In this document: piece by piece, positions 1-64,000 of the stretch
How positions within the stretch are numbered: position 1 is the stretch's first letter
Layout: every line of letters begins with the position of its first letter
Source: Lachnospiraceae bacterium
GTDB taxonomy: Bacteria > Bacillota > Clostridia > Lachnospirales > Lachnospiraceae
NCBI GenBank assembly: GCA_017474455.1
Contig: JAFVHP010000011.1
Location: forward strand, 62,001 to 126,000
Reading direction: 5' to 3'
Length of the DNA stretch: 64,000 nt
Notes under the pieces: model-generated
Database searches by the model: none
What the model saw: the letters and a program-made list of their open reading frames with translations, nothing else
What the model was told of the DNA's origin: nothing
Made by a program: the position numbers and the translations under genes

Positions 1-124
1 CTACGCCGACTTCATCCGCAAGACCGGCCTTCTCAATTTCTGACTTGAAGGTCTCCAGGATCTTGTTCGATCCGGATGACTGACATCCTGTGCCGCCGCA
101 TACAAGTACATGTGATCGGTACAT
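1..124 (-). CDS. hndC: NAD(P)-reducing [FeFe] hydrogenase flavoprotein subunit (HndC/NuoF-like), N-terminal fragment
   Basis: Only the first 41 codons are present; the gene runs off the left edge. The readable start has the pattern VLVCGGTGCQSSGSN, the thioredoxin-like [2Fe-2S] segment that begins HndC/HydB-type NADH-binding subunits, with C9 and C14 as likely cluster ligands. In this family the missing part holds FMN, NAD(P) and further Fe-S sites and passes electrons between pyridine nucleotide and the catalytic subunit in the cytoplasm. A GGGAGGGA ribosome site lies six bases before the ATG. It is the last visible gene of a minus-strand operon after hndA, a small ATPase gene and hndB, the usual order of clostridial hnd clusters. 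The family call is strong; the exact subunit name is inferred from order. Confidence 0.85.
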   Translation of the reverse strand, partial: MYRSHVLVCGGTGCQSSGSNKILETFKSEIEKAGLADEVGV

Positions 125-166
125 ATAAAATCCCTCCCAAAATTAATATTTTTTAGTCAGTGACTG

Positions 167-535
167 TTATACCTCGGGGATTACATAGTCTGAAACGATC
201 TGTCCGCGGATCAGGTGCTTCTCAACTACTTCAGCAGCCTTGTCAGCGTTCATGTGAACATATGTAACCTTGGGCTCGCCGGCTTTGTAGACCTCAACGA
301 TGGGTTCAAATCTGCACATGCCGATGCAGCCTGTCTGTGTGACGACGACGTCATTAAGGCCTTTTTCCTGTACGAGCTCAGCAAACTTGTTGAGAACAGG
401 ACGCGCGCCTGCGGCGATTCCGCAGGTGGCCATACCGACAACTACGCGGGTCTGCTTTTCATCATTGTCCTCACGCAGATTGATCTGGCCCTGTACTCTC
501 TCGCGAATTTTCTTCAGTTCCTCAAGAGATTTCAT
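167..535 (-). CDS. hndB: Thioredoxin-like [2Fe-2S] ferredoxin subunit of hydrogenase (HndB-like)
   Basis: A 122-residue protein with a short helical N-terminus (residues 1-30) followed by a thioredoxin-like ferredoxin fold. The cysteines that stand out are C38 in VVVGMATCGIAAGA and C70/C74 in TGCIGMC, the spacing of HndB-type subunits of NADP-reducing hydrogenases. The family carries electrons inside the Hnd complex; the fold is close to the N-terminus of the neighbouring hndC product. Only three cluster cysteines are obvious, so the fourth ligand is uncertain, as in other short HndB proteins. GGAGGA lies just before the ATG. It sits between the ATPase gene and hndC with short gaps, so cotranscription is likely. 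Confidence 0.85.
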   Translation of the reverse strand: MKSLEELKKIRERVQGQINLREDNDEKQTRVVVGMATCGIAAGARPVLNKFAELVQEKGLNDVVVTQTGCIGMCRFEPIVEVYKAGEPKVTYVHMNADKAAEVVEKHLIRGQIVSDYVIPEV

Positions 536-568
536 TTTTCCTCCAATCTTTCCTTCCTTAATAATAGT

Positions 569-1129
569 TCAGATCGTTTTGCCGTCCAGGACTTCGGCTA
601 TGTTTTCTTCCAGATACTCTGATATATACGCCGAGACCTCGGGCTCCTGGAAGGAGATATCATCACCGAGTATCTCACGCAGTTCAGCTGTATCCAGCTC
701 AAAAGCATTGCCGTCATATCCGAAACGGAAGGTGAACCGGATATCCTCATGCATCATGATGAGGGTCTTGATGGTTCCGGATATATCCCCAAGCGGCATT
801 CTGTCTACGTTTGTCAGTCCGAAAACGGCTCTGACCGTTGTTCCCTCTCCCTTGACCGAATCGATCTCAAAACTTCCGCCGGACAGTTCGGCAGCCAGCT
901 TGAAAAACGGCACGCCAAGACCGACCTTGCGGGTGGTGCGGGTGGTAAAAAAAGGATCGATAACATGCGCTACCTGTTCCTTGTCCATCCCGAAGCCGTC
1001 ATCGATGATCAGGACAGTCAGCCTGTCAGCCGCAGAGTCCGCAGAAACATCTATTGTAATATGATCTGCTTCGGCGCGGACCGAATTCTCGGCGACGTCC
1101 AGTATATTGAGAGAGATTTCGGGCATCAT
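569..1129 (-). CDS. Histidine-kinase-like ATP-binding protein of the hydrogenase operon
   Basis: 186 residues. Residues 1-105 form a GHKL (histidine kinase/Hsp90-type) ATPase core with an N box around D11-N15 (DVAENS), a G1 box at DDGFGM (43-48) and a G2 box near GLGVPF (70-75). No histidine phosphoacceptor domain is present. The C-terminal 80 residues are acidic with no motif I recognise. Such stand-alone GHKL proteins are commonly encoded between hndA and hndB in clostridial hydrogenase operons; their job there is not established to my knowledge, and a regulatory or assembly role is an inference. The start follows the hndA stop by three bases and has no clear Shine-Dalgarno, so translational coupling to hndA is likely. 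Two ATG codons are adjacent (1129, 1126). Confidence 0.8.
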   Translation of the reverse strand: MMPEISLNILDVAENSVRAEADHITIDVSADSAADRLTVLIIDDGFGMDKEQVAHVIDPFFTTRTTRKVGLGVPFFKLAAELSGGSFEIDSVKGEGTTVRAVFGLTNVDRMPLGDISGTIKTLIMMHEDIRFTFRFGYDGNAFELDTAELREILGDDISFQEPEVSAYISEYLEENIAEVLDGKTI

Positions 1130-1132
1130 GGC

Positions 1133-1636
1133 TTATTCGTACTTGGCAAGGATGCCGGCGACCTGATCCGGAGTCATGCGGCCGTAAACATCATCGTTTA
1201 CCAGCATAACGGGAGCAAGGCCGCATGCGCCGACACAGCGGCACGCGTCAAGAGAGAACTTGCCGTCATCGGTGCATTCTCCGTTGTCGATATTCAGTGA
1301 TGTCTTGATCTTTTCAAGAACGTCACCGCTTCCCTTAACATAGCATGCTGTACCAAGGCATACGGAGATCTAGTATTTGCCCTTGGGATTGAGCGTGAAC
1401 TGGGAATAGAATGTGGAAACTCCGTAAACCTTCTCAAGCGGAACATCCAGTTCGGTGGCGATCATCGTCTGGACTTCGATCGGAAGATATCCGTAGATTT
1501 CCTGCGCTTTCTGCAGGATAGGCATCAGAGCGCCTGGTTCATCGTGCTTTTCCGCGATGAAGGCCTTGAGCTGCTCTTCCTGTTCAGGCGTTCCGGCAAA
1601 GCGTACACCGGATGTTGAACCTGCATTTGGACACAT
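1133..1636 (-). pseudogene. hndA: NADH-dehydrogenase 24 kDa-like hydrogenase subunit (HndA/NuoE) interrupted by amber codon
   Basis: The reading frame from the ATG at 1636 to TAA at 1133 encodes a full-length NuoE/HndA-type [2Fe-2S] subunit (167 sense codons plus one internal stop). Codon 89 (1372-1370) is TAG, immediately after FTLNPKGKY and immediately before ISVCLGTACY, a place that is contiguous in the family. All four cluster cysteines (C93, C98, C134, C138 counting the TAG as a residue) lie after the stop, so the 88-residue product would keep only the helical N-terminal domain and bind no cluster. The downstream frame is intact and well conserved, so the lesion is recent, an error in the sequence, or read through. 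TAG also ends two ordinary genes in this window (20884 and 25076), which argues against reassignment. A GGAGGGA ribosome site precedes the ATG. Confidence 0.85.
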
Positions 1637-1911
1637 AAAAATCCCTCCTTATAATAGGTGAACATTATTTTGCAATGATATTTTAGCATATGAAACTCTG
1701 ATAGGAAAATAACAATCTTAAAAGACATTTATGCAGTTGTTTTTTTAGACATACAATCCCTGTACCTGGCATACGCTTTCATGGTATCCTTAAATCAGTC
1801 CTGAACAGGCGCTTTAAGCCGGATGAACGCGCTGTGGATGCCGGAGCCTGACGGAAGGATATTATCACTGTCATATTTTGGAAGATGTCTTTTTTTTACC
1901 GGAGGGATCAC

Positions 1912-2274
1912 ATGACGATCAATGATGTTAAGGAACTGATTCACGCAAATGTACTTTGCGGAGAAGAATATCTGGACAAAGAAGTCCATGCCGCCTGCGG
2001 CTCGGATATGATGAGCGACGTCCTGGCGTTCGTAAAGGACCAGGCGGTGCTGCTTACCGGACTGTGCAACCCGCAGGTGATCCGCACGGCCATGATGATG
2101 GATATCATCTGTGTTGTTTTTGTACGTTCCAAACACCCCACGGAAGATATGATCGAAATGGCGGAAGACGCCGGCATCGTTGTTCTGGAGACCGGGCACA
2201 GGATGTTTTCTTCCTGCGGGATCCTTTACGCGAACGGTTTGAGGGGAGGCAAGGATTATGAGCGACTCCATTGA
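1912..2274 (+). CDS. DRTGG-domain protein (first of two in H-cluster sensor module)
   Basis: 120 residues, matching the DRTGG domain: an alternating beta/alpha fold with the hydrophobic pattern AVLLTGLCNPQVIRTAMMMD in the middle and IVVLETGH near the end. DRTGG domains occur next to CBS domains and phosphotransacetylases and are thought to bind a small ligand; no catalytic motif is visible. The start at 1912 is preceded by CCGGAGGGATCAC; an in-frame ATG at 1885 lies upstream of that ribosome site and is unlikely. The gene is the first of a tight plus-strand run (anti-sigma-like ATPase, H-cluster protein, second DRTGG, PHP). Its stop overlaps the next start by 17 bases. The ligand is unknown; a nucleotide is one guess. 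Confidence 0.75.
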   Translation: MTINDVKELIHANVLCGEEYLDKEVHAACGSDMMSDVLAFVKDQAVLLTGLCNPQVIRTAMMMDIICVVFVRSKHPTEDMIEMAEDAGIVVLETGHRMFSSCGILYANGLRGGKDYERLH

Positions 2275-2683
2275 ACTGGTATATGAAGTTTCAGGCGATG
2301 ATTTTACCAGGGCAGGAGAAGCTTCTTCCGACGTAAAAAAGAAGCTCAAGCTGATGGGCGTCCATCATGACATCATCCGCAAGGTCTCCATAGCCATGTA
2401 TGAAGGCGAGATCAACATGGTCATCCATGCGAACGGCGGGACCATCACAGTCGTTGTTTCGGATACGGATGTCACCATGGTGCTGGCGGACACCGGCCCG
2501 GGTATCCCGGATATCGAAAAAGCCATGACGGCAGGCTATTCGACTGCCCCGGAAAATGTCAGGAACCTCGGCTTCGGGGCCGGCATGGGCCTTCCCAATA
2601 TGAAGAAATACAGTGATGAATTCAATATCGAGTCGACGGTAGGCGTCGGCACGACCGTAACCATGAAAGTTTATCTGCAGTGA
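2258..2683 (+). CDS. Anti-sigma-factor-type ATP-binding protein (RsbW-like GHKL)
   Basis: 141 residues, essentially one GHKL ATPase domain. The N box runs from E49 to N58 (EGEINMVIHAN), G1 is DTGPGI (78-83), and G2 is GFGAGMGL (105-112). The length and lack of a dimerisation or sensor region match RsbW/SpoIIAB-type serine kinases and anti-sigma factors, not sensor kinases. In this setting, beside an H-cluster protein and DRTGG proteins, it is a candidate signalling output, for example phosphorylating or sequestering a partner; that is inference, and no partner sigma or STAS gene is in the window. GGGGAGG precedes the ATG, and the start overlaps the end of the DRTGG gene, implying coupled translation. 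Confidence 0.8.
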   Translation: MSDSIELVYEVSGDDFTRAGEASSDVKKKLKLMGVHHDIIRKVSIAMYEGEINMVIHANGGTITVVVSDTDVTMVLADTGPGIPDIEKAMTAGYSTAPENVRNLGFGAGMGLPNMKKYSDEFNIESTVGVGTTVTMKVYLQ

Positions 2684-2713
2684 CCGGCTTATACCAGTCT
2701 GGTCAGAGGAATT

Positions 2714-3976
2714 ATGCAAATGGCCGATAAGTTTATGCACTCCGTCCATCTGGATGAGAGCAAATGCGTTGGATGCACCAACTGTATCAAGCGCTGCCCG
2801 ACAGGGGCTATCCGTGTACGTAACGGCAAGGCGCAGATCACGAAAGAAAGCTGCATCGACTGCGGAGAATGTATCCGTACCTGTCAGCATAATGCAAAGA
2901 TCCCGATCTATGACCCGCTTTCGGTAATGGATAATTACAAATATAAGGTCGCTCTGCCTGCACCTTCGCTGTACGGGCAGTTCAATAACCTGAACGACAG
3001 CAATATCGTCCTCACAGCGCTCCTTCTGATGGGCTTTGACGATGTGTTTGAAGTGGGTGCGGCTGCCGAGATCGTTTCCATGATGACCAGGGACTATGTG
3101 AAGAATCATAAAGAACAGTGGCCGCTGATCTCAACAGCCTGTCCCGCAATCGTTAAGCTGATCCGCGTCCGTTTTCCCGGTCTGATCGATCAGCTTCTGC
3201 CGATCCAGCCTCCGGTCGAGATCGCGGCAACACTGGCAAGGCGCCGGGCGATGGAACAGACCGGCCTGCCCTCCGAGGACATAGGAATCTTTTTTATTTC
3301 TCCGTGTCCGGCGAAGACGACTGCCTGCAGGAGTCCGATCGGCGTGGAAAAAACCGATGTTGACGCTGTGCTCGCGATCAAAGATGTATATGTCAGGCTC
3401 CTGCCGTTCATGGATCATGCGGCACAGGATCCGCTCGATATAGCCGCCGCCGGCAGGATCGGTGTAGGCTGGGGTATCAGCGGCGGTGAGGCGGCGGGCC
3501 TGATCAATGATGAATACCTGGCGGCCGACGGCATAGAAAACTGTATAAGGGTCCTGGAGGATCTTGAGGATGAAAAATTCTCGACACTCCAGTTTGTTGA
3601 ACTGGACGCCTGCGCCGGAGGATGTGTAGGCGGACTGCTTACTGTGGAAAACCCCTATATCGCCAAAGTCAAACTGTCCAGGCTGAGGAAGTACCTGCCT
3701 GTAGCCAAAACGCATGTGTCGATCCCGAATTTCGGTTACTGGGAATATATTCCGGAATATGAAGACGTCTATTCGCTGGGCAAGAATATGGCTGAGAATC
3801 TGAGCAAACTTGCCCAGATCGAGGAACTGACGGAACGATTCCCCGGCATCGACTGCGGCAGCTGCGGTTCGCCCAGCTGCAGGGCGCTCGCGGAAGACAT
3901 CGTCAGAGGCCTGGCGACGGAGGACGACTGTATCCATGTATGTTTTGACAAGTATAAAAAGGGAGAAAATCAATGA
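2714..3976 (+). CDS. [FeFe]-hydrogenase-like H-cluster protein with N-terminal ferredoxin and C-terminal Fe-S domain (sensory-type)
   Basis: 420 residues. Residues 18-57 hold two CxxCxxCxxxC [4Fe-4S] motifs (C18, 21, 24, 28 and C47, 50, 53, 57). Residues 77-335 are an [FeFe]-hydrogenase large-subunit domain with all four expected H-cluster cysteines: C143 in STACPA, C198 in SPCPAK, C300 and C304 in DACAGGC. The L2 motif lacks the usual glutamate after the lysine (KTTAC), and L3 is shorter than in catalytic enzymes, as in putative sensory groups. Residues 381-406 have a CxxCx4Cx16C Fe-S motif. No PAS or kinase domain is fused, unlike classical HydS; output is probably supplied in trans by the adjacent ATPase. 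It overlaps the next start by four bases (ATGA). Hydrogen or redox sensing is inferred, not shown. Confidence 0.85.
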   Translation: MQMADKFMHSVHLDESKCVGCTNCIKRCPTGAIRVRNGKAQITKESCIDCGECIRTCQHNAKIPIYDPLSVMDNYKYKVALPAPSLYGQFNNLNDSNIVLTALLLMGFDDVFEVGAAAEIVSMMTRDYVKNHKEQWPLISTACPAIVKLIRVRFPGLIDQLLPIQPPVEIAATLARRRAMEQTGLPSEDIGIFFISPCPAKTTACRSPIGVEKTDVDAVLAIKDVYVRLLPFMDHAAQDPLDIAAAGRIGVGWGISGGEAAGLINDEYLAADGIENCIRVLEDLEDEKFSTLQFVELDACAGGCVGGLLTVENPYIAKVKLSRLRKYLPVAKTHVSIPNFGYWEYIPEYEDVYSLGKNMAENLSKLAQIEELTERFPGIDCGSCGSPSCRALAEDIVRGLATEDDCIHVCFDKYKKGENQ

Positions 3977-4305
3977 CGGTCGGTGAACTTTGTGACAGCG
4001 GGAAGTTTAAAGTGATCAACAGAGGGGACGATACGGACAGGCAGATCGGCGCCGTATTCTGCTGCGACCTCTTAAGCATAGCGATGAGCCGCGGGATCGA
4101 GGATGCTGCCTGGGTGACCGTAATGGGGAACATCAATACGGTCGCGGTCATGGCACTGACGGATATGGCACTTATCGTCCTGGCTGAGGGAGTACAGATG
4201 GACGCGCCCGGCCTTGCGAAGGCACAGGAAGAGGGCAGCTGTGTGCTCGCTTCCGAAAAGCCGATCTTTGATATCGCGCTTGAGATCCATGAACTGATCA
4301 GCTGA
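3973..4305 (+). CDS. DRTGG-domain protein (second)
   Basis: 110 residues, one DRTGG-like domain. It opens with a short segment ending in FKVINRGDDTDRQIGAVFCC, then alternating hydrophobic strands (WVTVMGNINTVAVMAL, ALIVLAEG) and a final strand-helix pair. It resembles the DRTGG protein at the head of the operon in size and layout but not closely in sequence, so the two may form a heteromer. The ATG overlaps the stop of the H-cluster gene (ATGA), a strong sign of translational coupling and probable stoichiometric partnership. No catalytic residues are visible. The ligand and role are unknown; signal integration with the H-cluster protein is inferred from this gene order. Confidence 0.75.
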   Translation: MTVGELCDSGKFKVINRGDDTDRQIGAVFCCDLLSIAMSRGIEDAAWVTVMGNINTVAVMALTDMALIVLAEGVQMDAPGLAKAQEEGSCVLASEKPIFDIALEIHELIS

Positions 4306-4319
4306 CTGGATACCATATA

Positions 4320-5060
4320 ATGGGAAACAGTAAATACAGGCTTCCGTACGACCTGCACATGCATTCCTGTCTCTCGCCCTGCGGGGATATGGATATGACG
4401 CCGAACAATATCGCCGGGATGTGTGCCGTCAAGGAACTGAAGATCATAGCGCTTACAGATCATAATACGGGCAGGAATGTTCCTGCCCTTTTAAAAACCG
4501 CGTCCGAATACGGGCTCATCGTAATACCGGGAATGGAACTGACGACAATGGAAGAAGTACATGTCGTCTGTCTTTTCCCGGAAGCGGAAAACCTCCTGGA
4601 ATTTGACAGGTTTGTCTATGAGCATCTGATCAAAGTCAGGAACCGGCCGGAGTTTTTCGGTGAACAGGTCCAGATGGATGAAAATGACGAACCGGTCGCG
4701 GAGGAACCGTATCTTCTGATCAACGCCACAGATATTACTTTTGACGGGGTCCATGACCTGGTCCAAAGTTTTGGCGGCCTGGCTATCCCTGCCCATCTGG
4801 ATAAATCAACGACCTCCCTCTTGAGCAATCTCGGATTTATTCCACCTGATTCGAAATTTACCTGTGCCGAGATCAAGGATCCTGAACGCATCGATGCACT
4901 GAAAGAAGAGCACCCTTATCTGCAGGGGTGCCGTATCATAACGGATTCGGACGCCCATAACCTGGCGGATATTGCTGAACCTGTGCGTTTTCTGGAATTT
5001 GATACGGAAGAACCTTCTCCTGCGGAGATCCTCCGGCTTCTTGAGACACCGGACCGGTAA
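4320..5060 (+). CDS. PHP-domain metal-dependent phosphoesterase (TrpH/YciV-like)
   Basis: 246 residues. The PHP signature is clear: DLHMHSCLSPCGD at the start (metal ligands H14, H16), ALTDHNTG with the third metal site, and the later IPAHLDKS and ITDSDAHNL motifs. PHP proteins of this size hydrolyse phosphomonoesters or short nucleotides such as 3',5'-bisphosphates using two or three metal ions in the cytoplasm. An inserted segment of about 80 residues between the second and third motifs is typical of the clostridial type found next to H-cluster proteins. It begins 14 bases after the second DRTGG gene and ends the module. Its substrate is not evident; degradation of a nucleotide signal sensed by the DRTGG proteins would fit but is speculation. 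Confidence 0.85.
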   Translation: MGNSKYRLPYDLHMHSCLSPCGDMDMTPNNIAGMCAVKELKIIALTDHNTGRNVPALLKTASEYGLIVIPGMELTTMEEVHVVCLFPEAENLLEFDRFVYEHLIKVRNRPEFFGEQVQMDENDEPVAEEPYLLINATDITFDGVHDLVQSFGGLAIPAHLDKSTTSLLSNLGFIPPDSKFTCAEIKDPERIDALKEEHPYLQGCRIITDSDAHNLADIAEPVRFLEFDTEEPSPAEILRLLETPDR

Positions 5061-5160
5061 GTTTTTCTAACAGTATCCAACCGATTTTTAAACTTGATAA
5101 ATCATGTAATAACCCCAAATTTTTGGTAAATTCTACCATTTTTCTTTTTGATTTCAGGTA

Positions 5161-5190
5161 TTGTTTTGGACATTATTCTGATATTATAAT
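5161..5190 (+). promoter_or_regulatory. Probable sigma-A promoter of first binding-protein gene
   Basis: TTGTTT, 18-base spacer, TATAAT (5185-5190), about 65 bases before the start codon. The -10 is consensus; the -35 is weaker. It suggests the lipoprotein is transcribed apart from the H-cluster module upstream. Confidence 0.55.
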
Positions 5191-5255
5191 TATTGCGTCC
5201 GGGAATATCCGGCAGTTTTTGCAGCATTGTTAATATTCATCGAAGGGAGAAACAA

Positions 5256-6857
5256 ATGAAGAGAAAGATCATGGCAGGTTTGCTGTCGGCAGCAGTTCTT
5301 GTTGCAGCCCTGACAGCATGCGACGCAGGAGCGGCTGCTACAACAGCCCCTGCGGAAGATGCTGCTGCAGCTGTTGAGGAAGCAGCGGAAGCAGTAGAAG
5401 AAGCGGCAGAAGAGGTCGCTGAAGTTGCCGAAGCGGCTTCAGAAGAATGGGAAGGTGATGTTGACGAGATCAATATCCTTTTCTTTGACCTCAGAGGTGT
5501 AGGCGAGAATTCAAAAGAAGTCCTTGATGCAATGAACGAGATCACAGCTAAGAAGGCAGGCGTCAAGATCGCCCAGGCCAGGTTCGGAGCTGTTGCTGAA
5601 TACGGCAACGCTGTCAGCCTTGCGCTTTCATCAGGTGAACAGCTCGACGTTGTCGGCCTTTTCCCTGCTGATCCGGCCAGCTTCCAGGCTATGGTCGCGA
5701 ACGGCCAGCTGATGGATATCACAGACCTTATGGAAGAGTACGGCAAAGAGACCCTCGATATGATGGGCGACTATATCTACGGCATGTCCAACAACGGCCG
5801 TATCCTCGGCCTTCCCTGCTGGCGTAATTATTCCTCAGCCCTTTACCTCATTATGAGAAACGATGTTCTTGAGGATCTTGGCCTGATGGAAAAGGCACAG
5901 GCTATGACATCCTGGTCTGAAATGGAAGAGATCTGGGCAGCAGTCGCTGAAAGCGGATTCAACGGTTCCGAATTCGGCAGCTACAGGCAGCAGGCAGGCA
6001 CACTGTTGAACGCAGACAAGTTTGCAGATGCGAAGCCTTATGACAACCTGAGCGACGCGTACGGCCTGGTGTTTACGGATGGAGAGGGTAACGTTTCCCT
6101 TACGCTTGAGAATCCTGATTATATTGAATCCCTTGAAGCCCAGAAGGGCTATTGGGATAACGGATGGGTCTACAAGGATGCCCTCACGACAGAAGAGCAT
6201 GTTGATACTCTGACCAAGGCCGGCATCATCTTCTCATCCTTCCAGACTTCCGAAATGGGTGTTGAGACTTCCAAGAAGGAAGCTACAGGGTATGATGAGA
6301 CCTGTATCGAAGTTTCCAAGAACATGCTTGGTTCTTCCTATGTCAATAAGTTCGGTATGGCTGTTCCCGTTACAGCACAGGAACCTGAAGCAGCGGTCCG
6401 CTGGCTGAACGCGGTCTGGACAGATCCTGAACTCGAGAACCTCCTGATCTGGGGTATCGAAGGAAGAGACTATGTCGTGACCGAGACCGGCGAAGCTGAT
6501 TTCCCTGAAGGCTCAGACGGCAACGTTCCTTACCATGGTGCGGATTTCGTCATGGGCAACTATTTCAATGCTTATCCTTGGGCAGGCAACGGCGGCGATT
6601 TCCGTCAGAAAGCCTTTGATTATCTGATGGATTCCGAGATCTCCCCTTACATGGGCTTCACAGCGGACAACAGCGAGCTGGCGAACACCATGACGGCGAT
6701 CAACTCTGTATTCCAGAAATATTCCAGAAGCATCCTGTTCGGCGCCTATGCTGACGGCGATATCGACAAGTATATTGCTGAACTGAAGACAGCAGGCGTT
6801 GATGAATATCTCGGGATCATGCAGAGCCAGCTGGATGCCTGGAGGGCAGCACAGTAA
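5256..6857 (+). CDS. Extracellular solute-binding lipoprotein, DUF3502 type (copy 1)
   Basis: 533 residues. A signal peptide ends in a lipobox (ALTAC, C22), so the mature protein is lipid-anchored outside the membrane. Residues 23-65 are an Ala/Glu-rich predicted helix (repeats such as EEAAEAVEEAAEE), then a binding domain starting DEINILFFDLRGVGEN. The last 30 residues (YIAELKTAGVDEYLG) match the C-terminal DUF3502 segment of large Firmicute oligosaccharide-binding proteins. Such proteins normally feed an ABC importer with two permeases and none is nearby. The ATG at 5256 follows GAAGGGAGA; a TTG at 5193 in the same frame would add a non-signal-like stretch before the signal peptide and is rejected. 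It is a paralogue of the genes at 8936 and 10776 but more distant. The ligand is unknown; C-glycosides are possible given the neighbours. Confidence 0.88.
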   Translation: MKRKIMAGLLSAAVLVAALTACDAGAAATTAPAEDAAAAVEEAAEAVEEAAEEVAEVAEAASEEWEGDVDEINILFFDLRGVGENSKEVLDAMNEITAKKAGVKIAQARFGAVAEYGNAVSLALSSGEQLDVVGLFPADPASFQAMVANGQLMDITDLMEEYGKETLDMMGDYIYGMSNNGRILGLPCWRNYSSALYLIMRNDVLEDLGLMEKAQAMTSWSEMEEIWAAVAESGFNGSEFGSYRQQAGTLLNADKFADAKPYDNLSDAYGLVFTDGEGNVSLTLENPDYIESLEAQKGYWDNGWVYKDALTTEEHVDTLTKAGIIFSSFQTSEMGVETSKKEATGYDETCIEVSKNMLGSSYVNKFGMAVPVTAQEPEAAVRWLNAVWTDPELENLLIWGIEGRDYVVTETGEADFPEGSDGNVPYHGADFVMGNYFNAYPWAGNGGDFRQKAFDYLMDSEISPYMGFTADNSELANTMTAINSVFQKYSRSILFGAYADGDIDKYIAELKTAGVDEYLGIMQSQLDAWRAAQ

Positions 6858-6898
6858 TCTGTTATGGATTATTTAAGGTTTTAAGAAATCGGTTGTAT

Positions 6899-6940
6899 AT
6901 CAAAAGGGAGACGGTTATCCGCCTCCCTTTTGATCTTTCA
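6899..6940 (+). terminator. Intrinsic terminator after binding-protein copy 1
   Basis: Long hairpin with arms ATCAAAAGGGAG and CTCCCTTTTGAT extended inward by CGG/CCG around a TTAT loop, one internal mismatch. It is followed by a T-containing tail but not a perfect T-run. Confidence 0.8.
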
Positions 6941-7021
6941 GCTGTTTTTCTGAGATAAATACAAAATTCCGGCGTGTTGTTAATGTTGACGGTTTTCGCG
7001 GTTCTATTGCAGGTAATGATA

Positions 7022-7030
7022 TGCTATAAT
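7022..7030 (+). promoter_or_regulatory. Extended -10 promoter of deglycosidase-like operon
   Basis: TGCTATAAT, a consensus extended -10 (TGn plus TATAAT), with no good -35 at 17-18 bases. It would give a 5' leader of about 90 bases before the 7126 start codon. Confidence 0.5.
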
Positions 7031-7125
7031 TCATATATTGTTTAAAGGTGATCTGTTAAAGGCATTATAAAAATATACACATTCATACAGATTTTCCTAA
7101 ACCGTCAAGAAAGGAGAATACTTTA

Positions 7126-7593
7126 ATGTTTGACAGTTATCTGATCAAAGAAGACAGTCTCCAGAATGTTGTTGAGGACGGAAAGGTGGCCGGGTTTAAA
7201 TTTGCAGTCCGTATTGCGGACTACCGCGGCTGTTATCTTTCCCTTCATAACGGCTATTACATTTCTGTGGATGATGTCGAGTACCCTAAAGAGGTACAGA
7301 AATTCGAGATCAACGGCAAGGCTCCCAGAGACTTCGAAGAGATCAAAAAGTGCGTATGGGAACACTGGGATTATGATGACTGGGGATGGGTCTATGTAGC
7401 AAAAGAAGGCGGCCTTGCCCCCGGAAAGCATCATATCGGACTGCAGCAGTCCATTCTTGCCCAGTACGGTTATTTCCCTGAGCATGATGAAGAATGGGTC
7501 AAGAATCCTCCGATCCCCGGAAAAGGTGCAGGAGCAGGAAAATCCATGTTCATCTGCTACTTCGATCTTGATCTTCAGGAAGGAGGCAAATAA
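7126..7593 (+). CDS. C-glycoside deglycosidase beta-subunit-like protein (DUF6379 type)
   Basis: 155 residues, predicted all-beta. The start MFDSYLIKEDSLQNV and the later motif IADYRGCYLSL match the small beta subunit of two-component C-glycoside deglycosidases (DgpB/CarB-type, DUF6379). In that family it pairs with a TIM-barrel alpha subunit and helps cleave the C-C bond of 3-oxo-C-glycosides such as 3-oxo-puerarin. The gene directly downstream is exactly such an alpha subunit, two bases after this stop, so the heteromer is very likely. GAAAGGAGAATA precedes the ATG. The first pathway step needs a Gfo/Idh-type oxidoreductase (DgpA), not found in this window. Family assignment is from recognition of the pattern; the substrate is not deducible. 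Confidence 0.75.
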   Translation: MFDSYLIKEDSLQNVVEDGKVAGFKFAVRIADYRGCYLSLHNGYYISVDDVEYPKEVQKFEINGKAPRDFEEIKKCVWEHWDYDDWGWVYVAKEGGLAPGKHHIGLQQSILAQYGYFPEHDEEWVKNPPIPGKGAGAGKSMFICYFDLDLQEGGK

Positions 7594-7595
7594 TA

Positions 7596-8684
7596 ATGGG
7601 AATTAAGCGCGGTGTATCTTTCTACAGCTATCAGCAGACACAGTTCTTCGGGAAAATGTTCTGGAAGGATATGGTCCTTGAGCTTCATGATAACCTGAAG
7701 ACTGACGGTATCGAGATCATCGATGAATCGACGATCCCTCATTATCCGTTCCCTCCGCAGGAATTCATTTATGACTGGAACAGCTATCTTGCGCGTTATG
7801 ATATGAAAGCAGTCACAAAGGACGTCTATCTTGATGTCCACCAGTTCCGTGATCACGTCATGACACACAAAGAAGCAGCGGAAAGGCTTAAATACGATAT
7901 CAAGCTTGCTGCGGACATGGGGTTCCAGAATATCCGCTGCCTTTGCCTTGTCCCGATCGATGTTATCGAGATGTGCCTTGAAACGGCAGAAAAATACAAT
8001 GTCCGTATAGGCAAGGAGATCCATGCTCCGCTCCCGATCAGCACAGTCGGCAAAAAGCAGCCTACTAAAGGCATGGCCGGCGCACTGGACATCCATATGG
8101 TCGACCAGATCATTGACCTTGCCCAGAGGACCGGTTCCAAGCATGTGGGCCTTGTACCTGATTTCGGTATCTTCCAGTACAGGCCTTCACAGGTTGCGAT
8201 CGATTATAACAAACGTCATCTGAATCCCCAGCAGATCGAGGAGATGGAATGGCTCCTTGAGAACAGCATTAACTTTGAGGATGGTGAAGATGCAGCTCAG
8301 GATGCTTACAGGGCACAGTTCCCGAACGGTACTCTGAATCCTATGATTGTTGAGTCGATGTCGCTGCATAAGTCCTCCGCAGATCCGGAAGATCTCCGTC
8401 CGATCGTACCTTATATCCTCAGCATGCACGGCAAGTTCTATCAGATGACCGAGATCGAAGGAGAACCCGGCCATTATGAAGATAAGGCGATCAACTACGC
8501 GGATCCTATCCGTATCCTGAATGAAGAAGGCTTCCAGGGTTACATCAACTCCGAGTACGAAGGTCAGAGGGACCAGCAGGACCGCGGCAAGGAATTCCTT
8601 CCTGATGAAGTCGAGGAAGTCCGCCGCCATCATGAGATGCTCCAGAGGCTCTTTGATGCGACACCGAATAAGGGAGATCTTTAA
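7596..8684 (+). CDS. Sugar isomerase/epimerase-like TIM barrel; C-glycoside deglycosidase alpha-subunit-like
   Basis: 362 residues. A xylose-isomerase-type TIM barrel with a plausible metal tetrad E141 (in EIHAPLP), D189 (in VPDFGIFQ), H278 (in SMHGKFYQM) and E320 (in NSEYEG). H143 and the KFYQM segment are as expected for the alpha subunit (DgpC/CarC type) of C-glycoside deglycosidases, where a divalent metal promotes C1 bond cleavage. The beta-subunit-like gene lies two bases upstream. A plain sugar-phosphate isomerase is the alternative; the pairing with a DUF6379 protein favours deglycosidase. Start: AGGAGGCAAATAATATGG. Cytoplasmic, no signal peptide. With binding lipoproteins on both sides, import and cleavage of a plant C-glycoside is a reasonable hypothesis but unproven. 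Confidence 0.75.
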   Translation: MGIKRGVSFYSYQQTQFFGKMFWKDMVLELHDNLKTDGIEIIDESTIPHYPFPPQEFIYDWNSYLARYDMKAVTKDVYLDVHQFRDHVMTHKEAAERLKYDIKLAADMGFQNIRCLCLVPIDVIEMCLETAEKYNVRIGKEIHAPLPISTVGKKQPTKGMAGALDIHMVDQIIDLAQRTGSKHVGLVPDFGIFQYRPSQVAIDYNKRHLNPQQIEEMEWLLENSINFEDGEDAAQDAYRAQFPNGTLNPMIVESMSLHKSSADPEDLRPIVPYILSMHGKFYQMTEIEGEPGHYEDKAINYADPIRILNEEGFQGYINSEYEGQRDQQDRGKEFLPDEVEEVRRHHEMLQRLFDATPNKGDL

Positions 8685-8807
8685 TACTGAACGCAGCTTG
8701 TGCATCGGTACATAAGAGCAAGGCAGGATCAGCTTGATTGATGCATGGCAGTGCAGTAAACTTTTAATCAGTCGAAATTTAGTAATTCAAATTGCGCAAC
8801 CGCAGTA

Positions 8808-8843
8808 GGGCATCCGGGATCAAATGGCCCAGATGCCTTTTTT
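8808..8843 (+). terminator. Intrinsic terminator after deglycosidase-like operon
   Basis: Outer arms GGCATC and GATGCC close a 17-base loop that can itself pair GGG with CCC. Six T follow directly. Confidence 0.7.
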
Positions 8844-8935
8844 GATCAGAATGTCTGTTCGCACTTATATGAGGAACAGTTCCATCTGTCCATATAGGTG
8901 TTAACACAAAAAACCATTATCAAAAGGAGGAAGAA

Positions 8936-10573
8936 ATGAAGAAAAGGTTTTTTGCAATCCTGCTTGCAGGCGCAATGCTTGCAGCAGCAATCAGTGCCTG
9001 TGACGCCGGTGCAGCAGCACCTGCTGAACCCGCACAGGAAGCGGCCGAGGCTGTAGAAGAAGCAGCTGAAGCTACTGAAGAAGTTGCAGAAGCAGCAGAA
9101 GAAGTTGCGGAAGCAGCAGAAGAAGTTGTTGAAGAACCAGCAGCTGAAGAATGGGAAGGCGATGTTGATGAGATCAACGTCCTGTTCTTCGACCTTCGTG
9201 GTGTCGGTGAGAATGCTCAGCCGATCATTGACGCTATGAATGAGATCACGGCAAAGAAGGCCGGTGTTGTTATCAAGAACGCAAGATGGGCAGCTGTAGC
9301 CGAGTATGCGAACGCTGTCAGCCTTGGCCTTTCATCCGGCGAGCAGCTTGACATCGTCGGCGTTATGCCTATGGCACCCGCAAGCTTTTCATCCATGGTC
9401 GCTGCCGGTCAGCTCACTGACCTCACAGACATCATCGATGAGGAAGCTCCTGAACTTCGTGACCTGATGGGCGAGTACCTCAGCGGTATGTCCGTAAACG
9501 GCCAGATCCTGGGCGTTCCCTGCTTCCGTAACTATGCATCTGCCATGTATATCATCATGAGAGACGATATCCTTGAGAGCGTCGGCATGCTTGACAAGGC
9601 AAAAGCACTTGACAGCTGGTCAGGCCTTGAGGAGATCTGGGCTGCAGTTAAAGCCAGCGATTTCAACGGTGCGGAATGGGGCAGCGCAAGAATGCAGGCA
9701 GGCCTTCTTGCAAACGCTGATAAGTTTGCGGATTCAGTTCCCTATGACGTACTTGGCGATTCCTACAACCTCGTATTTACTGACAACGACGGCCATGTAA
9801 GCCTTTCTCTTGAGAATCCGGATTTCGTAGACGGACTGACAAAGCAGAAAGCATACTGGGATGCTGACTATTGCTACAAGGATGGCCTTACAACAGAAGA
9901 GCATGTCGATACCCTGACAAAGGCAGGCATCATCTTCTCCTCCATCCAGACATCTGAAATGGGTGTTGAAGCAGCCAAAAAGGAAGCTACAGGCTATGAT
10001 GAGACATGTATCGAAGTTAACAAGAACATGCTGACATCTTCCCATGTCAACAAGTTCGGTATGGCTGTTCCCGTAACAGCACAGGAACCTGAAGCTGCAG
10101 TCCGCTGGCTGGCAGCTGTCTGGACTGATCCCGTTCTTGAAAACCTCCTGATCTGGGGTATCGAAGGCGAAGATTATGTCATCACAGAGACCGGCGAAGC
10201 TGATTTCCCTGAGGGAACAGATGGAAACGTTAAGTATCACGGCGCCGACTTCGTCATGGGCAACTACTTCAATGCTCTTCCCTGGGTAGGAAACGGTGTA
10301 GGCGGCAACTTCCGTCAGGCAGCTTATGATTATCTTGTAAGCTCCGATGTATCTCCTTACATGGGCTTCACATCCGACAACTCCGGACTTGACAACACCA
10401 TCACTGCGATCAACAGTGTATACAACAAGTGGGGCAAGACCATCAGCTTCGGTGCCTGGGAAGAAGGCGACATTGAAGCGTACATTGCTGAGCTGAAGAC
10501 AGCAGGTGTTGAGGATTATCTTGGCGCTATGCAGGAACAGCTGGATGCATGGAGAGCAGCTGTTGGAGAATAA
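8936..10573 (+). CDS. Extracellular solute-binding lipoprotein, DUF3502 type (copy 2)
   Basis: 545 residues. Signal peptide with lipobox AISAC (C22), then an Ala/Glu stalk of about 50 residues made of EEVAEAA heptads, then the binding domain (DEINVLFFDLRGVGENAQ) and the DUF3502-type C-terminus (YIAELKTAGVEDYLG). It is very close to copy 3 along its whole length and clearly related to copy 1; long blocks around TTEEHVDTLTKAG and WGIEGEDYVITETGEADF are nearly invariant. The start is fixed by AAAGGAGGAAGAA before ATG. It has its own terminator, so it is probably monocistronic. No permease or ATPase is adjacent, so it must share a transporter encoded elsewhere or act as a surface receptor. Substrate not deducible from sequence. 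Confidence 0.9.
   Translation: MKKRFFAILLAGAMLAAAISACDAGAAAPAEPAQEAAEAVEEAAEATEEVAEAAEEVAEAAEEVVEEPAAEEWEGDVDEINVLFFDLRGVGENAQPIIDAMNEITAKKAGVVIKNARWAAVAEYANAVSLGLSSGEQLDIVGVMPMAPASFSSMVAAGQLTDLTDIIDEEAPELRDLMGEYLSGMSVNGQILGVPCFRNYASAMYIIMRDDILESVGMLDKAKALDSWSGLEEIWAAVKASDFNGAEWGSARMQAGLLANADKFADSVPYDVLGDSYNLVFTDNDGHVSLSLENPDFVDGLTKQKAYWDADYCYKDGLTTEEHVDTLTKAGIIFSSIQTSEMGVEAAKKEATGYDETCIEVNKNMLTSSHVNKFGMAVPVTAQEPEAAVRWLAAVWTDPVLENLLIWGIEGEDYVITETGEADFPEGTDGNVKYHGADFVMGNYFNALPWVGNGVGGNFRQAAYDYLVSSDVSPYMGFTSDNSGLDNTITAINSVYNKWGKTISFGAWEEGDIEAYIAELKTAGVEDYLGAMQEQLDAWRAAVGE
9077..9130 (+). repeat. 21-bp tandem repeat encoding the stalk of copy 2
   Basis: Two and a half copies of a 21-base unit beginning GAAGAAGTTGC and encoding EEVAEAA. 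The unit starts at 9077, 9098 and 9119. It lengthens the helix between the lipid anchor and the binding domain. Confidence 0.8.
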
Positions 10574-10618
10574 GAATTACAGAACGGCTGTAAATTGAAT
10601 GCATTTTCATGAAACATT

Positions 10619-10649
10619 GGCACTCCGCGTTATGCGGAGTGCCTTTTTT
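10619..10649 (+). terminator. Intrinsic terminator after binding-protein copy 2
   Basis: Perfect ten-pair stem GGCACTCCGC / GCGGAGTGCC, loop GTTAT, six T. Nearly identical to the terminator after copy 3. Confidence 0.95.
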
Positions 10650-10775
10650 ATAAGCAGCTATGAAAATCATTGTTATTTATATATAATTAAAAATAGTTAT
10701 TACATATAATCTTTCCGGATGTTCAGGAAGGATAAGTAGTATAGGCAAACATGTTTTAACAAAAGGGGGTAAACG

Positions 10776-12401
10776 ATGAAAAAAAGGCTTTTGGCAATTT
10801 TGTTGTCAACAGTAATGCTCATGGCTGCGGTCACTGCCTGTGACGCCGGCGCGGCAGCTCCTGCACCGGCTCCGGAAGCAGCCGAAGAAGTTGCGGAAGC
10901 AGCAACAGAGGCAGTAGAAGAAGTTGCGGAAGCAGCGACAGAGGCAGCCGAAGAAGTTGCGGAAGCAGCGTCCGAAGAATGGCAGGGAGATATTGATGAG
11001 ATCAATATCCTGTTCTTTGATCTTCGCGGTGTTGGTGACAACGCGCAGCCGATCATTGACAGAATGAATGAGATCACTGCAAAGAAAGCGGGCGTTGTTG
11101 TTAAGAATGCTAGATGGGCAGCGATCGCGGAATATGCAAACGCAGTCAGCCTTGCAATGTCGGCAGGCGAACAGCTTGATGTCTGCGGCGTTTTTCCGAT
11201 GGCACCTGCCAGCTTCTCTGCAATGGTTGCGGCTGGACAGCTGACAGATCTCACAGAACTTCTTGACGAAGAAGGCAAAGATCTGAAAGCGGCGATGGGA
11301 GAGTATCTTGATGGTATGTCAGTCAATGGCAGGATCCTCGGTGTACCCTGCTTCCGTAACTATGCGTCCGCCATGTACGTTATCATGAGAAATGATATTC
11401 TTGAAGACGTTGGCATGATGGAGCAGGCCAAGGCTCTTGACAGCTGGTCAGGGTTGGAAGAAATCTGGGCAGCTGTAAAGGAAAGCGGATTCAGCGGTGC
11501 AGAATGGGGCAGTGTCAGAATGCAGGCCGGCATGCTCGCGACACCTGACAAGTTTGCTGACGCAGTAGCTTATGATGTCCTTGGCGACACATACAACCTT
11601 GTGTTCACAGATGACGAAGGCCATGTTAGCCTTTCGTATGATAATCCGGAGTTTGTCGAAGGTATTTACAAGCAGAAAGAATACTGGGATGCTGATCTTT
11701 GCTACAAAGACGGACTTACAACAGAAGAACATGTAGATACCCTTACAAAGGCAGGCATTATCTTTTCATCCCTGCAGACATCCGAAATGGGTGTTGAAGC
11801 TGCCAAGAAGGAAGCTACAGGCTATGATGAGACCTGTATTGAACTGAAGAAAAACCTGCTGACATCATCACACGTCAATAAGTTTGGTATGGTAGTTCCG
11901 GTAACATCCCAGGAACCTGAAGCTGCAGTCCGCTGGCTGAATGCCGTATGGACAGATCCTGAGCTTGAAAATCTTCTGATCTGGGGTATTGAAGGCGAAG
12001 ATTATGTGATCACAGAGACCGGCGAAGCTGATTTCCCTGAAGGAACAGACGGCAATGTTAAGTATCATGGCGCTGACTTTGTCATGGGCAACTACTTCAA
12101 TGCTCTTCCCTGGGTAGGCAACGGTGTCGGTCCTGAATTCCGTAAAGCAGCTTATGAATATCTTGTAAGCTCTGAGGTATCCCCTTATATGGGCTTCACC
12201 TCAGACAACTCCGCACTTGACAATACGCTTACTGCTCTCAACAGCGTGTACAATAAGTGGGGCAAGATGATCTCCTTCGGCGCATTCCAGGATGGAGATA
12301 TCGATGCCTATGTTGCCGAGCTGAAGACAGCTGGTGTCGATGATTATCTTGGCGCTCTGCAGGAACAGCTGGATGCCTGGAGGGCAGCTATTGGAGAATA
12401 A
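10776..12401 (+). CDS. Extracellular solute-binding lipoprotein, DUF3502 type (copy 3)
   Basis: 541 residues. Signal peptide with lipobox AVTAC (C22), an Ala/Glu stalk built from an 11-residue unit (EEVAEAATEAV), and the same binding fold as copy 2, beginning DEINILFFDLRGVGDNAQ. Identity with copy 2 is high by eye along the whole domain, and the two genes share near-identical terminators and 3' flanks (GAATAAG...GAATGCATTT), so they arose by tandem duplication including the terminator. The start follows AAAGGGGGTAAACG. Lipid-anchored outside the membrane; presumed carbohydrate or glycoside binding for an ABC importer whose membrane parts are not here. Changes such as SYDNPEF for SLENPDF suggest shifted specificity, but this is only a guess. 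Confidence 0.9.
   Translation: MKKRLLAILLSTVMLMAAVTACDAGAAAPAPAPEAAEEVAEAATEAVEEVAEAATEAAEEVAEAASEEWQGDIDEINILFFDLRGVGDNAQPIIDRMNEITAKKAGVVVKNARWAAIAEYANAVSLAMSAGEQLDVCGVFPMAPASFSAMVAAGQLTDLTELLDEEGKDLKAAMGEYLDGMSVNGRILGVPCFRNYASAMYVIMRNDILEDVGMMEQAKALDSWSGLEEIWAAVKESGFSGAEWGSVRMQAGMLATPDKFADAVAYDVLGDTYNLVFTDDEGHVSLSYDNPEFVEGIYKQKEYWDADLCYKDGLTTEEHVDTLTKAGIIFSSLQTSEMGVEAAKKEATGYDETCIELKKNLLTSSHVNKFGMVVPVTSQEPEAAVRWLNAVWTDPELENLLIWGIEGEDYVITETGEADFPEGTDGNVKYHGADFVMGNYFNALPWVGNGVGPEFRKAAYEYLVSSEVSPYMGFTSDNSALDNTLTALNSVYNKWGKMISFGAFQDGDIDAYVAELKTAGVDDYLGALQEQLDAWRAAIGE
10884..10972 (+). repeat. 33-bp tandem repeat encoding the stalk of copy 3
   Basis: Units begin at 10884, 10917 and 10950 with GAAGAAGTTGCGGAAGCAGC and encode EEVAEAATEAV/A. 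The period (33) differs from the 21-base period in copy 2, although both share the same core, so the stalks expanded independently. Confidence 0.8.
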
Positions 12402-12452
12402 GGATCACAGAGGTGCTGCTGATATGATCTGAATGCATTTCCACAGATTTTT

Positions 12453-12483
12453 GGCACTCCGCTATTTGCGGAGTGCCTTTTTT
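12453..12483 (+). terminator. Intrinsic terminator after binding-protein copy 3
   Basis: Perfect ten-pair stem GGCACTCCGC / GCGGAGTGCC, loop TATTT, six T. Confidence 0.95.
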
Positions 12484-12521
12484 ATAGGCAGACCGACGCG
12501 AGACAGAATATTTTAAAAAAA

Positions 12522-12563
12522 TGAATTAAATTCATTGAATTATATTCAGTGTTATGCTACACT
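12522..12563 (+). promoter_or_regulatory. Twin-palindrome operator overlapping promoter of tetR-mate operon
   Basis: Two 13-base palindromes, TGAATTAAATTCA (12522-12534) and TGAATTATATTCA (12536-12548), lie side by side with centres 14 bases apart. The second overlaps a -35 TTGAAT (12535-12540), which is 17 bases from a -10 TACACT (12558-12563) preceded by TGC. This is the layout expected for autorepression by the TetR-family protein encoded 37 bases downstream. Confidence 0.75.
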
Positions 12564-12599
12564 CTCCTGTAGCACATGGAATGAGCAGGAGGAATCTGA

Positions 12600-13217
12600 G
12601 TGGATAAGACACTGACGAACCGGCAGAGACGGGCTCTGGAAACCAGGGCAAAGCTTATAGAAGCGGCCAAAAGGGTGCTGGCAGAAAAAAGCTTCGATGA
12701 AGTTTCCGTAGAGGATATTACCGCGCTGGCCGGTGTATCGACAGGTTCATTCTATACATATTTCAAACGGAAAGAGGATATCGTTGACGCTATCAATGAC
12801 GATACAGTCTTCCGGCTTGCGGAGATCGTCAATGAAAAGACGGATCTTGATATTTATGAACGGATCCGGTTCTATTGCAGGGAATACCTGAACAGAATAG
12901 AAGACCATGGGCTGGAGATCTGCAGACAATGGCTGCGGAATACGCTGTCTCCTGTTGAGTTTAAGATCCTTGGCGAGGAGAAAACGATCTGGCAGCATGA
13001 TCTTGATTCTGTGGAAAAGATCCTGCAGGAAGCGATAAACAGGAACGAATTGCGCAGGGAAGCACCGGTCGGAGATATTGCAGGATTCATCGTCGCCGAA
13101 CTGTACGGGCTCCAGTCACTGTGGTGTATGTCCGACGGGAGTATTGATGTTATCGCGTTCTCGGAAAGACTGAGCAGACTTGGACTGGAAAATGTTCTTG
13201 AAAAATACACGGTTTAA
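12600..13217 (+). CDS. TetR/AcrR-family transcriptional regulator
   Basis: 205 residues. The N-terminal DNA-binding domain (residues 12-60) has the usual pattern RAKLIEAAKRVLAEKSFDEV, then VEDITALAGVSTGSFYTYFK. The C-terminal region is helical ligand-binding sequence unlike any characterised subtype I recognise. GTG is the start: GGAGGAATCTGA lies just upstream and no ATG fits. It is followed at 35 bases by a MATE efflux pump, so it most likely represses an operon of itself and the pump and is released by a compound the pump exports. The paired palindromes over its promoter are the obvious operator. Both the inducer and the DNA contact are untested. Confidence 0.9.
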   Translation: MDKTLTNRQRRALETRAKLIEAAKRVLAEKSFDEVSVEDITALAGVSTGSFYTYFKRKEDIVDAINDDTVFRLAEIVNEKTDLDIYERIRFYCREYLNRIEDHGLEICRQWLRNTLSPVEFKILGEEKTIWQHDLDSVEKILQEAINRNELRREAPVGDIAGFIVAELYGLQSLWCMSDGSIDVIAFSERLSRLGLENVLEKYTV

Positions 13218-13252
13218 GAAGTTACGGAAGCTGATTGGATTAGGAGGTAAGA

Positions 13253-14656
13253 ATGGAAGAAAAAAAGCAGAAACGATTTGATTTTACAAAGGGTGAGATC
13301 TTAAAGCCGATGATCCTTTTCACCCTTCCGGTACTTCTGGGAGATGTTTTCTCAGCGCTGTACAACGTGGTCGACTCTCTTGTGGTCGGCAGGTTCGTCG
13401 GCAGTAATGCGCTTGCTGCTGTCAGTGCCAGTTTTGCCATTACGATGGTCACGGTAGCGGTCTATGCGGGCTTCGGAATGGGCTCCTCCGTCGTTATGGG
13501 CCAGCTGTTCGGCGCCAAGCGGATGGATGATCTTGCAAAGGGTATTTCAACAGCGATACTTGGTGCCGTGATCGTAGGGCTGAGTATGACTGTTGTAGGA
13601 CTTATTATCAGTAAACCGCTTCTTTCCCTGATCAATACCCCGGCTGAGATCATGCCCGGTGCTACGATATATTTAAGGATATATATGCTTGGGTGCATGA
13701 CGCAGCTTATGTATTTCATGAGTTCCGGGATCATGAGGGCGCTGGGAGATTCCAAGCATCCCATGTATTACCTGATTGTCTGCTCTATCATCAATATCGT
13801 GCTGGATATCGTCTTTGTTGCTGTGTTCCACTGGAATGAGGCCGGCGTTGCTGCCGCGACGGTGATCGCGCAGGCTGTCAGCGCGGTCCTGGGCATTCAT
13901 CGTATACTGACCGGTTTCGGCATTAAGATCTCAAGAGATAAGTTCAGGATCCACGGCAGTATCCTGAAACTGATCCTGAAGATCGGCGTACCTGCGGCGG
14001 TCCAGCAAAGTATCAATTCCGTAGGTATGCTTTTCATACAGAGCTTTTCAAATTCCTTTGGCGCGGCGCTGGTTGCGTCCAACGGTATCATGCAGAAGCT
14101 TGACGGCTTCGCTCAGCTTCCTGTGATGGCACTTGGCACGACGGTCACTACTTTCAATTCCCAGAACATCGGGGCCGGTGAAAAGGAGAGGGCACAGCAG
14201 GGCAACCGTAAAATGATGATCGTCGTTATTGGTGTCTGCGTTGTTGTAGGTGTCCTGCTCTTCACGTTCTGCGGATCACTGTATAAGCTTTTCCTGAATC
14301 CCGCCGATCCGAACTACGACCTGGTCGTAGAGATGGGTATGCGCAGTGTCCGGATCGTGTCCATGTTCTATTGGGCGTTCGGCCTTCAGATGATGTTTGT
14401 TTCGGTGCTCCGCGGCCTTGGCGCGACGATCCCGACCATGATCATTTCGATCTGCTTTACCATCCTCCGTGTCCCGGTCACCAAGTTTATGGCCAAGCCC
14501 GGCACGCCGGCGGCGGATTACACAATGCTGTACTGGGCACAGAGTCTGTTCTTTGTGCTGATGTTCCTGGCCATGTTCCTTTATTACAAATTCGGCAACT
14601 GGGAAAAATACTCTGTTGTCAGGAGACAGGGAAAAACCGGCAAGGAAGATATCTGA
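13253..14656 (+). CDS. MATE-family multidrug/metabolite efflux transporter
   Basis: 467 residues with about twelve hydrophobic helices in two halves. The family starts are clear: LFTLPVLLGDVFSALYNVVD in helix 1 and VGRFVGSNALAAV after it, repeated in the second half (QQSINSVGMLFIQSFSNSFG). MATE pumps export drugs or metabolites across the cytoplasmic membrane using a sodium or proton gradient. The start follows GGAGGTAAGA closely. It shares an operon with the TetR regulator and ends at a strong terminator. It is related to, but not a recent copy of, the MATE protein at 27744. Substrate unknown. Confidence 0.92.
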   Translation: MEEKKQKRFDFTKGEILKPMILFTLPVLLGDVFSALYNVVDSLVVGRFVGSNALAAVSASFAITMVTVAVYAGFGMGSSVVMGQLFGAKRMDDLAKGISTAILGAVIVGLSMTVVGLIISKPLLSLINTPAEIMPGATIYLRIYMLGCMTQLMYFMSSGIMRALGDSKHPMYYLIVCSIINIVLDIVFVAVFHWNEAGVAAATVIAQAVSAVLGIHRILTGFGIKISRDKFRIHGSILKLILKIGVPAAVQQSINSVGMLFIQSFSNSFGAALVASNGIMQKLDGFAQLPVMALGTTVTTFNSQNIGAGEKERAQQGNRKMMIVVIGVCVVVGVLLFTFCGSLYKLFLNPADPNYDLVVEMGMRSVRIVSMFYWAFGLQMMFVSVLRGLGATIPTMIISICFTILRVPVTKFMAKPGTPAADYTMLYWAQSLFFVLMFLAMFLYYKFGNWEKYSVVRRQGKTGKEDI

Positions 14657-14677
14657 TATAATAATATGCAGGCTTGG

Positions 14678-14702
14678 GCGGGCGTTTAGGCGCCCGCTTT
14701 TT
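14678..14702 (+). terminator. Intrinsic terminator of tetR-mate operon
   Basis: GCGGGCG / CGCCCGC stem, TTTAGG loop, five T. Confidence 0.9.
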
Positions 14703-14748
14703 GCAGTCAGAAAACAGGGATCAGAGAAATGGATGTAAGGAGAATGTC

Positions 14749-15156
14749 TTGAAAGAAAACAGCGGATTATTCAAAGATGAAAAACCGGCCAGCGGAATAT
14801 ATCCCGCGCATACCGGCAAAGTAATAAAGAAAGGGCTTGAACAGGACAGTGCGGATCTGGCTCTTTCCTATGTGACCCTGGAAGATGGTGACCAGTGGTA
14901 TTCGGAGAGCTTCGGATTTACGGATGCCGACCTTCTGCTGATCGAGACCAGGGGCAGTTTCAACGGGACCGTTACGGTATCCCACGATGCAAAAGGCAAA
15001 AACGTGATCGGTGAGTATGAAGTGGATTCACGGAACGACTACTGGGAACTACACCTTGTGCCTTTTGTCCCGGATGCGGGCAGGCATCCGCTCTGTATCC
15101 GGTTCGACGGCAAAGGAACGATGGAATTAAGGTCGATCGGCTTTATTTCCGCTTAA
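14749..15156 (+). CDS. Small beta-sandwich protein resembling a carbohydrate-binding module (CBM6-like)
   Basis: 135 residues from a TTG start at 14749, supported by GTAAGGAGAATG just upstream; the same frame can open at 14674 but that region overlaps the terminator hairpin. No signal peptide or membrane segment. The pattern of strands ending in LHLVPFVPDAGRHPLCIRFD and MELRSIGFISA resembles family 6 carbohydrate-binding modules, where a glycine-histidine turn precedes a strand and the last strand ends in an aromatic residue. A stand-alone cytoplasmic module would be unusual; such domains normally sit on glycosidases, so it may be a remnant. Its stop overlaps the stop of the convergent membrane gene by four bases. 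Family call is tentative. Confidence 0.5.
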   Translation: MKENSGLFKDEKPASGIYPAHTGKVIKKGLEQDSADLALSYVTLEDGDQWYSESFGFTDADLLLIETRGSFNGTVTVSHDAKGKNVIGEYEVDSRNDYWELHLVPFVPDAGRHPLCIRFDGKGTMELRSIGFISA

Positions 15157-16808
15157 AGGCGTTTGGCGGATACGGCAAGGAGCGGAAGGATCCCCAATCC
15201 GAAGAAGAGCGGGATAACATACCGGACCAGGTAAGTAGGCCCGAGCAGAAGAGTAAGCATATATAAGAAGACCGGCAGGACAGAAAAGACCTGCCGGTCT
15301 TTTTTCCATATCAGATAAAGGAAAATGAGGAGCCAGAGCCACAGATAGGACGCCGGTGCGAACAGCAGCGAAATGACAGGGATCTCCTGCTGGAAGCGCT
15401 CTATCGACAGTTTCCTGTAAAGCCTGTCGATGGCGGGAATAAGGCTGTGCCGTTCACCCGGATATTCTACCTCATAGCCGAAATAAGAGCTGTCTCTGTA
15501 AGTAAATGTATGGACTTCGTTTCCTGCATAGACGTTGATCACCGCGCCGGGATACCAGTAACCGTAGGACGTCATCAGCCACGCATTCAGATATGTTACA
15601 GGATGCTGCATACCTTTGGCAGCCCACAGCGCCAGGAAAGGCTTAAGGTCTTCCCGGGCGGCATCGTTGTTGAAGCCGGATTTGACGGGATCCGAAAGGG
15701 AAGGCCTGTAATGCCGCAGGTCCGAAGCCGGAATATAGCGGTACAGTATCTCCAGCTCTTCATCGGTAAAGGAAGAAGGATCATCGTTCCAGAGCCTTGC
15801 CAGCTGCTGGATGGGTACCGTGAGCATCTCCTGGGGGCCTTCTTTATCGGCTTTCAGCATGAACTGCAGCCCGGAAGATATGACAAGATACAGGACAAGT
15901 GAAGCAATGAGGGCAATGACCATCGGCTTTTTCCCTGTCTGTCCGGCATTCGGATAGAACAGAAGGAGCAGAGGCAGATATACCAGCCAGGCATAAAACG
16001 CATTATGCCGGAACAGCATGGAAGCTGCCGGAAAAACAGCCAGCAGGAGATAAAAGACTGCCGGCCGCACAGCCGATACTTTGTCCGTACATCTCCGGTA
16101 TAGAAGCAGTATCGAAAGCAGAAGGAAGGCGGAGAAGGGAGTATCCTTGCTGGAACAGAGCGAGAACATGACGACCGGCGGGAAGAATGCGTAAAAGAGC
16201 CAGATGATGACCCGGACTGGACCGGATATACCGGCCTTTTCCAGCATGAGCAGGATGATCGATAGGACCAGCGTGATCAGGAGCATCTGGAAAAGAATAT
16301 GCAGAAATATACCTGCGTTCACGTTCCCGAACAGGGTCTCGCCGCCCCGCACACTGATGCCCATGAGCAGTTCGTGCAGCAAAGGATGGTGCGTGGTAAA
16401 GGTCCGCGTATCGAATTCAAACAGTTCGTCCGTAGCGTCATAGACAAAGAAACCCGGATACTCAGCCAGAAGGACGACAAAGTGCGCGGCAAAGATGCCT
16501 GCCCAGTATTTCAGCAAAGCGGGGATATCACCCCGGGCGGGACGTGCATCAGATCCGGGCCGGCCGGCCGCGGCTGCCGCGGAGCGCTTTGAGATAAAGA
16601 CCAGTGCCAGGCCGCACAATGCGGAAAACACTGCCGCAAGCAGTAAGAACACAAAAATACCGGAGACTGAGGGAGGTGTAAGGTAACCTTTCTTCTCCAG
16701 TGTACGGCCGGACATCACCGCCAGGGACATCAGTGTTCCGTATATGAGAGACAGGCGGACGAGCCGCCTGTCGTTTTTGAATACAGCTGTGATCCCGTTC
16801 AGCTTCAC
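15153..16808 (-). CDS. Polytopic membrane protein, GT-C-like (DUF6020-like)
   Basis: 551 residues with about 12 predicted membrane helices and a long exposed region (roughly 330-450). The motif AEYPGFFVYDATDELFEFDT followed by HHPLLHELLMG after an early helix resembles the first extracellular loop of GT-C glycosyltransferases and of the clostridial DUF6020 family, where acidic residues act on a lipid-linked sugar donor. Such proteins are thought to modify cell-wall or surface glycans at the outer face of the membrane. The gene starts inside the last codons of the upstream FAD dehydrogenase gene (four-base overlap), so the two are cotranscribed. Which sugar and acceptor is not deducible. Confident as a membrane protein, moderate for glycosyltransferase. 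Confidence 0.6.
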   Translation of the reverse strand: MKLNGITAVFKNDRRLVRLSLIYGTLMSLAVMSGRTLEKKGYLTPPSVSGIFVFLLLAAVFSALCGLALVFISKRSAAAAAGRPGSDARPARGDIPALLKYWAGIFAAHFVVLLAEYPGFFVYDATDELFEFDTRTFTTHHPLLHELLMGISVRGGETLFGNVNAGIFLHILFQMLLITLVLSIILLMLEKAGISGPVRVIIWLFYAFFPPVVMFSLCSSKDTPFSAFLLLSILLLYRRCTDKVSAVRPAVFYLLLAVFPAASMLFRHNAFYAWLVYLPLLLLFYPNAGQTGKKPMVIALIASLVLYLVISSGLQFMLKADKEGPQEMLTVPIQQLARLWNDDPSSFTDEELEILYRYIPASDLRHYRPSLSDPVKSGFNNDAAREDLKPFLALWAAKGMQHPVTYLNAWLMTSYGYWYPGAVINVYAGNEVHTFTYRDSSYFGYEVEYPGERHSLIPAIDRLYRKLSIERFQQEIPVISLLFAPASYLWLWLLIFLYLIWKKDRQVFSVLPVFLYMLTLLLGPTYLVRYVIPLFFGLGILPLLAVSAKRL

Positions 16809-18187
16809 TTTGCTTTCTCCAGTATCCTGCGGGCGACATATACGCCGCTGGCTGAAGCATGGGAAAGGGAATGGGTAACGCCGCTGCCGTCGCCGATCAC
16901 ATAGAGCCCTTTGTATATGGTCTCCAGATTTTTGTCCAGCGCGACTTCCATGTTATAGAACTTGACTTCCACGCCGTAGAGCAGGGTATCTTCGTTGGCC
17001 GTGCCTTTGGCGATCTTGTCGAGGGCGTAGATCATCTCGATGATACCGTCCAGGATACGTTTGGGCAGGACAAGGCTAAGATCGCCTGGCGTCGCGTCCA
17101 GGGTCGGACGGGTGGAGCACTGTTCGATCCTGCTTTCATTGCTTCTTCGCCCGCGGACCAGGTCACCGAAACGCTGCAGGATAACGCCGCCGCCCAGCAT
17201 GTTGGAGAGCCTGGCGATGCTTTCACCGTAGCCGTTGCTGTCTTTGAAAGGCAGTGAAAAATGCTTGGCGACCAGCAGGGCAAAGTTGGTATTGTCCGTC
17301 CACTTGGCGGGATCTTCATAACTGTGGCCGTTGACCGTCACGATGCCGTTGGTGTTTTCATTAACGACGATACCGTGGGGGTTCATACAGAAAGTCCGGA
17401 CATTATCTTCAAACTTTTCGGTCCTGTAGACGATCTTGCTTTCGTACAGCTCGTCGGTCAGTTCCGAGAAAATGACAGCCGGAAGTTCTACACGTACGCC
17501 GATATCCACACGGTTCGATTTTGTGGGGATATTCATGTTCCGGCAGACTTCTTCCATCCATTTGCTGCCGCTGCGGCCGACGGAGATGATGCACTGCCTG
17601 GCATCCGTATGCGCATCACCGTGGTAAGCCCTGTAATAGGAAGAAGACGCCTCTTTGATAAGTTCGATACTCTCGATGGGGGTATCGAAGAAGAAATCCA
17701 CACGCTCTTTCAGATAAGAATACAGGTTTTCCAGAACGATATAATTGATGTCCGTACCCAGGTGCCTGACGGAAGCGTTCAGAAGCCGCAGGTTGTTCTG
17801 CAGGCAGATCTTGGTGAAATCGGTGCCTGCGGTGGAATACAGTTTTGTGCCTTCGCCGCCGTTGGCCATATTGATGGAATCCACATACTCCATCAGCTGG
17901 ATGGATCTTTTCTGTCCGATATACTCGTAAAGGGTGCCGCCGAAATCGTTCGTTATATTGTATTTGCCGTCCGAAAACGCGCCGGCGCCGCCGAAGCCGC
18001 TCATGATAGCGCAGCTTTTGCAGCGGATGCAGGATTTGATCTTATCGCCGTCGATGGGGCAGTGCCTTTTGTCCAGGGGATGCCCTGCTTCGAATACGGC
18101 GATCTTCAGGGACGGATCGCCTTTTGTCAGTTCGTATGCCGAATATATGCCGCCGGGGCCGGCTCCGATTATAACAACATCATACAT
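16805..18187 (-). CDS. FAD-dependent dehydrogenase (COG2509-like)
   Basis: 460 residues. An N-terminal Rossmann motif VVIIGAGPGGIYSAYEL (residues 4-20) binds FAD, and a late motif YVIGDGSGVTHSLSHASASG marks the C-terminal FAD site. A cysteine-containing segment CIRCKSCAIMSGFGG followed by GAFSDGKYN is typical of the uncharacterised COG2509 dehydrogenases; the CxxCxxC stretch might hold a metal or disulfide. The substrate and pathway are unknown. The start chosen (18187, MYDVVI) has GGAGGT eight bases upstream; an in-frame ATG seven codons earlier lacks a ribosome site. It overlaps the membrane-protein gene downstream by four bases. Cytoplasmic. Confidence 0.82.
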   Translation of the reverse strand: MYDVVIIGAGPGGIYSAYELTKGDPSLKIAVFEAGHPLDKRHCPIDGDKIKSCIRCKSCAIMSGFGGAGAFSDGKYNITNDFGGTLYEYIGQKRSIQLMEYVDSINMANGGEGTKLYSTAGTDFTKICLQNNLRLLNASVRHLGTDINYIVLENLYSYLKERVDFFFDTPIESIELIKEASSSYYRAYHGDAHTDARQCIISVGRSGSKWMEEVCRNMNIPTKSNRVDIGVRVELPAVIFSELTDELYESKIVYRTEKFEDNVRTFCMNPHGIVVNENTNGIVTVNGHSYEDPAKWTDNTNFALLVAKHFSLPFKDSNGYGESIARLSNMLGGGVILQRFGDLVRGRRSNESRIEQCSTRPTLDATPGDLSLVLPKRILDGIIEMIYALDKIAKGTANEDTLLYGVEVKFYNMEVALDKNLETIYKGLYVIGDGSGVTHSLSHASASGVYVARRILEKAK

Positions 18188-18289
18188 TTTGTGTACCTCC
18201 GAATCCATTTTACAACAGGTAAGTGCAATGATAAAATCTTTTATTAACAGCTGTTCTTTTCATATGAGGGGAAAAGGAGATATCTGATC

Positions 18290-18697
18290 ATGAAAAAATT
18301 TGTTGAAGAATTCAAGAAATTCATCATGCGCGGAAACGTCATGGATATGGCAGTCGGTATCATTATAGGCGGAGCGTTCACGGCTATCGTGACTTCCCTT
18401 GTCGAAGATATCATCAGCCCTATCCTGGGCCTGTTCGGAAGCGCAAATCTTGCGGATGCCAGTGTGACGCTCAAGGAAGGCGTGACGCTCAATTACGGCA
18501 GCTTTATCTCCGCCATTATCAATTTCCTGCTGATCGCGCTGGTCATTTTCTGTATGATCAAGGCGATCAACAAGGCACAGGATAAGGTGAAGAAGCCTGA
18601 GGAACCGGCGGCTCCCAAGACCAAGATGTGCCCTTACTGCAAGAGCGAGATCGCGATCGACGCGACCAAGTGCCCTCACTGCACATCCGATCTTTGA
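18290..18697 (+). CDS. mscL: Large-conductance mechanosensitive channel with C-terminal zinc ribbon
   Basis: 135 residues. Residues 1-100 are MscL: the amphipathic start MKKFVEEFKKFIMRGNVMDM, TM1 with VGIIIGGAFTAIVTSLVEDI, a short periplasm-side loop, TM2 (FISAIINFLLIALVIFCMI) and the cytoplasmic helix. Channels of this type open under membrane tension and release solutes during osmotic downshock. After a Pro/Ala/Lys linker the protein ends in CPYCKSEIAIDATKCPHC (C114, C117, C128, C131), a zinc ribbon instead of the usual short charged tail. Similar ends occur in some clostridial MscL proteins; its use is unknown. AAAAGGAGATATC precedes the ATG. The next gene begins 23 bases on. Confidence 0.95.
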   Translation: MKKFVEEFKKFIMRGNVMDMAVGIIIGGAFTAIVTSLVEDIISPILGLFGSANLADASVTLKEGVTLNYGSFISAIINFLLIALVIFCMIKAINKAQDKVKKPEEPAAPKTKMCPYCKSEIAIDATKCPHCTSDL

Positions 18698-18720
18698 TCT
18701 TTACGGATATTTGAGCGTAA

Positions 18721-20253
18721 GTGACTGAACAGGGACTTCACGACAGATTATCTGAATACTGCAGCAGCGGAATCTATCCCATGCACATGCCGGGGCATAA
18801 GCGCCAGATGGCGCCTGCCCCGGATCTGCCTTACGAAAGGGATGTGACCGAACTTAAAGAGACGGACGATCTTCACCATGCCGACGGGATCCTTAAGGAG
18901 GCGATGGAAAGGACCGCCCGTTTTTGTCATGCAAAACAGACCAGGTACCTGGTAGGGGGCAGTACCTGCGGGATCCTGTCCGCTGTATATGCCTCAGTCC
19001 CCCACGAAGGATGTGTCATTGTGGCGGCAAACTGCCACAGAAGCGTTTTCCACGCTATCGAGATCCTCAGGGCAAAACCGGTCCTTCTGATGCCGGAAGA
19101 GCTGCCGGGGAATATGCCGTTTCCGGGGCCTGTCAGTGCCAAAAGGGTAAAGGAAGCGCTCAGTCTGTACCCTGAAGCCCGTGCCGTGATCGTCACCAGC
19201 CCTACTTATGAAGGGGTGCTTTCAGATATCGCAGCTATAGCGGCCGCCGTCCGGGAAGCCGGGAAACTGCTCATCGTCGATGAAGCCCACGGCGCGCATC
19301 TGGGGCTTTTCGAAACGGATTATTTCGGCAACGGCGCCGTTGCCGCCGGCGCGGATATCGTGATCCAGAGTTTCCATAAGACACTTCCGTCCCTGACGCA
19401 GACCGCGGTGCTGCATTTTGATCCCGAGGCGCTGTCGGCAAAAGGCTGTATGAGCATCGACCATGCCCTGGCTGTTTTTGAGACCAGTTCCCCTTCATAT
19501 CCGCTGATGGAATCCATCGACGGATGTACCGGGCTTTTGATCGAGCGGGGGGAGTCTCTCTTTGCCGGATGGCGGGACAGGCTGGAAGGGTTTTACAGCC
19601 GGATGAAAGCGCTGGAGATCCTCCGGATCTTTACGGCTCCCCGCGGGATCAGGAAGGATCCGTCCAAGATCGTCATACTGACGGCGGGGTCAGGTATATC
19701 CGGGTTCGGGCTTGCGGATGAACTTGCAGCAAGATTCGGGTTTGCATCCGAAATGGCGGCGGAGGAATATGTACTTCTGATGACATCCCCGGCGGATACG
19801 GAGGAAGCTCTGGAAAAGCTGGCGGGATCGATCCTCGCGGTCGACCATGAACTGGCCATGGGACGCCTGCTGAAAGAAGAGGATGGTCCGGATGCGCAGG
19901 AATCGGAAGACGGGCAGAACGCCGGTATGTCAGATCCCTGCAGCGGCATAAAGCCTGTGAGGTTGGCCGGACTGTGCATAGATATTGCAGCTGCGCAAAG
20001 GACAGATGAAGATACCGGCCTTACAGGCAGCAGGACCGTAACGGTGCCGTATTCGGAAGCTGCCGGTCTGATCGCCGGTGAATATCTTTACCGTTATCCG
20101 CCAGGGATCCCGATCGTGCTGCCGGGAGAGGTCATTACCCTTGAAACGGCTGCGGCGCTTGCGCGCGACCATAAGGGGATCAGAAGTTCCGCAACGTGCG
20201 CGGAAGGGATGGTCCGGTGCCATACAGGAGGCAGACAATTATATGAATCATGA
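18721..20253 (+). CDS. Orn/Lys/Arg decarboxylase family PLP enzyme
   Basis: 510 residues. Fold type I PLP enzyme of the basic amino acid decarboxylase group: HMPGHK near the N-terminus (residues 22-27), GGSTCGI at 79-85, D187 in IVDEAHGAH for the pyridine nitrogen, and K220 in SFHKT as the Schiff-base lysine. The C-terminal domain ends in YPPGIPIVLPGEVI as in the YaaO-like short clostridial type. It would decarboxylate arginine, lysine or ornithine to a polyamine; the substrate cannot be told from these motifs. Start GTG with only a weak ribosome site. A low-complexity stretch at residues 380-410 is odd for the family. Its end overlaps the HD hydrolase start by 11 bases. Confidence 0.88.
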   Translation: MTEQGLHDRLSEYCSSGIYPMHMPGHKRQMAPAPDLPYERDVTELKETDDLHHADGILKEAMERTARFCHAKQTRYLVGGSTCGILSAVYASVPHEGCVIVAANCHRSVFHAIEILRAKPVLLMPEELPGNMPFPGPVSAKRVKEALSLYPEARAVIVTSPTYEGVLSDIAAIAAAVREAGKLLIVDEAHGAHLGLFETDYFGNGAVAAGADIVIQSFHKTLPSLTQTAVLHFDPEALSAKGCMSIDHALAVFETSSPSYPLMESIDGCTGLLIERGESLFAGWRDRLEGFYSRMKALEILRIFTAPRGIRKDPSKIVILTAGSGISGFGLADELAARFGFASEMAAEEYVLLMTSPADTEEALEKLAGSILAVDHELAMGRLLKEEDGPDAQESEDGQNAGMSDPCSGIKPVRLAGLCIDIAAAQRTDEDTGLTGSRTVTVPYSEAAGLIAGEYLYRYPPGIPIVLPGEVITLETAAALARDHKGIRSSATCAEGMVRCHTGGRQLYES

Positions 20254-20860
20254 TCCGGAACGAATACGGAAGCAGATAGAGTTTTCGCAGGAAATAGATA
20301 AGGAAAAAAGTATCATTAGACAGAATTATATCGCTGACGGCAGCCGCCGGGAGAACGATACGGAACACGCATGGCATATGGCGGTCATGGCGCTGATCCT
20401 TTCCGAGTATGCCAATGAACCGGTGGATCTTCTGAAAACAGTATCCATGATCCTGATCCATGACCTTGTGGAGATCGATGCGGGCGATACATACGCCTAT
20501 GATGAGGACGGAAAGCAGACACAGCGGCAAAGGGAACTGGCGGCGGCAGACAGGATCTTCAATATCCTTCCGGAGGATCAGGCGGCAAAGTTCCGTGCGC
20601 TCTGGGATGAATTTGAGGAAAGAAAGACGCCGGAAGCCAGGTTTGCCAGGACGATGGATAATTTCCAGCCGGCGATGCTCAACGCCGCGTCCGGTGGGAT
20701 CAGCTGGGAAGAGCACAAGGTCAGGCTTTCTTCCGTGCTTAAGCGCAATGAGATCTCTCCCGAAGGGTCGGCCGCCCTCTGGGACTATTCCCGGGAGAAC
20801 TTTATTATGCCGTATGTGAAAAAAGGCATTATCACTGACGACAGTCGGGACAGGAGCTGA
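20243..20860 (+). CDS. HD-domain hydrolase (YfbR/HDDC2-like)
   Basis: 205 residues, a single HD-domain metal-dependent phosphohydrolase. Metal ligands H42 (NDTEHAWHMA) and the H73-D74 pair (LIHDLVEIDAGD) are visible, with a later aspartate in FARTMDNFQP. The EIDAGDTYAYD segment is typical of 5'-deoxynucleotidase-like HD proteins. It probably cleaves nucleoside monophosphates in the cytoplasm, though the substrate is inferred. The start is fixed by CAGGAGGCAGACAA before ATG at 20243; the same frame extends upstream into the decarboxylase gene without a ribosome site and is not used. A second HD protein is encoded at 48054; the two are not recent copies. Confidence 0.85.
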   Translation: MNHDPERIRKQIEFSQEIDKEKSIIRQNYIADGSRRENDTEHAWHMAVMALILSEYANEPVDLLKTVSMILIHDLVEIDAGDTYAYDEDGKQTQRQRELAAADRIFNILPEDQAAKFRALWDEFEERKTPEARFARTMDNFQPAMLNAASGGISWEEHKVRLSSVLKRNEISPEGSAALWDYSRENFIMPYVKKGIITDDSRDRS

Positions 20861-20883
20861 ACCCGGGGCTTTACTTTTTACAC

Positions 20884-22833
20884 CTATTTATGATAGAACA
20901 GCCCGAATTCCGCCCCGTTGTATTCGAACAGCTCATGCAGGTCGTATTCGTCTGTCAGCCCCGGATAGTTTTCCTGCATGTAGTACAGGCTGAACATATT
21001 ACAGAAGAACCAGGGTCTTCCTTCCATTTCTTTACGCGCATAAGCCATGGTATCCAGCGGCATGCTGTTCAATGACCATTCGGTCGTATGCAGATGGGTA
21101 TCACGGTCGATCAGGCTCATCAGTTCAGGAACACCTTCCCCGAAAGCATAGGCATCCGGCGGCACCTGTACCTCCACCGTTTCTGCAAACGAAATAAGAT
21201 CCTGTCTTTGCCAGATGGTGCTGCGCGACGCGGCATAGGCGCCCGGCATGGACCAGACACAGTCAAAACTCATCATAAACAGAACGAAGACCAGCGCTGT
21301 CTGAAGTGTGTATCCAAACTGGCAGTCCCGGAATGACTGTCCGGCCGTAAAGCTGTCCAGTCCGTTCAGCAGGATGGCGCACAGGATGGGGAACAGCAGG
21401 ACCAGGATGACCATGGCGCCGGCGACCGGCCTGTTGATATAGTACAGCATGAGCCCCAGGCCCAGAAGACCCAGGAAGAAATGCAGGGCATTTTTGCCGG
21501 ACTTTACCAGCAGGGCATGGACAGTGAATCCCAGCAGAAGGATGGAAGAAGGGATCCACGCATACCAGATGCCGGGAAGGGGAAGTTCGATATTGCTGAT
21601 ATAGTCCCTGTCCGAGATGAGAGGGAAAAGGAATTCTCTTATGGAAAGCCCGCTGCCCGCCGACAGGTTATAGATAAGGACTGTGAGGTAGGAGAGGACC
21701 AGAGGAAGGACTGTATACAGCAATGCCTTCTTAACGAGGTCAGTCATGCTTCCGGGCGTGATGAACCTTCCTTCAGGCTCCTCCGCGCGGTCTTCATACC
21801 ATCTGTACAGGGTATAGGCCAGCATGGTGACGATACCGATCTCTGAAGCCCATGTAAAGGACAGGGAAAGCAGGATAACGGCAGCGGCAGGGTGTTTCCG
21901 GCCGGTCTGCCGTTCCCTTAGCACAGCGAACGCGATCAGCATCGGAAAGACGGCCCTGTGCGGCATCAGCTGCAGATAAACACCGCCCTGCATCATCATG
22001 AAGCAGCTCTCCCCGATGGAAAAAAGCCCCAGGTAGAAGATCAGTTCATTCTTCAGCGAAGGACGGTCCTTCATGCCGCATCCTGCAAAATGATGGAGGA
22101 TGTACGCGAAGAGAAGGACTGAAATGCCCTCTGCTGCAGCGCTTAAGATGAAAATGCCCGTAAGATAGTCTGTACCGCATAGCCTGTGAAGGAGCTTTAC
22201 AAAGGGCATAAAAAGGATGGCATAGTGTCCGTAGATCGACTGCAGATTATGCGAGTAGGGTATCTTCCAGCAGATATTGATGATGCTGTTCGTATAGGCG
22301 TGGGAATGATAGGTGCCGCCCTGGACATCCCTGAAGATGTTGGGGGCATAGAACTGTATGGAGACGGCTGCGGCGAAAAGGACCGATACGGCTGTACGCA
22401 GATACCATCGTGCCTTTAAGCCGGCCGGTGCTGCTGCAGGGACATCCTTTTTCCCGCTCCTTCTGAAAAGGAAAAGTATGGCGGCGGTACCCGCGGCCAT
22501 CAGAAGGATCCAGAGCGGGAAAGGAAAAGTCCTGCGGACCAGAGCATTTTTATCCAGCGGGGCCGGTTCGTCGAGCTCCACGATATAAGCTGTCACCATC
22601 CAGACGGGCAGCAGAAGGGACAATGCTGCACCAGTGAACCTGTCCGATAAGATCCGGTCCCTGGACTGTGCGGACCGGTCCAGGCACATATAACAGCCCA
22701 GGGTCGATACAGTAAACAGAAGGCACAGGACCATAAAGAACGGGATATTATGCAGAGGGATATACTTCCTCAGCGCGGCAGCCAGGATAAAAACAACACT
22801 GCCGAAAGCAATGCTTTTGATTTCCTTATTCAT
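20884..22833 (-). CDS. Large polytopic membrane protein (GT-C / mannosyltransferase-like)
   Basis: 649 residues with roughly 13 hydrophobic helices and a soluble C-terminal part. The loop after the first helices contains FRDVQGGTYHSHAYTNSIIN, and a later QGGVYLQLMPHRAVFPM segment; both recall lipid-sugar-dependent GT-C proteins, but no textbook motif settles it. Charged loops and the C-terminal LPEL-like sequence FAEGVPELMSLIDRDTHLH are unassigned. The likely start is MNKEIK at 22833; a promoter TTGACA-18-TATACT ends only six bases before that ATG, so the mRNA may be leaderless. It ends in a TAG stop, rare here. It is divergent from the GT4 gene, consistent with a surface-glycan locus. Confidence 0.6.
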   Translation of the reverse strand: MNKEIKSIAFGSVVFILAAALRKYIPLHNIPFFMVLCLLFTVSTLGCYMCLDRSAQSRDRILSDRFTGAALSLLLPVWMVTAYIVELDEPAPLDKNALVRRTFPFPLWILLMAAGTAAILFLFRRSGKKDVPAAAPAGLKARWYLRTAVSVLFAAAVSIQFYAPNIFRDVQGGTYHSHAYTNSIINICWKIPYSHNLQSIYGHYAILFMPFVKLLHRLCGTDYLTGIFILSAAAEGISVLLFAYILHHFAGCGMKDRPSLKNELIFYLGLFSIGESCFMMMQGGVYLQLMPHRAVFPMLIAFAVLRERQTGRKHPAAAVILLSLSFTWASEIGIVTMLAYTLYRWYEDRAEEPEGRFITPGSMTDLVKKALLYTVLPLVLSYLTVLIYNLSAGSGLSIREFLFPLISDRDYISNIELPLPGIWYAWIPSSILLLGFTVHALLVKSGKNALHFFLGLLGLGLMLYYINRPVAGAMVILVLLFPILCAILLNGLDSFTAGQSFRDCQFGYTLQTALVFVLFMMSFDCVWSMPGAYAASRSTIWQRQDLISFAETVEVQVPPDAYAFGEGVPELMSLIDRDTHLHTTEWSLNSMPLDTMAYARKEMEGRPWFFCNMFSLYYMQENYPGLTDEYDLHELFEYNGAEFGLFYHK

Positions 22834-22839
22834 GCATTC

Positions 22840-22869
22840 AGTATAGTTTATCCGCTTACATAGTGTCAA
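22840..22869 (-). promoter_or_regulatory. Near-consensus promoter abutting the start codon
   Basis: On the minus strand TTGACA (22869-22864), 18-base spacer, TATACT (22845-22840), then six bases to ATG (22833). Transcription would start at or within a base of the start codon. Confidence 0.75.
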
Positions 22870-22896
22870 AGTGCGCAGAAGGCGGGCGCCGCGATG

Positions 22897-22926
22897 TTGA
22901 CATAACTGAAGGCCCTGTCACAAAAT
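22897..22926 (+). promoter_or_regulatory. Promoter of GT4 gene, abutting its start codon
   Basis: TTGACA (22897-22902), 18-base spacer, CAAAAT (22921-22926), six bases, ATG at 22933. The -35 is perfect and the -10 matches four of six. No Shine-Dalgarno lies before the ATG. Confidence 0.65.
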
Positions 22927-22932
22927 AGCACT

Positions 22933-23988
22933 ATGAGAGTTCTTATGTGCGGGCCTGACCGCTCTGTGCACGGCGGGATATCAGGCGTGGTAAATCAATA
23001 TTATGAAGCCGGACTTGACCGGCGCGTATCGCTGACTTATATAGGCACGATGAAAGAGGGGTCGAAGCTCCGGAAACTCTTTACGGCAGCCGCTTCTTAT
23101 CTCCGCTTTGTCCGGCTGCTTGACGACTGCGATATCGTGCATGTCAATATGTCTTCCGATGTCAGTTATGTCCGCAAATCTTTTTTTATCCGCGCGGCAT
23201 ACAAAAAGAACAAGCCCATCGTCCTTCATCAGCACGGCGGTGATTTTGAAAACTATTATGCTTCATTGGGCGAAGCAGGCAGACGAAGAGTCAAAGAGAT
23301 ATTTGATATGGCGAAAGTCGTCCTTGTGCTGGCTCCGCCATGGAAGGATTTCTTCGGACAGCTGACGGATCCGGATAAGATCATCGTTTTTCCGGATACT
23401 GTCCCGGTGCCACCTAAAGTGAAGAAGGATTACACTTCGGATTCGATCCTGTTCCTGGGCCGTCTGTGCAGGGAAAAAGGGATCGGTGAACTGCTAGAGG
23501 CGGTGCTGTCCCTGTCCGGAAGATATCCGGACCTGAAGCTGTATCTGGGCGGTATTTGGGAAGATAAGGACCTGGCTGCCAAAGCTGCCGGACTCAAAGA
23601 ACACTGTGAATGGATCGGCTGGGTCAGCGGGGAGGAAAAACAGGAATACCTGCGCAGGGCGACAGTTTTCGTTATGCCCAGTTATTTTGAAGGCCAGTCG
23701 CTTTCCATCATGGAAGCCATGGCTTCATCCTGCGCAGTCGTCGCTTCCGATACCGGCGGAATTCCGATGATGATCACCAATGAGGAGACCGGACTGCTGG
23801 TGCCGGTAAAGGATGAAAAAGCGCTGGAAGAAGCGATCGGCCGCCTGCTTGCCGACAGACAGCTGTGCGCCGCGCTGGGGGAAAAGGCCAGGGAGCGGAT
23901 CGTAAGGGATTTTTCCCTGGATAACAATATGGAACAGCTGATAAAGATCTATGAAGGTCTCATGGAGCAGACCGGAGCAGAGGCGTGA
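22933..23988 (+). CDS. Glycosyltransferase family 4 protein
   Basis: 351 residues, GT-B fold. The N-terminal half has VHGGISGVVNQY near the start and LHQHGGDFE, and the C-terminal half has SILFLGRLCREKGIGELLEA, then MPSYFEGQSLSIMEAMASSC with the EX7E motif that binds the nucleotide sugar, and VVASDTGGIP. GT4 enzymes transfer a sugar from a nucleotide donor with retention, usually in surface polysaccharide or glycolipid synthesis at the inner membrane face. It has no ribosome site and sits six bases after a promoter -10, so leaderless translation is proposed. It overlaps the downstream GT2 gene by four bases (GTGA). Donor and acceptor unknown. Confidence 0.9.
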   Translation: MRVLMCGPDRSVHGGISGVVNQYYEAGLDRRVSLTYIGTMKEGSKLRKLFTAAASYLRFVRLLDDCDIVHVNMSSDVSYVRKSFFIRAAYKKNKPIVLHQHGGDFENYYASLGEAGRRRVKEIFDMAKVVLVLAPPWKDFFGQLTDPDKIIVFPDTVPVPPKVKKDYTSDSILFLGRLCREKGIGELLEAVLSLSGRYPDLKLYLGGIWEDKDLAAKAAGLKEHCEWIGWVSGEEKQEYLRRATVFVMPSYFEGQSLSIMEAMASSCAVVASDTGGIPMMITNEETGLLVPVKDEKALEEAIGRLLADRQLCAALGEKARERIVRDFSLDNNMEQLIKIYEGLMEQTGAEA

Positions 23989-25076
23989 TTCGGGAAAGAG
24001 AGATGGAACAGTACAGGATCAGCGTGATCGTACCCGTGTATAACGCGGAAAAATATCTTGCAGAATGCGTGGACAGCCTCCTGGCACAGGATTATCCCTG
24101 TAAGGAGATCATCCTCGTCGATGATGGCTCCAAAGACGCGGGCGGCAGGATGTGTGATGAATATGCCGCTGCGCATCCGGATACCGTGCGGGTCATACAT
24201 AAAGAGAACGGAGGACTGGTCTCAGCCTGGACCTGCGGGCTGAAAGCCGCGCAGGGAAAGTACCTGTGCTTTGTGGACAGCGACGACTGGGCGGACGCCT
24301 GCATGCTTTCCGATCTGGGCAGGCATCTGACCGGTTCGGACGCGGAGATCATCAGCAGCGATTATGTGATCGAGGACAGCGGCAGCAGCCGTTTTGTGTA
24401 CCAGGCGCTGGCGCCGGGCGAATATGACAGGCAAAAACTCCTGCATGAAGTGATCCCGCATATTCTGGGAGATGAAAGAAGGCCCGTGCATATTTCCCGC
24501 TGCATGAAACTGATCGCCAGAGAGCTTCTGGAGAAGAACCTGCGGTATGCGGATGAAAGAATAAGGATGGGAGAAGACCTGAACGTCATGTTCCCGACTC
24601 TGCTGGATACGCAGCGCCTCTATGTGGCGGATCATAAGGCTTACTACCACTACCGGTATGTATATGAATCGATGATCCATAATTATGATCCCGGCATGAT
24701 GGACAATATCACGCTTCTGTTCGGAAATCTGAGAAAAACGGCAGCTGAAAAGGCGGCTTCCTGGCCGGAGGATGAAGCAGCGGCCTTTGCCGGACAGGAG
24801 CCGGAAAAGGTACTGAACGATGAGATCGACAGAGAATATATCCTTTCCCTGCTGCTCGCATTAAAGAACGAAGCCAGGGGAAACCCCTCGGGATACAGGA
24901 AGAATATAAAGAAGATCGCGGCTTCTTCCCCTGCCGCGGAAATGATAAGGACAGTTCCGGTCACTGTCTCCGATAAGGCGAACCGGCTGCTGTATCATAC
25001 CCTGAAGCATCCTGACATACTGAGTGTCAGCCTGCTCAGGCTCGCGATGAAAGTGTTTTACATGTCGAGGAAATAG
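23985..25076 (+). CDS. Glycosyltransferase family 2 protein
   Basis: 363 residues. GT-A fold with the usual opening ISVIVPVYNAEKYLAECVDS, IILVDDGSKD, and the DXD-type metal motif CFVDSDDWAD. The C-terminal third is helical and charged. It most likely adds a sugar during surface glycan assembly together with the GT4 protein upstream. A GTG start at 23985 overlaps the GT4 stop and has GGAGCAGAGG before it; an ATG at 24003 (MEQYRI) with GGGAAAGAG is a possible alternative that would remove six residues. The stop is TAG. It converges on the TraX-like gene. Confidence 0.9.
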   Translation: MIREREMEQYRISVIVPVYNAEKYLAECVDSLLAQDYPCKEIILVDDGSKDAGGRMCDEYAAAHPDTVRVIHKENGGLVSAWTCGLKAAQGKYLCFVDSDDWADACMLSDLGRHLTGSDAEIISSDYVIEDSGSSRFVYQALAPGEYDRQKLLHEVIPHILGDERRPVHISRCMKLIARELLEKNLRYADERIRMGEDLNVMFPTLLDTQRLYVADHKAYYHYRYVYESMIHNYDPGMMDNITLLFGNLRKTAAEKAASWPEDEAAAFAGQEPEKVLNDEIDREYILSLLLALKNEARGNPSGYRKNIKKIAASSPAAEMIRTVPVTVSDKANRLLYHTLKHPDILSVSLLRLAMKVFYMSRK

Positions 25077-25093
25077 CGGGCGTCTGTATGCGG

Positions 25094-25876
25094 TCAGGAG
25101 ACCGTATTCAGAAGGAAGTACATCAGCAGCAGATGCGCCGGATAGAATAAACGATAGCACCATTTAAAGACCATGTTTTCCGTTCCTTTTCTGCCGTTAT
25201 AGAGATAGAGGAACGGAAGGACGATAAAGCTGCCGAGCTGGAGCCATGTGCGTTTATTGAACGCATAAGGGATGAATTCCGCTGCGTTATCCCGCTTCAG
25301 ATAGGTAAACACAGTATAGTACAGTATGTACAGGACAACGACGGCCAGCAGAATGAGCAGGTACAGAGCCTGCTTTTTCTTATGCAGACCGAAACGCCGG
25401 GCAAGATAAAAGGAAAGGACCATCAGCATTCCCACATACGTATAACTGGCGTGGAAATGCGAGAGCAGAAAACCGCCTGCGGCGATCAGTAAGATCCCGG
25501 CAGCCGCAAGGACAAGACGCAGCAGGGCGGAGGATCTTTTTTTTAGGATCAGGTGTTCCGCGATCAGGCAGGCGGCGCATCCCGCGAACAGGGTAAAGAT
25601 GACATTGTTCTTATGGGGGTCGAAAAATGTCCCGCTGGTGAACAGGTCATACGGTATTTCGGATATGAGGGCGAGGATGGCGAGCCTTATAAGATGCCGG
25701 ACGGCAGTCCCTTTTTTTTCGGTCTGCAGGCAGGATTCCGCTGCCATAAAAGCGTAAAGGATAAAGGCGGTGCGGCCGAAGAAACGCATCAGGGTCATAT
25801 CCCCGAGGAACTTAAACCCGATATGGTCGATCACCATTGTGATCATGGCGGTTATTTTTAACACTAAAAGAGACAT
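25094..25876 (-). CDS. TraX-family membrane protein
   Basis: 260 residues, about eight membrane helices. The opening ITAMITMVIDHIGFKFLGD and ISEIPYDLFTSGTFFDPHKN are diagnostic of the TraX family. The plasmid TraX protein acetylates F-pilin N-termini; chromosomal Firmicute members are related to membrane acyltransferases and may O- or N-acetylate surface components. This fits its position beside glycosyltransferases, but the substrate is not known. The start has no ribosome site, and a TATTAT sits eight bases upstream, so this too may have a very short leader. It diverges from the infC operon. Confidence 0.82.
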   Translation of the reverse strand: MSLLVLKITAMITMVIDHIGFKFLGDMTLMRFFGRTAFILYAFMAAESCLQTEKKGTAVRHLIRLAILALISEIPYDLFTSGTFFDPHKNNVIFTLFAGCAACLIAEHLILKKRSSALLRLVLAAAGILLIAAGGFLLSHFHASYTYVGMLMVLSFYLARRFGLHKKKQALYLLILLAVVVLYILYYTVFTYLKRDNAAEFIPYAFNKRTWLQLGSFIVLPFLYLYNGRKGTENMVFKWCYRLFYPAHLLLMYFLLNTVS

Positions 25877-25897
25877 ACTTCAGGATAATATACACGC

Positions 25898-25926
25898 TTG
25901 ACAAACAGTGTTACGGTCTGTATCAT
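25898..25926 (+). promoter_or_regulatory. Strong promoter of infC-rpmI-rplT operon
   Basis: TTGACA (25898-25903), 17-base spacer, TATCAT (25921-25926). It lies about 240 bases before infC, leaving a long structured leader. Confidence 0.8.
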
Positions 25927-25929
25927 ACT

Positions 25930-26160
25930 TACTTGCAGGCATCTGCCAAGGCGGTGACTGTGCACAATAAAGCAGAGTTTTCACTCTCACCCGGCGGCGC
26001 GGCCAGCTGTGGTCAATATTAGTCCTTTTAAAAGATTTGCGCAATGATTATCCTGATGAGATCTGCCGCAGGCATGATGTCCGGGATGGCGGGATCCAAA
26101 GGACTGTATGGAGAGTGGATGCTGATGCTTGCGGCATCCATTTTTATTTTCTTTTAGGAG
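25930..26160 (+). ncRNA. Structured infC operon leader (L20-leader-type attenuator)
   Basis: The untranslated stretch between the promoter and infC is about 230 bases, has no credible reading frame, and ends in a hairpin with arms TGGATGC (26116-26122) and GCATCCA (26134-26140) followed by TTTTTATTTTCTTTT. Firmicute infC operons are known to be repressed by ribosomal protein L20, which binds the leader and promotes termination. The third gene here encodes L20, so the same control is expected. The L20-binding pseudoknot was not verified; the assignment rests on position and the terminator. Confidence 0.6.
26116..26155 (+). terminator. Attenuator terminator in the infC leader
   Basis: Seven-pair stem TGGATGC / GCATCCA with an 11-base loop and a T-rich tail, directly before the infC ribosome site AGGAGG. 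Termination here would shut off the whole operon. Confidence 0.75.
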
Positions 26161-26169
26161 GACCGGGCG

Positions 26170-26690
26170 ATTAACAACAAGGATAATGAACAGCAGGTCA
26201 ACGAACAGATCCGTGATAAGGAAGTTCGTGTAATCGGCGCAGAGGCGAGATGCTCGGGATCATGTCGGCCGCGGAAGCAAGGCAGCTGGCGGAAGAAGCA
26301 GGTCTGGATCTGGTAAAAGTATCTCCGCAGGCGGTGCCTCCGGTCTGCCGGATCATCGATTACGGCAAGTTCAAATACGAAAAGACCAGAAAAGAAAAGG
26401 AAGCGCGTAAAAAACAGAAGATAGTCGAGATCAAGGAGATCAGGCTTTCTCCGAATATTGAGCAGAACGACCTGGCAACCAAGGTCAGTGCTGCGAGGAA
26501 GTTTATAACGAGGGGTGACAGGGTCAAGGTCACACTGCGGTTCAGGGGCCGTGAAATGGCGCATATGAATGCCAGCGCGCACATCCTGTCCGACTTTGCG
26601 AACTCGCTTATAGACTGTGCTGTCGTTGACAAGGCACCCAAGGTCGAAGGCAGGAGCATGACAATGTTCCTGGTCCAGAAAAAGAACTGA
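26170..26690 (+). pseudogene. infC: Translation initiation factor IF-3 with AUU start and apparent one-base deletion
   Basis: IF-3 binds the 30S subunit, blocks premature 50S joining and checks the start codon. Reading from ATT at 26170, just after AGGAGGACCGGGCG, gives NNKDNEQQVNEQIRDKEVRV then VIGAE, a normal IF-3 start; AUU is the classic self-regulating infC start codon. The frame then breaks: at 26241-26250 the sequence AGAGGCGAGATG has one G fewer than needed to continue GE-MLGIMSAAEA. From the ATG at 26250 a clean 146-residue frame covers the rest (VPPVCRIIDYGKFKYEKTRK, VTLRFRGREMAH). Internal initiation at 26250 would drop the first strand of the N domain. Because infC is essential, a sequencing or assembly indel is the simplest explanation; a programmed shift is less likely. 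Confidence 0.88.
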
Positions 26691-26732
26691 CCTTACCGGG
26701 CTGTCAATATTGATTACAGGAGGGAATGTAAA

Positions 26733-26930
26733 ATGCCAAAAATGAAGACAAGCAGATCAGCTGCAAAACGCTTTACCGTAACTGGATCAGGCAAACTGGT
26801 GCGCTTTAAGGCCAACAAGCGCCATATTCTGACCAAGAAGTCTACCAAGAGAAAGAGAAACTTAAGGCAGGCAACGCTTGTGGATGAAACGAACGTAAAG
26901 AACATGAGAAAGATCATGCCTTACATCTGA
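26733..26930 (+). CDS. rpmI: Ribosomal protein L35
   Basis: 65 residues, very basic, with the L35 start [20 protein letters not shown] and the later [19 protein letters not shown]35 is a small 50S protein bound to 23S rRNA. Length and sequence are normal. AGGAGGGAATGTAAA precedes ATG. It is the middle gene of infC-rpmI-rplT and shares the operon's leader control. Confidence 0.97.
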
Positions 26931-26966
26931 CCGCTGTCGCGGAGAGGATGATGAAGTTTCCAAAAA

Positions 26967-26988
26967 TCTGTGAATCGATATTCACAGA
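26967..26988 (+). promoter_or_regulatory. Intercistronic hairpin between rpmI and rplT
   Basis: Arms TCTGTGAAT and ATTCACAGA around CGAT, in a 90-base gap. No T-run follows. It could be an L20-contact or RNA-processing hairpin; neither is shown. Confidence 0.5.
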
Positions 26989-27020
26989 GCTTTTGACAGA
27001 TCGAATGGAGGATAATATAA

Positions 27021-27377
27021 ATGGCTAGAATAAAAGGTGCGTTAAACGCCAGGAAAAAACATAACCGTGTACTGAAGCTGGCTAAGGGTTACAGAGGTGC
27101 CAGGTCCAAACAGTACAGGATCGCAAAGCAGTCGGTCATGCGCGCGCTTGCTTCTTCCTTTGCAGGCCGTAAGCAGAGAAAGAGAGATATGCGTGCTCTC
27201 TGGATCACCCGTATCAATGCTGCCGCAAGGATCAACGGCATTTCCTACAGCCAGATGATGCGCGGGCTTAAGGTCGCCGGTGTCGATATCAACCGCAAGA
27301 TGCTTGCTGAACTTGCTGTTAACGATGCGGCCGGATTTACAACGCTTGCCGAACTGGCGAAGAAGGCTATCGCTTAA
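27021..27377 (+). CDS. rplT: Ribosomal protein L20
   Basis: 118 residues with the L20 signature [40 protein letters not shown] and the C-terminal [21 protein letters not shown]20 is needed early in 50S assembly and in Firmicutes also represses its own operon through the infC leader. Full length and normal. The ATG follows GGAGGATAATATAA. A 17-base hairpin GGTCAGG-TGT-CCTGACC just after the stop (27383-27399) may weakly terminate. Confidence 0.97.
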
Positions 27378-27382
27378 TGAAC

Positions 27383-27399
27383 GGTCAGGTGTCCTGACC
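27383..27399 (+). terminator. Weak terminator-like hairpin after rplT
   Basis: Seven-pair stem GGTCAGG / CCTGACC with a TGT loop. The following AGTTTATTAAAA is only modestly T-rich, so the call is tentative. Confidence 0.45.
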
Positions 27400-27507
27400 A
27401 GTTTATTAAAATTCAAGCTTGCAAAGAGCAAAGTGGGATGTTATAATCTCTACTTGTCGCAGGTACCATAAAGTATCCGGCCTGTTTCGGAGAGGTGCCT
27501 GACGGAT

Positions 27508-27581
27508 CGGGGTGTAGCGCAGCTGGCTAGCGCACTTCGTTAGGGACGAAGGGGTCGTGGGTTCGAATCCCGTCACTCCGA
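27508..27581 (+). tRNA. tRNA-Pro, anticodon AGG
   Basis: A complete cloverleaf: acceptor CGGGGTG / CACTCCG with A73, D stem GCGC / GCGC, anticodon stem CTTCG / CGAAG with loop TTAGGGA (anticodon AGG, reading CCU), and T loop TTCGAAT. CCA is not encoded. C1-G72 and A73 are the bacterial proline identity features. An A34 proline tRNA is uncommon; most bacteria use UGG, GGG or CGG. Confidence 0.9.
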
Positions 27582-27582
27582 G

Positions 27583-27631
27583 AAAAAAGACTTCTGAATT
27601 CTTGGGTACAAGAGTTTCAGGAGTCTTTTTT
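27583..27631 (+). terminator. Terminator after tRNA-Pro
   Basis: A long hairpin pairing AAAAAAGACTTCTGAA with the TTTCAGGAGTCTTTTTT half, one bulge, starting two bases after the tRNA. The A-run on the left also makes it usable in the other direction. Confidence 0.85.
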
Positions 27632-27743
27632 GTTGCTGTCATACCGGAATATTTGATCTCAATATATCTTTCCTTTCCATGTTTCTGCTATCATAGTAAT
27701 TGTGAGAATACGGGTTTTGCTCAAAGATCACAGGAGGGACCAG

Positions 27744-29156
27744 ATGGCAGAGAATAAGACCAGTCCGAAGAAAAGAAGTTTGTTCACACCGGTGGATATG
27801 ACCCAGGGAACGCCCTGGATGCAGATAGCGACATTTGCCGTACCGCTTCTGATCGGGAATATCGTCCAGCAGCTTTACAATACGGTCGACAGTATCGTCG
27901 TCGGCAAATATGTCGGAGATAACGCGCTGGCTGCCGTAGGCAGCGCCATGCCGATCATGATGATCATGATCGTAATATTTATCGGTATCGGTACCGGTGT
28001 GTCTGTTATGGTAGCTCAGTATCTAGGCGCGAAGAAAAGAGAGGAACTGTCTATAACCATAGCCAATTCCATGACGCTGACAGCGATCTTTGTCGTTGTC
28101 ATCATGGTGGTCGCTTCGCTGCTGACCCGTCCGATGCTGGAGCTTTTGAAGACACCGGAGTCCTATATCGACTGGAGCCAGCAGTACCTGCTCTTTATGT
28201 TCATCGGTTCAGCCGGACACGCTTTTTATAATCTGCTGAACGGTATACTCAGAGGCCTGGGTGATTCCGTTTCAGCCATGATCTTTCTGGTGATCAGCTG
28301 TGTCCTGAATATTGTCGGCGATATTTTCTGTGTAGCCGTCCTGGGTATGGGAGTAGCCGGCGTGGCCCTGGCGACGGTGGTCGCGCAGTTTATCTCGGCG
28401 GTGCTCTGCTTCCTGAAAATGCGCAGGATGACCGATATGTTTGATATAAAGCCAGCATATTTCAAACTTCACGGTGAATATATCAAAGATATCATGCGGC
28501 TCGGACTGCCTACCGGCCTTATGCAGGCGGTCATGTCTCTTTCCATGCTGATCACGCAGCCGGTGACCAACCTGTTCGGCGAGTCGGTCGTCGCCGCAAA
28601 TGTCATGGTGCAGCGTGTCGACGGTTTTGCAACACTGCCCAGCTTTACATTCGGCATATCGATGACGACCTTCGCGGGGCAGAACTTCGGCGCAGGCAGG
28701 ATGGACAGGGTCGAAAAGGGTACCCGGCAGGGACTTGTCCTTTCCATACTGGTATCGGCGGTCCTGACAGCCGTAATCCTTCTGGCCGGCCGGACACTGA
28801 TGGGGCTCTTTACCAACACGGAATCGCAGATCTCACTGGCTATGAGCTTTATGTATATCCTGGCAGGAGGCTATATAGCGCTGGCCATTACGCAGACGCT
28901 CAGCGGTGTCATGAGGGGCTGCGGCGACGCGGCGACCCCCATGTGGATCTCGATCGCCATGAACGTGATCGTCAGAGTGCCGCTGGTCTATATCCTGCGT
29001 GCACTGACCCGGTCGCAGCAGTATCCCAACGGCAGGGCGCAGATCATATTTGTATCCCTGCTGATCACCTGGGTCCTGGGCGCCATCATCACCATTGTCG
29101 TTTTCAGGATGGGCAGGTGGAAATCAAAGCGCAGGATAGGAGGTGACAGATCATGA
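27744..29156 (+). CDS. MATE-family efflux transporter (second)
   Basis: 470 residues, about twelve helices. The first-half motif IATFAVPLLIGNIVQQLYNT leads into VDSIVVGKYVGDNALAAVGS, and the second half has GLPTGLMQAVMSLSMLITQP. It exports unknown organic cations or metabolites by cation antiport. Start at 27744 (MAENKTSPKK) follows CAGGAGGGACCAG; a longer frame to 27702 starts before that ribosome site. It overlaps the MFS gene by four bases, so the two are cotranscribed, an unusual pairing that suggests linked substrates or simple co-regulation. No regulator gene is adjacent, in contrast to the MATE gene at 13253. Confidence 0.92.
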   Translation: MAENKTSPKKRSLFTPVDMTQGTPWMQIATFAVPLLIGNIVQQLYNTVDSIVVGKYVGDNALAAVGSAMPIMMIMIVIFIGIGTGVSVMVAQYLGAKKREELSITIANSMTLTAIFVVVIMVVASLLTRPMLELLKTPESYIDWSQQYLLFMFIGSAGHAFYNLLNGILRGLGDSVSAMIFLVISCVLNIVGDIFCVAVLGMGVAGVALATVVAQFISAVLCFLKMRRMTDMFDIKPAYFKLHGEYIKDIMRLGLPTGLMQAVMSLSMLITQPVTNLFGESVVAANVMVQRVDGFATLPSFTFGISMTTFAGQNFGAGRMDRVEKGTRQGLVLSILVSAVLTAVILLAGRTLMGLFTNTESQISLAMSFMYILAGGYIALAITQTLSGVMRGCGDAATPMWISIAMNVIVRVPLVYILRALTRSQQYPNGRAQIIFVSLLITWVLGAIITIVVFRMGRWKSKRRIGGDRS

Positions 29157-30484
29157 AACTGAAAACATGGCAGACGATACGGATAGGTTTTGCGTTCCTT
29201 TCGATCTGCACGTTCTGGCAGATGTACAACAGTGTTATCCCGCTGGTCCTGACGAATACGTTCCATATGGACGAGACCCTCTCGGGCGTGATCATGGCGA
29301 TGGATAACATCCTGGCACTTTTCCTTCTGCCGCTTTTCGGCATGCTGTCCGACAAGTGCAAAAGCGGAATGGGACGCAGGAAACCGTTCATTCTTTTCGG
29401 AACTATCGCGGCTGTGATACTGATGGTCTTCCTTCCGATGATCGACAACAGTTATTTCCTGCAGCCTTCCATGCAGAAGCAGATCTTCTTCATTGCTATT
29501 CTGGGAGCGCTGCTGGTGGCGATGGGAACATACAGATCGCCTGCCGTTGCGCTGATGCCGGATGTGACGCCCGGTCCTTTGAGATCAAAGGCTAATGCGA
29601 TCATCAACCTGATGGGCGCTATCGGCGGCATCCTGTATCTTGGTATAGCAGCGGTCCTCTATTCGGACAGCAGGGTAGGCGGCCTTGAGCACGTCAATTA
29701 TCTGCCGCTGTTCCTGATCGTAGCCGGGATAATGCTTATCGCGCTCCTTATCGTTATGATCACAGTGGATGAAGTGAAACTTCACGGAGAGCTGCTCGAA
29801 TATGAAAGGGAACATCCCGAAGAGGTGCTGACGGAGAAGGATGAGAGCGGCAATGAAAAACTGCCGGCGCCAGTCAAAAAGAGCCTGGTGTTCCTGCTGT
29901 TTTCCATTTCGCTGTGGTTCATTGCCTATAACGGTGTGGAGACCTGGTTCACGACCTACGCGTCCAGGATGTGGAATATGGCGCTCGGCAGCGCTTCCCT
30001 GTGCCTGATGATCGCGACCGGCGGCGCGATCGTATCCTATATCCCCGTCGGTATAATCGCCGGCAGGATAGGGCGCAAAAAAACGATCCTGACCGGTGTC
30101 GTCATGATGTTCTGCGCATTTATGATACTTTTCGTGTATACATTGATCTCGGATCATTTCAGCCCCCTGTTCTACGTCCTCTTCTTTGCGGTAGGAATGG
30201 GCTGGGCAGCGATCAACGTCAATTCGCTGCCGATGGTCGTCGAGATGTGCAAAGGGGCAGATGTCGGCAAGTTTACCGGATATTACTACACCTTCAGTAT
30301 GTCGGCGCAGATCGTTACGCCGATCGTCGCGGGCTTTCTTTTGAGGCATGTCAGTTATCTGACGCTGTTCCCGTATGCCGCGCTGTTCATGGTGGCGGCA
30401 TTTTGCACAATGCAGATGGTAAGACACGGGGATTCGAAGGAGATCTCAAAGAAAGGTCTTGAAGCTTTTGATGTAGACGACTGA
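29153..30484 (+). CDS. MFS transporter, sugar-cation/SLC45-like
   Basis: 443 residues with 12 predicted helices. The second helix is followed by FGMLSDKCKSGMGRRKPFI, the MFS loop 2-3 motif, and the mid region YRSPAVALMPDVTPGPLRSK is characteristic of the group containing sucrose/glycoside-proton symporters of the SLC45/GPH type. It may import a disaccharide or glycoside; direction and substrate are inferred. The N-terminus has no signal peptide. Its ATG overlaps the MATE stop (ATGA) with GATAGGAGGTGACAG just upstream. It ends 30 bases before the convergent GT-C-like gene. Confidence 0.85.
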   Translation: MKLKTWQTIRIGFAFLSICTFWQMYNSVIPLVLTNTFHMDETLSGVIMAMDNILALFLLPLFGMLSDKCKSGMGRRKPFILFGTIAAVILMVFLPMIDNSYFLQPSMQKQIFFIAILGALLVAMGTYRSPAVALMPDVTPGPLRSKANAIINLMGAIGGILYLGIAAVLYSDSRVGGLEHVNYLPLFLIVAGIMLIALLIVMITVDEVKLHGELLEYEREHPEEVLTEKDESGNEKLPAPVKKSLVFLLFSISLWFIAYNGVETWFTTYASRMWNMALGSASLCLMIATGGAIVSYIPVGIIAGRIGRKKTILTGVVMMFCAFMILFVYTLISDHFSPLFYVLFFAVGMGWAAINVNSLPMVVEMCKGADVGKFTGYYYTFSMSAQIVTPIVAGFLLRHVSYLTLFPYAALFMVAAFCTMQMVRHGDSKEISKKGLEAFDVDD

Positions 30485-30504
30485 CAGCAAGATCAGTCGG
30501 CGGG

Positions 30505-30534
30505 GTCCCGCAGATCAGTCTTTTTCTGCGGGAC
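30505..30534. terminator. Hairpin between convergent MFS and GT-C-like genes
   Basis: Ten-pair perfect stem GTCCCGCAGA / TCTGCGGGAC with a ten-base loop. It overlaps the minus-strand stop codon. No T-run follows on either strand, so intrinsic termination is uncertain. Confidence 0.45.
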
Positions 30535-32323
30535 TCACAACAGCATATCTGTCGAAAAGAGTAAAGGTATAATACTCCGGATCGAACATCCACGTCTCAT
30601 AACTGTTGACGATAAACAGATCGTCACTGTATTCTGACGGATCAAACGAGCCTGCCTCCACATCCGGGGGCAGGTAAAATTTTAAATTGCCAAATTCCTT
30701 TGTATGCCGGAACTCATCCCATTCGGGAAGATAGACAACGCTGTCCTGGTATTCGTACGGATCGGTCTTCAAAGCGTACATCGCGATCAGATAGAGCGTA
30801 TTCACATTTTCCCTTGTGTGATAAATACTGCCGTCCGGCCCACTGCCGGCGGCCAGGGATTCCGCATATATGACGGCTTCGGAATAACCGGGCATAAAGC
30901 CCAGCCATTCCGCATCGGTCGTATTGTAGCGGAAGAAATAGTCCTTTGCGAACAGGATACCCCCTCCGAGCAGCAGGCAGCATGCCGCCGCGGCAAGATA
31001 TCTGCCATGGTCCGCGATATAGTCCAGCGCTATGACGATAAAGCAGGCCATAGGCGCATACATGAGGACAAAACGGTTGATCCGGGGAAAGATGAGCAGG
31101 GAAAAGACAGCCGACGCCATAAAGAGGGCGAGTATGACCGTTTCCACGGAAGTCTCCCTGCGGGAAGATGCTGAGAACGTGCGCCGTATGCAGAGGTAAA
31201 GGCCTGTCAGAGTCAGCGGGAAAGTGAACCGGAAAAGAGTCGCGAACGAAGGCAGGTAGTTTTCGAAGGAATCATCGGTATATCCGGCAGTCAGATTCAG
31301 GAACAGTACATACAGGTTCTCTTTGAGCCGTGTAGGGACCGAACTGTCGGAGAATATAAAAACATTGCCGAGACGGTTGCTGGTGAAGCGGTTGACGGAA
31401 AAGTACGGGGTGAGGATCTCCGGAAGCCCGAGATAATTGACGGCGTAGAACGCGATCAGCGGCACAAGCACCGCAGTGAATACCAGACCGGACAGGATAA
31501 GCTGACGCAGGGTCAGCTCCCTGCGGTACATGCAAACCGGTAAGATGATCAGCAAAAACAGCGGGATCACGATATTTGCGGACCCATAGGAATACAGGCA
31601 GAGCGCGAAGACCGCGGAAGAGAGGCAGTACATGGCGGTACTGTGTTTTCTGATGGCGGCGATAAGAAGAGCCAGCGCCAGAAGCTCCCAGAACGGCGTC
31701 GTGTTGGAGTCAAGGCTCCAGCGGGAGAGTATGATATGCCACGGCAGGATGGAAAAGACCAGTGCGGCAAAAAAGAAAATGCGGGACTTCCGCAGCCGCT
31801 CTTTAGTATCGGCCTTGCTGCAGTCAGGGGACAGACAGCACAGGATCCATACAAACAGCGGGATAGTCAGGCATCCGAAAACAGAGCAGGTCCTGCGTAA
31901 AACAGTGATATCGGAACCGAACAGTTTTGTCGTCAGGACGTTCAGGTATATCAGGAGGGGGCTTCCTCCTCCTGAACCGTAAGTGATCGGATAGACCGGC
32001 CAGGGATGAAGATCCCTGTCCACACCGTATTCGGACAGAATATAAGCTTCATAGCCGATATTGGCCTCATCCTGGTGCATGCCGGCAGGCACACCGGCCT
32101 GCGCATATAAGCGGAAGAAGAATCCGATAAGGATAAGCAGTACGCCGGCCGCCAGACAGATCCTGCTTTTGGCCGGGACGCCCTTCCCTGACCCTGGACT
32201 GTCGGAACCGGGAATGTCCTGCGGCAGGGCTGCAGCGTTTTTTTGCCGGCGCAGGAAGCAGGCTATGACGATGCCGGCAAGGAGCGCGGCGGCAAAATAA
32301 TTATAATAATCGATCAGTCGCAT
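30515..32323 (-). CDS. GT39/GT-C-type membrane glycosyltransferase-like protein
   Basis: 602 residues, about 12 helices plus a soluble C-terminal domain of about 130 residues. The first extracellular loop has AGMHQDEANIGYEAYILSEY, with the acidic pair expected for protein-O-mannosyl- or arabinosyl-type GT-C enzymes, and ITYGSGGGSPLLIYLNVLTT downstream. These enzymes use polyprenyl-phosphate sugars outside the membrane to modify wall polymers or proteins. The start at 32323 (MRLIDYYN) is supported by GGAAAGG; a longer frame from 32404 reads through the promoter region. It is one of three such membrane proteins in this window (15153, 20884), none alike enough to be recent copies. Confidence 0.78.
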   Translation of the reverse strand: MRLIDYYNYFAAALLAGIVIACFLRRQKNAAALPQDIPGSDSPGSGKGVPAKSRICLAAGVLLILIGFFFRLYAQAGVPAGMHQDEANIGYEAYILSEYGVDRDLHPWPVYPITYGSGGGSPLLIYLNVLTTKLFGSDITVLRRTCSVFGCLTIPLFVWILCCLSPDCSKADTKERLRKSRIFFFAALVFSILPWHIILSRWSLDSNTTPFWELLALALLIAAIRKHSTAMYCLSSAVFALCLYSYGSANIVIPLFLLIILPVCMYRRELTLRQLILSGLVFTAVLVPLIAFYAVNYLGLPEILTPYFSVNRFTSNRLGNVFIFSDSSVPTRLKENLYVLFLNLTAGYTDDSFENYLPSFATLFRFTFPLTLTGLYLCIRRTFSASSRRETSVETVILALFMASAVFSLLIFPRINRFVLMYAPMACFIVIALDYIADHGRYLAAAACCLLLGGGILFAKDYFFRYNTTDAEWLGFMPGYSEAVIYAESLAAGSGPDGSIYHTRENVNTLYLIAMYALKTDPYEYQDSVVYLPEWDEFRHTKEFGNLKFYLPPDVEAGSFDPSEYSDDLFIVNSYETWMFDPEYYTFTLFDRYAVVSPAEKD

Positions 32324-32596
32324 CAATGAGACCTTTCCGGGGACTGCAGGGATAACATATGTACAGGATACGGCACGGACCGTATGTTTATTGTAAGCTT
32401 TCACAGTTTTGAATTCAATGAAACGATCCCTCGGCCGGAATGGTTCCGGTACAGTAATAAAGCAGGAAAACGCGACGTATGGTATACTATTATCTGATTC
32501 TTTATATCAGCAGCTGTCTGCGCAGGAGCGCCGCGGGCAGTGATCGGGCAAAGCCCGGAACGACCGGATCGGTTAGGCGCTCAAAGTGAGGAGAAT

Positions 32597-35179
32597 ATGG
32601 CGGACAATATGCCCAGAAGAAGGCAAAAACGAGTAACCGGAGGAAGCGCCAACGTACATAAAAGAGGGGAAGGACTCGGAACCGGCAAGGTCGGATCCGG
32701 CAGCGGCCTGCCGCATACTTCCCAGACACCGCTGGGCACTGGCTCCCAGGGACCCAAGAGATCAGGCGGAGGAAGCCCTCTGCTCTACATTATCATCGCG
32801 GCGGTCGTTTTGCTTGGCGGCGGCGGTGGGTTAAGCACGCTGCTCGGGGGCGGGGGATCTTCCACGACTACGACCACAGCTCCGCAGGCGGTGACACAGC
32901 CCTATGACAACAGTTCAGCTTCAACAGGAGCAGGAACTTCAGTGCAGACGCCGTCAGTCACTTCGCAGGGAACTGCGGGCAGCAGCACATCATCAGCGGC
33001 TTCCGCATCTTCATCTGCCCAGCCGGCATCTTCCCAGGCCGGACTCGGGTCGTTCGGAAGCGGTACCCTCGGTGATCTTTCCTCCCTGTTCGGCGGCTTC
33101 GGGGCAAGCTCCCTGACACAGAGCAGCACCGGCTGGACGGAAGGGACGAACAATACGGGGAACCTGAACCGCAGTGTCGCGCCGGAAGCCAGGGAAAAGT
33201 TTACAAAGATCCTCGGAAACGGCAAAGACAAAGTCACGATCATGGTCTATATGTGCGGCACCGATCTTGAGAGCAAGAACGGTATGGCGACTGCTGACCT
33301 TAAGGAAATGGCTACGGCCAACAGGAATGACAATGTGAACATCCTGGTCTATACCGGCGGCTGCCGTGCATGGAAGATCCAGGGTATTTCGAACACATAC
33401 AACCAGATCTACCGCGTGGCGCAGGGCGGTCTGCAGCCTCTGGTTCAGAACGACGGAAACGGTGCGATGACGGATCCCAATACGCTTCTTAAGTTTATCA
33501 AGTGGGCGTCAGACAACTATCCGGCAAACCGTTACCATCTTATCTTCTGGGATCACGGCGGCGGCAGTATCAGCGGCTATGGTTACGACGAAAAGCAGCC
33601 CCGTTCGGGCTCCATGAATCTGGCGCAGATCAATTCCGCGCTCAAGGCTTCCGGCCTGAAGTATGACGTCATCGGTTTTGACGCCTGCCTGATGGCAACG
33701 ACCGAGACAGCGCTCATGCTGTCCCAGTACGCAGACTACATGATCGCTTCGGAAGAGATCGAACCCGGTACAGGCTGGTATTATACGAACTGGCTGACGG
33801 AACTGGCGGCCAATCCTTCCCTGCCGACACTGGATATCGGCAAGCGGATCATCGATGATTTTGTCGATGTATGCGCGAAGACGACAAGGGGCCAGTCGAC
33901 GACACTTTCACTGGTCGACCTTTCCGAGCTTGGACAGACAGTTCCTGCATCCCTGGCGGAGTTCGCCCAGGATACCAGCGAGCAGATCGAGAATAAAGAG
34001 TATAAAAATGTTGCGGACGCCCGTACTTCATCCAGGGAATTTGCCGCAGCCACCAGGATCGACCAGGTCGACCTTGTGGACCTTGCCAATAAGATCGGCA
34101 GCGAGGATTCCAAGGCGCTGGCCAGTTCGCTTCTTTCTGCCATCAAGTACAACCGTACGAGCGCAAATATGACGAATTCCTACGGCCTGTCCATCTATTT
34201 CCCTTATAAGAAGCTCTCTTCCGTGGATACAATGGTCAGCACTTACAAAGCCATCGGCCTGGATGACAGCTACGCGAAATGCATCCAGCAGTTCGCTACG
34301 GTAGAAGCGGGCAGCCAGTCCGTATCATCCCCCTTAGGCGCGGGCGGCAATCCTTTCCCCATGCTTTCGGGGAGCGGTTCCTATTCGTCTTCATCAGCGT
34401 CGTCGGACATGATCGGCCAGCTTATCGGATCACTCCTTTCCGGAAGCCTTGGCGGAGTCTCCGGGCTCGATGCATCCAATTCCGGCTTCCTTTCCGCCAG
34501 GACACTGGATGAAGAGACACTGGAATACTATCTGACCAATGACCAGATCGATCCGTCAGCCCTGTTCTTCTCCACAGATGAGGAAGGCAGGCACCTGATG
34601 CTCCTGTCCGACCAGCAGCGCCAGCTTATCAAACAGCTCGACCTGAACATGTATTACGATGACGGGGAAGGATATATCGACCTCGGCCTTGACAATACCT
34701 ATGAGTTCACGGAAGAAGGCGCCCTGATCGGGGATACGGACAGGACGTGGCTGAGCGTGGACGGCAGTGTTGTTGCGTATTACCATACCGGTACGGTGGA
34801 CGACGGTGAGAATTATACGATAACCGGCTATATCCCGGCGTTCCTTAACGGTGACAGGGTCGAACTGATCGTTGTATTCGACAACGAAAATCCTTACGGC
34901 TATATCGCCGGCGCCAGGTATGATTACCATGACGGGGAGACCGAAACGGCAGCGAAGTCGATGACAGAACTCGCCGAAGGCGATAAGATCGACTTCATCT
35001 GCGATTATTATTCATACAGCGGCGAGTACCAGGACTCCTATTACCTGGGCGAACAGTATACATACACTGGGCAGCCCGAGATCAGCAATATCGATCTGGG
35101 CAGCGGTAAAGTACTTGTGATGTACAGGATCACGGATATCTACGGCCAGACGTGGTACACGCCTGCTATTGAGCAGTGA
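32597..35179 (+). CDS. Membrane-anchored clostripain-family (C11) cysteine protease
   Basis: 860 residues. Residues 1-60 are basic and Gly/Ser-rich with no signal sequence, then a membrane helix (61-80, LLYIIIAAVVLL), so the bulk lies outside. After a Ser/Thr/Ala-rich linker (85-200) comes a clostripain-type domain: IMVYMCGTDLES, FWDHGGG with catalytic H320, and IGFDACLMAT with catalytic C364. Such proteases cleave after basic residues. A second Ser/Gly-rich linker around residues 575-640 leads to a C-terminal beta-rich domain of unknown use, with an aromatic-rich YDDGEGYIDLG segment. Self-cleavage in linkers is possible as in clostripain. GTGAGGAGAAT precedes ATG 32597. It heads a tight group with a DUF1934 protein and lipid kinase. 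Confidence 0.85.
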   Translation: MADNMPRRRQKRVTGGSANVHKRGEGLGTGKVGSGSGLPHTSQTPLGTGSQGPKRSGGGSPLLYIIIAAVVLLGGGGGLSTLLGGGGSSTTTTTAPQAVTQPYDNSSASTGAGTSVQTPSVTSQGTAGSSTSSAASASSSAQPASSQAGLGSFGSGTLGDLSSLFGGFGASSLTQSSTGWTEGTNNTGNLNRSVAPEAREKFTKILGNGKDKVTIMVYMCGTDLESKNGMATADLKEMATANRNDNVNILVYTGGCRAWKIQGISNTYNQIYRVAQGGLQPLVQNDGNGAMTDPNTLLKFIKWASDNYPANRYHLIFWDHGGGSISGYGYDEKQPRSGSMNLAQINSALKASGLKYDVIGFDACLMATTETALMLSQYADYMIASEEIEPGTGWYYTNWLTELAANPSLPTLDIGKRIIDDFVDVCAKTTRGQSTTLSLVDLSELGQTVPASLAEFAQDTSEQIENKEYKNVADARTSSREFAAATRIDQVDLVDLANKIGSEDSKALASSLLSAIKYNRTSANMTNSYGLSIYFPYKKLSSVDTMVSTYKAIGLDDSYAKCIQQFATVEAGSQSVSSPLGAGGNPFPMLSGSGSYSSSSASSDMIGQLIGSLLSGSLGGVSGLDASNSGFLSARTLDEETLEYYLTNDQIDPSALFFSTDEEGRHLMLLSDQQRQLIKQLDLNMYYDDGEGYIDLGLDNTYEFTEEGALIGDTDRTWLSVDGSVVAYYHTGTVDDGENYTITGYIPAFLNGDRVELIVVFDNENPYGYIAGARYDYHDGETETAAKSMTELAEGDKIDFICDYYSYSGEYQDSYYLGEQYTYTGQPEISNIDLGSGKVLVMYRITDIYGQTWYTPAIEQ

Positions 35180-35198
35180 GAGCGACCGGAGTACACCA

Positions 35199-35660
35199 TT
35201 GCTTGCATCGATTGAAATAGTCAGTACCCAGAGCGGTCCTGACGGTGAAACAGGTACGATCATCAGAAAGGCGGAGGGCGACTTCTGCCTTTCGTCTTCT
35301 GATGAGTTTTTGCTTTCCTATGACGAAGACTTGGGGGAAGAAGATACCGAAGGGACCATGCCCGGAGAAAAAGTGTGCTTGCATACGGACGCGGTCATGA
35401 ACAGGCATATGTGGAGAGTGACACGCAGCGGTGCGCTCGAATCCGATATGATGTTTATTCCCGGCCGCAGCTGTGACTGCGAATACAGGACTCCCTACGG
35501 CTGCGTCACACTGACGATCGACGACGTCCATATAACCATGCAGGAACAGAAAACGGATAACGGGCATTTCTATATTTTCGAGGCGGCATACCGGCTGCAG
35601 AAAGAGCAGTACTGCATCATGAAATACAAAGTCAGTCCTGACGGGGAGGAAGAGCCATGA
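35199..35660 (+). CDS. DUF1934 family protein
   Basis: 153 residues, a small beta-barrel-type protein without signal peptide. The alternating strand pattern with TPYGCVTLTIDDVHITM and the ending YRLQKEQYCIMKYKV match DUF1934 (YwiB-like), a lipocalin-like family of unknown function. TTG at 35199 is chosen because CCGGAGTACACCA precedes it and the remaining sequence starts as the family does; the same frame opens ten codons earlier at another TTG without a ribosome site. Its stop overlaps the lipid kinase start (ATGA), so the two are coupled. No role can be deduced. Confidence 0.75.
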   Translation: MLASIEIVSTQSGPDGETGTIIRKAEGDFCLSSSDEFLLSYDEDLGEEDTEGTMPGEKVCLHTDAVMNRHMWRVTRSGALESDMMFIPGRSCDCEYRTPYGCVTLTIDDVHITMQEQKTDNGHFYIFEAAYRLQKEQYCIMKYKVSPDGEEEP

Positions 35661-36637
35661 TCCATTTTATTGTCAATCCCAAAGGTGCTTCCGGGAAGAC
35701 CATGCGGATCTGGGAAAAGACAGAAGGCATGCTGAAGGAGCTGGATGCGGAATATCAGGTGCATTTTTCCGCACCGGATAACAGGATACCACAGATCTGC
35801 AGGAAACTCTGTGAGGACACACCGGATACTGTTGATATCGTGGTGCTCGGCGGGGACGGCAGCATGAATGATGCTGTCAACGGTATTACTGATTTTGAAA
35901 GGGTAAGGCTGGGGCTGATCCCGTCCGGATCCGGAAATGATATGGTCAGGGATATGGGGCTGCCGGACCTTAAAGAACTGGTGGAGAGGATCGCAGAGCA
36001 AAAAACGTACAGGACTGCTGACGTGGGAGAGCTCCTCTATTATCCTGCCGGAAGAAACGACAGCGCAGGACCTGTGCGAAGGCTGTTCAATGTCAGCTCC
36101 GGCGCGGGGTTCGATGCCGCGATCTGTGTAGACGTCGACAGATCAAAAGCGAAAGAGATCTTCAACAGACTGGGGATAGGGAAGCTGATCTATCTGTTTG
36201 TCGCTGTCCGTCAGATATTCACAATGCGGCCCTGCAAAATGACACTGGAAGGAAATATCAGGGATGTGATGACCGGCAGGGAAGAAACTTATACGGAAGA
36301 CAGACCGCTCGTTTTTGAAAAGGCCATGTTCGCAGCCACCATGAACCACCAGTATGAAGGAGGCGGCTTCCAGTTCTGCCCTGATGCGTCAGCGGAAGAC
36401 GGGATGCTGGATATCTGCCTGCCTGACGGCCTGGGCGTCGCGGATTTCTTCAAACTTTTCCCGAAAGCGGCAAAAGGCAGGCATATCGGAAGCGAGGGCA
36501 TCCACATACTGAGGACTTCACGGTTAAGGATCCGCTGTTCTTCGCCGATCTGGATCCATACTGACGGGGAAGTCTGCGGCGAATCGTGCGACCTGACGGT
36601 CGGTATTGCTGCCGGGAAACTGAGGCTCCTGGTTTGA
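35657..36637 (+). CDS. Diacylglycerol-kinase-like lipid kinase (YegS/DagK type)
   Basis: 326 residues. The DAGK catalytic fold is shown by the start IHFIVNPKGASGKTMRIWEK, the glycine-rich nucleotide site IVVLGGDGSMNDAVNGI, and GLIPSGSGNDMVRDMGLP. The C-terminal half has DGMLDICLPDG and the final beta domain with WIHTDGEVCGESC. It phosphorylates diacylglycerol or a related lipid at the cytoplasmic face of the membrane, recycling lipid left from wall or teichoic acid synthesis. It overlaps the DUF1934 gene and is followed at 26 bases by an LCP ligase, a context that supports envelope work. A ribosome site GAGGAAGAGCC precedes ATG. Confidence 0.9.
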   Translation: MIHFIVNPKGASGKTMRIWEKTEGMLKELDAEYQVHFSAPDNRIPQICRKLCEDTPDTVDIVVLGGDGSMNDAVNGITDFERVRLGLIPSGSGNDMVRDMGLPDLKELVERIAEQKTYRTADVGELLYYPAGRNDSAGPVRRLFNVSSGAGFDAAICVDVDRSKAKEIFNRLGIGKLIYLFVAVRQIFTMRPCKMTLEGNIRDVMTGREETYTEDRPLVFEKAMFAATMNHQYEGGGFQFCPDASAEDGMLDICLPDGLGVADFFKLFPKAAKGRHIGSEGIHILRTSRLRIRCSSPIWIHTDGEVCGESCDLTVGIAAGKLRLLV

Positions 36638-36663
36638 TCAGGCGCCGGATGAGGAAATGAACT

Positions 36664-38037
36664 ATGCCAAAGCTGCATTGGGATGATGAAGAACCGGAAC
36701 TGGACGAGATCGCCGGGGCGGACGATATCAATGATCTTGCCGGAATGGATGAACTGGAAGATTTTGAGACATATGAAGAATTCGCCGCCTATATGAAAGG
36801 TGTCCAGGCAGGCCGGCGGCAGAGCCGGGAAAAAAGAGTATTCCATCAGGAAGAGGACAATGTAAGGGATATCTATGACGTTTCGGATTCCCGCTGGGAG
36901 CGGGATGAAGAAAGAGGGCGTCTCCATCCGGAAAAAAAGAAGGATGCCGCAGCCGGTAACGGAAAGATAAAGGCAGATAAGAAAAAAGCAGATAAGAAAA
37001 AAGCCGGAAAACATTTCAGCTTCGGGCTTTTTGTGCTTGTCATACTGCTCATCGCCGCCGCCGCGGGAGGGTTCTGGCTTTACAGAATGTTCTCCGGTAT
37101 TCAGACCGTATCTTCACCTGCCGCTTTTTCCCGGCGTCTGAAGGAGAACGCCAATGAAAAAACAGCAGGCGATCCGTTCATGACCGGTTATACCAATATT
37201 GCCCTGTTCGGAGTGGATTCCAGGGATAATGAGCTATTGTCCGGCGACAACCGTTCGGACATCATCATGATCATGTCTCTGAACAATCTCGACGGAAGCT
37301 GCAGACTGCTTTCGCTCTACAGGGATACTTATCTGAATATCGGGGATGATGTTTACACCAAATGCAATGCTGCCTATGCTTACGGCGGGCCGGAGCAGGC
37401 TGTGCAGATGCTTAATGTAAACCTCGATCTTTCCATCACGGATTTTGTTACGATCGGATTCGGCGGCCTGGCTGACCTTATAGACTGCGTGGGCGGTGTG
37501 GTGATCGATGTCGCTGAAGATGAAGTCCACGGGATCAATGATTATGAGAGCACCATGGCAGAGGAGCTGGGCAGGGAGTATGTCCCCATTGCAGGGCCGG
37601 GCAGGCAGACACTGACCGGTCTCCAGGCTGTCGCATACTGCCGTATCCGCTACACGGCGGGAGATGATTACAAAAGGACACAAAGGCAGCGGGAAGTACT
37701 TATGCAGACGATCTCAAAGGTAAAGCATGCTTCCCCTGAGATGATAAAAAGCATTTCGGATAAGATGTTCAAAGAAGTGGCGACATCCGTAACACCTGGG
37801 GAGGGAGTCCTTCTGGCTCTCCAGATCCTCAGAATGGATATCGGCGAAACAGGCGGTTTCCCGGCTCAGGAATACCGTACCACGGGTATCGTCAACGGAC
37901 AGGACTGTATCATTCCCGTCACGCTTGAACAGAATGTCGTATGGCTCCATTCCTATCTCTTCGGCGATACGGCTTATGAAGTTTCGGACAGGGTCAGACA
38001 GATCAGTGAACAGATCAGGTCGAATACTGGGCGGTGA
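36664..38037 (+). CDS. LytR-CpsA-Psr (LCP) family wall-polymer ligase
   Basis: 457 residues. The N-terminal 110 residues are very acidic then lysine-rich (KADKKKADKKKAGK), followed by one membrane helix (about 120-140). The extracellular LCP domain begins YTNIALFGVDSRDN and includes RSDIIMIMSLN, LSLYRDTYLNIG and the later TGLQAVAYCRIRYTAGDDYK with the conserved arginines. LCP enzymes transfer undecaprenyl-linked polymers onto peptidoglycan. The unusually long charged cytoplasmic region (over 100 residues) is a notable addition and may bind other proteins. GAGGAAATGAACT precedes ATG. The following 100 bases contain a promoter for metY. Confidence 0.9.
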   Translation: MPKLHWDDEEPELDEIAGADDINDLAGMDELEDFETYEEFAAYMKGVQAGRRQSREKRVFHQEEDNVRDIYDVSDSRWERDEERGRLHPEKKKDAAAGNGKIKADKKKADKKKAGKHFSFGLFVLVILLIAAAAGGFWLYRMFSGIQTVSSPAAFSRRLKENANEKTAGDPFMTGYTNIALFGVDSRDNELLSGDNRSDIIMIMSLNNLDGSCRLLSLYRDTYLNIGDDVYTKCNAAYAYGGPEQAVQMLNVNLDLSITDFVTIGFGGLADLIDCVGGVVIDVAEDEVHGINDYESTMAEELGREYVPIAGPGRQTLTGLQAVAYCRIRYTAGDDYKRTQRQREVLMQTISKVKHASPEMIKSISDKMFKEVATSVTPGEGVLLALQILRMDIGETGGFPAQEYRTTGIVNGQDCIIPVTLEQNVVWLHSYLFGDTAYEVSDRVRQISEQIRSNTGR

Positions 38038-38058
38038 GAAGAGGCTTACAGCAGGTGC

Positions 38059-38087
38059 TTACCATATTCCCGGTTATGAAGTACAAT
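38059..38087 (+). promoter_or_regulatory. Promoter of metY
   Basis: TTACCA (38059-38064), 17-base spacer, TACAAT (38082-38087), then a 49-base leader with CAGGAGG. No SAM riboswitch or T-box is visible. Confidence 0.6.
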
Positions 38088-38136
38088 AGAACAGCCGGAA
38101 GGCGATCAAATCAAATTCTTCAGGAGGATTCATCAG

Positions 38137-39411
38137 ATGAGACAGGAAACAAAATGTGTCCAGGCAGGGTATGTACCGGGTAACGGAGAGCCCAGGATGA
38201 TACCGATCATTCAGTCAACGACATTCAAATATGACACCAGCGAGGATATGGGCAAGCTGTTCGACCTGGAAGCCAGCGGATATTTTTATACCCGTCTCCA
38301 GAACCCTACGAATGATTACGTAGCTGCCAAGATCGCCGCGCTTGAGGGCGGGACCGCGGCCATGCTCACATCTTCAGGCCAGGCGGCTTCTTTCTTTTCA
38401 GTCTTTAATATAGCCGGGGCAGGTGATCACGTTGTTTCTTCTTCCACGATCTACGGGGGCACTTTCAACCTGTTCAATGTAACGATGCGCAGAATGGGCA
38501 TTGAGTTCACTTTTGTGGAACCGGACTGTTCCGACGAAGAACTCGAAGCGGCGTTCCGGCCGAATACAAAGGCTGTTTTCGGTGAAACGATCGCCAATCC
38601 GGCCCTGATCGTCCTTGATATTGAAAGGTTTGCGGCCGCGGCGCACAGACACGGCGTTCCGCTCATTATTGACAATACTTTTGCCACTCCGGTGAAATGC
38701 AGGCCGATCGAATGGGGAGCGGATATCGTAGTCCACTCCACGACCAAGTATATGGACGGTCATGACGCGGCAGTGGGCGGATGTATCGTCGATTCCGGGA
38801 ATTTTGACTGGATGGCGCATGCCGACAAGTTCCCCGGCCTTACCACACCGGATGAATCCTATCACGGGATCACTTACGCGGAACGTTTCGGACAGGGCGG
38901 CGCATATATAACAAAAGCGACTGCCCAGCTCATGAGAGACCTTGGTTCCATCCAGGCTCCCATGAACGCTTACCTGCTCAACCTCGGACTGGAGTCCCTG
39001 GCAGTCAGGATGGACAGGCATATCAGCAATGCGCAGAAAGTCGCCGAATTCCTTGAAGCGAATGAAAAAGTCGGCTGGGTCAATTATCCCGGACTGGTAT
39101 CAAATAAGTATTATGAGCGTGCCAGGAAGTATATGCCGGACGGGACCTGCGGCGTTATATCGTTCGGTGTGAAAGGCGGCAGGAAGGCAGCGGAAGCCTT
39201 CATGAAAGAGCTGAAGGTCGCCATAATCGCGACCCATGTAGCCGATGCGCATACCTGCGTCCTGCATCCCGCTTCATCCACACACAGGCAGATGTCCGAG
39301 GAAGAACTGACGGCAGCAGGCGTTCCTTCCGACCTGATCAGACTGTCGGTCGGCATCGAGAATGCGGACGACATCATCGAAGATCTGGCGCAGGCGCTCG
39401 ACAAGATCTGA
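38137..39411 (+). CDS. metY: O-acetylhomoserine sulfhydrylase/cysteine synthase family PLP enzyme
   Basis: 424 residues of the Cys/Met metabolism PLP family. IIQSTTFKYDTSED and YTRLQNPTNDYVAAKIAALE open the substrate site; LIIDNTFATPVKCRPIEWGA leads to the PLP lysine in VHSTTKYMDGHD. The product makes homocysteine from O-acetylhomoserine and sulfide, or cysteine from O-acetylserine; homologues do both. Length and motifs are normal. It has its own promoter and CAGGAGGATTC ribosome site. It converges on purC with a large palindrome between them. Cystathionine gamma-synthase-like activity cannot be excluded. Confidence 0.9.
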   Translation: MRQETKCVQAGYVPGNGEPRMIPIIQSTTFKYDTSEDMGKLFDLEASGYFYTRLQNPTNDYVAAKIAALEGGTAAMLTSSGQAASFFSVFNIAGAGDHVVSSSTIYGGTFNLFNVTMRRMGIEFTFVEPDCSDEELEAAFRPNTKAVFGETIANPALIVLDIERFAAAAHRHGVPLIIDNTFATPVKCRPIEWGADIVVHSTTKYMDGHDAAVGGCIVDSGNFDWMAHADKFPGLTTPDESYHGITYAERFGQGGAYITKATAQLMRDLGSIQAPMNAYLLNLGLESLAVRMDRHISNAQKVAEFLEANEKVGWVNYPGLVSNKYYERARKYMPDGTCGVISFGVKGGRKAAEAFMKELKVAIIATHVADAHTCVLHPASSTHRQMSEEELTAAGVPSDLIRLSVGIENADDIIEDLAQALDKI

Positions 39412-39426
39412 ACGATCTGTAAAAGC

Positions 39427-39604
39427 CCGGTGATGCGGGCAGGTTTGAACGATCCCGGAGTGTATGTGCTACTCGTTGCTTGGACGGCGTATAAAAACAG
39501 GAAGCTGAGTTTATTCAGCTTCCTGTTTTTGGCGTCCTATGCAACGCGAGCAAGCACATCCAAGCGAGAGCGCCTCCGGGATGTTTAACCTGCCCGCATC
39601 CCGG
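39427..39604. repeat. 178-bp imperfect palindrome between metY and purC
   Basis: Two near-mirror halves. The outer arms (CCGGTGATGCGGGCAGGTT and its complement) enclose CCCGGAG/CTCCGGG and a middle region sharing ATGTGCT, CTCG and GTTGC; the core is a perfect 16-pair terminator. The right half has about 13 extra bases (CAAGCGAGAGCGC). Overall it folds into one long hairpin, like a foldback or MITE-like element. Confidence 0.7.
39493..39530. terminator. Bidirectional terminator of metY and purC
   Basis: AAAAACAGGAAGCTGA, loop GTTTAT, TCAGCTTCCTGTTTTT. A and T runs on the two sides allow termination of both convergent genes. Confidence 0.9.
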
Positions 39605-39621
39605 AACTCTTATACTTATCT

Positions 39622-40485
39622 TCAGGCGCCTGTCAGCAGCGCGTATGCTTCTTCGTATTTGGCGATAGTCCGGTCGATCACATCCTGCGGAAGATCATAA
39701 TCGCAGTCAGGATTCGCCTTCAGATAATCGCGTACGTACTGTTTGTCAAAGGAAGGCTGGCTCTTGCCGGGCTCATATTCTGAAAGAGGCCAGAAACGGC
39801 TGGAATCCGGGGTGAGCATTTCATCGGCAAGCACTACGCTGCCTTCATCGTCCAGCCCGAATTCAAATTTGGTATCCGCGATGATGATGCCGTGGGAGAG
39901 CGCGTATTCCGCGCATTTCCGATACAGAGCCACAGTCAGGTCCCTCAGTGCCGTGGCATATTCTTCACCGCGGCCGGGATAGATCTTTTCAAGGACTTCA
40001 ATACTTTTTTCAAAACTGATGTTTTCGTCATGGTCACCGATCTCAGCCTTGGTGCTGGGCGTATATATGGGTTCGGGAAGCTTCTCACATTCCTTCAGGC
40101 CTTCCGGAAGCTTAATGCCGCATACCGTGCCGTTCTCTTTATAACTTGCCCAGCCGCTTCCGGTGATGTAACCGCGGACGATACATTCGATGGGGAGCAT
40201 GGTCAGCTTTTTGCAGAGCATGCTTCTGCCTTCAAATTCAGGTGTTCTGAAAAACTCCGGCATGTCGGCAGTGTCCGTGCTGATCATATGATTCCTGACG
40301 ATATTTTCGGTCAGGCCGAACCAGAATCTGGACATCTGGGTAAGGATCCTGCCTTTTCCGGGGACAAGGTTTTTTAGTATTACATCGAAAGCGGAGATCC
40401 TGTCGGTGGCGACCATAATGAGGCCTTCGCCGACATCATAGATCTCTCTGACCTTTCCTTCTTTGACCGGTGCGAATTTTTCCAT
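39622..40485 (-). CDS. purC: SAICAR synthetase
   Basis: 287 residues. Catalyses ATP-dependent joining of CAIR and aspartate, a step of de novo purine synthesis. Clear motifs: VKEGKVREIYDVGEGLIMVA at the N-terminus, DRISAFDVIL, IVRGYITGSGWASYKENGTV, and LADEMLTPDSSRFWP near the C-terminus. Start at 40485 (MEKFAPVKEG) is fixed by CGGAGGAAAGA; the longer frame to 40593 reads across the upstream region without a ribosome site. It stands alone here, apart from other pur genes. Normal length and active-site residues. Confidence 0.97.
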   Translation of the reverse strand: MEKFAPVKEGKVREIYDVGEGLIMVATDRISAFDVILKNLVPGKGRILTQMSRFWFGLTENIVRNHMISTDTADMPEFFRTPEFEGRSMLCKKLTMLPIECIVRGYITGSGWASYKENGTVCGIKLPEGLKECEKLPEPIYTPSTKAEIGDHDENISFEKSIEVLEKIYPGRGEEYATALRDLTVALYRKCAEYALSHGIIIADTKFEFGLDDEGSVVLADEMLTPDSSRFWPLSEYEPGKSQPSFDKQYVRDYLKANPDCDYDLPQDVIDRTIAKYEEAYALLTGA

Positions 40486-40650
40486 TCTTTCCTCCGTTCC
40501 GAAACACTTTGTGCATATTGACGATTTGGCGCAAAGGGGTTGACATTCAGTATTTGGGCAGGACAGCCTGTTTTTGCCCATTTCCACAGACATAATAACA
40601 CAGCTTCGGGACGATTGTTATCCCATGCTTTCCAAAACACTTGTTCTGTA

Positions 40651-40680
40651 TTGCCCGCCGTTTCAGCCTCAGATTATAAT
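40651..40680 (+). promoter_or_regulatory. Promoter of endonuclease/phosphatase-fold gene
   Basis: TTGCCC (40651-40656), 18-base spacer, perfect TATAAT (40675-40680). Confidence 0.6.
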
Positions 40681-40727
40681 TATTGCCATCAATATCGGGA
40701 ATGATTCATTACTTAGAAGGAAATAAT

Positions 40728-41816
40728 ATGAAGAATGCATTCAGGCGCGTATTAAAGGCGCTTATTATTATATTGTGTGTTATCGCCGCCGCCTTTGCGG
40801 CGCTGCTGGTCTTTTTGAGCGCGACAGAGTATAAGCCGCAGGATACGGAAAATATCGTCTCGGAGGGGATCGCTGATGCGTCCCTTCATTTAAAGAAAGA
40901 TGAGAAACTGAAGATCGTCAGCTGGAATATCGGATATGGTGCCCTTGGTGACAATGCCGACTTTTTCATGGACGGCGGACACCATGTCTATACTGCTTCC
41001 AGAGCCCGCGTTGCCGAAAATATGGAAGGGATCACTTCATTTCTTGATGAAGCACAGGCGGACTTTGTCTTTCTGCAGGAAGTCGACCTGGGTTCGTCCA
41101 GGTCATACGGGACGGACGAAAAACAGCTGATCGCGGATTCTCTTTCGGAAACAGGACAGATCTTCGAAAATGCCTTTGCGTATAATTTCAACGTGGCGTT
41201 CCTGCCTTATCCGCTGCCGCCTATCGGACGGGTCAGATCAGGCATAGTGACATTCACGTCATTCCCGTCCGCCGACAGCAGCCGCATCCAGCTGCCCATT
41301 TCATTCTCATGGCCTGTCCGCATGGCCAATCTGAAAAGATGCCTCCTTGTTACCCGGATACCGATCGAAGGAAGCGATAAGGAGCTGGTCCTGATCAACC
41401 TGCATCTGGAAGCATATGATTCCGGAGAAGGCAAGGAAAAGCAGACTGCAATTCTGGTCGATCTGCTTGACAGCGAGCTTTCAAAAGGCAATTATGTTAT
41501 TGCCGGCGGGGATTTTAACCAGATCTTCTCGGATATCGCAAATCCCTTCCCTGTTTATGAAGGCATGTGGCAGGCGGGCGTGATAGATACCGGATTGCTG
41601 CCGGATCAGCTCATACCGCTGATGGACGCTGCCTTCCCCAGCTGCAGGTCGCTTGATAAGGCTTACGAAGGCGCGGATCACGGAAGTTTCCAGTATTATA
41701 TCATTGACGGTTTCCTGGTATCCGATAATATTGAAGTATCACAGTTCCATACGGAAGACCTGAATTTCGTCAGCAGCGACCACAATCCTGTCGTGCTGGA
41801 ATTCACGCTCAGGTAA
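40728..41816 (+). CDS. Endonuclease/exonuclease/phosphatase-fold protein, membrane-anchored
   Basis: 362 residues. Residues 8-30 form a hydrophobic helix (LIIILCVIAAAFAALLVFL), so the enzyme is probably held outside the membrane. The EEP catalytic pattern is seen: KIVSWNIGYG, VFLQEVDLGS (metal glutamate), LINLHLEAYDSG, VIAGGDFNQIF and the final SSDHNPVVLEF with the catalytic histidine. Members of this type hydrolyse phosphodiesters in lipids, nucleotides or DNA; the substrate is unknown. AGAAGGAAATAAT precedes ATG 40728; an in-frame ATG at 40701 has no ribosome site. Its stop is followed by a hairpin and thyA. Confidence 0.85.
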   Translation: MKNAFRRVLKALIIILCVIAAAFAALLVFLSATEYKPQDTENIVSEGIADASLHLKKDEKLKIVSWNIGYGALGDNADFFMDGGHHVYTASRARVAENMEGITSFLDEAQADFVFLQEVDLGSSRSYGTDEKQLIADSLSETGQIFENAFAYNFNVAFLPYPLPPIGRVRSGIVTFTSFPSADSSRIQLPISFSWPVRMANLKRCLLVTRIPIEGSDKELVLINLHLEAYDSGEGKEKQTAILVDLLDSELSKGNYVIAGGDFNQIFSDIANPFPVYEGMWQAGVIDTGLLPDQLIPLMDAAFPSCRSLDKAYEGADHGSFQYYIIDGFLVSDNIEVSQFHTEDLNFVSSDHNPVVLEFTLR

Positions 41817-41820
41817 AATA

Positions 41821-41835
41821 TGCCGCTTCGCGGCA
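41821..41835 (+). promoter_or_regulatory. Small GC-rich hairpin before thyA
   Basis: TGCCGC-TTC-GCGGCA, six pairs, 15 bases before the thyA ATG. It may replace or hide a ribosome site, since no good one is seen. Confidence 0.45.
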
Positions 41836-41850
41836 GAATTGGCGGTTTTT

Positions 41851-42699
41851 ATGAGTCAGGCAGATATACTGTTCATCAATATGTGCAGGGACATCCTCGA
41901 GAATGGGACGACTACGGAAGGCGAAAAAGTGCGTCCCCACTGGGAAGACGGTTCCAGCGCATATACGATCAAAAAGTTCGGTGTAGTCAACCGTTATGAT
42001 CTCTCAAAGGAGTTCCCGATCCTGACTCTGCGCAGGACAGCTTTAAAAAGCGCTACCGATGAGATGCTCTGGATATGGCAGGCCAAGTCCAACAATGTAC
42101 ATGACCTGCACAGCCATATATGGGATGCCTGGGCAGATGAAGACGGTTCGATCGGAAAAGCCTACGGGTATCAGATGGCGGTCAAGCATAAGTATAAAGA
42201 GGGTATGTTCGACCAGGTCGACAGGGTGATCTATGACCTGAAAAACAATCCTTTCAGCCGCAGGATCATGACGAACCTTTATGTTCACGCCGACCTGTCC
42301 GAGATGAACCTTTATCCCTGCGCCTACAGCATGACATTCAACGTCACCCATGATAAGGACGACGGCAGACTGGTGCTGAACGCGGTACTGAACCAGAGAT
42401 CGCAGGATGTCCTGGCTGCCAATAACTGGAATGTCGTCCAGTATGCCGTCCTGGTGCATATGCTGGCCCAGGTCTGTGACATGAAGGTCGGCGAACTCCT
42501 GCATGTCATAGCCGATGCGCATATTTATGACAGACACGTGCCGATCATCAGGGAACTGATCGAAAGAGAACCCTATCCGGCGCCGGTGTTCCATCTGAAT
42601 CCCGACGTGCATGATTTTTATGAATTCACAAGGAACGATGTTTCACTCGAAAACTATGTGACCGGGCCGCAGATCACGAATATACCGGTCGCGGTATGA
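41851..42699 (+). CDS. thyA: Thymidylate synthase
   Basis: 282 residues. Methylates dUMP to dTMP using methylenetetrahydrofolate. The protein has FPILTLRRTALKSATDEMLW, the catalytic cysteine in NLYPCAYSMTF, NQRSQDVLAANNWNVVQYA for nucleotide binding, and IADAHIYDRHVPIIREL. The AANNWN sequence in place of the usual GLPFN is typical of a Firmicute subgroup. Start is uncertain: ATG 41851 (MSQADIL) has only GGCGG before it, and an in-frame TTG at 41839 is possible. It forms a unit with the DHFR gene 30 bases on, as expected because ThyA oxidises folate and DHFR restores it. Confidence 0.93.
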   Translation: MSQADILFINMCRDILENGTTTEGEKVRPHWEDGSSAYTIKKFGVVNRYDLSKEFPILTLRRTALKSATDEMLWIWQAKSNNVHDLHSHIWDAWADEDGSIGKAYGYQMAVKHKYKEGMFDQVDRVIYDLKNNPFSRRIMTNLYVHADLSEMNLYPCAYSMTFNVTHDKDDGRLVLNAVLNQRSQDVLAANNWNVVQYAVLVHMLAQVCDMKVGELLHVIADAHIYDRHVPIIRELIEREPYPAPVFHLNPDVHDFYEFTRNDVSLENYVTGPQITNIPVAV

Positions 42700-42729
42700 T
42701 AGGGGCCGGGGTACCGGCCGGAGGTAATG

Positions 42730-43221
42730 ATGCAGGCGATCGTCGCTGTAGATAAAAACTGGGGTATTGGAAAGAACGGCCAGCTCCTGGTCAGGATCCC
42801 GGCTGACATGAAAATGTTCAGGCAGGAGACGACAGGCAAGGTCATCATCTATGGAAGGAAAACGCTGGATACGTTTCCGATGCGAAAGCCGCTGGAGAAC
42901 AGAACAAACGTCATCTTGTCCAGAAATCCGGAACTGACAGTCAGAAACGCCATTGTCGCGCACAGTATGGAAGAACTGGATAAAGTGCTGGAACCGTACC
43001 CGGACGAGGATGTTTATGTGATCGGTGGAGCGAGCGTTTATGAGCAGCTCCTGCCAAGATGCAGCACTGTCCACGTTACGAGGATCGACTTTGAATATGA
43101 AGCAGACCGTTTCTTCCCTGATCTGGATAAAGATCCGGATTTTGTGATAACAGAAAGCTCGGATGAGCAGACTTATTTTGATATTGCGTACACATTTGTC
43201 AAATACGAACGGAAAAGCTGA
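42730..43221 (+). CDS. folA: Dihydrofolate reductase
   Basis: 163 residues. Reduces dihydrofolate with NADPH. Motifs: AIVAVDKNWGIGKNGQL at the N-terminus, IPADMKMFRQETTGKVIIYG with the acidic folate-binding residue, RKTLDTFP and VYVIGGASVYEQLLP for NADPH. The second of two ATG codons (42730) is better spaced from GGAGG than the first (42727). It directly follows thyA and its end overlaps the downstream parvulin-like lipoprotein gene, so the group is one transcript. Normal length. Confidence 0.95.
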   Translation: MQAIVAVDKNWGIGKNGQLLVRIPADMKMFRQETTGKVIIYGRKTLDTFPMRKPLENRTNVILSRNPELTVRNAIVAHSMEELDKVLEPYPDEDVYVIGGASVYEQLLPRCSTVHVTRIDFEYEADRFFPDLDKDPDFVITESSDEQTYFDIAYTFVKYERKS

Positions 43222-44230
43222 TGCGCTGAAGCTTTTGATCATAACTTGTGTTCTCCTGATCTGTATGACGCTGCTTCCGGGATGCGGGGGCCGCGTCGTT
43301 TTTGTGCGTGAATTTCCGGATGACATCCTGTTCGTGATGAATGACGAACCCTGTGTCTGTGACGAATACAGGATCTACCTGGGGAGTCTTCAGTATGAAA
43401 ATTCCGCAGGTGTACTTAAGGAACTGATGGAACTGTATCCCCAGGCCAGAGAGGATCTTCAGAAACATGCGATGGAACGTCTGGAGACAGTCAAGGCATT
43501 GCGGCTCTATGCCGGATCGGCCGGGATCCTTCTTACGCATGAGGAAGAAACTGGCTGTGAAGAAAATGCGGCCAGGTTCTGCAGCCTGAATGCCGCGTAC
43601 GGGGATAAGACAGAGCTGGCAGCCGGCATTTTCAAGGATCTGGCCCTGTACGCAAAAACGAAAGAATCGATCATGTCGGAGTACGCGGCGGAAATATCGG
43701 ATGATGAAGCCAGAGTCGTGACCGTGCTTGAATTCTTTGCCCCTTTCGAGAACTATGCCTCTCCCGAAGAAGCCCATGACGCAGTGCTTGAAGCACAGGA
43801 AAAAATGATGGCGGCACCGGATGCCGGGATGTCTTTTTCCGCCTATGCGGAAGAGGCCGGCCGGATCCTTACTGCGGATCATCCTGATGCGAATACCGCT
43901 GTCCGGACGATCTCGAGGGAAGGGGAGGATTCCGAAACCGTCATGCTGGTCTTTGAACTGGAAGACGGGGAAACGAGCCAGATACTCCGTACTGAAGAAG
44001 GATATTATGTCTGGTACTGCATCAGCGCTTTTGACCAGGCCCTGTGCGATGAAAATAAGCGCAATCTGACAGCAAAGCGACGGCAGGAAGTGTACGACAG
44101 TGTCCTTGCGGGATTTGTCTCGGAACTTGATTTCTCCCTGGATAGAAAACAGTTTGAACGCCTGCTTTCCGGGGAGGATACAGCATTGAATTCTTCCGTA
44201 TTTGAAATGAGCGGGACCTGGCAGGAATAA
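43196..44230 (+). CDS. Parvulin-like peptidyl-prolyl isomerase lipoprotein (PrsA/SurA-like)
   Basis: About 344 residues. A hydrophobic stretch (KLLIITCVLLICMTLLPGC) ends in a lipobox-like cysteine, so the protein is probably lipid-anchored outside. A helical N-terminal arm (roughly 60-170) precedes a parvulin-type rotamase region with FELEDGETSQILRTEEGYYV, then a helical end. Such proteins help secreted proteins fold. The start is unclear: the frame opens at 43163 (ATG) inside folA, or 43196 (TTG), and no Shine-Dalgarno is convincing; coupling to folA is likely. Key histidines of parvulins are not obvious, so it may be chaperone only. Confidence 0.7.
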   Translation: MSNTNGKADALKLLIITCVLLICMTLLPGCGGRVVFVREFPDDILFVMNDEPCVCDEYRIYLGSLQYENSAGVLKELMELYPQAREDLQKHAMERLETVKALRLYAGSAGILLTHEEETGCEENAARFCSLNAAYGDKTELAAGIFKDLALYAKTKESIMSEYAAEISDDEARVVTVLEFFAPFENYASPEEAHDAVLEAQEKMMAAPDAGMSFSAYAEEAGRILTADHPDANTAVRTISREGEDSETVMLVFELEDGETSQILRTEEGYYVWYCISAFDQALCDENKRNLTAKRRQEVYDSVLAGFVSELDFSLDRKQFERLLSGEDTALNSSVFEMSGTWQE

Positions 44231-44238
44231 AGACCGGC

Positions 44239-45324
44239 ATGATCAGGCGAAAGAGAAGAAAAAGCTTAACAGCATATTTACTGGTGGCAGTTCTGGCAAT
44301 ATGCCTGCTCATCACAGGCTGCGGCAACTCTCCGGAAGGGGATGCTGCACCATTAACCGCTGGCAGGAATGCGGTCGAACCAATTCCCGCGGAAGAACTG
44401 GCTCTCCGGTATGAAAAGGCCGGGGATGCAGAAAACACGGATATTTCAGTTCCGGAGCCGGTCTCTTTGGAGGAACCACTGACTGGACCGGAAACGGAAC
44501 CGGCTGCCATACCGGAGCCCGAAGCTGCAGCAGAGGCAGAACCGGAACAGGAACCAGTATCCGGACCTGATACAGGCACAGTATCCGAATCGGAAACGGA
44601 GCCGGAAACAGCGCTGACACCCACAGAAGAAACAGTTCCCGCACCTGAACCTGAAGAGGCTCCGCAGCCGGCAGCGGTACAGGGGGGCGGACGGCTTATT
44701 GTTATCGATCCGGGGCATTCCGCCAATATCCCTTCCGGGTCCGAACCGCTGGGGCCTGGAGCCACTGAAATGAAAGCAAAAGATGCGGTGGGGACCAGGG
44801 GGACGGCTACGGGCGTCATGGAATATGAACTGGTGCTCAATGTCAGCCTTCTTTTGCAGAATGAACTGACTGCCAGGGGATATACGGTACTGATGACCCG
44901 GACATCCAACAGCGATTCCGTCAGCTGTATGGAACGGGCACAGACGGCAAACAATGCCGGTGCGTCCGTTTTTATCAGGATCCATGCCGACGGCGTGGAC
45001 AGTCCTTCCCCGCATGGAGCCAGTGTGCTGTGTATATCTTCCGCCAATCCGTATACGCCCTCCACATATGCTGCCTGCCGCAGGCTGTCGGAAGCGCTCA
45101 TTTCATCATACTGCGCGGCGACAGGCTGTTATAACCGCGGTGTCGTTGAAACAGATGCAATGAGCGGCAACAACTGGAGCAGGGTACCGACAGCGTTGAT
45201 CGAGCTGGGATTTATGACCAATCCCGAAGAAGATGTATTGATGTCTTCGGCGGATTATCAGGCAAAAATGGTGAAAGGGATCGCGGACGGCATAGACATC
45301 TATATGGGTACAGCGGGCCAGTAA
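44239..45324 (+). CDS. N-acetylmuramoyl-L-alanine amidase lipoprotein (Amidase_3)
   Basis: 361 residues. A basic start (MIRRKRRKSL) and lipobox ITGC (C28) give a surface lipoprotein. Residues 40-150 are a Pro/Glu/Thr-rich spacer, and residues 152-355 are an Amidase_3 zinc domain: VIDPGHS, GVMEYELVLN, RIHADG and ALIELGFMTNPEED supply the zinc ligands and the catalytic glutamate. It cleaves the bond between muramic acid and the stem peptide, for cell separation or wall turnover. The long spacer probably spans the thick wall. It follows the rotamase gene by eight bases and ends at a strong terminator. Confidence 0.92.
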   Translation: MIRRKRRKSLTAYLLVAVLAICLLITGCGNSPEGDAAPLTAGRNAVEPIPAEELALRYEKAGDAENTDISVPEPVSLEEPLTGPETEPAAIPEPEAAAEAEPEQEPVSGPDTGTVSESETEPETALTPTEETVPAPEPEEAPQPAAVQGGGRLIVIDPGHSANIPSGSEPLGPGATEMKAKDAVGTRGTATGVMEYELVLNVSLLLQNELTARGYTVLMTRTSNSDSVSCMERAQTANNAGASVFIRIHADGVDSPSPHGASVLCISSANPYTPSTYAACRRLSEALISSYCAATGCYNRGVVETDAMSGNNWSRVPTALIELGFMTNPEEDVLMSSADYQAKMVKGIADGIDIYMGTAGQ

Positions 45325-45364
45325 GAGGCCGGATAATCTATAAGATCTGAAGTCAGAATTGAAA

Positions 45365-45412
45365 GGCATATGGCCGGAGAAACTATCTCCGGAAATATGC
45401 CTTATTTTTTTT
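45365..45412 (+). terminator. Terminator of the thyA-amidase operon
   Basis: Outer stem GGCATAT / ATATGCC, inner CCGGAGA / TCTCCGG around AACTA, followed by TTATTTTTTTT. Confidence 0.95.
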
Positions 45413-45426
45413 ATAGAACACAAGAT

Positions 45427-45455
45427 TTGACAAAACTGAAATAATTTCGTAATAT
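45427..45455 (+). promoter_or_regulatory. Strong promoter of small secreted protein gene
   Basis: TTGACA (45427-45432), 17-base spacer, TAATAT (45450-45455). The roughly 85-base leader can form a hairpin pairing GAATGAATA with TATTCATTC. Confidence 0.8.
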
Positions 45456-45547
45456 ATTCGACGCGAATGAATATCGCTTTGCTTTATTTACACGATTTAT
45501 TCATTCTGATGTAGTAAAAATGAATATTCAGAAAAGGAGAATTTGTT

Positions 45548-46225
45548 TTGCGATCTATAGTTCTGACGCTGGCAGCAGCAGTTTTAGCGCTGTCATTGCC
45601 GGCAGTAACTGTAAACGCTGAAGAGCTTGAACCGGCCGCGGCTGAAGAGAGCATATATGATATTGGCATGCTGCAGTCCGGGAATTTTGGCAGTGAGCAG
45701 GCAGTGACCATTCCTGAAACTGAAGCTTCCGTGGAAACAGTCCCTGTGGATGCGGCAGCTATACTTGAGACAGTATTGGCTGACACGGCGGCATATCCGA
45801 CCATCCTGACGGAATGCGGTTCCGCATGGAACGGGAGCCAGTGGGTCACGACGGCGGATTATCCCTGGCTGATGCCGGCAGAATATGAAGCTTTAAAGAG
45901 TCAGCTCTCCAGCAGGATCTGGGCAGGAGACGTCCTGAACAGTTATGACGGGATCAACTATGGTCCCAGCGGTAAGGAGTCCTATTATAACCTGGATATG
46001 TCCCTGGTCGTTGCCAATATGCATGCCATGGGATTTGCCGGTGAGTACTGGGTCAGGGACGACGGCGTCAAAATGTTCGGACAGTATATCATTTGTGCGG
46101 CAAATCTGTCAGTGCATCCCAGAGGCTCCCTGGTGGAATCTTCCCTGGGTACCTGCATCGTATGTGATACCGGGACTTTTGCATACCGGAACCCGAATAT
46201 GCTGGATATAGCCGTATCATGGTAA
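45548..46225 (+). CDS. Secreted protein with 3D/RlpA-like C-terminal domain
   Basis: 225 residues. TTG start at 45548, fixed by AAAAGGAGAATTTG; no ATG fits. A signal peptide runs to about residue 24 (ALSLPAVTVNA then EELEP). A Glu/Val/Pro-rich linker follows. The C-terminal 120 residues end in YRNPNMLDIAVSW and contain HPRGSLVESSLGTCIVCDTG, whose spacing resembles the double-psi beta-barrel of 3D-domain and RlpA-like wall proteins, with the CDTG acidic turn. This class binds or cleaves peptidoglycan; catalytic activity here is not shown. Two tryptophans in the linker (GSAWNGSQWV) may contact sugar. It has its own promoter and terminator. Confidence 0.6.
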   Translation: MRSIVLTLAAAVLALSLPAVTVNAEELEPAAAEESIYDIGMLQSGNFGSEQAVTIPETEASVETVPVDAAAILETVLADTAAYPTILTECGSAWNGSQWVTTADYPWLMPAEYEALKSQLSSRIWAGDVLNSYDGINYGPSGKESYYNLDMSLVVANMHAMGFAGEYWVRDDGVKMFGQYIICAANLSVHPRGSLVESSLGTCIVCDTGTFAYRNPNMLDIAVSW

Positions 46226-46257
46226 TGTAAGATACAAACCGCAGATATTAAGGAAAT

Positions 46258-46295
46258 GACAGAAGGGCAGCCCTGAAAGGGTCTGTCCGTTTTTT
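46258..46295 (+). terminator. Terminator after secreted protein gene
   Basis: GACAGA / TCTGTC closing stem with inner pairing, followed by TTTTTT. Confidence 0.75.
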
Positions 46296-46385
46296 ATTTT
46301 AAGCAGAATCTGTCATACAGACAGGGTCAGGTAGTATTATTAAAGAAGCAGCGGGTAATTGAAAGCTCATGGAGAAGATGGCAGG

Positions 46386-48038
46386 ATGAAGATATTGACC
46401 GGTATATCAGGGATACTTGCGGCAGCTGCTGTTATGCTGTTCGCATTGCAGCCGGCGAATGTACATGCAGCAGACCCGTTTCTTAAAGCCAGTGCTGTAA
46501 GAAGGGCTTCCGAGGGAAGCAAAGAAGACGGGGAAGCCGGTCGTGAAGAGAAGGAACCGGGCAGCGGGTTCACGTTCGCAACGGTATACCACGGAGTGGA
46601 AGAGGATGTTTCTGGTGACGGAAGGCCGGATGTTTTTACGGATTATGAAGGCATTCTTCTGACAAATGAAACAAAGGATGCCTGGCCTGCTCTGGGGGAA
46701 GCCATATCCGCGCTGAACGAAAGTCAGGACCGGTATTATGATAACGAAATGGAACAGCTGTCTGAAATGATCAGGGAAGGAGATTATTCGGATGAAGATC
46801 TTCCGCTCTACTCGGCCAGCCGCTTCTATGTAAGAAGAAATGATGAATATGCTTTTTCGATCCTGGAGGTCTGTGAGTTTTCCGTACAGGGCGGGTACAC
46901 GGGATATGCGCATTATGCCTATAATATCGATCCGCTGACAGGCACTTTGATGAACATGCGCGATGTGATCGCGGATATGGAGAAGTTCTTTGATGTGCTG
47001 ACTGCCGTGATCACGGCCCGGTATCCGCAGGAGGACGCCGCGCAGTTTTCGGCAAAACTCAGGGAGCTTTATCTGGAAGGCGGCCCGGATACTTCACTTG
47101 GATGGACATATGACCCGCTGGGCATAACCGTCTTTATTGCCGTACCGGAAGGTGTTTCCATCGACAGGTCAGTCATGGAGATATATTTCCCCTATGATGA
47201 AATGCCGGATCTGTTCAGTGAGACATTTGTGAAGCATGAGGGGAGTTTTTGCATGGAACTCGCGGACGGCGGCTTTTTATACCCGGATCTTAAGCAGGAC
47301 GGGGAATATGACGAGGTCATCGTCGCGCAGGATCACGGACCGGATGCCAACGGACTCATCTATGTAAGCATCAACGGTACTATATATGAAGAATATGTCG
47401 GGACCGATGAGATAAGAAGCTATTATGTAAAGACGGAAGACGGCGGGGACATTTTCATTGTCACCTCACGGATGAGGGATGGAGACAGTTATTTTGACGT
47501 CTATGATCTGGCTTCGGGGGAACTGGACTGGATAGGAGGCATCACCGGCCGGCCGGGTCTTCCTTGTGAAAACAGGCAGGAGTTGCTGGCCGTTCTGGAC
47601 GACTGGAAGGAAAATGACGGTGCCGGTATGCCGGATGATATCGTTATGCATATATGCGATCCTGACCGGACAGGCCTTACCGTCGAAAAGGACTTAACGG
47701 GAAAGCTCAGTTTTTCCTCCCCGGTCAGTATCGGCGGGGGCGGAGAGATCTATCAGCTGTCAGATCGTTTTTATATAATCGATGACCTTGCCTGGACCGT
47801 AAAGACGCCGTTCAGGGTCTCAAAGCTTAGCGGCGCGGGCGGAAGGGAAAGAGGGGTCGCACTTCTTCATGAAGGGACCGCTCTGATACCGGAATATACG
47901 GACGGATCCGACTGGATCGATGTGCTGGCCGAGGACGGGCGTTATTACAGGATATGGATCCAGAGGGACGAAACAGGACTGTTCCGGTACATTGACGGGA
48001 TCGAAGTAAACGATGCGCTTGACGGGACTGACTATTAA
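46386..48038 (+). CDS. Secreted/surface DUF3298-type protein
   Basis: 550 residues. A signal peptide ends near ANVHA (residue 27). The first domain (about 55-270) has the DUF3298/RsiV pattern: EVCEFSVQGGYTGYAHYAYN, NIDPLTGTLMNMRDVI and a final beta segment VFIAVPEGVSIDRSVMEIYF. Related domains occur in anti-sigma proteins that bind lysozyme, but no membrane-spanning anti-sigma part is seen here. The C-terminal half is beta-rich, with an EF-hand-like VEEDVSGDGRPDVF segment near the N-terminus. ATG 46386 is chosen for the GGAG upstream and the position before the hydrophobic region; an in-frame TTG at 46359 is possible. Function unknown. Confidence 0.68.
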   Translation: MKILTGISGILAAAAVMLFALQPANVHAADPFLKASAVRRASEGSKEDGEAGREEKEPGSGFTFATVYHGVEEDVSGDGRPDVFTDYEGILLTNETKDAWPALGEAISALNESQDRYYDNEMEQLSEMIREGDYSDEDLPLYSASRFYVRRNDEYAFSILEVCEFSVQGGYTGYAHYAYNIDPLTGTLMNMRDVIADMEKFFDVLTAVITARYPQEDAAQFSAKLRELYLEGGPDTSLGWTYDPLGITVFIAVPEGVSIDRSVMEIYFPYDEMPDLFSETFVKHEGSFCMELADGGFLYPDLKQDGEYDEVIVAQDHGPDANGLIYVSINGTIYEEYVGTDEIRSYYVKTEDGGDIFIVTSRMRDGDSYFDVYDLASGELDWIGGITGRPGLPCENRQELLAVLDDWKENDGAGMPDDIVMHICDPDRTGLTVEKDLTGKLSFSSPVSIGGGGEIYQLSDRFYIIDDLAWTVKTPFRVSKLSGAGGRERGVALLHEGTALIPEYTDGSDWIDVLAEDGRYYRIWIQRDETGLFRYIDGIEVNDALDGTDY

Positions 48039-48053
48039 TGAGAGAGGGAAAGA

Positions 48054-48668
48054 ATGGATTCTGAATACACATTCCTTGCGCTGATGCACAGGATGAATTA
48101 CATTGAAAGATGGGCGCTCATGCGGAACGCCAGGACGGAAAATGTCGGCGAGCATTCCCTGGAGGTGTGTATGATCCTCCACCTTCTGTGCGAGATCGGC
48201 AACAGCAGGTTCGGCAGGCATCTGGATCCCGGCAGGGCTGTCCTTCTGGCACTGTACCACGATGCGCCCGAGATACTGACCGGGGATATGCCGACACCGG
48301 TAAAGTATTATAATGACCGGATCAGGGAGTCCTACAGGGACATAGAAGAAGCTGCAAAAGACAGGCTTCTTGGTACGCTTCCCGGCGACCTTAAGGAAAA
48401 GTATGAGAAAGTACTGACTCCGGCGGAAGATGAAAAACTTCTGGCCGGGCTTTTGAAAGCGGCTGACAAACTTTCTGCCCTGATCAAGTGCATGGAAGAG
48501 GAAAGCGCAGGAAACGGGGAATTCAGGACGGCACTGGAGACGACAAGAAAGACAGTCCTTGATCTGGCCGGAGAGTATCCCGAAGTGAAAGTGTTTATGG
48601 ACGAGTTCCTTCCGGCTTACGGAAGGACACTGGATGAGCTGACAAATAAAGTATCTGAGGAGGAGTAA
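48054..48668 (+). CDS. HD-domain 5'-deoxynucleotidase (YfbR-like)
   Basis: 204 residues. The HD hydrolase pattern is NVGEHSLEVCMILHLL (first histidine), LALYHDAPEILTGDMPTPV (HD pair), and KAADKLSALIKCMEEE (final aspartate). The opening MHRMNYIERWALMRN is typical of YfbR-type enzymes that remove phosphate from deoxyribonucleoside monophosphates with a divalent metal. Cytoplasmic. GAGAGGGAAAGA precedes the ATG, and the next gene starts three bases after its stop. It is distinct from the HD protein at 20243, so two nucleotide phosphohydrolases lie in the window. Confidence 0.88.
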   Translation: MDSEYTFLALMHRMNYIERWALMRNARTENVGEHSLEVCMILHLLCEIGNSRFGRHLDPGRAVLLALYHDAPEILTGDMPTPVKYYNDRIRESYRDIEEAAKDRLLGTLPGDLKEKYEKVLTPAEDEKLLAGLLKAADKLSALIKCMEEESAGNGEFRTALETTRKTVLDLAGEYPEVKVFMDEFLPAYGRTLDELTNKVSEEE

Positions 48669-48671
48669 ACG

Positions 48672-50375
48672 ATGAAATTCAGGGAAATGCCCTACGAGAG
48701 ACCGGATCTGGACGAAGCCAAATCAGCGATCGAAGCGCTGACAAAGGAACTTAAGGAAGCGCCGGATTACGAAAGCGCTAGAAAGACTCTTTTAAAAAAG
48801 GAAGAGGTCGAAAAGCATCTGAACACGCTGGGTACACTGGCATCGATAAGGCATACGATCGACACCAGGGATGCCTTCTATGACGCGGAGGATACATTCT
48901 GGAACAATGCCGCTCCCGAACTTGAAGAATATGCCCAGAACTTCCTTGCCGCGCTCCTTGAGAGCCCTTTCCGCAAGGACTTTGAAAACGAATTCGGCAA
49001 AGTGGTATTTATCAATGCCGAGATCGCGCGCAAGACTTTCTCACCGGAGATAATCGCCGATATGCAGAAGGAGAATGACCTTGCCCAGAGCTATGAAAAA
49101 CTGATCGCCAGCGCGCAGATCCCTTTTGAAGGCGGGACATATACGATCTCACAGCTGTCCCCGTTCAAAAACGACCCGGACGACGAAAGACGCCTCGCGG
49201 CATGGAAAGCCGAAGGCGGCTGGTATAAGGAGAACCAGCCCGAACTGGACCGGATCTATGATGAACTGGTCAAAGTCCGTGACAAAATGGGCAGGAAGAT
49301 GGGATATGAAGGGTATACGACACTGGGATATTACCGCATGACCAGAAACTGCTATACAAAAGAAGACGTGGAAAAGTTCCGTTCCGCTGTCAGGGATTAT
49401 GTCGTGCCGGTCGCGGATGCGATATACAAAAGGCAGGCAAAGAGACTGGGCAAGACCTATCCCATGAGTTTTGCCGATAACGCGATGGAATTCCGCTCCG
49501 GGAACCCTAAACCGCAGGGAACGCCGGATGATATCGTTGCGGCGGCAAAGCGCTTTTATGACGGTCTCTCGCCGGAAACTTCGGCTTTCTTCAATACTAT
49601 GCTGGACCAGGAACTGATGGACCTGCTCTCTACGCCCGGAAAGGCTGCAGGCGGGTACTGCACGGGACTGCCGGATTACGGCGTTCCTTTCATCTTCGCC
49701 AATTTCAACGGGACACAGCATGATGTGGAGGTCGTCACACACGAAGCAGGCCATGCCTTTGCCGAGTGGTACAACCGCGACAGGATACCGATGGAGACTG
49801 TATGGCCTACCATGGAAGCCTGCGAAGTGCATTCCATGTCCATGGAATTCTTCGGAGAGAGCTCGGCGGACGATTTCTTCGGAGCCGATGCGGCAAAGTT
49901 CAGGTACAGCCACCTGGCCGGAGCGCTGACGTTCATACCGTACGGCACGATGGTGGACCATTTCCAGCATATCGTATATGAAAAACCGGAAATGACGCCG
50001 GCCGAAAGGCACGGAGTATGGAAGGAACTGCTCGGCGTTTATATGCCCTGGATGAAACTGGATCATGAGATCCCGTTCTATGCGGACGGCGAAGGCTGGC
50101 AGAGACAGCTCCATATCTACGAAAGCCCATTCTATTATATCGACTACTGCCTGGCCCAGACAGTCAGCCTGCAGTTCTGGGCGATGATCAGGGAAGACAA
50201 AGACAATGCCTGGAAGCATTATATGGCGTATACCAGGCAGGGCGGCAGCACGACATTTACCGAACTTCTCAAAAACGCGGGGCTGGAGAGTCCGTTCGAT
50301 CCGGAATGCTTAAGGAAGGTATGCAGCGCTGCCAGCGAATACCTGGATGCGTTCGATCTTACAGGGATAGAATAA
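48672..50375 (+). CDS. M3-family oligoendopeptidase (PepF-like)
   Basis: 567 residues, cytoplasmic. The zinc site is VVTHEAGHAFAEWYNRD (HExxH with a downstream glutamate in PTMEACEVHSMSMEFF), the hallmark of M3 thimet-type peptidases. It degrades short peptides. The preceding helical region and the DHEIPFYADGEGWQRQLHIY segment in the C-terminal domain are as expected; the length fits the PepF group. GAGGAGTAAACG precedes the ATG, and it is cotranscribed with the HD gene three bases upstream. It ends just before the MerR-type promoter. Confidence 0.93.
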   Translation: MKFREMPYERPDLDEAKSAIEALTKELKEAPDYESARKTLLKKEEVEKHLNTLGTLASIRHTIDTRDAFYDAEDTFWNNAAPELEEYAQNFLAALLESPFRKDFENEFGKVVFINAEIARKTFSPEIIADMQKENDLAQSYEKLIASAQIPFEGGTYTISQLSPFKNDPDDERRLAAWKAEGGWYKENQPELDRIYDELVKVRDKMGRKMGYEGYTTLGYYRMTRNCYTKEDVEKFRSAVRDYVVPVADAIYKRQAKRLGKTYPMSFADNAMEFRSGNPKPQGTPDDIVAAAKRFYDGLSPETSAFFNTMLDQELMDLLSTPGKAAGGYCTGLPDYGVPFIFANFNGTQHDVEVVTHEAGHAFAEWYNRDRIPMETVWPTMEACEVHSMSMEFFGESSADDFFGADAAKFRYSHLAGALTFIPYGTMVDHFQHIVYEKPEMTPAERHGVWKELLGVYMPWMKLDHEIPFYADGEGWQRQLHIYESPFYYIDYCLAQTVSLQFWAMIREDKDNAWKHYMAYTRQGGSTTFTELLKNAGLESPFDPECLRKVCSAASEYLDAFDLTGIE

Positions 50376-50383
50376 TAAAGGGG

Positions 50384-50414
50384 TTGACTCTGTTACGCTA
50401 ACAGAGTTTAAAGT
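50384..50414 (+). promoter_or_regulatory. MerR-type promoter with 19-bp spacer and palindrome
   Basis: TTGACT (50384-50389), 19-base spacer, TAAAGT (50409-50414). The spacer holds a perfect palindrome with arms ACTCTGTTA (50387-50395) and TAACAGAGT (50399-50407) around CGC. Long spacers with a centred palindrome are the known mark of promoters activated by MerR proteins, which twist the DNA to align -35 and -10. A MerR gene lies 1 kb downstream. Confidence 0.85.
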
Positions 50415-50456
50415 GTAACTGAAGCAGAGATCTATATTGTAGGAAAGGGGAATGAC

Positions 50457-51398
50457 ATGGCATTAAAAGTTGGACTGATTCTTTATTCGGTAAGGGATGA
50501 GATGGCGAAGGATCCCATCGCGACTGTCAGGAAAGTCGGCGAATGCGGATACAAGTACATCGAAACATGCAACCACAACGCGATCAAGGATCCCGGCTGC
50601 GGGTTCGGCGTGCCGGCTGAGGAACTAAAGGCAGCGTTTGACGAGTTTGGCTCAAAAGTCGTCAGCACACATATTTTCCCGCTTGAGAGCGCGGATATCA
50701 AAGAAGTAGTCAAGTATAACAGTATCGTGGGGAATAAGAACCTGGTCAATCCGATGGGCAGCTTTTCCACCTATGACGATATGATGAAGCAGATCGAAGG
50801 ATTTAACGAACTGGGCAGGCAGCTCCGCGAAGAAGGAATGACTTTCCTTTATCACAACCACCATTTTGAGTTCAAGACCTTCAACGGCAAGACGATCGAA
50901 GATTATATCATGGAGAACACAGATCCCGAATACCTGTCCTTTGAGCTGGATACATTCTGGGTGATGCGTTCAGGCCTGTGCCCTGTCGAGATGCTCAAAC
51001 ATATGGGCAAGAGAGTAAAGCTCGTCCATCAGAAGGACTTTGCATGGGATTCTACCATCGCGATCAATGTTGTCGGACGGACACCCGAAGAGCGCGAGAT
51101 GCAGGAAGGCGAATTTGTCGGCATGAACGCTGAATCCAATTATGCGAAAGCCGGCGGAAAGCATACCGTCAGGGAAGAAAGGGAAGACAAGGCGTTTTCG
51201 GAAGAAGGCCACGCCGCCTTCACAGAGATCGGCACCGGGATCATGCATATCCAGGATATCATTGACGCAGCCAATGAGTATACCGATGCGGAATACATTA
51301 TCCTTGAGCAGGACTATACCAGAATGCCGACACAGATCGATTCCATTAAGAAGAGTATGGAAGGCTTCCGTAAATTCAGCGGTATCTCCTGGGAGTGA
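50457..51398 (+). CDS. Sugar-phosphate isomerase/epimerase-like TIM barrel
   Basis: 313 residues. A xylose-isomerase-like TIM barrel: start KVGLILYSVRDEM, central FLYHNHHFEFK, ELDTFWVMRSGL with the acidic metal ligand, KLVHQKDFAW and a final YIILEQDYTRMP. It interconverts sugars, sugar phosphates or keto-sugars with a divalent metal; the precise substrate is not deducible. A loop of about 40 residues between strands 7 and 8 (GRTPEEREMQ, then EDKAFSEEG) is longer than usual. It is not closely related to the 7596 protein. TAGGAAAGGGGAATGAC precedes ATG, and the MerR-type promoter lies 43 bases before that. Monocistronic. Confidence 0.8.
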   Translation: MALKVGLILYSVRDEMAKDPIATVRKVGECGYKYIETCNHNAIKDPGCGFGVPAEELKAAFDEFGSKVVSTHIFPLESADIKEVVKYNSIVGNKNLVNPMGSFSTYDDMMKQIEGFNELGRQLREEGMTFLYHNHHFEFKTFNGKTIEDYIMENTDPEYLSFELDTFWVMRSGLCPVEMLKHMGKRVKLVHQKDFAWDSTIAINVVGRTPEEREMQEGEFVGMNAESNYAKAGGKHTVREEREDKAFSEEGHAAFTEIGTGIMHIQDIIDAANEYTDAEYIILEQDYTRMPTQIDSIKKSMEGFRKFSGISWE

Positions 51399-51438
51399 TC
51401 AGATCCTGAAACAATGACCGGTTTCACGAATAATGGCA

Positions 51439-51470
51439 GAAGGGACCCTTTACAGGGTCCCTTCGTTTTC
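51439..51470 (+). terminator. Terminator between convergent isomerase and merR
   Basis: Eleven-pair stem GAAGGGACCCT / AGGGTCCCTTC, TTAC loop, then GTTTTC. It also lies three bases from the minus-strand stop. Confidence 0.9.
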
Positions 51471-51472
51471 TG

Positions 51473-52294
51473 TTATCCTTTTGTCCTGCCGGCGATCTGA
51501 TCCAGCATATCGGGCAGGAACTGGACCTCGCTCCGGACACTTCTTACGGACAGATTCTCCATCAGCACTTTGGTCAAAATGACGATGCAGTTGTCATGAA
51601 CATCAAAAGAATCTGCCGCAACGGAATCCATTGTGCCCCGCCTGCCCGCAAAGGAATACTGCATGCACTGATAATCGCCTTCCGGTATAACGAACGTATC
51701 AGCATCGCCCGGGATCTCGCCGATGCATTCCAGATAGATCTTCACGCTTACTCCTCCGTCGTGATACAGGAACATGAAACCGGAAGGAAGCATCGGCAGT
51801 AAAGCGTGTCTTTCACAGTAATCATACAGATCATAAAGGACCAGTTCCGTCTTTTTAAGGTCGTGCTGGAAGCCGGTACAGTCTGCTGTCGCGAACAGTC
51901 TCTGCCTGATATGCCTTGTATAAATACCTTCTTTATCGAGATAAGGCCTGTTTTCCTCGATAAAGTCCAGCATATAACGGATCCGTTCCAGATCCTTTTC
52001 GGCCGAGCGTATCCTTGCCCTGGCTGTCTCCATACTGTCTTCCAGGAGGGCCTTTTCCGCGACCTGGCCGTCGGCATCGATATACTGCCTGAGGTTTTTG
52101 ATCGGGATACCGAAGTTCGTGCACATCATGATCACATCCAGCTGGTTCAGCTGGGTGGAACGGTAATATCTGTATTTGGTATCCGGATCGATATAGGCAG
52201 GATGAAGAAAACCGATCTTTTCGTAGTATCGGAGGGAATTGATGTTCAGCTTTCTGAATTTAGAGAATTCACTGATGGTATAAAGATCTTTCAT
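51473..52294 (-). CDS. MerR-family transcriptional regulator with GyrI-like effector domain
   Basis: 273 residues. The N-terminal winged helix DNA-binding domain is clear: YTISEFSKFRKLNINSLRYY then YEKIGFLHPAYIDPDTKYRY. A coiled helix (80-115) dimerises the protein, and residues 120-273 resemble the GyrI/BmrR effector domain that binds hydrophobic drugs or cations. No metal-binding cysteines are present, so metal sensing is unlikely. The start (52294) is fixed by an in-frame stop 9 bases upstream; TAAAAT lies six bases before the ATG and there is no Shine-Dalgarno, which suggests a leaderless mRNA. It may control the palindromic promoter at 50384 and the divergent RND gene. Confidence 0.88.
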   Translation of the reverse strand: MKDLYTISEFSKFRKLNINSLRYYEKIGFLHPAYIDPDTKYRYYRSTQLNQLDVIMMCTNFGIPIKNLRQYIDADGQVAEKALLEDSMETARARIRSAEKDLERIRYMLDFIEENRPYLDKEGIYTRHIRQRLFATADCTGFQHDLKKTELVLYDLYDYCERHALLPMLPSGFMFLYHDGGVSVKIYLECIGEIPGDADTFVIPEGDYQCMQYSFAGRRGTMDSVAADSFDVHDNCIVILTKVLMENLSVRSVRSEVQFLPDMLDQIAGRTKG

Positions 52295-52300
52295 AACTGT

Positions 52301-52330
52301 ATTTTACAAAAAGTTTAGATTTAATGAAAG
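52301..52330 (-). promoter_or_regulatory. Promoter of merR, abutting start codon
   Basis: Minus-strand TAAAAT (52306-52301), six bases, then ATG. A weak -35 (CTTTCA, 52330-52325) is 18 bases upstream. Confidence 0.5.
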
Positions 52331-52370
52331 AAATAACCTTGTATTTAGAGCAGGATACGATGACAATTAT

Positions 52371-52394
52371 GTATGTTCTCATAATGAGGCATAC
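52371..52394 (+). promoter_or_regulatory. Inverted repeat before RND transporter gene
   Basis: GTATGTTCTCAT and ATGAGGCATAC around one A, imperfect (one extra base on the left). TTATGT and CATACT 17 bases apart overlap it, so it may be an operator over a weak promoter. Confidence 0.45.
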
Positions 52395-52452
52395 TGTGCC
52401 CGAATGTGGGAACAGCAACTGATCAGAGCGTATAGGACATGCTTATTACTTA

Positions 52453-55400
52453 ATGGAAAAGCTAAGCGTTAAAAAACCGTTTACTGTCCTTGTGGCAGTA
52501 TTGATCATACTTATTCTCGGTGTGGTCTCGGCTTTGAGGATCCCGACAGACCTGCTCCCTTCGATCAGCCTTCCCTACATGATCGTGATCACACCGTATC
52601 CGGGCGCATCCCCCGAAAGGGTGGAGGCTATGGTCAGTGTACCTATGGAAAGGTCTCTCGGCACGGTCTCCCACGTCAAGAATGTCACATCCACCAGCGC
52701 GGAAAACTACAGCATGGTCCAGCTGGAATTCGAGGACGGGACCGATATGGATTCCGCCATGGTCAAAGTATCCAGTTCGGTAGAGCAGGTAAGAGGGCAG
52801 CTCCCGGCGGAATGCGGCACGCCCAGCATAATCGAGATCAGCATGGACATGATTGCCACCATGTACCTGGCGGTCAGTCGTGACGGGTACGACATTTATG
52901 AGCTGTCCGAGTTTATAGAAGACGAAGTGGTGCCGTATTTTGAAAGACAGGAAGGCGCTGCGAGCGTCAGCACGATCGGCCTTGTCGAGAAGAGCATCCA
53001 GGTAGATCTGAACGCGGTCAAAATACAGGAACTGAACGACCGGATACTGGAAAAGACGGACAGCGCTCTGGCACAGGCCAGAAAGCAGCTGGATGACGCG
53101 AAACGGCAGGTGGAAGACGGACAGTCCGAACTGGAATCACAGGAAAGACGGTTCGGTTCCACAGTGGCCTCCGGTATGATGAGCCAGCTTGAACCTGGCA
53201 CAGGTGACCTGCAGGTACGCCTGAAGGAATCCATCACGCAGATGTACCAGAGGCTGGACGCCCTGCAGAATTCCGTCAACGGGATGAACGGGGTAGGGAG
53301 CGGCCTTGCCGGGGATATCGGCGGCGCTATGCAGAATTTCCAGAATGCATACTGGGAAGCTTTTTATGATTATTTCAATGCCAGGCGAGCTTCTGAAAAT
53401 GCCTTGAAAGCATCTGAAAAGACTGTGGAGGAAATGAACGAAGCTGTGGAAAAGGCGCTCGAGGAAAAAGAACAGGAGCGTCAGGAACAGCAGAACGAAG
53501 AGAATAAGCAGGAAGGACAGGATCCTCCGCAGGAACAGGCACATCAGGAAGAGCAGGCCCCGCCGCAGGAGCAAACGCCGCAGGAAGAACAGACCCCGCC
53601 GCAGGAACAGACACCGCAGGAAGGACAGACCCCGCCGCAGGAAAATACGCCGCAGGATGAGCAGACCCCGCCGCAGGAGCAGCCGACCCAGGAACAGCAG
53701 AGTACGCAGGAAGAGCCCGGAAATGCAGCCGCAGAGCCGGTCTATATAAATACAGAAGAGCCGCCTGCGGAACCTTCTGCGGATCAGCCGACGGATACAT
53801 CGGCAGACCCCGGGACGGATGTCCCTGAACCGGCAGAATCGTCCGATACCGGAATGACAGGGAGAAGCATTTCAGCTCCCGGCGGTTTGGGAAATCTGTA
53901 TTCGGACAAGCCTTCCGATCATATTATCCTGCACAGCGGAGGGCAGCGCCTCCTTATCAGGACTGCCGCGTATGATACGGCGGACGAAGAAGGGGATGAC
54001 CCTTTTGCGGATATCCCGGAAGAACTCCCCGACGAGATCAGGCAGAGAATAGAAGAAGCTTACGAAGATGTAGAAACAGCCGCAGAGGCGGCTGGCGAAT
54101 ACCTGAGCCGTGAAGAAGTGACGGCACGTCTGGAAAGTGCAAGAAAAGACCTGGAAGACGCGTATACTGCACTGGACGGCGGTTCTATCTCCAGTATCGC
54201 GGCCGGCATATCCAAACTGGTCTCGGCTGAAGCCAGGATCCAGTCCCTTATGGAGAGGATCCAGAAAGCCGATACCGCCGGCAGCCTTAATCAGCCTGTA
54301 AGCCGCATCTACGAAGCATTGAGGCAGATGGATGAAGGGATAGAACAGCTTCCACAGATGATGGATTCACTGGAGCAGGGGCTTTCCATGCTCACCCAGG
54401 GACAGCTGGACGCCGCTCTGGGATTTTCGCAGGCCGCGAACGGGCTGTTTACTATGCAGCAGCAGCTGGAGCAGGCTTCCGCGCAGTACGAATCTGCCAG
54501 GACCGAAGCCTTAAAGAGTGCCAATATCGACACGCTGGTAACGGCGCCCATGCTTTCCCAGCTGATCTATGCCCAGAATTTCTCCATGCCGGCAGGTTAT
54601 ATCGACGATCAGGACGACCGTTCCTGGCTTTTGAAGATCGGGGAAGAATTCGATACTTCCGAAGATATTGCCGGAGCGCTGCTGGCGGATATTGACGGGA
54701 TCGGTACGATCAGGCTGTCCGACGTGGCCGACATAACTGTGATCGACAATGCCGGAGTATCCTATACCAAGCTGAACGGACAAAACGGTGTCGTCGTTTC
54801 GATCTACAAGAGTTCTACGGCCAGCACCAGCGAGGTTTCCGAAGCCTGTAAAAAGGCGGTCAAAGAACTGATGGAGGACAAGCCGGGAACAAATGTCGTC
54901 ATACTGATGGACCAGGGATCCTATATCCGCCTGATCGTTTCGGATATCCTTTCCAGCATGGCGCTGGGCGCTTTTCTGGCCGTTATCGTTCTTGCCCTGT
55001 TCCTGAGAGACGTCAGGCCTACGATCATGGTCGGCATAAGCATACCGCTGTCAGTACTGTTCACGATGGTACTGATGTACTTCTCGAACCTGAGCCTGAA
55101 TATCATGACCATGGCGGGTATTTCGCTGGGCATCGGCATGCTGGTCGATAACTCCATCGTCGTTATGGAGAATATCATCCGCCTGCGGCAGCGCGGGACT
55201 TCTCCCGCGAGGGCTTCCGTACAGGGGGCGAAGCAGGTCTCCGGATCTATCATCGCTTCCACACTGACGACCATCTGCGTTTTTTTGCCGATGGTCTTTA
55301 CGACCGGTACGGTACGGGAACTCCTGCTCCCGATGGCGCTGTCGATAACTTACTGCCTGACAGCCTCCCTGATCGTGGCCATGACCGTGATACCGGCCTC

Positions 55401-57357
55401 TGCCAGCGTGATCCTCAAAAGGATACGGCCCAAACGCCGTTCACTTTTCGACAGGATCCTGGACAGGTACGGCACTACACTTGCCTGGACTCTGCACCAT
55501 AAACTGATCGTTATGGCTGTGGCAATAGGCCTTCTTGCTTTCTGCATCTGGAGACTTATCGTAATGGGTATCGTCATGCTGCCGGATATGAGTTCGGATA
55601 CGATACAGGTCGATATCAGGACCCCCGCGGGGCTGGACAGGGAGGAATCCTATGCCATGGCGGATGAGATCGCGGAAAGGATCATGTCGATCGACGGTGT
55701 TGCCGATGTCGGTATCATGGATTCATCCAGTACGGCAGGCCTTATATCGGTAATGACGACATCGTCCGGAGGCTACGGCAGTTATCTGAGCTATATTATC
55801 GCGGAAGACAATTCGCGCAAAAATCTTGACAGGATCAGTGGGGAAATAAAGGAAGCAACGGACGATCTCCTTGAAGGATCGGTAAAAGTAGCAGAAACGG
55901 CGATGGGCGATATGACTGCCCTGATGCCCAGCGGCCTGTCTGTAAACATATACGGGACTGATCTGGATATGCTGTATGATACCGGCAATGCCGTTGCTGA
56001 TTCCGTCATGGATATCCATGGGTTTACAAACGTCCGGAACAGCGCCGGCGCGCAGGAACAATCGCTCCTGCTCCATATAGACAAGGATAAGGCGATGGGG
56101 ATGGGACTGACGGTCGCCCAGATCTATGCCGAGATCGCCGGCAGGATGCAGACGGAAGTGACTTCCACCAGCATAACCACGGACGGGATCACGCTGACCG
56201 TACATGTCAGGGATGAGACAAAGCCGCTGACCAGGGAAAACCTCCTGGATCTGGAATTCAAAACACAGTCCATGTTCCCGCAGATGCCGGCGGCAGGAGA
56301 TACTGAAGCGGCGGGAGAGGCTGACGGATCCGGCGGTGAAGAAGCAGAAAGCGGACCGGACGATGAAGCAGACCTTGCGGATCTGATGAGTCTTTTCGGA
56401 GGGGCTTCCGCTTCGCCGAAAGAAGAAATTCACAAACTCAGGGAGTTCGCGACTCTGGAAGAAACTCTTTCGCCGCGGGCGATCAACAGGGAGAACCAGT
56501 CCAGATACGTGACTGTCTCGGCAGACACGATGCCGGGCTATAATACCACGCTCCTTTCCCGCCAGCTGGAAGAAAGCGTAGACAGGATGAACGCCTCGCT
56601 GCCTCACGGGTATTCGGTCGAGATCGGCGGGGAGAGCAGCCAGGTCAATGAAATGATCGTGCAGATGGCAAAGATGCTGCTGCTGGCGCTGGCGTTTATA
56701 TACCTTGTCATGGTCGCGCAGTTCCAGAGCCTTCTGTCGCCGTTCATCATACTGTTTACGATCCCTCTGGCATTCACGGGAGGCATGATAGCCCTGCTAA
56801 TCACCCGTGAACAGCTTTCCATGCTGGCCCTGATGGGCTTTCTGGTGCTGATGGGAACGGTCGTCAATAACGGTATCGTATTCGTTGATTATACCAATCA
56901 GCTGCGGATCGGCGGCCTTGGACGGCAGGATGCGCTTATCGCCGCGGGCAAGACAAGGATGCGCCCTATCCTGATGACAGCCCTGACCACGATCCTTGCC
57001 ATGACACAGCTGATCTTTGGTGACGGGATGGGTGCCCAGATCAGCCGGGCGATGGCGCTGGTCATATCCGGCGGCCTTATTTACGCTACACTGATGACGC
57101 TTTATATCGTACCTCTGGTTTACGACATTCTTTATAAGAAACAGCCGCTGTCCGTTGATGTGGACAGTGACATCGACGACGCTCCCGATGACGCGGCCGA
57201 GTTCCTTGCAGAGCTGAACCGCCGGGAAGAAGCGTATGAAGAAGAGATGCCTGTTATCCCGGAAGATGATGCAGACGGAGAGGATGAGTATGATTATGAT
57301 CCGGATGCGGACTGGGATGACGGTATAGACGATATGGATACGACAGAATTGGAATGA
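52453..57357 (+). CDS. RND efflux transporter with 500-residue inserted extracellular domain
   Basis: 1634 residues; AcrB/HAE1-type permeases usually have about 1030. The opening KPFTVLVAVLIILILGVVSA, then YPGASPERVEAMVSVPMER, is TM1 and porter start. Residues 190-700 are an insert in the porter region: a Gln/Glu coiled coil (197-343), a Pro/Gln/Glu repeat PPQEQTPQEEQT (354-420), and a second helical part (500-690). The porter resumes near residue 708 (SMPAGYIDDQDDRSWLLKIG), then TM4 GIGMLVDNSIVVMENIIRLR with the proton-relay aspartate, and a second half ending in LVYDILYKK. An acidic cytoplasmic tail ends the protein. It probably exports a hydrophobic compound; the insert may bridge the wall since no adaptor gene is present. 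No ribosome site is seen. Confidence 0.9.
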   Translation: MEKLSVKKPFTVLVAVLIILILGVVSALRIPTDLLPSISLPYMIVITPYPGASPERVEAMVSVPMERSLGTVSHVKNVTSTSAENYSMVQLEFEDGTDMDSAMVKVSSSVEQVRGQLPAECGTPSIIEISMDMIATMYLAVSRDGYDIYELSEFIEDEVVPYFERQEGAASVSTIGLVEKSIQVDLNAVKIQELNDRILEKTDSALAQARKQLDDAKRQVEDGQSELESQERRFGSTVASGMMSQLEPGTGDLQVRLKESITQMYQRLDALQNSVNGMNGVGSGLAGDIGGAMQNFQNAYWEAFYDYFNARRASENALKASEKTVEEMNEAVEKALEEKEQERQEQQNEENKQEGQDPPQEQAHQEEQAPPQEQTPQEEQTPPQEQTPQEGQTPPQENTPQDEQTPPQEQPTQEQQSTQEEPGNAAAEPVYINTEEPPAEPSADQPTDTSADPGTDVPEPAESSDTGMTGRSISAPGGLGNLYSDKPSDHIILHSGGQRLLIRTAAYDTADEEGDDPFADIPEELPDEIRQRIEEAYEDVETAAEAAGEYLSREEVTARLESARKDLEDAYTALDGGSISSIAAGISKLVSAEARIQSLMERIQKADTAGSLNQPVSRIYEALRQMDEGIEQLPQMMDSLEQGLSMLTQGQLDAALGFSQAANGLFTMQQQLEQASAQYESARTEALKSANIDTLVTAPMLSQLIYAQNFSMPAGYIDDQDDRSWLLKIGEEFDTSEDIAGALLADIDGIGTIRLSDVADITVIDNAGVSYTKLNGQNGVVVSIYKSSTASTSEVSEACKKAVKELMEDKPGTNVVILMDQGSYIRLIVSDILSSMALGAFLAVIVLALFLRDVRPTIMVGISIPLSVLFTMVLMYFSNLSLNIMTMAGISLGIGMLVDNSIVVMENIIRLRQRGTSPARASVQGAKQVSGSIIASTLTTICVFLPMVFTTGTVRELLLPMALSITYCLTASLIVAMTVIPASASVILKRIRPKRRSLFDRILDRYGTTLAWTLHHKLIVMAVAIGLLAFCIWRLIVMGIVMLPDMSSDTIQVDIRTPAGLDREESYAMADEIAERIMSIDGVADVGIMDSSSTAGLISVMTTSSGGYGSYLSYIIAEDNSRKNLDRISGEIKEATDDLLEGSVKVAETAMGDMTALMPSGLSVNIYGTDLDMLYDTGNAVADSVMDIHGFTNVRNSAGAQEQSLLLHIDKDKAMGMGLTVAQIYAEIAGRMQTEVTSTSITTDGITLTVHVRDETKPLTRENLLDLEFKTQSMFPQMPAAGDTEAAGEADGSGGEEAESGPDDEADLADLMSLFGGASASPKEEIHKLREFATLEETLSPRAINRENQSRYVTVSADTMPGYNTTLLSRQLEESVDRMNASLPHGYSVEIGGESSQVNEMIVQMAKMLLLALAFIYLVMVAQFQSLLSPFIILFTIPLAFTGGMIALLITREQLSMLALMGFLVLMGTVVNNGIVFVDYTNQLRIGGLGRQDALIAAGKTRMRPILMTALTTILAMTQLIFGDGMGAQISRAMALVISGGLIYATLMTLYIVPLVYDILYKKQPLSVDVDSDIDDAPDDAAEFLAELNRREEAYEEEMPVIPEDDADGEDEYDYDPDADWDDGIDDMDTTELE

Positions 57358-57382
57358 ATATCGGATGTTCCGGAAGGAGCGG

Positions 57383-58402
57383 TCAGGATTCCGCAGGAGG
57401 CTCCGTATTCATAAATGCCTTAACCTGGGCAGCATTCTTCAGCCCTGCCGATGCGCCTGTTGCCATGGTGCATATCGCGCCGCAGGCATTCGCGAATCTG
57501 AGCGCGTCATAGTCTGAACTTCCGTTCAGTATGGAAAAGATGAATCCGGCGATAAAATTATCGCCGGCGCCGGTGGCATCGACAGCCTTTATGCTATACG
57601 GAGGCAGTCTGAACTCGCTGCCGGCGTTTTTAAAATAACATCCTTTTGCCCCCAGCTTTATGATCACGTTCTTTACGCCGTGATCCAGAAAAACGTCCGC
57701 CATTTCTTCGGGTGTATCTTTGCCGGAATAGTATCCGGCTTCATCCTCGTTCGGTGTTATATAGTCGATCAGCGGCAGGGAGTCATTGATATCATCCAGT
57801 GTCAGTCTGGTGAAATTGGGCAGTTTTGTGTCCGCGAATACATAAGTCCTGCCGCCGGCGCTGTCTGTATGTCCGGATGCACCGGATATGACCTTATATA
57901 TGATCCCGGGATCATCAAAGGGGGCACGGAACAGGGAACCGAGCGATACTGCGCGGGCACCGGCTAAAGAATCGATATGGTTCTCCGGATGGAAATTATA
58001 TCTGTGTGAGCCGTTGGTAACAGATTTCCTGCTCCCGTCTTCATTTACGAACATTGTGGTGACCGGAGTGGGGACTTCATCGGATAAGAGGATGAGCCCG
58101 GTCGAGACACCGGTCTTTTCCAGGGCATGGCGTATCATATCCCCGGCGCCGTCATTGCCGAGATGGCAGAGTATGGATGTTTTCAGGCCGAGCTTCGCGG
58201 CAGCCATAGCTTCGTTTACCGCTTCACCGCCGGCACCAAGAGAACCGGACGCGGCTGTGAATCCGGACGCGGATACAGGGACGGGATCAAAGCCCCTGAT
58301 GATCGAATCGACAAGGGCAGCCCCTATACAGATCAGGTCAGGTGCGCCGGATCGTGCCGGTGAATATTTTACATTACTGATATCCGGATCATTCATTTTC
58401 AT
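57383..58402 (-). CDS. PfkB-family carbohydrate kinase
   Basis: 339 residues. Ribokinase-like fold with DLICIGAALVDSIIRGFDPV at the N-terminus, GGEAVNEAMAAAKLGLKTSI, and the catalytic signature VDATGAGDNFIAGFIFSILN with the base aspartate. It phosphorylates a sugar or nucleoside with ATP in the cytoplasm; fructose, ribose or 2-keto-sugar are possible, none shown. ATGs at 58402 and 58396 are near; ribosome site weak. It lies three bases after the anSME gene, so it is the last gene of a minus-strand operon of DLH, anSME-like and this kinase. Confidence 0.88.
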   Translation of the reverse strand: MKMNDPDISNVKYSPARSGAPDLICIGAALVDSIIRGFDPVPVSASGFTAASGSLGAGGEAVNEAMAAAKLGLKTSILCHLGNDGAGDMIRHALEKTGVSTGLILLSDEVPTPVTTMFVNEDGSRKSVTNGSHRYNFHPENHIDSLAGARAVSLGSLFRAPFDDPGIIYKVISGASGHTDSAGGRTYVFADTKLPNFTRLTLDDINDSLPLIDYITPNEDEAGYYSGKDTPEEMADVFLDHGVKNVIIKLGAKGCYFKNAGSEFRLPPYSIKAVDATGAGDNFIAGFIFSILNGSSDYDALRFANACGAICTMATGASAGLKNAAQVKAFMNTEPPAES

Positions 58403-58405
58403 TCT

Positions 58406-59695
58406 TTAAGGACACCGTTTCAGACAGCAGTTCTTGAACTTTTTTCCGCTGCCGCAGGGACACGCGTCATTACGGGAGACCATCCTGCAGCGGTCCCTTT
58501 CCGTTCTGACAAGCACAGGCATGATCTCTTCCGGGCGTTTGCCTTCGGCGGAAAGTTTCATGGCTTCTTTTAAAAGGGGGACGGAGTAGCCGAAAAAGGC
58601 TTTCAGACCCTCACAGAGATAGTATTTGTTCCTGCCGCTGCCGTCGGAGGCAGGAAGGAACCTGTCTTTCGGACAGGCGCCGCCGCACATCGGAAGGTAA
58701 GGGCATTCAGAGCATTCCCGGCACAGGGTCTCTTCCTTGGCGTTTCCGAAGGCAGTCTGGACAGGAGAGGTGACAAGGCCGGAGAGTTCATCGCTGACCG
58801 TACCTATCCTGTGCTCCGCAGTGACAAAATGATCGCAGGAATAAACGCCGCCGTCAGCTTCCACGACGAGGACATTTCCGCACTTCCTTCGCATCCAGCA
58901 AAGACTCGGTTCACCGCCCGTCAGTACCATGGCCATTTCCGAGAACATCTGCACTTCACAGGTGCCAAGGTCATGGAATATCCATTCGGCGAACACGTCA
59001 GAGAGGAACTGGCCGTAGCCTTCCGGGGTAACGGAATCCGGGGTAGCAAGGGCTGTCGGATCCGGAACGCCGGCCGGGGCATGATCTGCGTCGGCAGGAC
59101 GCCTTACGATCGGGATGAACTGGATCCAGCCGGTCTTCATATCCCTGAGGGACCTGTAGATTGCGGCCGCGTTCTTTACGGAATCGGAAGTGACGGTGCA
59201 GAGCAGGTCCGGGCTCACACCATGGGCCAGAAGGTTTTCGCAGGCGTTCCGGATGCGGCCAAAAGTCCCTTTCCCGGCCGCATCCTTCCTGTACAGGTCA
59301 TGCACCGTTTCCGTACCGTCGATGGAAAGTCCGACGTCAAAGTGTTCCCGCGCGATAAAGCTGCACCATTCATCGTCCAGGATAAGGCCGTTTGTCTGGA
59401 GCGAGTTCCAGCACTGGAAGCCTTCCGGCAGATACTTTTTCTGATAAAAGAGAGCTTTTTCGTAGAAACCGATGCCGCACAGGGTCGGCTCGCCGCCGTG
59501 CCAGGTAAAGGAGACGACCGGGCCTTTTGCCGATGCGATATAGTTTTTGATGAACTGTTCCAGACAGGCTTCGGACATGATGCCGGGATCGCCGGTACCG
59601 TGATCCCTGCCGAGGTAATAACAATAGCTGCAGCGCATGTTGCATGCGCTGCCAGCCGGTTTTGCCATTATGACGAAAGGAACTTCAGACCTCAT
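58406..59695 (-). CDS. Anaerobic sulfatase-maturase-like radical SAM/SPASM enzyme with SEC-C end
   Basis: 429 residues. The radical SAM CxxxCxxC motif is C18-C22-C25 (GSACNMRCSYCYY), followed by SFTWHGGEPTLCGIGFYEK and SLQTNGLILDDEWCSFI as in anSME proteins. SPASM cysteines are present (ADGGVYSCDHFV; CRECSECPYLPMCGGACPKD), binding two auxiliary [4Fe-4S] clusters. The C-terminal NDACPCGSGKKFKNCCLKRC is a SEC-C zinc motif. Such enzymes convert a cysteine or serine of sulfatases to formylglycine in anaerobes. No sulfatase gene is in the window, so its target is unknown. GGAGAACTGACCGC precedes the ATG. It overlaps neither neighbour but is four bases from the DLH stop. Confidence 0.9.
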   Translation of the reverse strand: MRSEVPFVIMAKPAGSACNMRCSYCYYLGRDHGTGDPGIMSEACLEQFIKNYIASAKGPVVSFTWHGGEPTLCGIGFYEKALFYQKKYLPEGFQCWNSLQTNGLILDDEWCSFIAREHFDVGLSIDGTETVHDLYRKDAAGKGTFGRIRNACENLLAHGVSPDLLCTVTSDSVKNAAAIYRSLRDMKTGWIQFIPIVRRPADADHAPAGVPDPTALATPDSVTPEGYGQFLSDVFAEWIFHDLGTCEVQMFSEMAMVLTGGEPSLCWMRRKCGNVLVVEADGGVYSCDHFVTAEHRIGTVSDELSGLVTSPVQTAFGNAKEETLCRECSECPYLPMCGGACPKDRFLPASDGSGRNKYYLCEGLKAFFGYSVPLLKEAMKLSAEGKRPEEIMPVLVRTERDRCRMVSRNDACPCGSGKKFKNCCLKRCP

Positions 59696-59699
59696 GCGG

Positions 59700-60473
59700 T
59701 CAGTTCTCCTTGTTCAGGTTTTTCGTGAAGAATTCATCCACCTTTTCCCAGGAATCCATTGCCTGTTCCTGCCTGTAGGCGGGTGCGTGATAATACCAGA
59801 AGCCGTGTCCGGCACCGTCATATCTGTAGAAGGTATGTTCCTTGCCTGCAGCGGTAAGCCGCTCATCCAGTCTGTCTACTTCTTCAGGAGTAGGGAAGCG
59901 GTCGTCATTGCCGAAAATGCCGAGCAGGGGGATGGAGAGCTGTTCGGTGTAGTCGATCGCGGCTACCGGGCGTTCAGGAGTCAGTTCCTCAGGTTTGGGA
60001 AGGACACCTGCGCCCCAGCAGTCCACTGCCGCATCAAAACCCGGAACAATGCACCCTGCCATGAATGCGTGCCGTCCGCCTGAGCACATACCGATCACAC
60101 CGACTTTTCCGTTTGATTGGGGCTGTGCTTTTAAGAAGGCGAGGCTGGCCGCAGCGTCAGCCATGACGTCACTGTCCTTGCAGCCGCCGTTTTCCCTGGC
60201 TTTCTGGGACATTTCTTCAGGTGTTCCCGTACCGAACACTCTGTATATATCGGGGCAGATCACACTGTAACCGTGCTCCGCGAACCTTCTGGAGATCTCT
60301 CTGTGCCATTCGTCCCATCCGGGCATATGCGGGATGAGAACGATACCGGGATAGCGGGTGATCCCGAGCGGTCTTGCGTAATACGCGGGGATCTGTCTGC
60401 CGCCTTCTCCCGCGAAAGAAATGGTCTCGGCTACTACGCCGCTGTAAGCGCCTGTCTGAAATTTATTCCACAT
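59700..60473 (-). CDS. Dienelactone hydrolase family protein
   Basis: 257 residues, alpha/beta hydrolase fold. The nucleophile motif is GVIGMCSGGRHAFMAG (cysteine as in dienelactone hydrolases), the acid is in LGIFGNDDRFPT, and the histidine in YDGAGHGFWYYH. It may cleave an ester, lactone or halogenated substrate in the cytoplasm; a true dienelactone pathway is absent here. MWNKFQTGAY at 60473 is the start, with CAGGAGGTTATT upstream; an in-frame ATG five codons earlier lies before that ribosome site. It is the first gene of the minus-strand operon and diverges from moxR. Confidence 0.87.
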   Translation of the reverse strand: MWNKFQTGAYSGVVAETISFAGEGGRQIPAYYARPLGITRYPGIVLIPHMPGWDEWHREISRRFAEHGYSVICPDIYRVFGTGTPEEMSQKARENGGCKDSDVMADAAASLAFLKAQPQSNGKVGVIGMCSGGRHAFMAGCIVPGFDAAVDCWGAGVLPKPEELTPERPVAAIDYTEQLSIPLLGIFGNDDRFPTPEEVDRLDERLTAAGKEHTFYRYDGAGHGFWYYHAPAYRQEQAMDSWEKVDEFFTKNLNKEN

Positions 60474-60616
60474 AATAACCTCCTGCACTCTGATGCGTTA
60501 AACCCGTTCCGATCAGTGTACTCATAAAAAAACATAAGTTATGCTACAAATTAAGGATAACATCCTGAAGGCAGAAAAACTATGATTACTTATTATGGTA
60601 TACTTTTTTTGAACGG

Positions 60617-60660
60617 CTGCGGCATCATCCGCAGTGCGTCTGCCGGAGTATTTCCGGCAG
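60617..60660 (+). promoter_or_regulatory. Tandem hairpins in moxR leader
   Basis: CTGCGG-CATCAT-CCGCAG then CTGCCGGA-GTATT-TCCGGCAG, five bases apart, 40 bases before the moxR start. No T-run follows either. Confidence 0.5.
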
Positions 60661-60699
60661 GTCTGTGACTGTAAACGGATTTACGGCAGGAGCATAAAA

Positions 60700-61665
60700 A
60701 TGGGTCAGAGTATAACATCTGCAATAAGGGAAAACGTTGAGAAGGTGATCGTCGGAAAGACAGACGTGATCGATCTTCTGCTTGCAGCGATCGCGGCCGG
60801 AGGAAATGTACTGATCGAAGACCTTCCCGGAACAGGCAAAACGATGCTTGCAAGGGCCCTTGCAAAGTCGATGGATTTTTCGTTTGGGCGGATCCAGTTC
60901 ACACCGGACCTTCTGCCGAGCGATGTCACCGGTCTTTCCTATTATGATCAGTCGGTAAGCAGGTTTGTTTTCCGTGAAGGACCGGTCTTTACGAACCTTC
61001 TTCTGGCAGACGAGATCAACCGTGCAACCCCCAGGACCCAGTCGGCGCTGCTTGAGTGTATGGAAGAAAAGAGCGTGACTGTAGACGGCGAGACCAGGAA
61101 GCTCAAAGCACCGTTCTTTGTCATCGCGACCCAGAATCCCGTGGAGACGCTCGGGACTTACCCTCTCCCGGAAGCGCAGCTGGACCGTTTTATGATGAAA
61201 CTCCATATCGGAAATCTTTCCTCCCGGGAAGAGAGAAGTATGGTGGACAGGCTGATCTCAAGGGATAACAGCTCGGTGCTGAACGATCTTTCACCCGCCG
61301 CAACGCTGGAGCAGGTCCTTGAGATCCAGAAACAGGCCATGAACGTCCGAGTCCATGATGAGCTCAGGGATTATATCGTAGCGCTGTGCCAGGCATCCCG
61401 GACCCTGGGAGGACAGTCCCACGCCGCATATCTGCAGCCGGGCGGGATCAGCCCCAGAGGCACGATATCCCTTGTCAGGGCGTCCCAGGGCTATGCGCTG
61501 GTCATGGGAAGGGACTACGTAGTGCCCGAAGATATCAAGGCAGTTGCTGTTCCCGTCCTTGCCCACAGGCTCATCTGCGATGAAGATGAAAGCGTCAGGA
61601 TCAGCAGGATAAACGATCTGCTTTCCAAAACACCCGTTCCGACAGAGGACTGGTCAAGACTATGA
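60700..61665 (+). CDS. MoxR-family AAA+ ATPase
   Basis: 321 residues. Walker A DLPGTGKTML (K48), Walker B LLADEINRAT (D104-E105), and PVETLGTYPLPEAQLDRFMM with the sensor/arginine region. MoxR proteins act as chaperones that load metals or assemble complexes, usually with DUF58 and VWA partners in one operon. That is the case here: a DUF58 gene overlaps by four bases. The start at 60700 (MGQSITSAIR) follows GGCAGGAGCATAAAA; an in-frame ATG at 60634 lies inside the tandem hairpins. Client unknown. Confidence 0.93.
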   Translation: MGQSITSAIRENVEKVIVGKTDVIDLLLAAIAAGGNVLIEDLPGTGKTMLARALAKSMDFSFGRIQFTPDLLPSDVTGLSYYDQSVSRFVFREGPVFTNLLLADEINRATPRTQSALLECMEEKSVTVDGETRKLKAPFFVIATQNPVETLGTYPLPEAQLDRFMMKLHIGNLSSREERSMVDRLISRDNSSVLNDLSPAATLEQVLEIQKQAMNVRVHDELRDYIVALCQASRTLGGQSHAAYLQPGGISPRGTISLVRASQGYALVMGRDYVVPEDIKAVAVPVLAHRLICDEDESVRISRINDLLSKTPVPTEDWSRL

Positions 61666-62753
61666 TCCTTATCTTCTTCGCGGCGGCAGCGCTGCTTCTG
61701 TACATACTGCAGGCCGCGTATAAAAGAAGCTGGCCGAAGGAACTGAGCGCCGAGCTCAGTTTTGACGGCGGATATATCTATGAAGACGACGAATCCGCAA
61801 TGTATGAGGTGATCGAAAACAGAAAGCGGCTGCCGGTCTTCCTGCTGGAGGTCGGGTTCAAGATCGGCCGCGGCATCAGTTTTATCGACACCGAGAATAC
61901 AAACGTCAGCGACTATGTTTATAAACGGGATATCTATGCCCTCGGCGGTTATGAAAGGATCACGAGGACGATCCGCCTCGTCGGAAAGGGAAGGGGGTAT
62001 TTTCCTGTGTCCGACGTTTCCCTGTCAGCTTTTTCCCTATTTCATACAAAGCGTTATCTTTGCCAGGCGGGGCAGGATGCGGCCATCTACGTTTATGCAA
62101 AAAGAACGGCCCTCGGCAGGATAGTGCCGGCTCTGGATTCGATCCTCGGGGAAGAAGAGAGCCGTCGGAAGTTCCTGGAGGATCCCTTTGCTTTTTCCTC
62201 CATCAGGGATTATACGATCAGTGACCCGATGAAAAGCATCAACTGGAAAGCCAGCGCCAGATCGGGAGAACTGATGGTCAACACTTATGCTTCGACTATG
62301 ACAGCACGCCTTATGGTCCTGCTGGATATTGAAGACAGCGGGATCTGGAAGAGGCAGGAACTGGTGGAAGACAGTATCAGGGTCGCGGCGACACTGCTGC
62401 AGAGATATCTGGCAGCCGGAAGGGAAGCAGGCCTTGCCGTTAATGCACAAGGAACGGAAATGATCATGCCGGGCAAAGGCGGAGCGCTCAGGCACAGGGC
62501 TGAAAGACTGCTGACTTCGGATTTTGAAAAAGAAAGGCCATTCCCCCTGCAGGAGTTATTCAGGCATGTACCGGAGGACGTTATCCCTGTGGTCATATCG
62601 AAAAATGCGGACCGGGAGCTGATCTTTTCGCTCACGGGAGCATTCGGGAGCGAGAGGCGCATACTTCTTGTCGTACCGCACGGAAAAGACGAAAAGCCGG
62701 TGCTGCCGGTAAGCGGCGGTATAGAGACAGTATACCGGGAAGTCTTAAGCTGA
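61662..62753 (+). CDS. DUF58 domain protein
   Basis: 363 residues. A short hydrophobic N-terminus (MILIFFAAAALLLYILQAAY) suggests membrane anchoring, then two beta-sandwich-like regions and the DUF58 core: FAFSSIRDYTISDPMKSINW followed by KASARSGELMVNTYAST, the most conserved block of the family. DUF58 proteins resemble von Willebrand A domains and partner with MoxR ATPases. Envelope stress or transglutaminase-like modification is the family's usual context. It overlaps moxR (ATGA) and precedes a membrane protein gene by 16 bases. Confidence 0.88.
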   Translation: MILIFFAAAALLLYILQAAYKRSWPKELSAELSFDGGYIYEDDESAMYEVIENRKRLPVFLLEVGFKIGRGISFIDTENTNVSDYVYKRDIYALGGYERITRTIRLVGKGRGYFPVSDVSLSAFSLFHTKRYLCQAGQDAAIYVYAKRTALGRIVPALDSILGEEESRRKFLEDPFAFSSIRDYTISDPMKSINWKASARSGELMVNTYASTMTARLMVLLDIEDSGIWKRQELVEDSIRVAATLLQRYLAAGREAGLAVNAQGTEMIMPGKGGALRHRAERLLTSDFEKERPFPLQELFRHVPEDVIPVVISKNADRELIFSLTGAFGSERRILLVVPHGKDEKPVLPVSGGIETVYREVLS

Positions 62754-62769
62754 CCCGAAGGACCTGGTC

Positions 62770-64000
62770 ATGGAAAAGCACGGGAGAGACACAAAATTCT
62801 ATAAGCGGGTGAGATTCGTGCTGGAGTGCCTGCACGTCCTGTTTACGCTGCCGTTTGTACTTACGGCGATCGTGATCTTTGCCGGACAGCGGGATCCTGC
62901 CGTATTGCTCCTCGTTTATCTTTCCGGATACCTTCTTCTGCCGGCTGTGGTGATCCAGAAGAAAGTCCTGATCAGAAATATCCCTCTGGCAAAATGCATC
63001 CTGATCGTTCTGGCAAACGCTGTCATGGAGGCGGCGATCGGCTATGCCGGATCATTCCATCCGCTGCTTATCCGGTACAGGGCAGGTATCATCGCCGCTC
63101 TTGTGATCGGTTCTGTCTTGACCGGCATAGACACGCTTCTTGCCAGGAAAACGGAAACGGACAGGCAGGAGGCCTTAAGGCTGGGGGAGGTCGATTTTAC
63201 CGGACAGGCGTATGTCCTGCAGAAACCTTCCGCAGTGGCATTGGCTTATATATTCGTGTTCTATGTGGTCGGCCTGCTGGCCCGTACGGATGTCCTTTGC
63301 AACATCGCACTGATCGTGGCGGTCCTGTATCTGATCACGGTAAAAGTCTATGACTTTATTGAAAAATCAGAAGAATATCTGAAGATCAACCATAACACGG
63401 CGTCTCTCCCTGCGGGCAGGATCCTCAGGACCGGGACACTTTTGCTGCTGGCCGTGCTTCTTGCGATCGGGCTGGCTGCTGTTCCGGCTGCCGCCGCCAT
63501 AAGGTACAGGATCTATCCTTCACTGGAGATCAGGGTCCCGGAAGGACAGGCAGCAGAGACTCTCGGCCTCACGGCACCTTCTTCCGGACCTGTCATGCCT
63601 CCGGGAGGTGCTGCCATGGGCAATCCGCTGGACGAACTGGTCCCGGAGGACGATTTTGAATGGCCGGCATGGATAAACGACATCGTATATGTGCTTGCCG
63701 GGATCATCCTTTTCTGCGTGCTGATCGCCGTTATCAGGATAATAAAGGAAGTATTTGTACGATTTACAAGGGAGTATGACGACAACGGGGATATCGTGGA
63801 AACGATCGACCCCGATGAAAAGAGACAGACCCTGTATTCCGCCGGGAAGATCGACAGGCGTTCTGCGCAGGGCGGTGTCAGGTACAGGTATAAACGCATG
63901 ATCCGGAAGAACCTGAAAGGACGGCCCATGCCGCAGGAAACACCCGTCGAGATAGAGAAAAGGGCAGGGATACAGGACAGACCGGATGTCATAAAACTGC
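62770..64000 (+). CDS. Membrane protein of the MoxR-DUF58 operon, incomplete at window edge
   Basis: Open to the right edge, 410 codons seen. It starts MEKHGRDTKFYKRVRFVLEC at 62770. The N-terminal half has about seven hydrophobic helices (TLPFVLTAIVIFAG, LLLVYLSGYLLLPAVVI, AVMEAAIGYAGS and others), then a Pro/Gly-rich segment (GLTAPSSGPVMPPGG), one more helix (VYVLAGIILFCVLIAVIRII) and a charged soluble region. The place after MoxR and DUF58 is often taken by a transglutaminase-like or DUF4129 membrane protein; neither motif is visible in the part seen. Function not deduced. The start has only a weak ribosome site. Confidence 0.75.
   Translation, partial: MEKHGRDTKFYKRVRFVLECLHVLFTLPFVLTAIVIFAGQRDPAVLLLVYLSGYLLLPAVVIQKKVLIRNIPLAKCILIVLANAVMEAAIGYAGSFHPLLIRYRAGIIAALVIGSVLTGIDTLLARKTETDRQEALRLGEVDFTGQAYVLQKPSAVALAYIFVFYVVGLLARTDVLCNIALIVAVLYLITVKVYDFIEKSEEYLKINHNTASLPAGRILRTGTLLLLAVLLAIGLAAVPAAAAIRYRIYPSLEIRVPEGQAAETLGLTAPSSGPVMPPGGAAMGNPLDELVPEDDFEWPAWINDIVYVLAGIILFCVLIAVIRIIKEVFVRFTREYDDNGDIVETIDPDEKRQTLYSAGKIDRRSAQGGVRYRYKRMIRKNLKGRPMPQETPVEIEKRAGIQDRPDVIKL

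What the first reader, a model, noticed from the sequence alone, without database searches (positions are those of the whole stretch)
5256..12401. Three orphan DUF3502 binding lipoproteins flank a C-glycoside deglycosidase-like pair
Three large surface binding proteins, two of them near-identical tandem copies, surround a DUF6379-like beta subunit and a TIM-barrel alpha subunit, with no permease, ATPase or DgpA-like oxidoreductase in the window. This suggests a glycoside uptake and cleavage locus in which binding specificity was multiplied while the transporter is shared from elsewhere.
Basis: partly seen in the sequence, partly recalled or inferred. Interest (0 to 1): 0.7.

Follow-up and report, generated by a model that had tools for sequence, protein, structure and literature searches.

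The report
Glycoside-binding lipoproteins sharing few importers
A bacterium carries 21 related surface proteins that probably catch plant glycosides and 33 enzymes of a type that splits hard-to-break sugar-aglycone bonds, yet only two matching importer channels were found, so one import gate may serve many substrate catchers.

Summary
"Near-identical" is overstated: SBP2 and SBP3 share 80.5% (84% in the mature domain). Alpha keeps the five CGD metal ligands and groups with solved CGDs, apart from 11 other TIM-barrel proteins of the genome (SH-aLRT 94).

The larger finding is genome-wide. This 2.62 Mb draft holds 21 DUF3502 binding proteins, 33 CGD beta domains (each beside or fused to an alpha) and two permease pairs of the matching type. 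One of 21 binding proteins has such a permease within 5 kb; in ten comparison genomes it is 44 of 55. A second genome (4 of 39; 14 CGD betas) expanded its binding proteins largely independently. In three relatives this binding-protein subfamily shares a cluster with permease and CGD.

So "multiplied binding specificity, shared transporter" is well supported as gene content. Docking on those permeases, and C- rather than O-glycosides as substrates, are inference. Orphan binding-protein expansions are known for another transporter class (TTT/Bug), so this is a new variant of a known kind.

The parts
5256..6857 (+). SBP1, DUF3502 extracellular solute-binding lipoprotein (533 aa)
   Evidence: Pfam PF12010 52.7 bits; lipobox LTAC; sister to the SBP2/SBP3 pair, support 100
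6899..6934 (+). strong hairpin after SBP1, no T-run behind it
   Evidence: part of a fold of -31.1 kcal/mol, z -6.3; not listed by the terminator scan
7126..7593 (+). CGD beta subunit (155 aa)
   Evidence: PF19906 CGDB 126.6 bits; the 7 solved matches at E <= 1 are DgpB/DfgB/DUF6379 chains or the N-terminal part of the 435-residue 8qrz chain
7596..8684 (+). CGD alpha subunit, TIM barrel (362 aa)
   Evidence: E 6.9e-38 to 8qvc and E 1.3e-26 to 7bvr (PuCGD); metal ligands E141, D189, H278, K280, E320; in the CGD clade
8807..8839 (+). weak hairpin followed by a T-run after alpha
   Evidence: z -2.1; not listed by the scan
8936..10573 (+). SBP2, DUF3502 solute-binding lipoprotein (545 aa)
   Evidence: PF12010 50.2 bits; match over residues about 85-538 to solved SBPs 5mlt, 5swa and 5suo, E about 1e-10
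10619..10643 (+). terminator after SBP2
   Evidence: 13 found in the region against 8.7, sd 3.0, in shuffles; z -6.6
10776..12401 (+). SBP3, DUF3502 solute-binding lipoprotein (541 aa)
   Evidence: PF12010 49 bits; 83.9% to SBP2 in the mature domain
12453..12477 (+). terminator after SBP3, nearly the same stem as that after SBP2
   Evidence: z -5.9
12600..13217 (+). TetR-type regulator, next unit (link to the system not shown)
   Evidence: PF00440
13253..14656 (+). MATE exporter after the TetR gene (link to the system not shown)
   Evidence: PF01554; MATE genes near SBPs only weakly enriched, 6 of 35, p 0.04

Best explanation
The window holds one module of a genome-wide hub-and-spoke glycoside scavenging system. 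Each spoke is a surface lipoprotein of the DUF3502 family that catches a particular glycoside, often beside a C-glycoside deglycosidase (CGD) beta/alpha pair. The hub is two permease pairs of the LplB/YtcP kind (name recalled) on another contig, driven by a stand-alone UgpC-type ATPase. Inside the cell a DgpA-type oxidoreductase encoded elsewhere oxidises C3 of the sugar, and the local Mn-dependent alpha/beta pair removes the sugar by beta-elimination. Shown here: gene content, intact CGD active-site residues, no matching permease within 5 kb for 20 of 21 binding proteins, lineage-specific expansion, and co-location with CGDs. Inferred: docking of these binding proteins on the shared permeases, glycoside ligands, and the reaction.
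For: Own genome: 21 DUF3502 hits, 33 CGD-beta hits, two matching permeases at E <= 1e-20 (pairs), a UgpC-type ATPase on C19, one clear DgpA relative. SBPs with a matching permease gene within 5 kb: 1 of 21 here, 4 of 39 in G067, 44 of 55 in ten other genomes. 33 of 33 CGD betas have an alpha beside or fused; 35 of 35 alpha-type proteins of the fetched regions keep E-D-H-K-E. SBPs within 5 kb of a CGD beta: 11 of 21, p 3.6e-6; collapsed to loci 8 of 17, p 2e-4. The same SBP subfamily, permease pair and CGD share one cluster in G364 C24, G110 C69, G067 C3:74219-79800 and own C19:129351-134851. A matching permease also lies about 5 kb past the CGD pair in the named locus L061. SBP tree: 17 of 21 own SBPs form one clade (98). 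dN/dS 0.09-0.20 among the three window SBPs.
Against: 10 of 21 SBPs have no CGD beta within 5 kb; several sit near esterases, a sulfatase or GH3/GH35/GH39/GH43 genes, so the set serves more than CGDs. None of the 5 named loci with a related alpha, Catenibacillus scindens (L059) among them, shows an SBP hit, though two of the loci are only 7-8 kb long. The genome is a 51-contig draft, 96.55% complete, so a permease could be missing. Distances run between hit starts; measured from gene edges a second own SBP (C19:137112) lies 4.2 kb past a permease pair, behind the CGD genes. The comparison genomes were chosen by me, most because they carry CGD betas.
Confidence: 0.6

Rival explanations
1. The system is real but its substrates are mainly O-glycosides (or decorated oligosaccharides) cleaved by C3 oxidation and beta-elimination, not C-glycosides.
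For: PuCGE cleaves 3-keto O- as well as C-glucosides, and C-glycosides are a minor part of plant glycosides (PMC10628242, abstract and passages). Orphan SBPs also lie near carboxylesterases, YdjC, a sulfatase and GH3/35/39/43 genes.
Against: Alpha and beta fall with enzymes characterised on C-glycosides; one alpha elsewhere in the genome is 85.7% identical to EuCGD DfgA over 265 aligned residues.
Confidence: 0.3
2. The orphan lipoproteins are sensors or surface scavengers rather than importer subunits; CGD substrates enter by other transporters.
For: SBP2 and SBP3 each end in a clear terminator and SBP1 in a strong hairpin, apart from any permease. For TTT orphan SBPs sensing has been proposed and shown in one system (PMC5994714, passages). 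Other sugar-type ABC permeases exist in the genome.
Against: In relatives the same SBP subfamily sits directly beside the permease pair. Among the 30 neighbour proteins scanned there was no histidine kinase, only a MATE protein with an HATPase_c_2 domain at C17.
Confidence: 0.15
3. The shortage of permeases is an assembly gap: more permease genes exist but were not assembled or binned.
For: Draft of 51 contigs, 96.55% complete.
Against: 20 of 21 SBP genes have no matching permease within 5 kb, and a second genome rated 98% complete shows the same pattern, 4 of 39.
Confidence: 0.05

Closest known systems
dgpABC of strain PUE (PuCGD) and dfgABCDE of Eubacterium cellulosolvens (EuCGD)
   Same: AP_endonuc_2 alpha with adjacent CGDB/DUF6379 beta; same five metal ligands.
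   Different: No oxidoreductase next to this pair, a DgpA relative is on another contig; three binding lipoproteins flank the pair; 33 CGD betas in one genome.
Catenibacillus scindens and C. decagia CGD repertoires (PMC11170127, abstract and passages read)
   Same: Several dgpBC clusters in one Lachnospiraceae genome, dgpA apart from dgpBC; C. scindens alpha 69% identical to the window's; the paper mentions several uncharacterised ABC transporters of the aldouronate family.
   Different: The paper reports four (C. scindens) and six (C. decagia) dgpBC; here 33 beta domains. No binding protein within 8 kb of the matching C. scindens alpha.
CUT1-type importers of the LplB/YtcP kind with a DUF3502 binding protein and a shared MsmX/UgpC ATPase (names recalled)
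   Same: Binding-protein family, permease relatives and a separate UgpC-type ATPase.
   Different: Usually about one binding protein per permease pair (44 of 55 SBPs have one within 5 kb in ten genomes); here 21 to 2.
Bug/TctC orphan binding proteins of Bordetella, Cupriavidus and Rhodoplanes (TTT transporters; PMC5994714, passages read)
   Same: Lineage-specific expansion of orphan binding proteins with few membrane components (79 and 181 in two Bordetella species against at most four).
   Different: Another transporter class and protein family, Gram-negative; no coupling to one large enzyme family in the passages I read.

Membership tests
C-glycoside deglycosidase (CGD, DgpBC/DfgAB) | CGDB/DUF6379 beta subunit encoded beside an AP_endonuc_2 alpha | tested here: met
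   PF19906 and PF01261 above cut-offs, two bases between the genes
C-glycoside deglycosidase (CGD, DgpBC/DfgAB) | Five metal ligands Glu147, Asp179, His269, Lys271, Glu305 (AgCGD2 numbering, PMC8563793 section 11) | tested here: met
   E141, D189, H278, K280, E320 in the window alpha; same letters in 35 of 35 alpha-type proteins of the fetched own regions
C-glycoside deglycosidase (CGD, DgpBC/DfgAB) | Groups with characterised CGDs and not with ordinary sugar isomerases | tested here: met
   64 rows including 4 solved CGDs against 11 AP_endonuc_2 outgroup rows of the own genome, SH-aLRT 94, under the starred level of 95; one alpha-type row without its own beta (C19:100775) was put in the outgroup by me
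C-glycoside deglycosidase (CGD, DgpBC/DfgAB) | Cleaves the C-C bond of a 3-oxo-C-glycoside | not testable with these tools
   needs an enzyme assay
dgpABC-type operon | GFO/IDH/MocA oxidoreductase in the same cluster | tested here: not met
   no PF01408 hit in the window; DgpA relative at C30:82016
DUF3502 ABC solute-binding protein | Lipoprotein signal and C-terminal DUF3502 domain | tested here: met
   lipobox read by eye
DUF3502 ABC solute-binding protein | Encoded with the matching permease pair | tested here: not met
   none within 5 kb of the three window genes; 1 of 21 in the genome
TTT/Bug binding proteins (analogy only) | TctC-type protein family | tested here: not met
   PF12010 is the only Pfam family matched at E <= 0.01

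The most novel reading that the evidence does not exclude
A bacterium, probably a gut or rumen Lachnospiraceae, has built a modular C/O-glycoside intake machine: about 20 diversified binding lipoproteins all dock on one or two ABC permease pairs with one ATPase and feed one main C3 oxidase and some 33 beta-eliminases, so that a new substrate is added by adding a binding protein and a lyase, never a channel. A second lineage did the same separately.
Probability: 0.45. Interest if true: 0.78.

Novelty: new variant of a known kind. Interest (0 to 1): 0.62.

Why it matters
C-glycosides are hard to break, and no C-glycoside importer turned up in my paper searches (open-licence library, mostly listings seen; PMC11170127 notes only uncharacterised aldouronate-family ABC transporters). 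A genome with 33 CGD beta domains is a ready panel for learning what sets C- against O-glycoside preference. If many binding proteins share a permease, an ABC importer can be extended by adding binding proteins alone, which is directly testable.

Tried and rejected
Recent tandem duplication of SBP2/SBP3: rejected, dS about 1.1. Long Ala/Glu-rich linker as a special feature of the orphan SBPs: rejected as specific, since other lipoproteins outside the DUF3502 set have it too, e.g. C30:211317 and C30:26425. MATE exporters as aglycone exporters of the system: weak only, 6 of 35 near SBPs (p 0.04), 4 of 35 near CGD betas (p 0.55), 10 of 35 near either (p 0.03). CGD expansion as one in-house radiation: not supported, own alphas need 13 changes on the tree against 3 for the own SBPs. 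The alpha tree had two wrong-strand outgroup ORFs and was replaced. The paper search used too general a term; those gave nothing used. The promoter scan found 11 against 11.6 expected and says nothing.
Full report
What is there. SBP1, SBP2 and SBP3 are lipoproteins with a DUF3502 domain; 7126-7593 is a CGDB (DUF6379) beta subunit; 7596-8684 is its TIM-barrel alpha. SBP2 and SBP3 are 80.5% identical, 83.9% in the mature domain, not near-identical; SBP1 is 71-73% identical to both there, and dN/dS is 0.09-0.20. Clear terminators follow SBP2 and SBP3; a strong hairpin without T-run follows SBP1 and a weak hairpin with T-run follows alpha, both unlisted by the terminator scan. So these look like separate units and not one operon.

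Is the pair a deglycosidase? By sequence, yes. Alpha matches 8 distinct solved chains at E <= 1e-10. Seven of these entries also hold a chain or domain matched by beta; the eighth is AgCGD2, and entries of PuCGD and EuCGD are named in PMC8563793 (data-availability passages). The ninth match, 1k77, has E 0.3. That 8qvc is a Deinococcus CGD is my recollection. The five metal ligands named in PMC8563793 (section 11 read) are present. In a tree of 75 rows the 64 CGD-type rows, four of them solved CGDs, separate from 11 AP_endonuc_2 proteins of the same genome with SH-aLRT 94, just under the tool's starred level. The closest named relatives of the window alpha are uncultured Lachnospiraceae RUG14852 (70%), Catenibacillus scindens (69%), an uncultured Eubacteriales (68%), Lachnoclostridium sp. 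Marseille-P6806 (62%) and an uncultured Oscillospiraceae (50%): 5 of 12 pattern-matched stretches were confirmed. None of these 5 loci shows an SBP hit; L061 has a matching permease about 5 kb past its CGD pair.

The genome. The window is C41:62001-126000 of a 2,624,103-base draft in 51 contigs, 96.55% complete. No taxon name is given; the named alpha relatives suggest Lachnospiraceae, which is inference. It holds 21 DUF3502 hits and 33 CGDB hits. All 33 betas have an alpha beside them or fused; four are single-chain fusions, one in beta-alpha and three in alpha-beta order. One beta, at C19:99251, lies over two overlapping reading frames. All 35 alpha-type proteins of the fetched regions keep E-D-H-K-E. 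Among 397 genomes drawn from the same family 35, this one included, have a CGDB hit; among 398 drawn from the phylum 4, this one included. Scoring was cut at 11 per genome in those two scans; the other genomes with more than 11 candidates (G067, G046) were rescored and have 14 and 2. So 33 is the highest count seen. The single congener sampled (G267) has no CGDB, no DUF3502 and no matching permease hit. For comparison, PMC11170127 (abstract and passages) reports four dgpBC in C. scindens and six dgpBC with 11 dgpA in C. decagia.

Transporters. The genome has 40 PF00528 hits. Two pairs, C19:106120-108424 and C19:131028-132899, are 329-379 bits to each other, while the other permeases of the fetched regions score 80 bits or less against them; a whole-genome search with the C19:131028 permease finds just these two at E <= 1e-20. 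I call them LplB/YtcP-like from recall; NCBIfam gives only UgpA-, GlcT- and MalG-like matches below its cut-offs. A UgpC-type ATPase lies on C19 near 153,600, about 20 kb from the nearest permease; the other two OB_MalK hits are together on C26. SBPs with a matching permease hit (at least 154 bits) within 5 kb, between hit starts, are 1 of 21 in G000, 4 of 39 in G067 (some of the 39 are fragments), and 44 of 55 pooled over G373, G250, G110, G046, G003, G364, G144, G214, G036 and G322. Permeases above 200 bits number 2, 4 and 42. G373, of the same genus as G067, is intermediate (6 of 12) and G003 low (2 of 5). Five further genomes with DUF3502 hits (G291, G148, G321, G007, G015; six hits) were not in the permease search and are left out. 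By gene edges one more own SBP, C19:137112, lies 4.2 kb past a permease pair, and C19:115897 7.5 kb past the other.

Evolution. A quick tree of 84 SBPs (all 21 own; 32 of 39 from G067, fragments dropped; 31 from ten other genomes, those that I had fetched) puts 17 own SBPs in one clade (98) and an 18th beside it (82); C15:74361 falls among G067 proteins, and C19:137112 and the permease-linked C19:129351 branch lower. The G067 rows need 8 changes and form several clades of their own. So the two lineages expanded largely independently. In G364, G110, G067 and on own C19, members of this SBP subfamily share a cluster with the permease pair and CGD genes: the best link between SBP, permease and CGD. 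The own CGD alphas, in contrast, are spread over the CGD tree (13 changes), one being 85.7% identical to EuCGD DfgA over 265 residues: the enzymes look collected or ancient, the binding proteins radiated in-house.

Neighbourhoods. 11 of 21 SBPs lie within 5 kb of a CGD beta (p 3.6e-6; 8 of 17 loci, p 2e-4; binomial on genome coverage). Others lie near a carboxylesterase and YdjC (C6), a sulfatase and TauE (C18), GH3 or GH35/DUF5597 (C15), AraC-GH39 fusions (C15, C19, C30), GH43 with carboxylesterase (C26) or an aldo-keto reductase (C36) (30 proteins scanned). This fits binding proteins specialised for variously decorated glycosides, but also says that the set is not only about CGDs.

The oxidase. 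PF01408 gives 15 hits, none in the window. C30:82016-83083 matches solved DgpA (7xr9 E 1.9e-85; 9m3d E 5.7e-86), far above the next, glucose-fructose oxidoreductase at E 1.6e-30, and lies 3 kb from a CGD pair. Another tested, C11:26829, has no solved match at 1e-20; C21:34826 and C26:82581 are 40-43% identical to a G046 oxidoreductase in a CGD cluster. Only 7 of the 15 were compared by sequence, so further DgpA-type enzymes are not excluded.

Mechanism and its limits. Most likely: glycoside caught by a lipoprotein, imported through a shared permease pair, oxidised at C3 by a DgpA-type enzyme, and cleaved by beta-elimination at the Mn site of alpha/beta, giving aglycone and 2-hydroxy-3-keto-glucal (chemistry from PMC10628242, abstract and passages). 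Gene content and active-site residues are shown; transport, binding, reaction and C- against O-glycoside preference are inferred. Expansion of orphan binding proteins has a precedent in TTT/Bug systems (PMC5994714, passages). I found no paper on a C-glycoside ABC importer, which search an open-licence library only; the one paper naming DUF3502 looks unrelated by title and abstract start (listing only).

Noticed in passing
window 52453-57357 (+): A 1634-residue AcrB/RND-type transporter, much longer than the 1021-position family model.
   Followed up: no
whole genome G000; window 13253-14656 is one: 69 MatE half-domain hits, about 35 MATE transporter genes in 2.6 Mb.
   Followed up: partly
L027 (C6:71427-72842), L039 (C19:133439-134851 and C19:141571-143028), L047 (C26:193016-194461): CGD alpha and beta fused in one chain in both orders: one beta-alpha and three alpha-beta.
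   Followed up: partly
L037, C19:99137-99666: A CGD beta lying over two overlapping reading frames next to an intact alpha, perhaps a frameshift; described only.
   Followed up: no
window SBP leaders and other lipoproteins of G000, e.g. C30:211317 and C30:26425: Many lipoproteins of this genome carry Ala/Glu/Val-rich stalks after the lipidated Cys (about 40-66 residues in most own SBPs), unlike the Ser/Gly/Thr-rich linkers of SBPs in relatives.
   Followed up: partly
L031 C15:77648, L039 C19:138925, L049 C30:13759: Proteins joining an AraC-type HTH_18 domain to a GH39-like domain near orphan SBPs.
   Followed up: no
window 50457-51398 (+): An AP_endonuc_2 TIM barrel close to C6:20242 and C21:13140, outside the CGD clade.
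   Followed up: partly
L052, C30:163011-164366: CGD alpha 85.7% identical to EuCGD DfgA, with a beta beside it.
   Followed up: no
L061, 7469-15369: Lachnoclostridium sp. Marseille-P6806: CGD pair with a permease of the matching type about 5 kb downstream and a MATE gene between, no SBP seen in the 17 kb.
   Followed up: no
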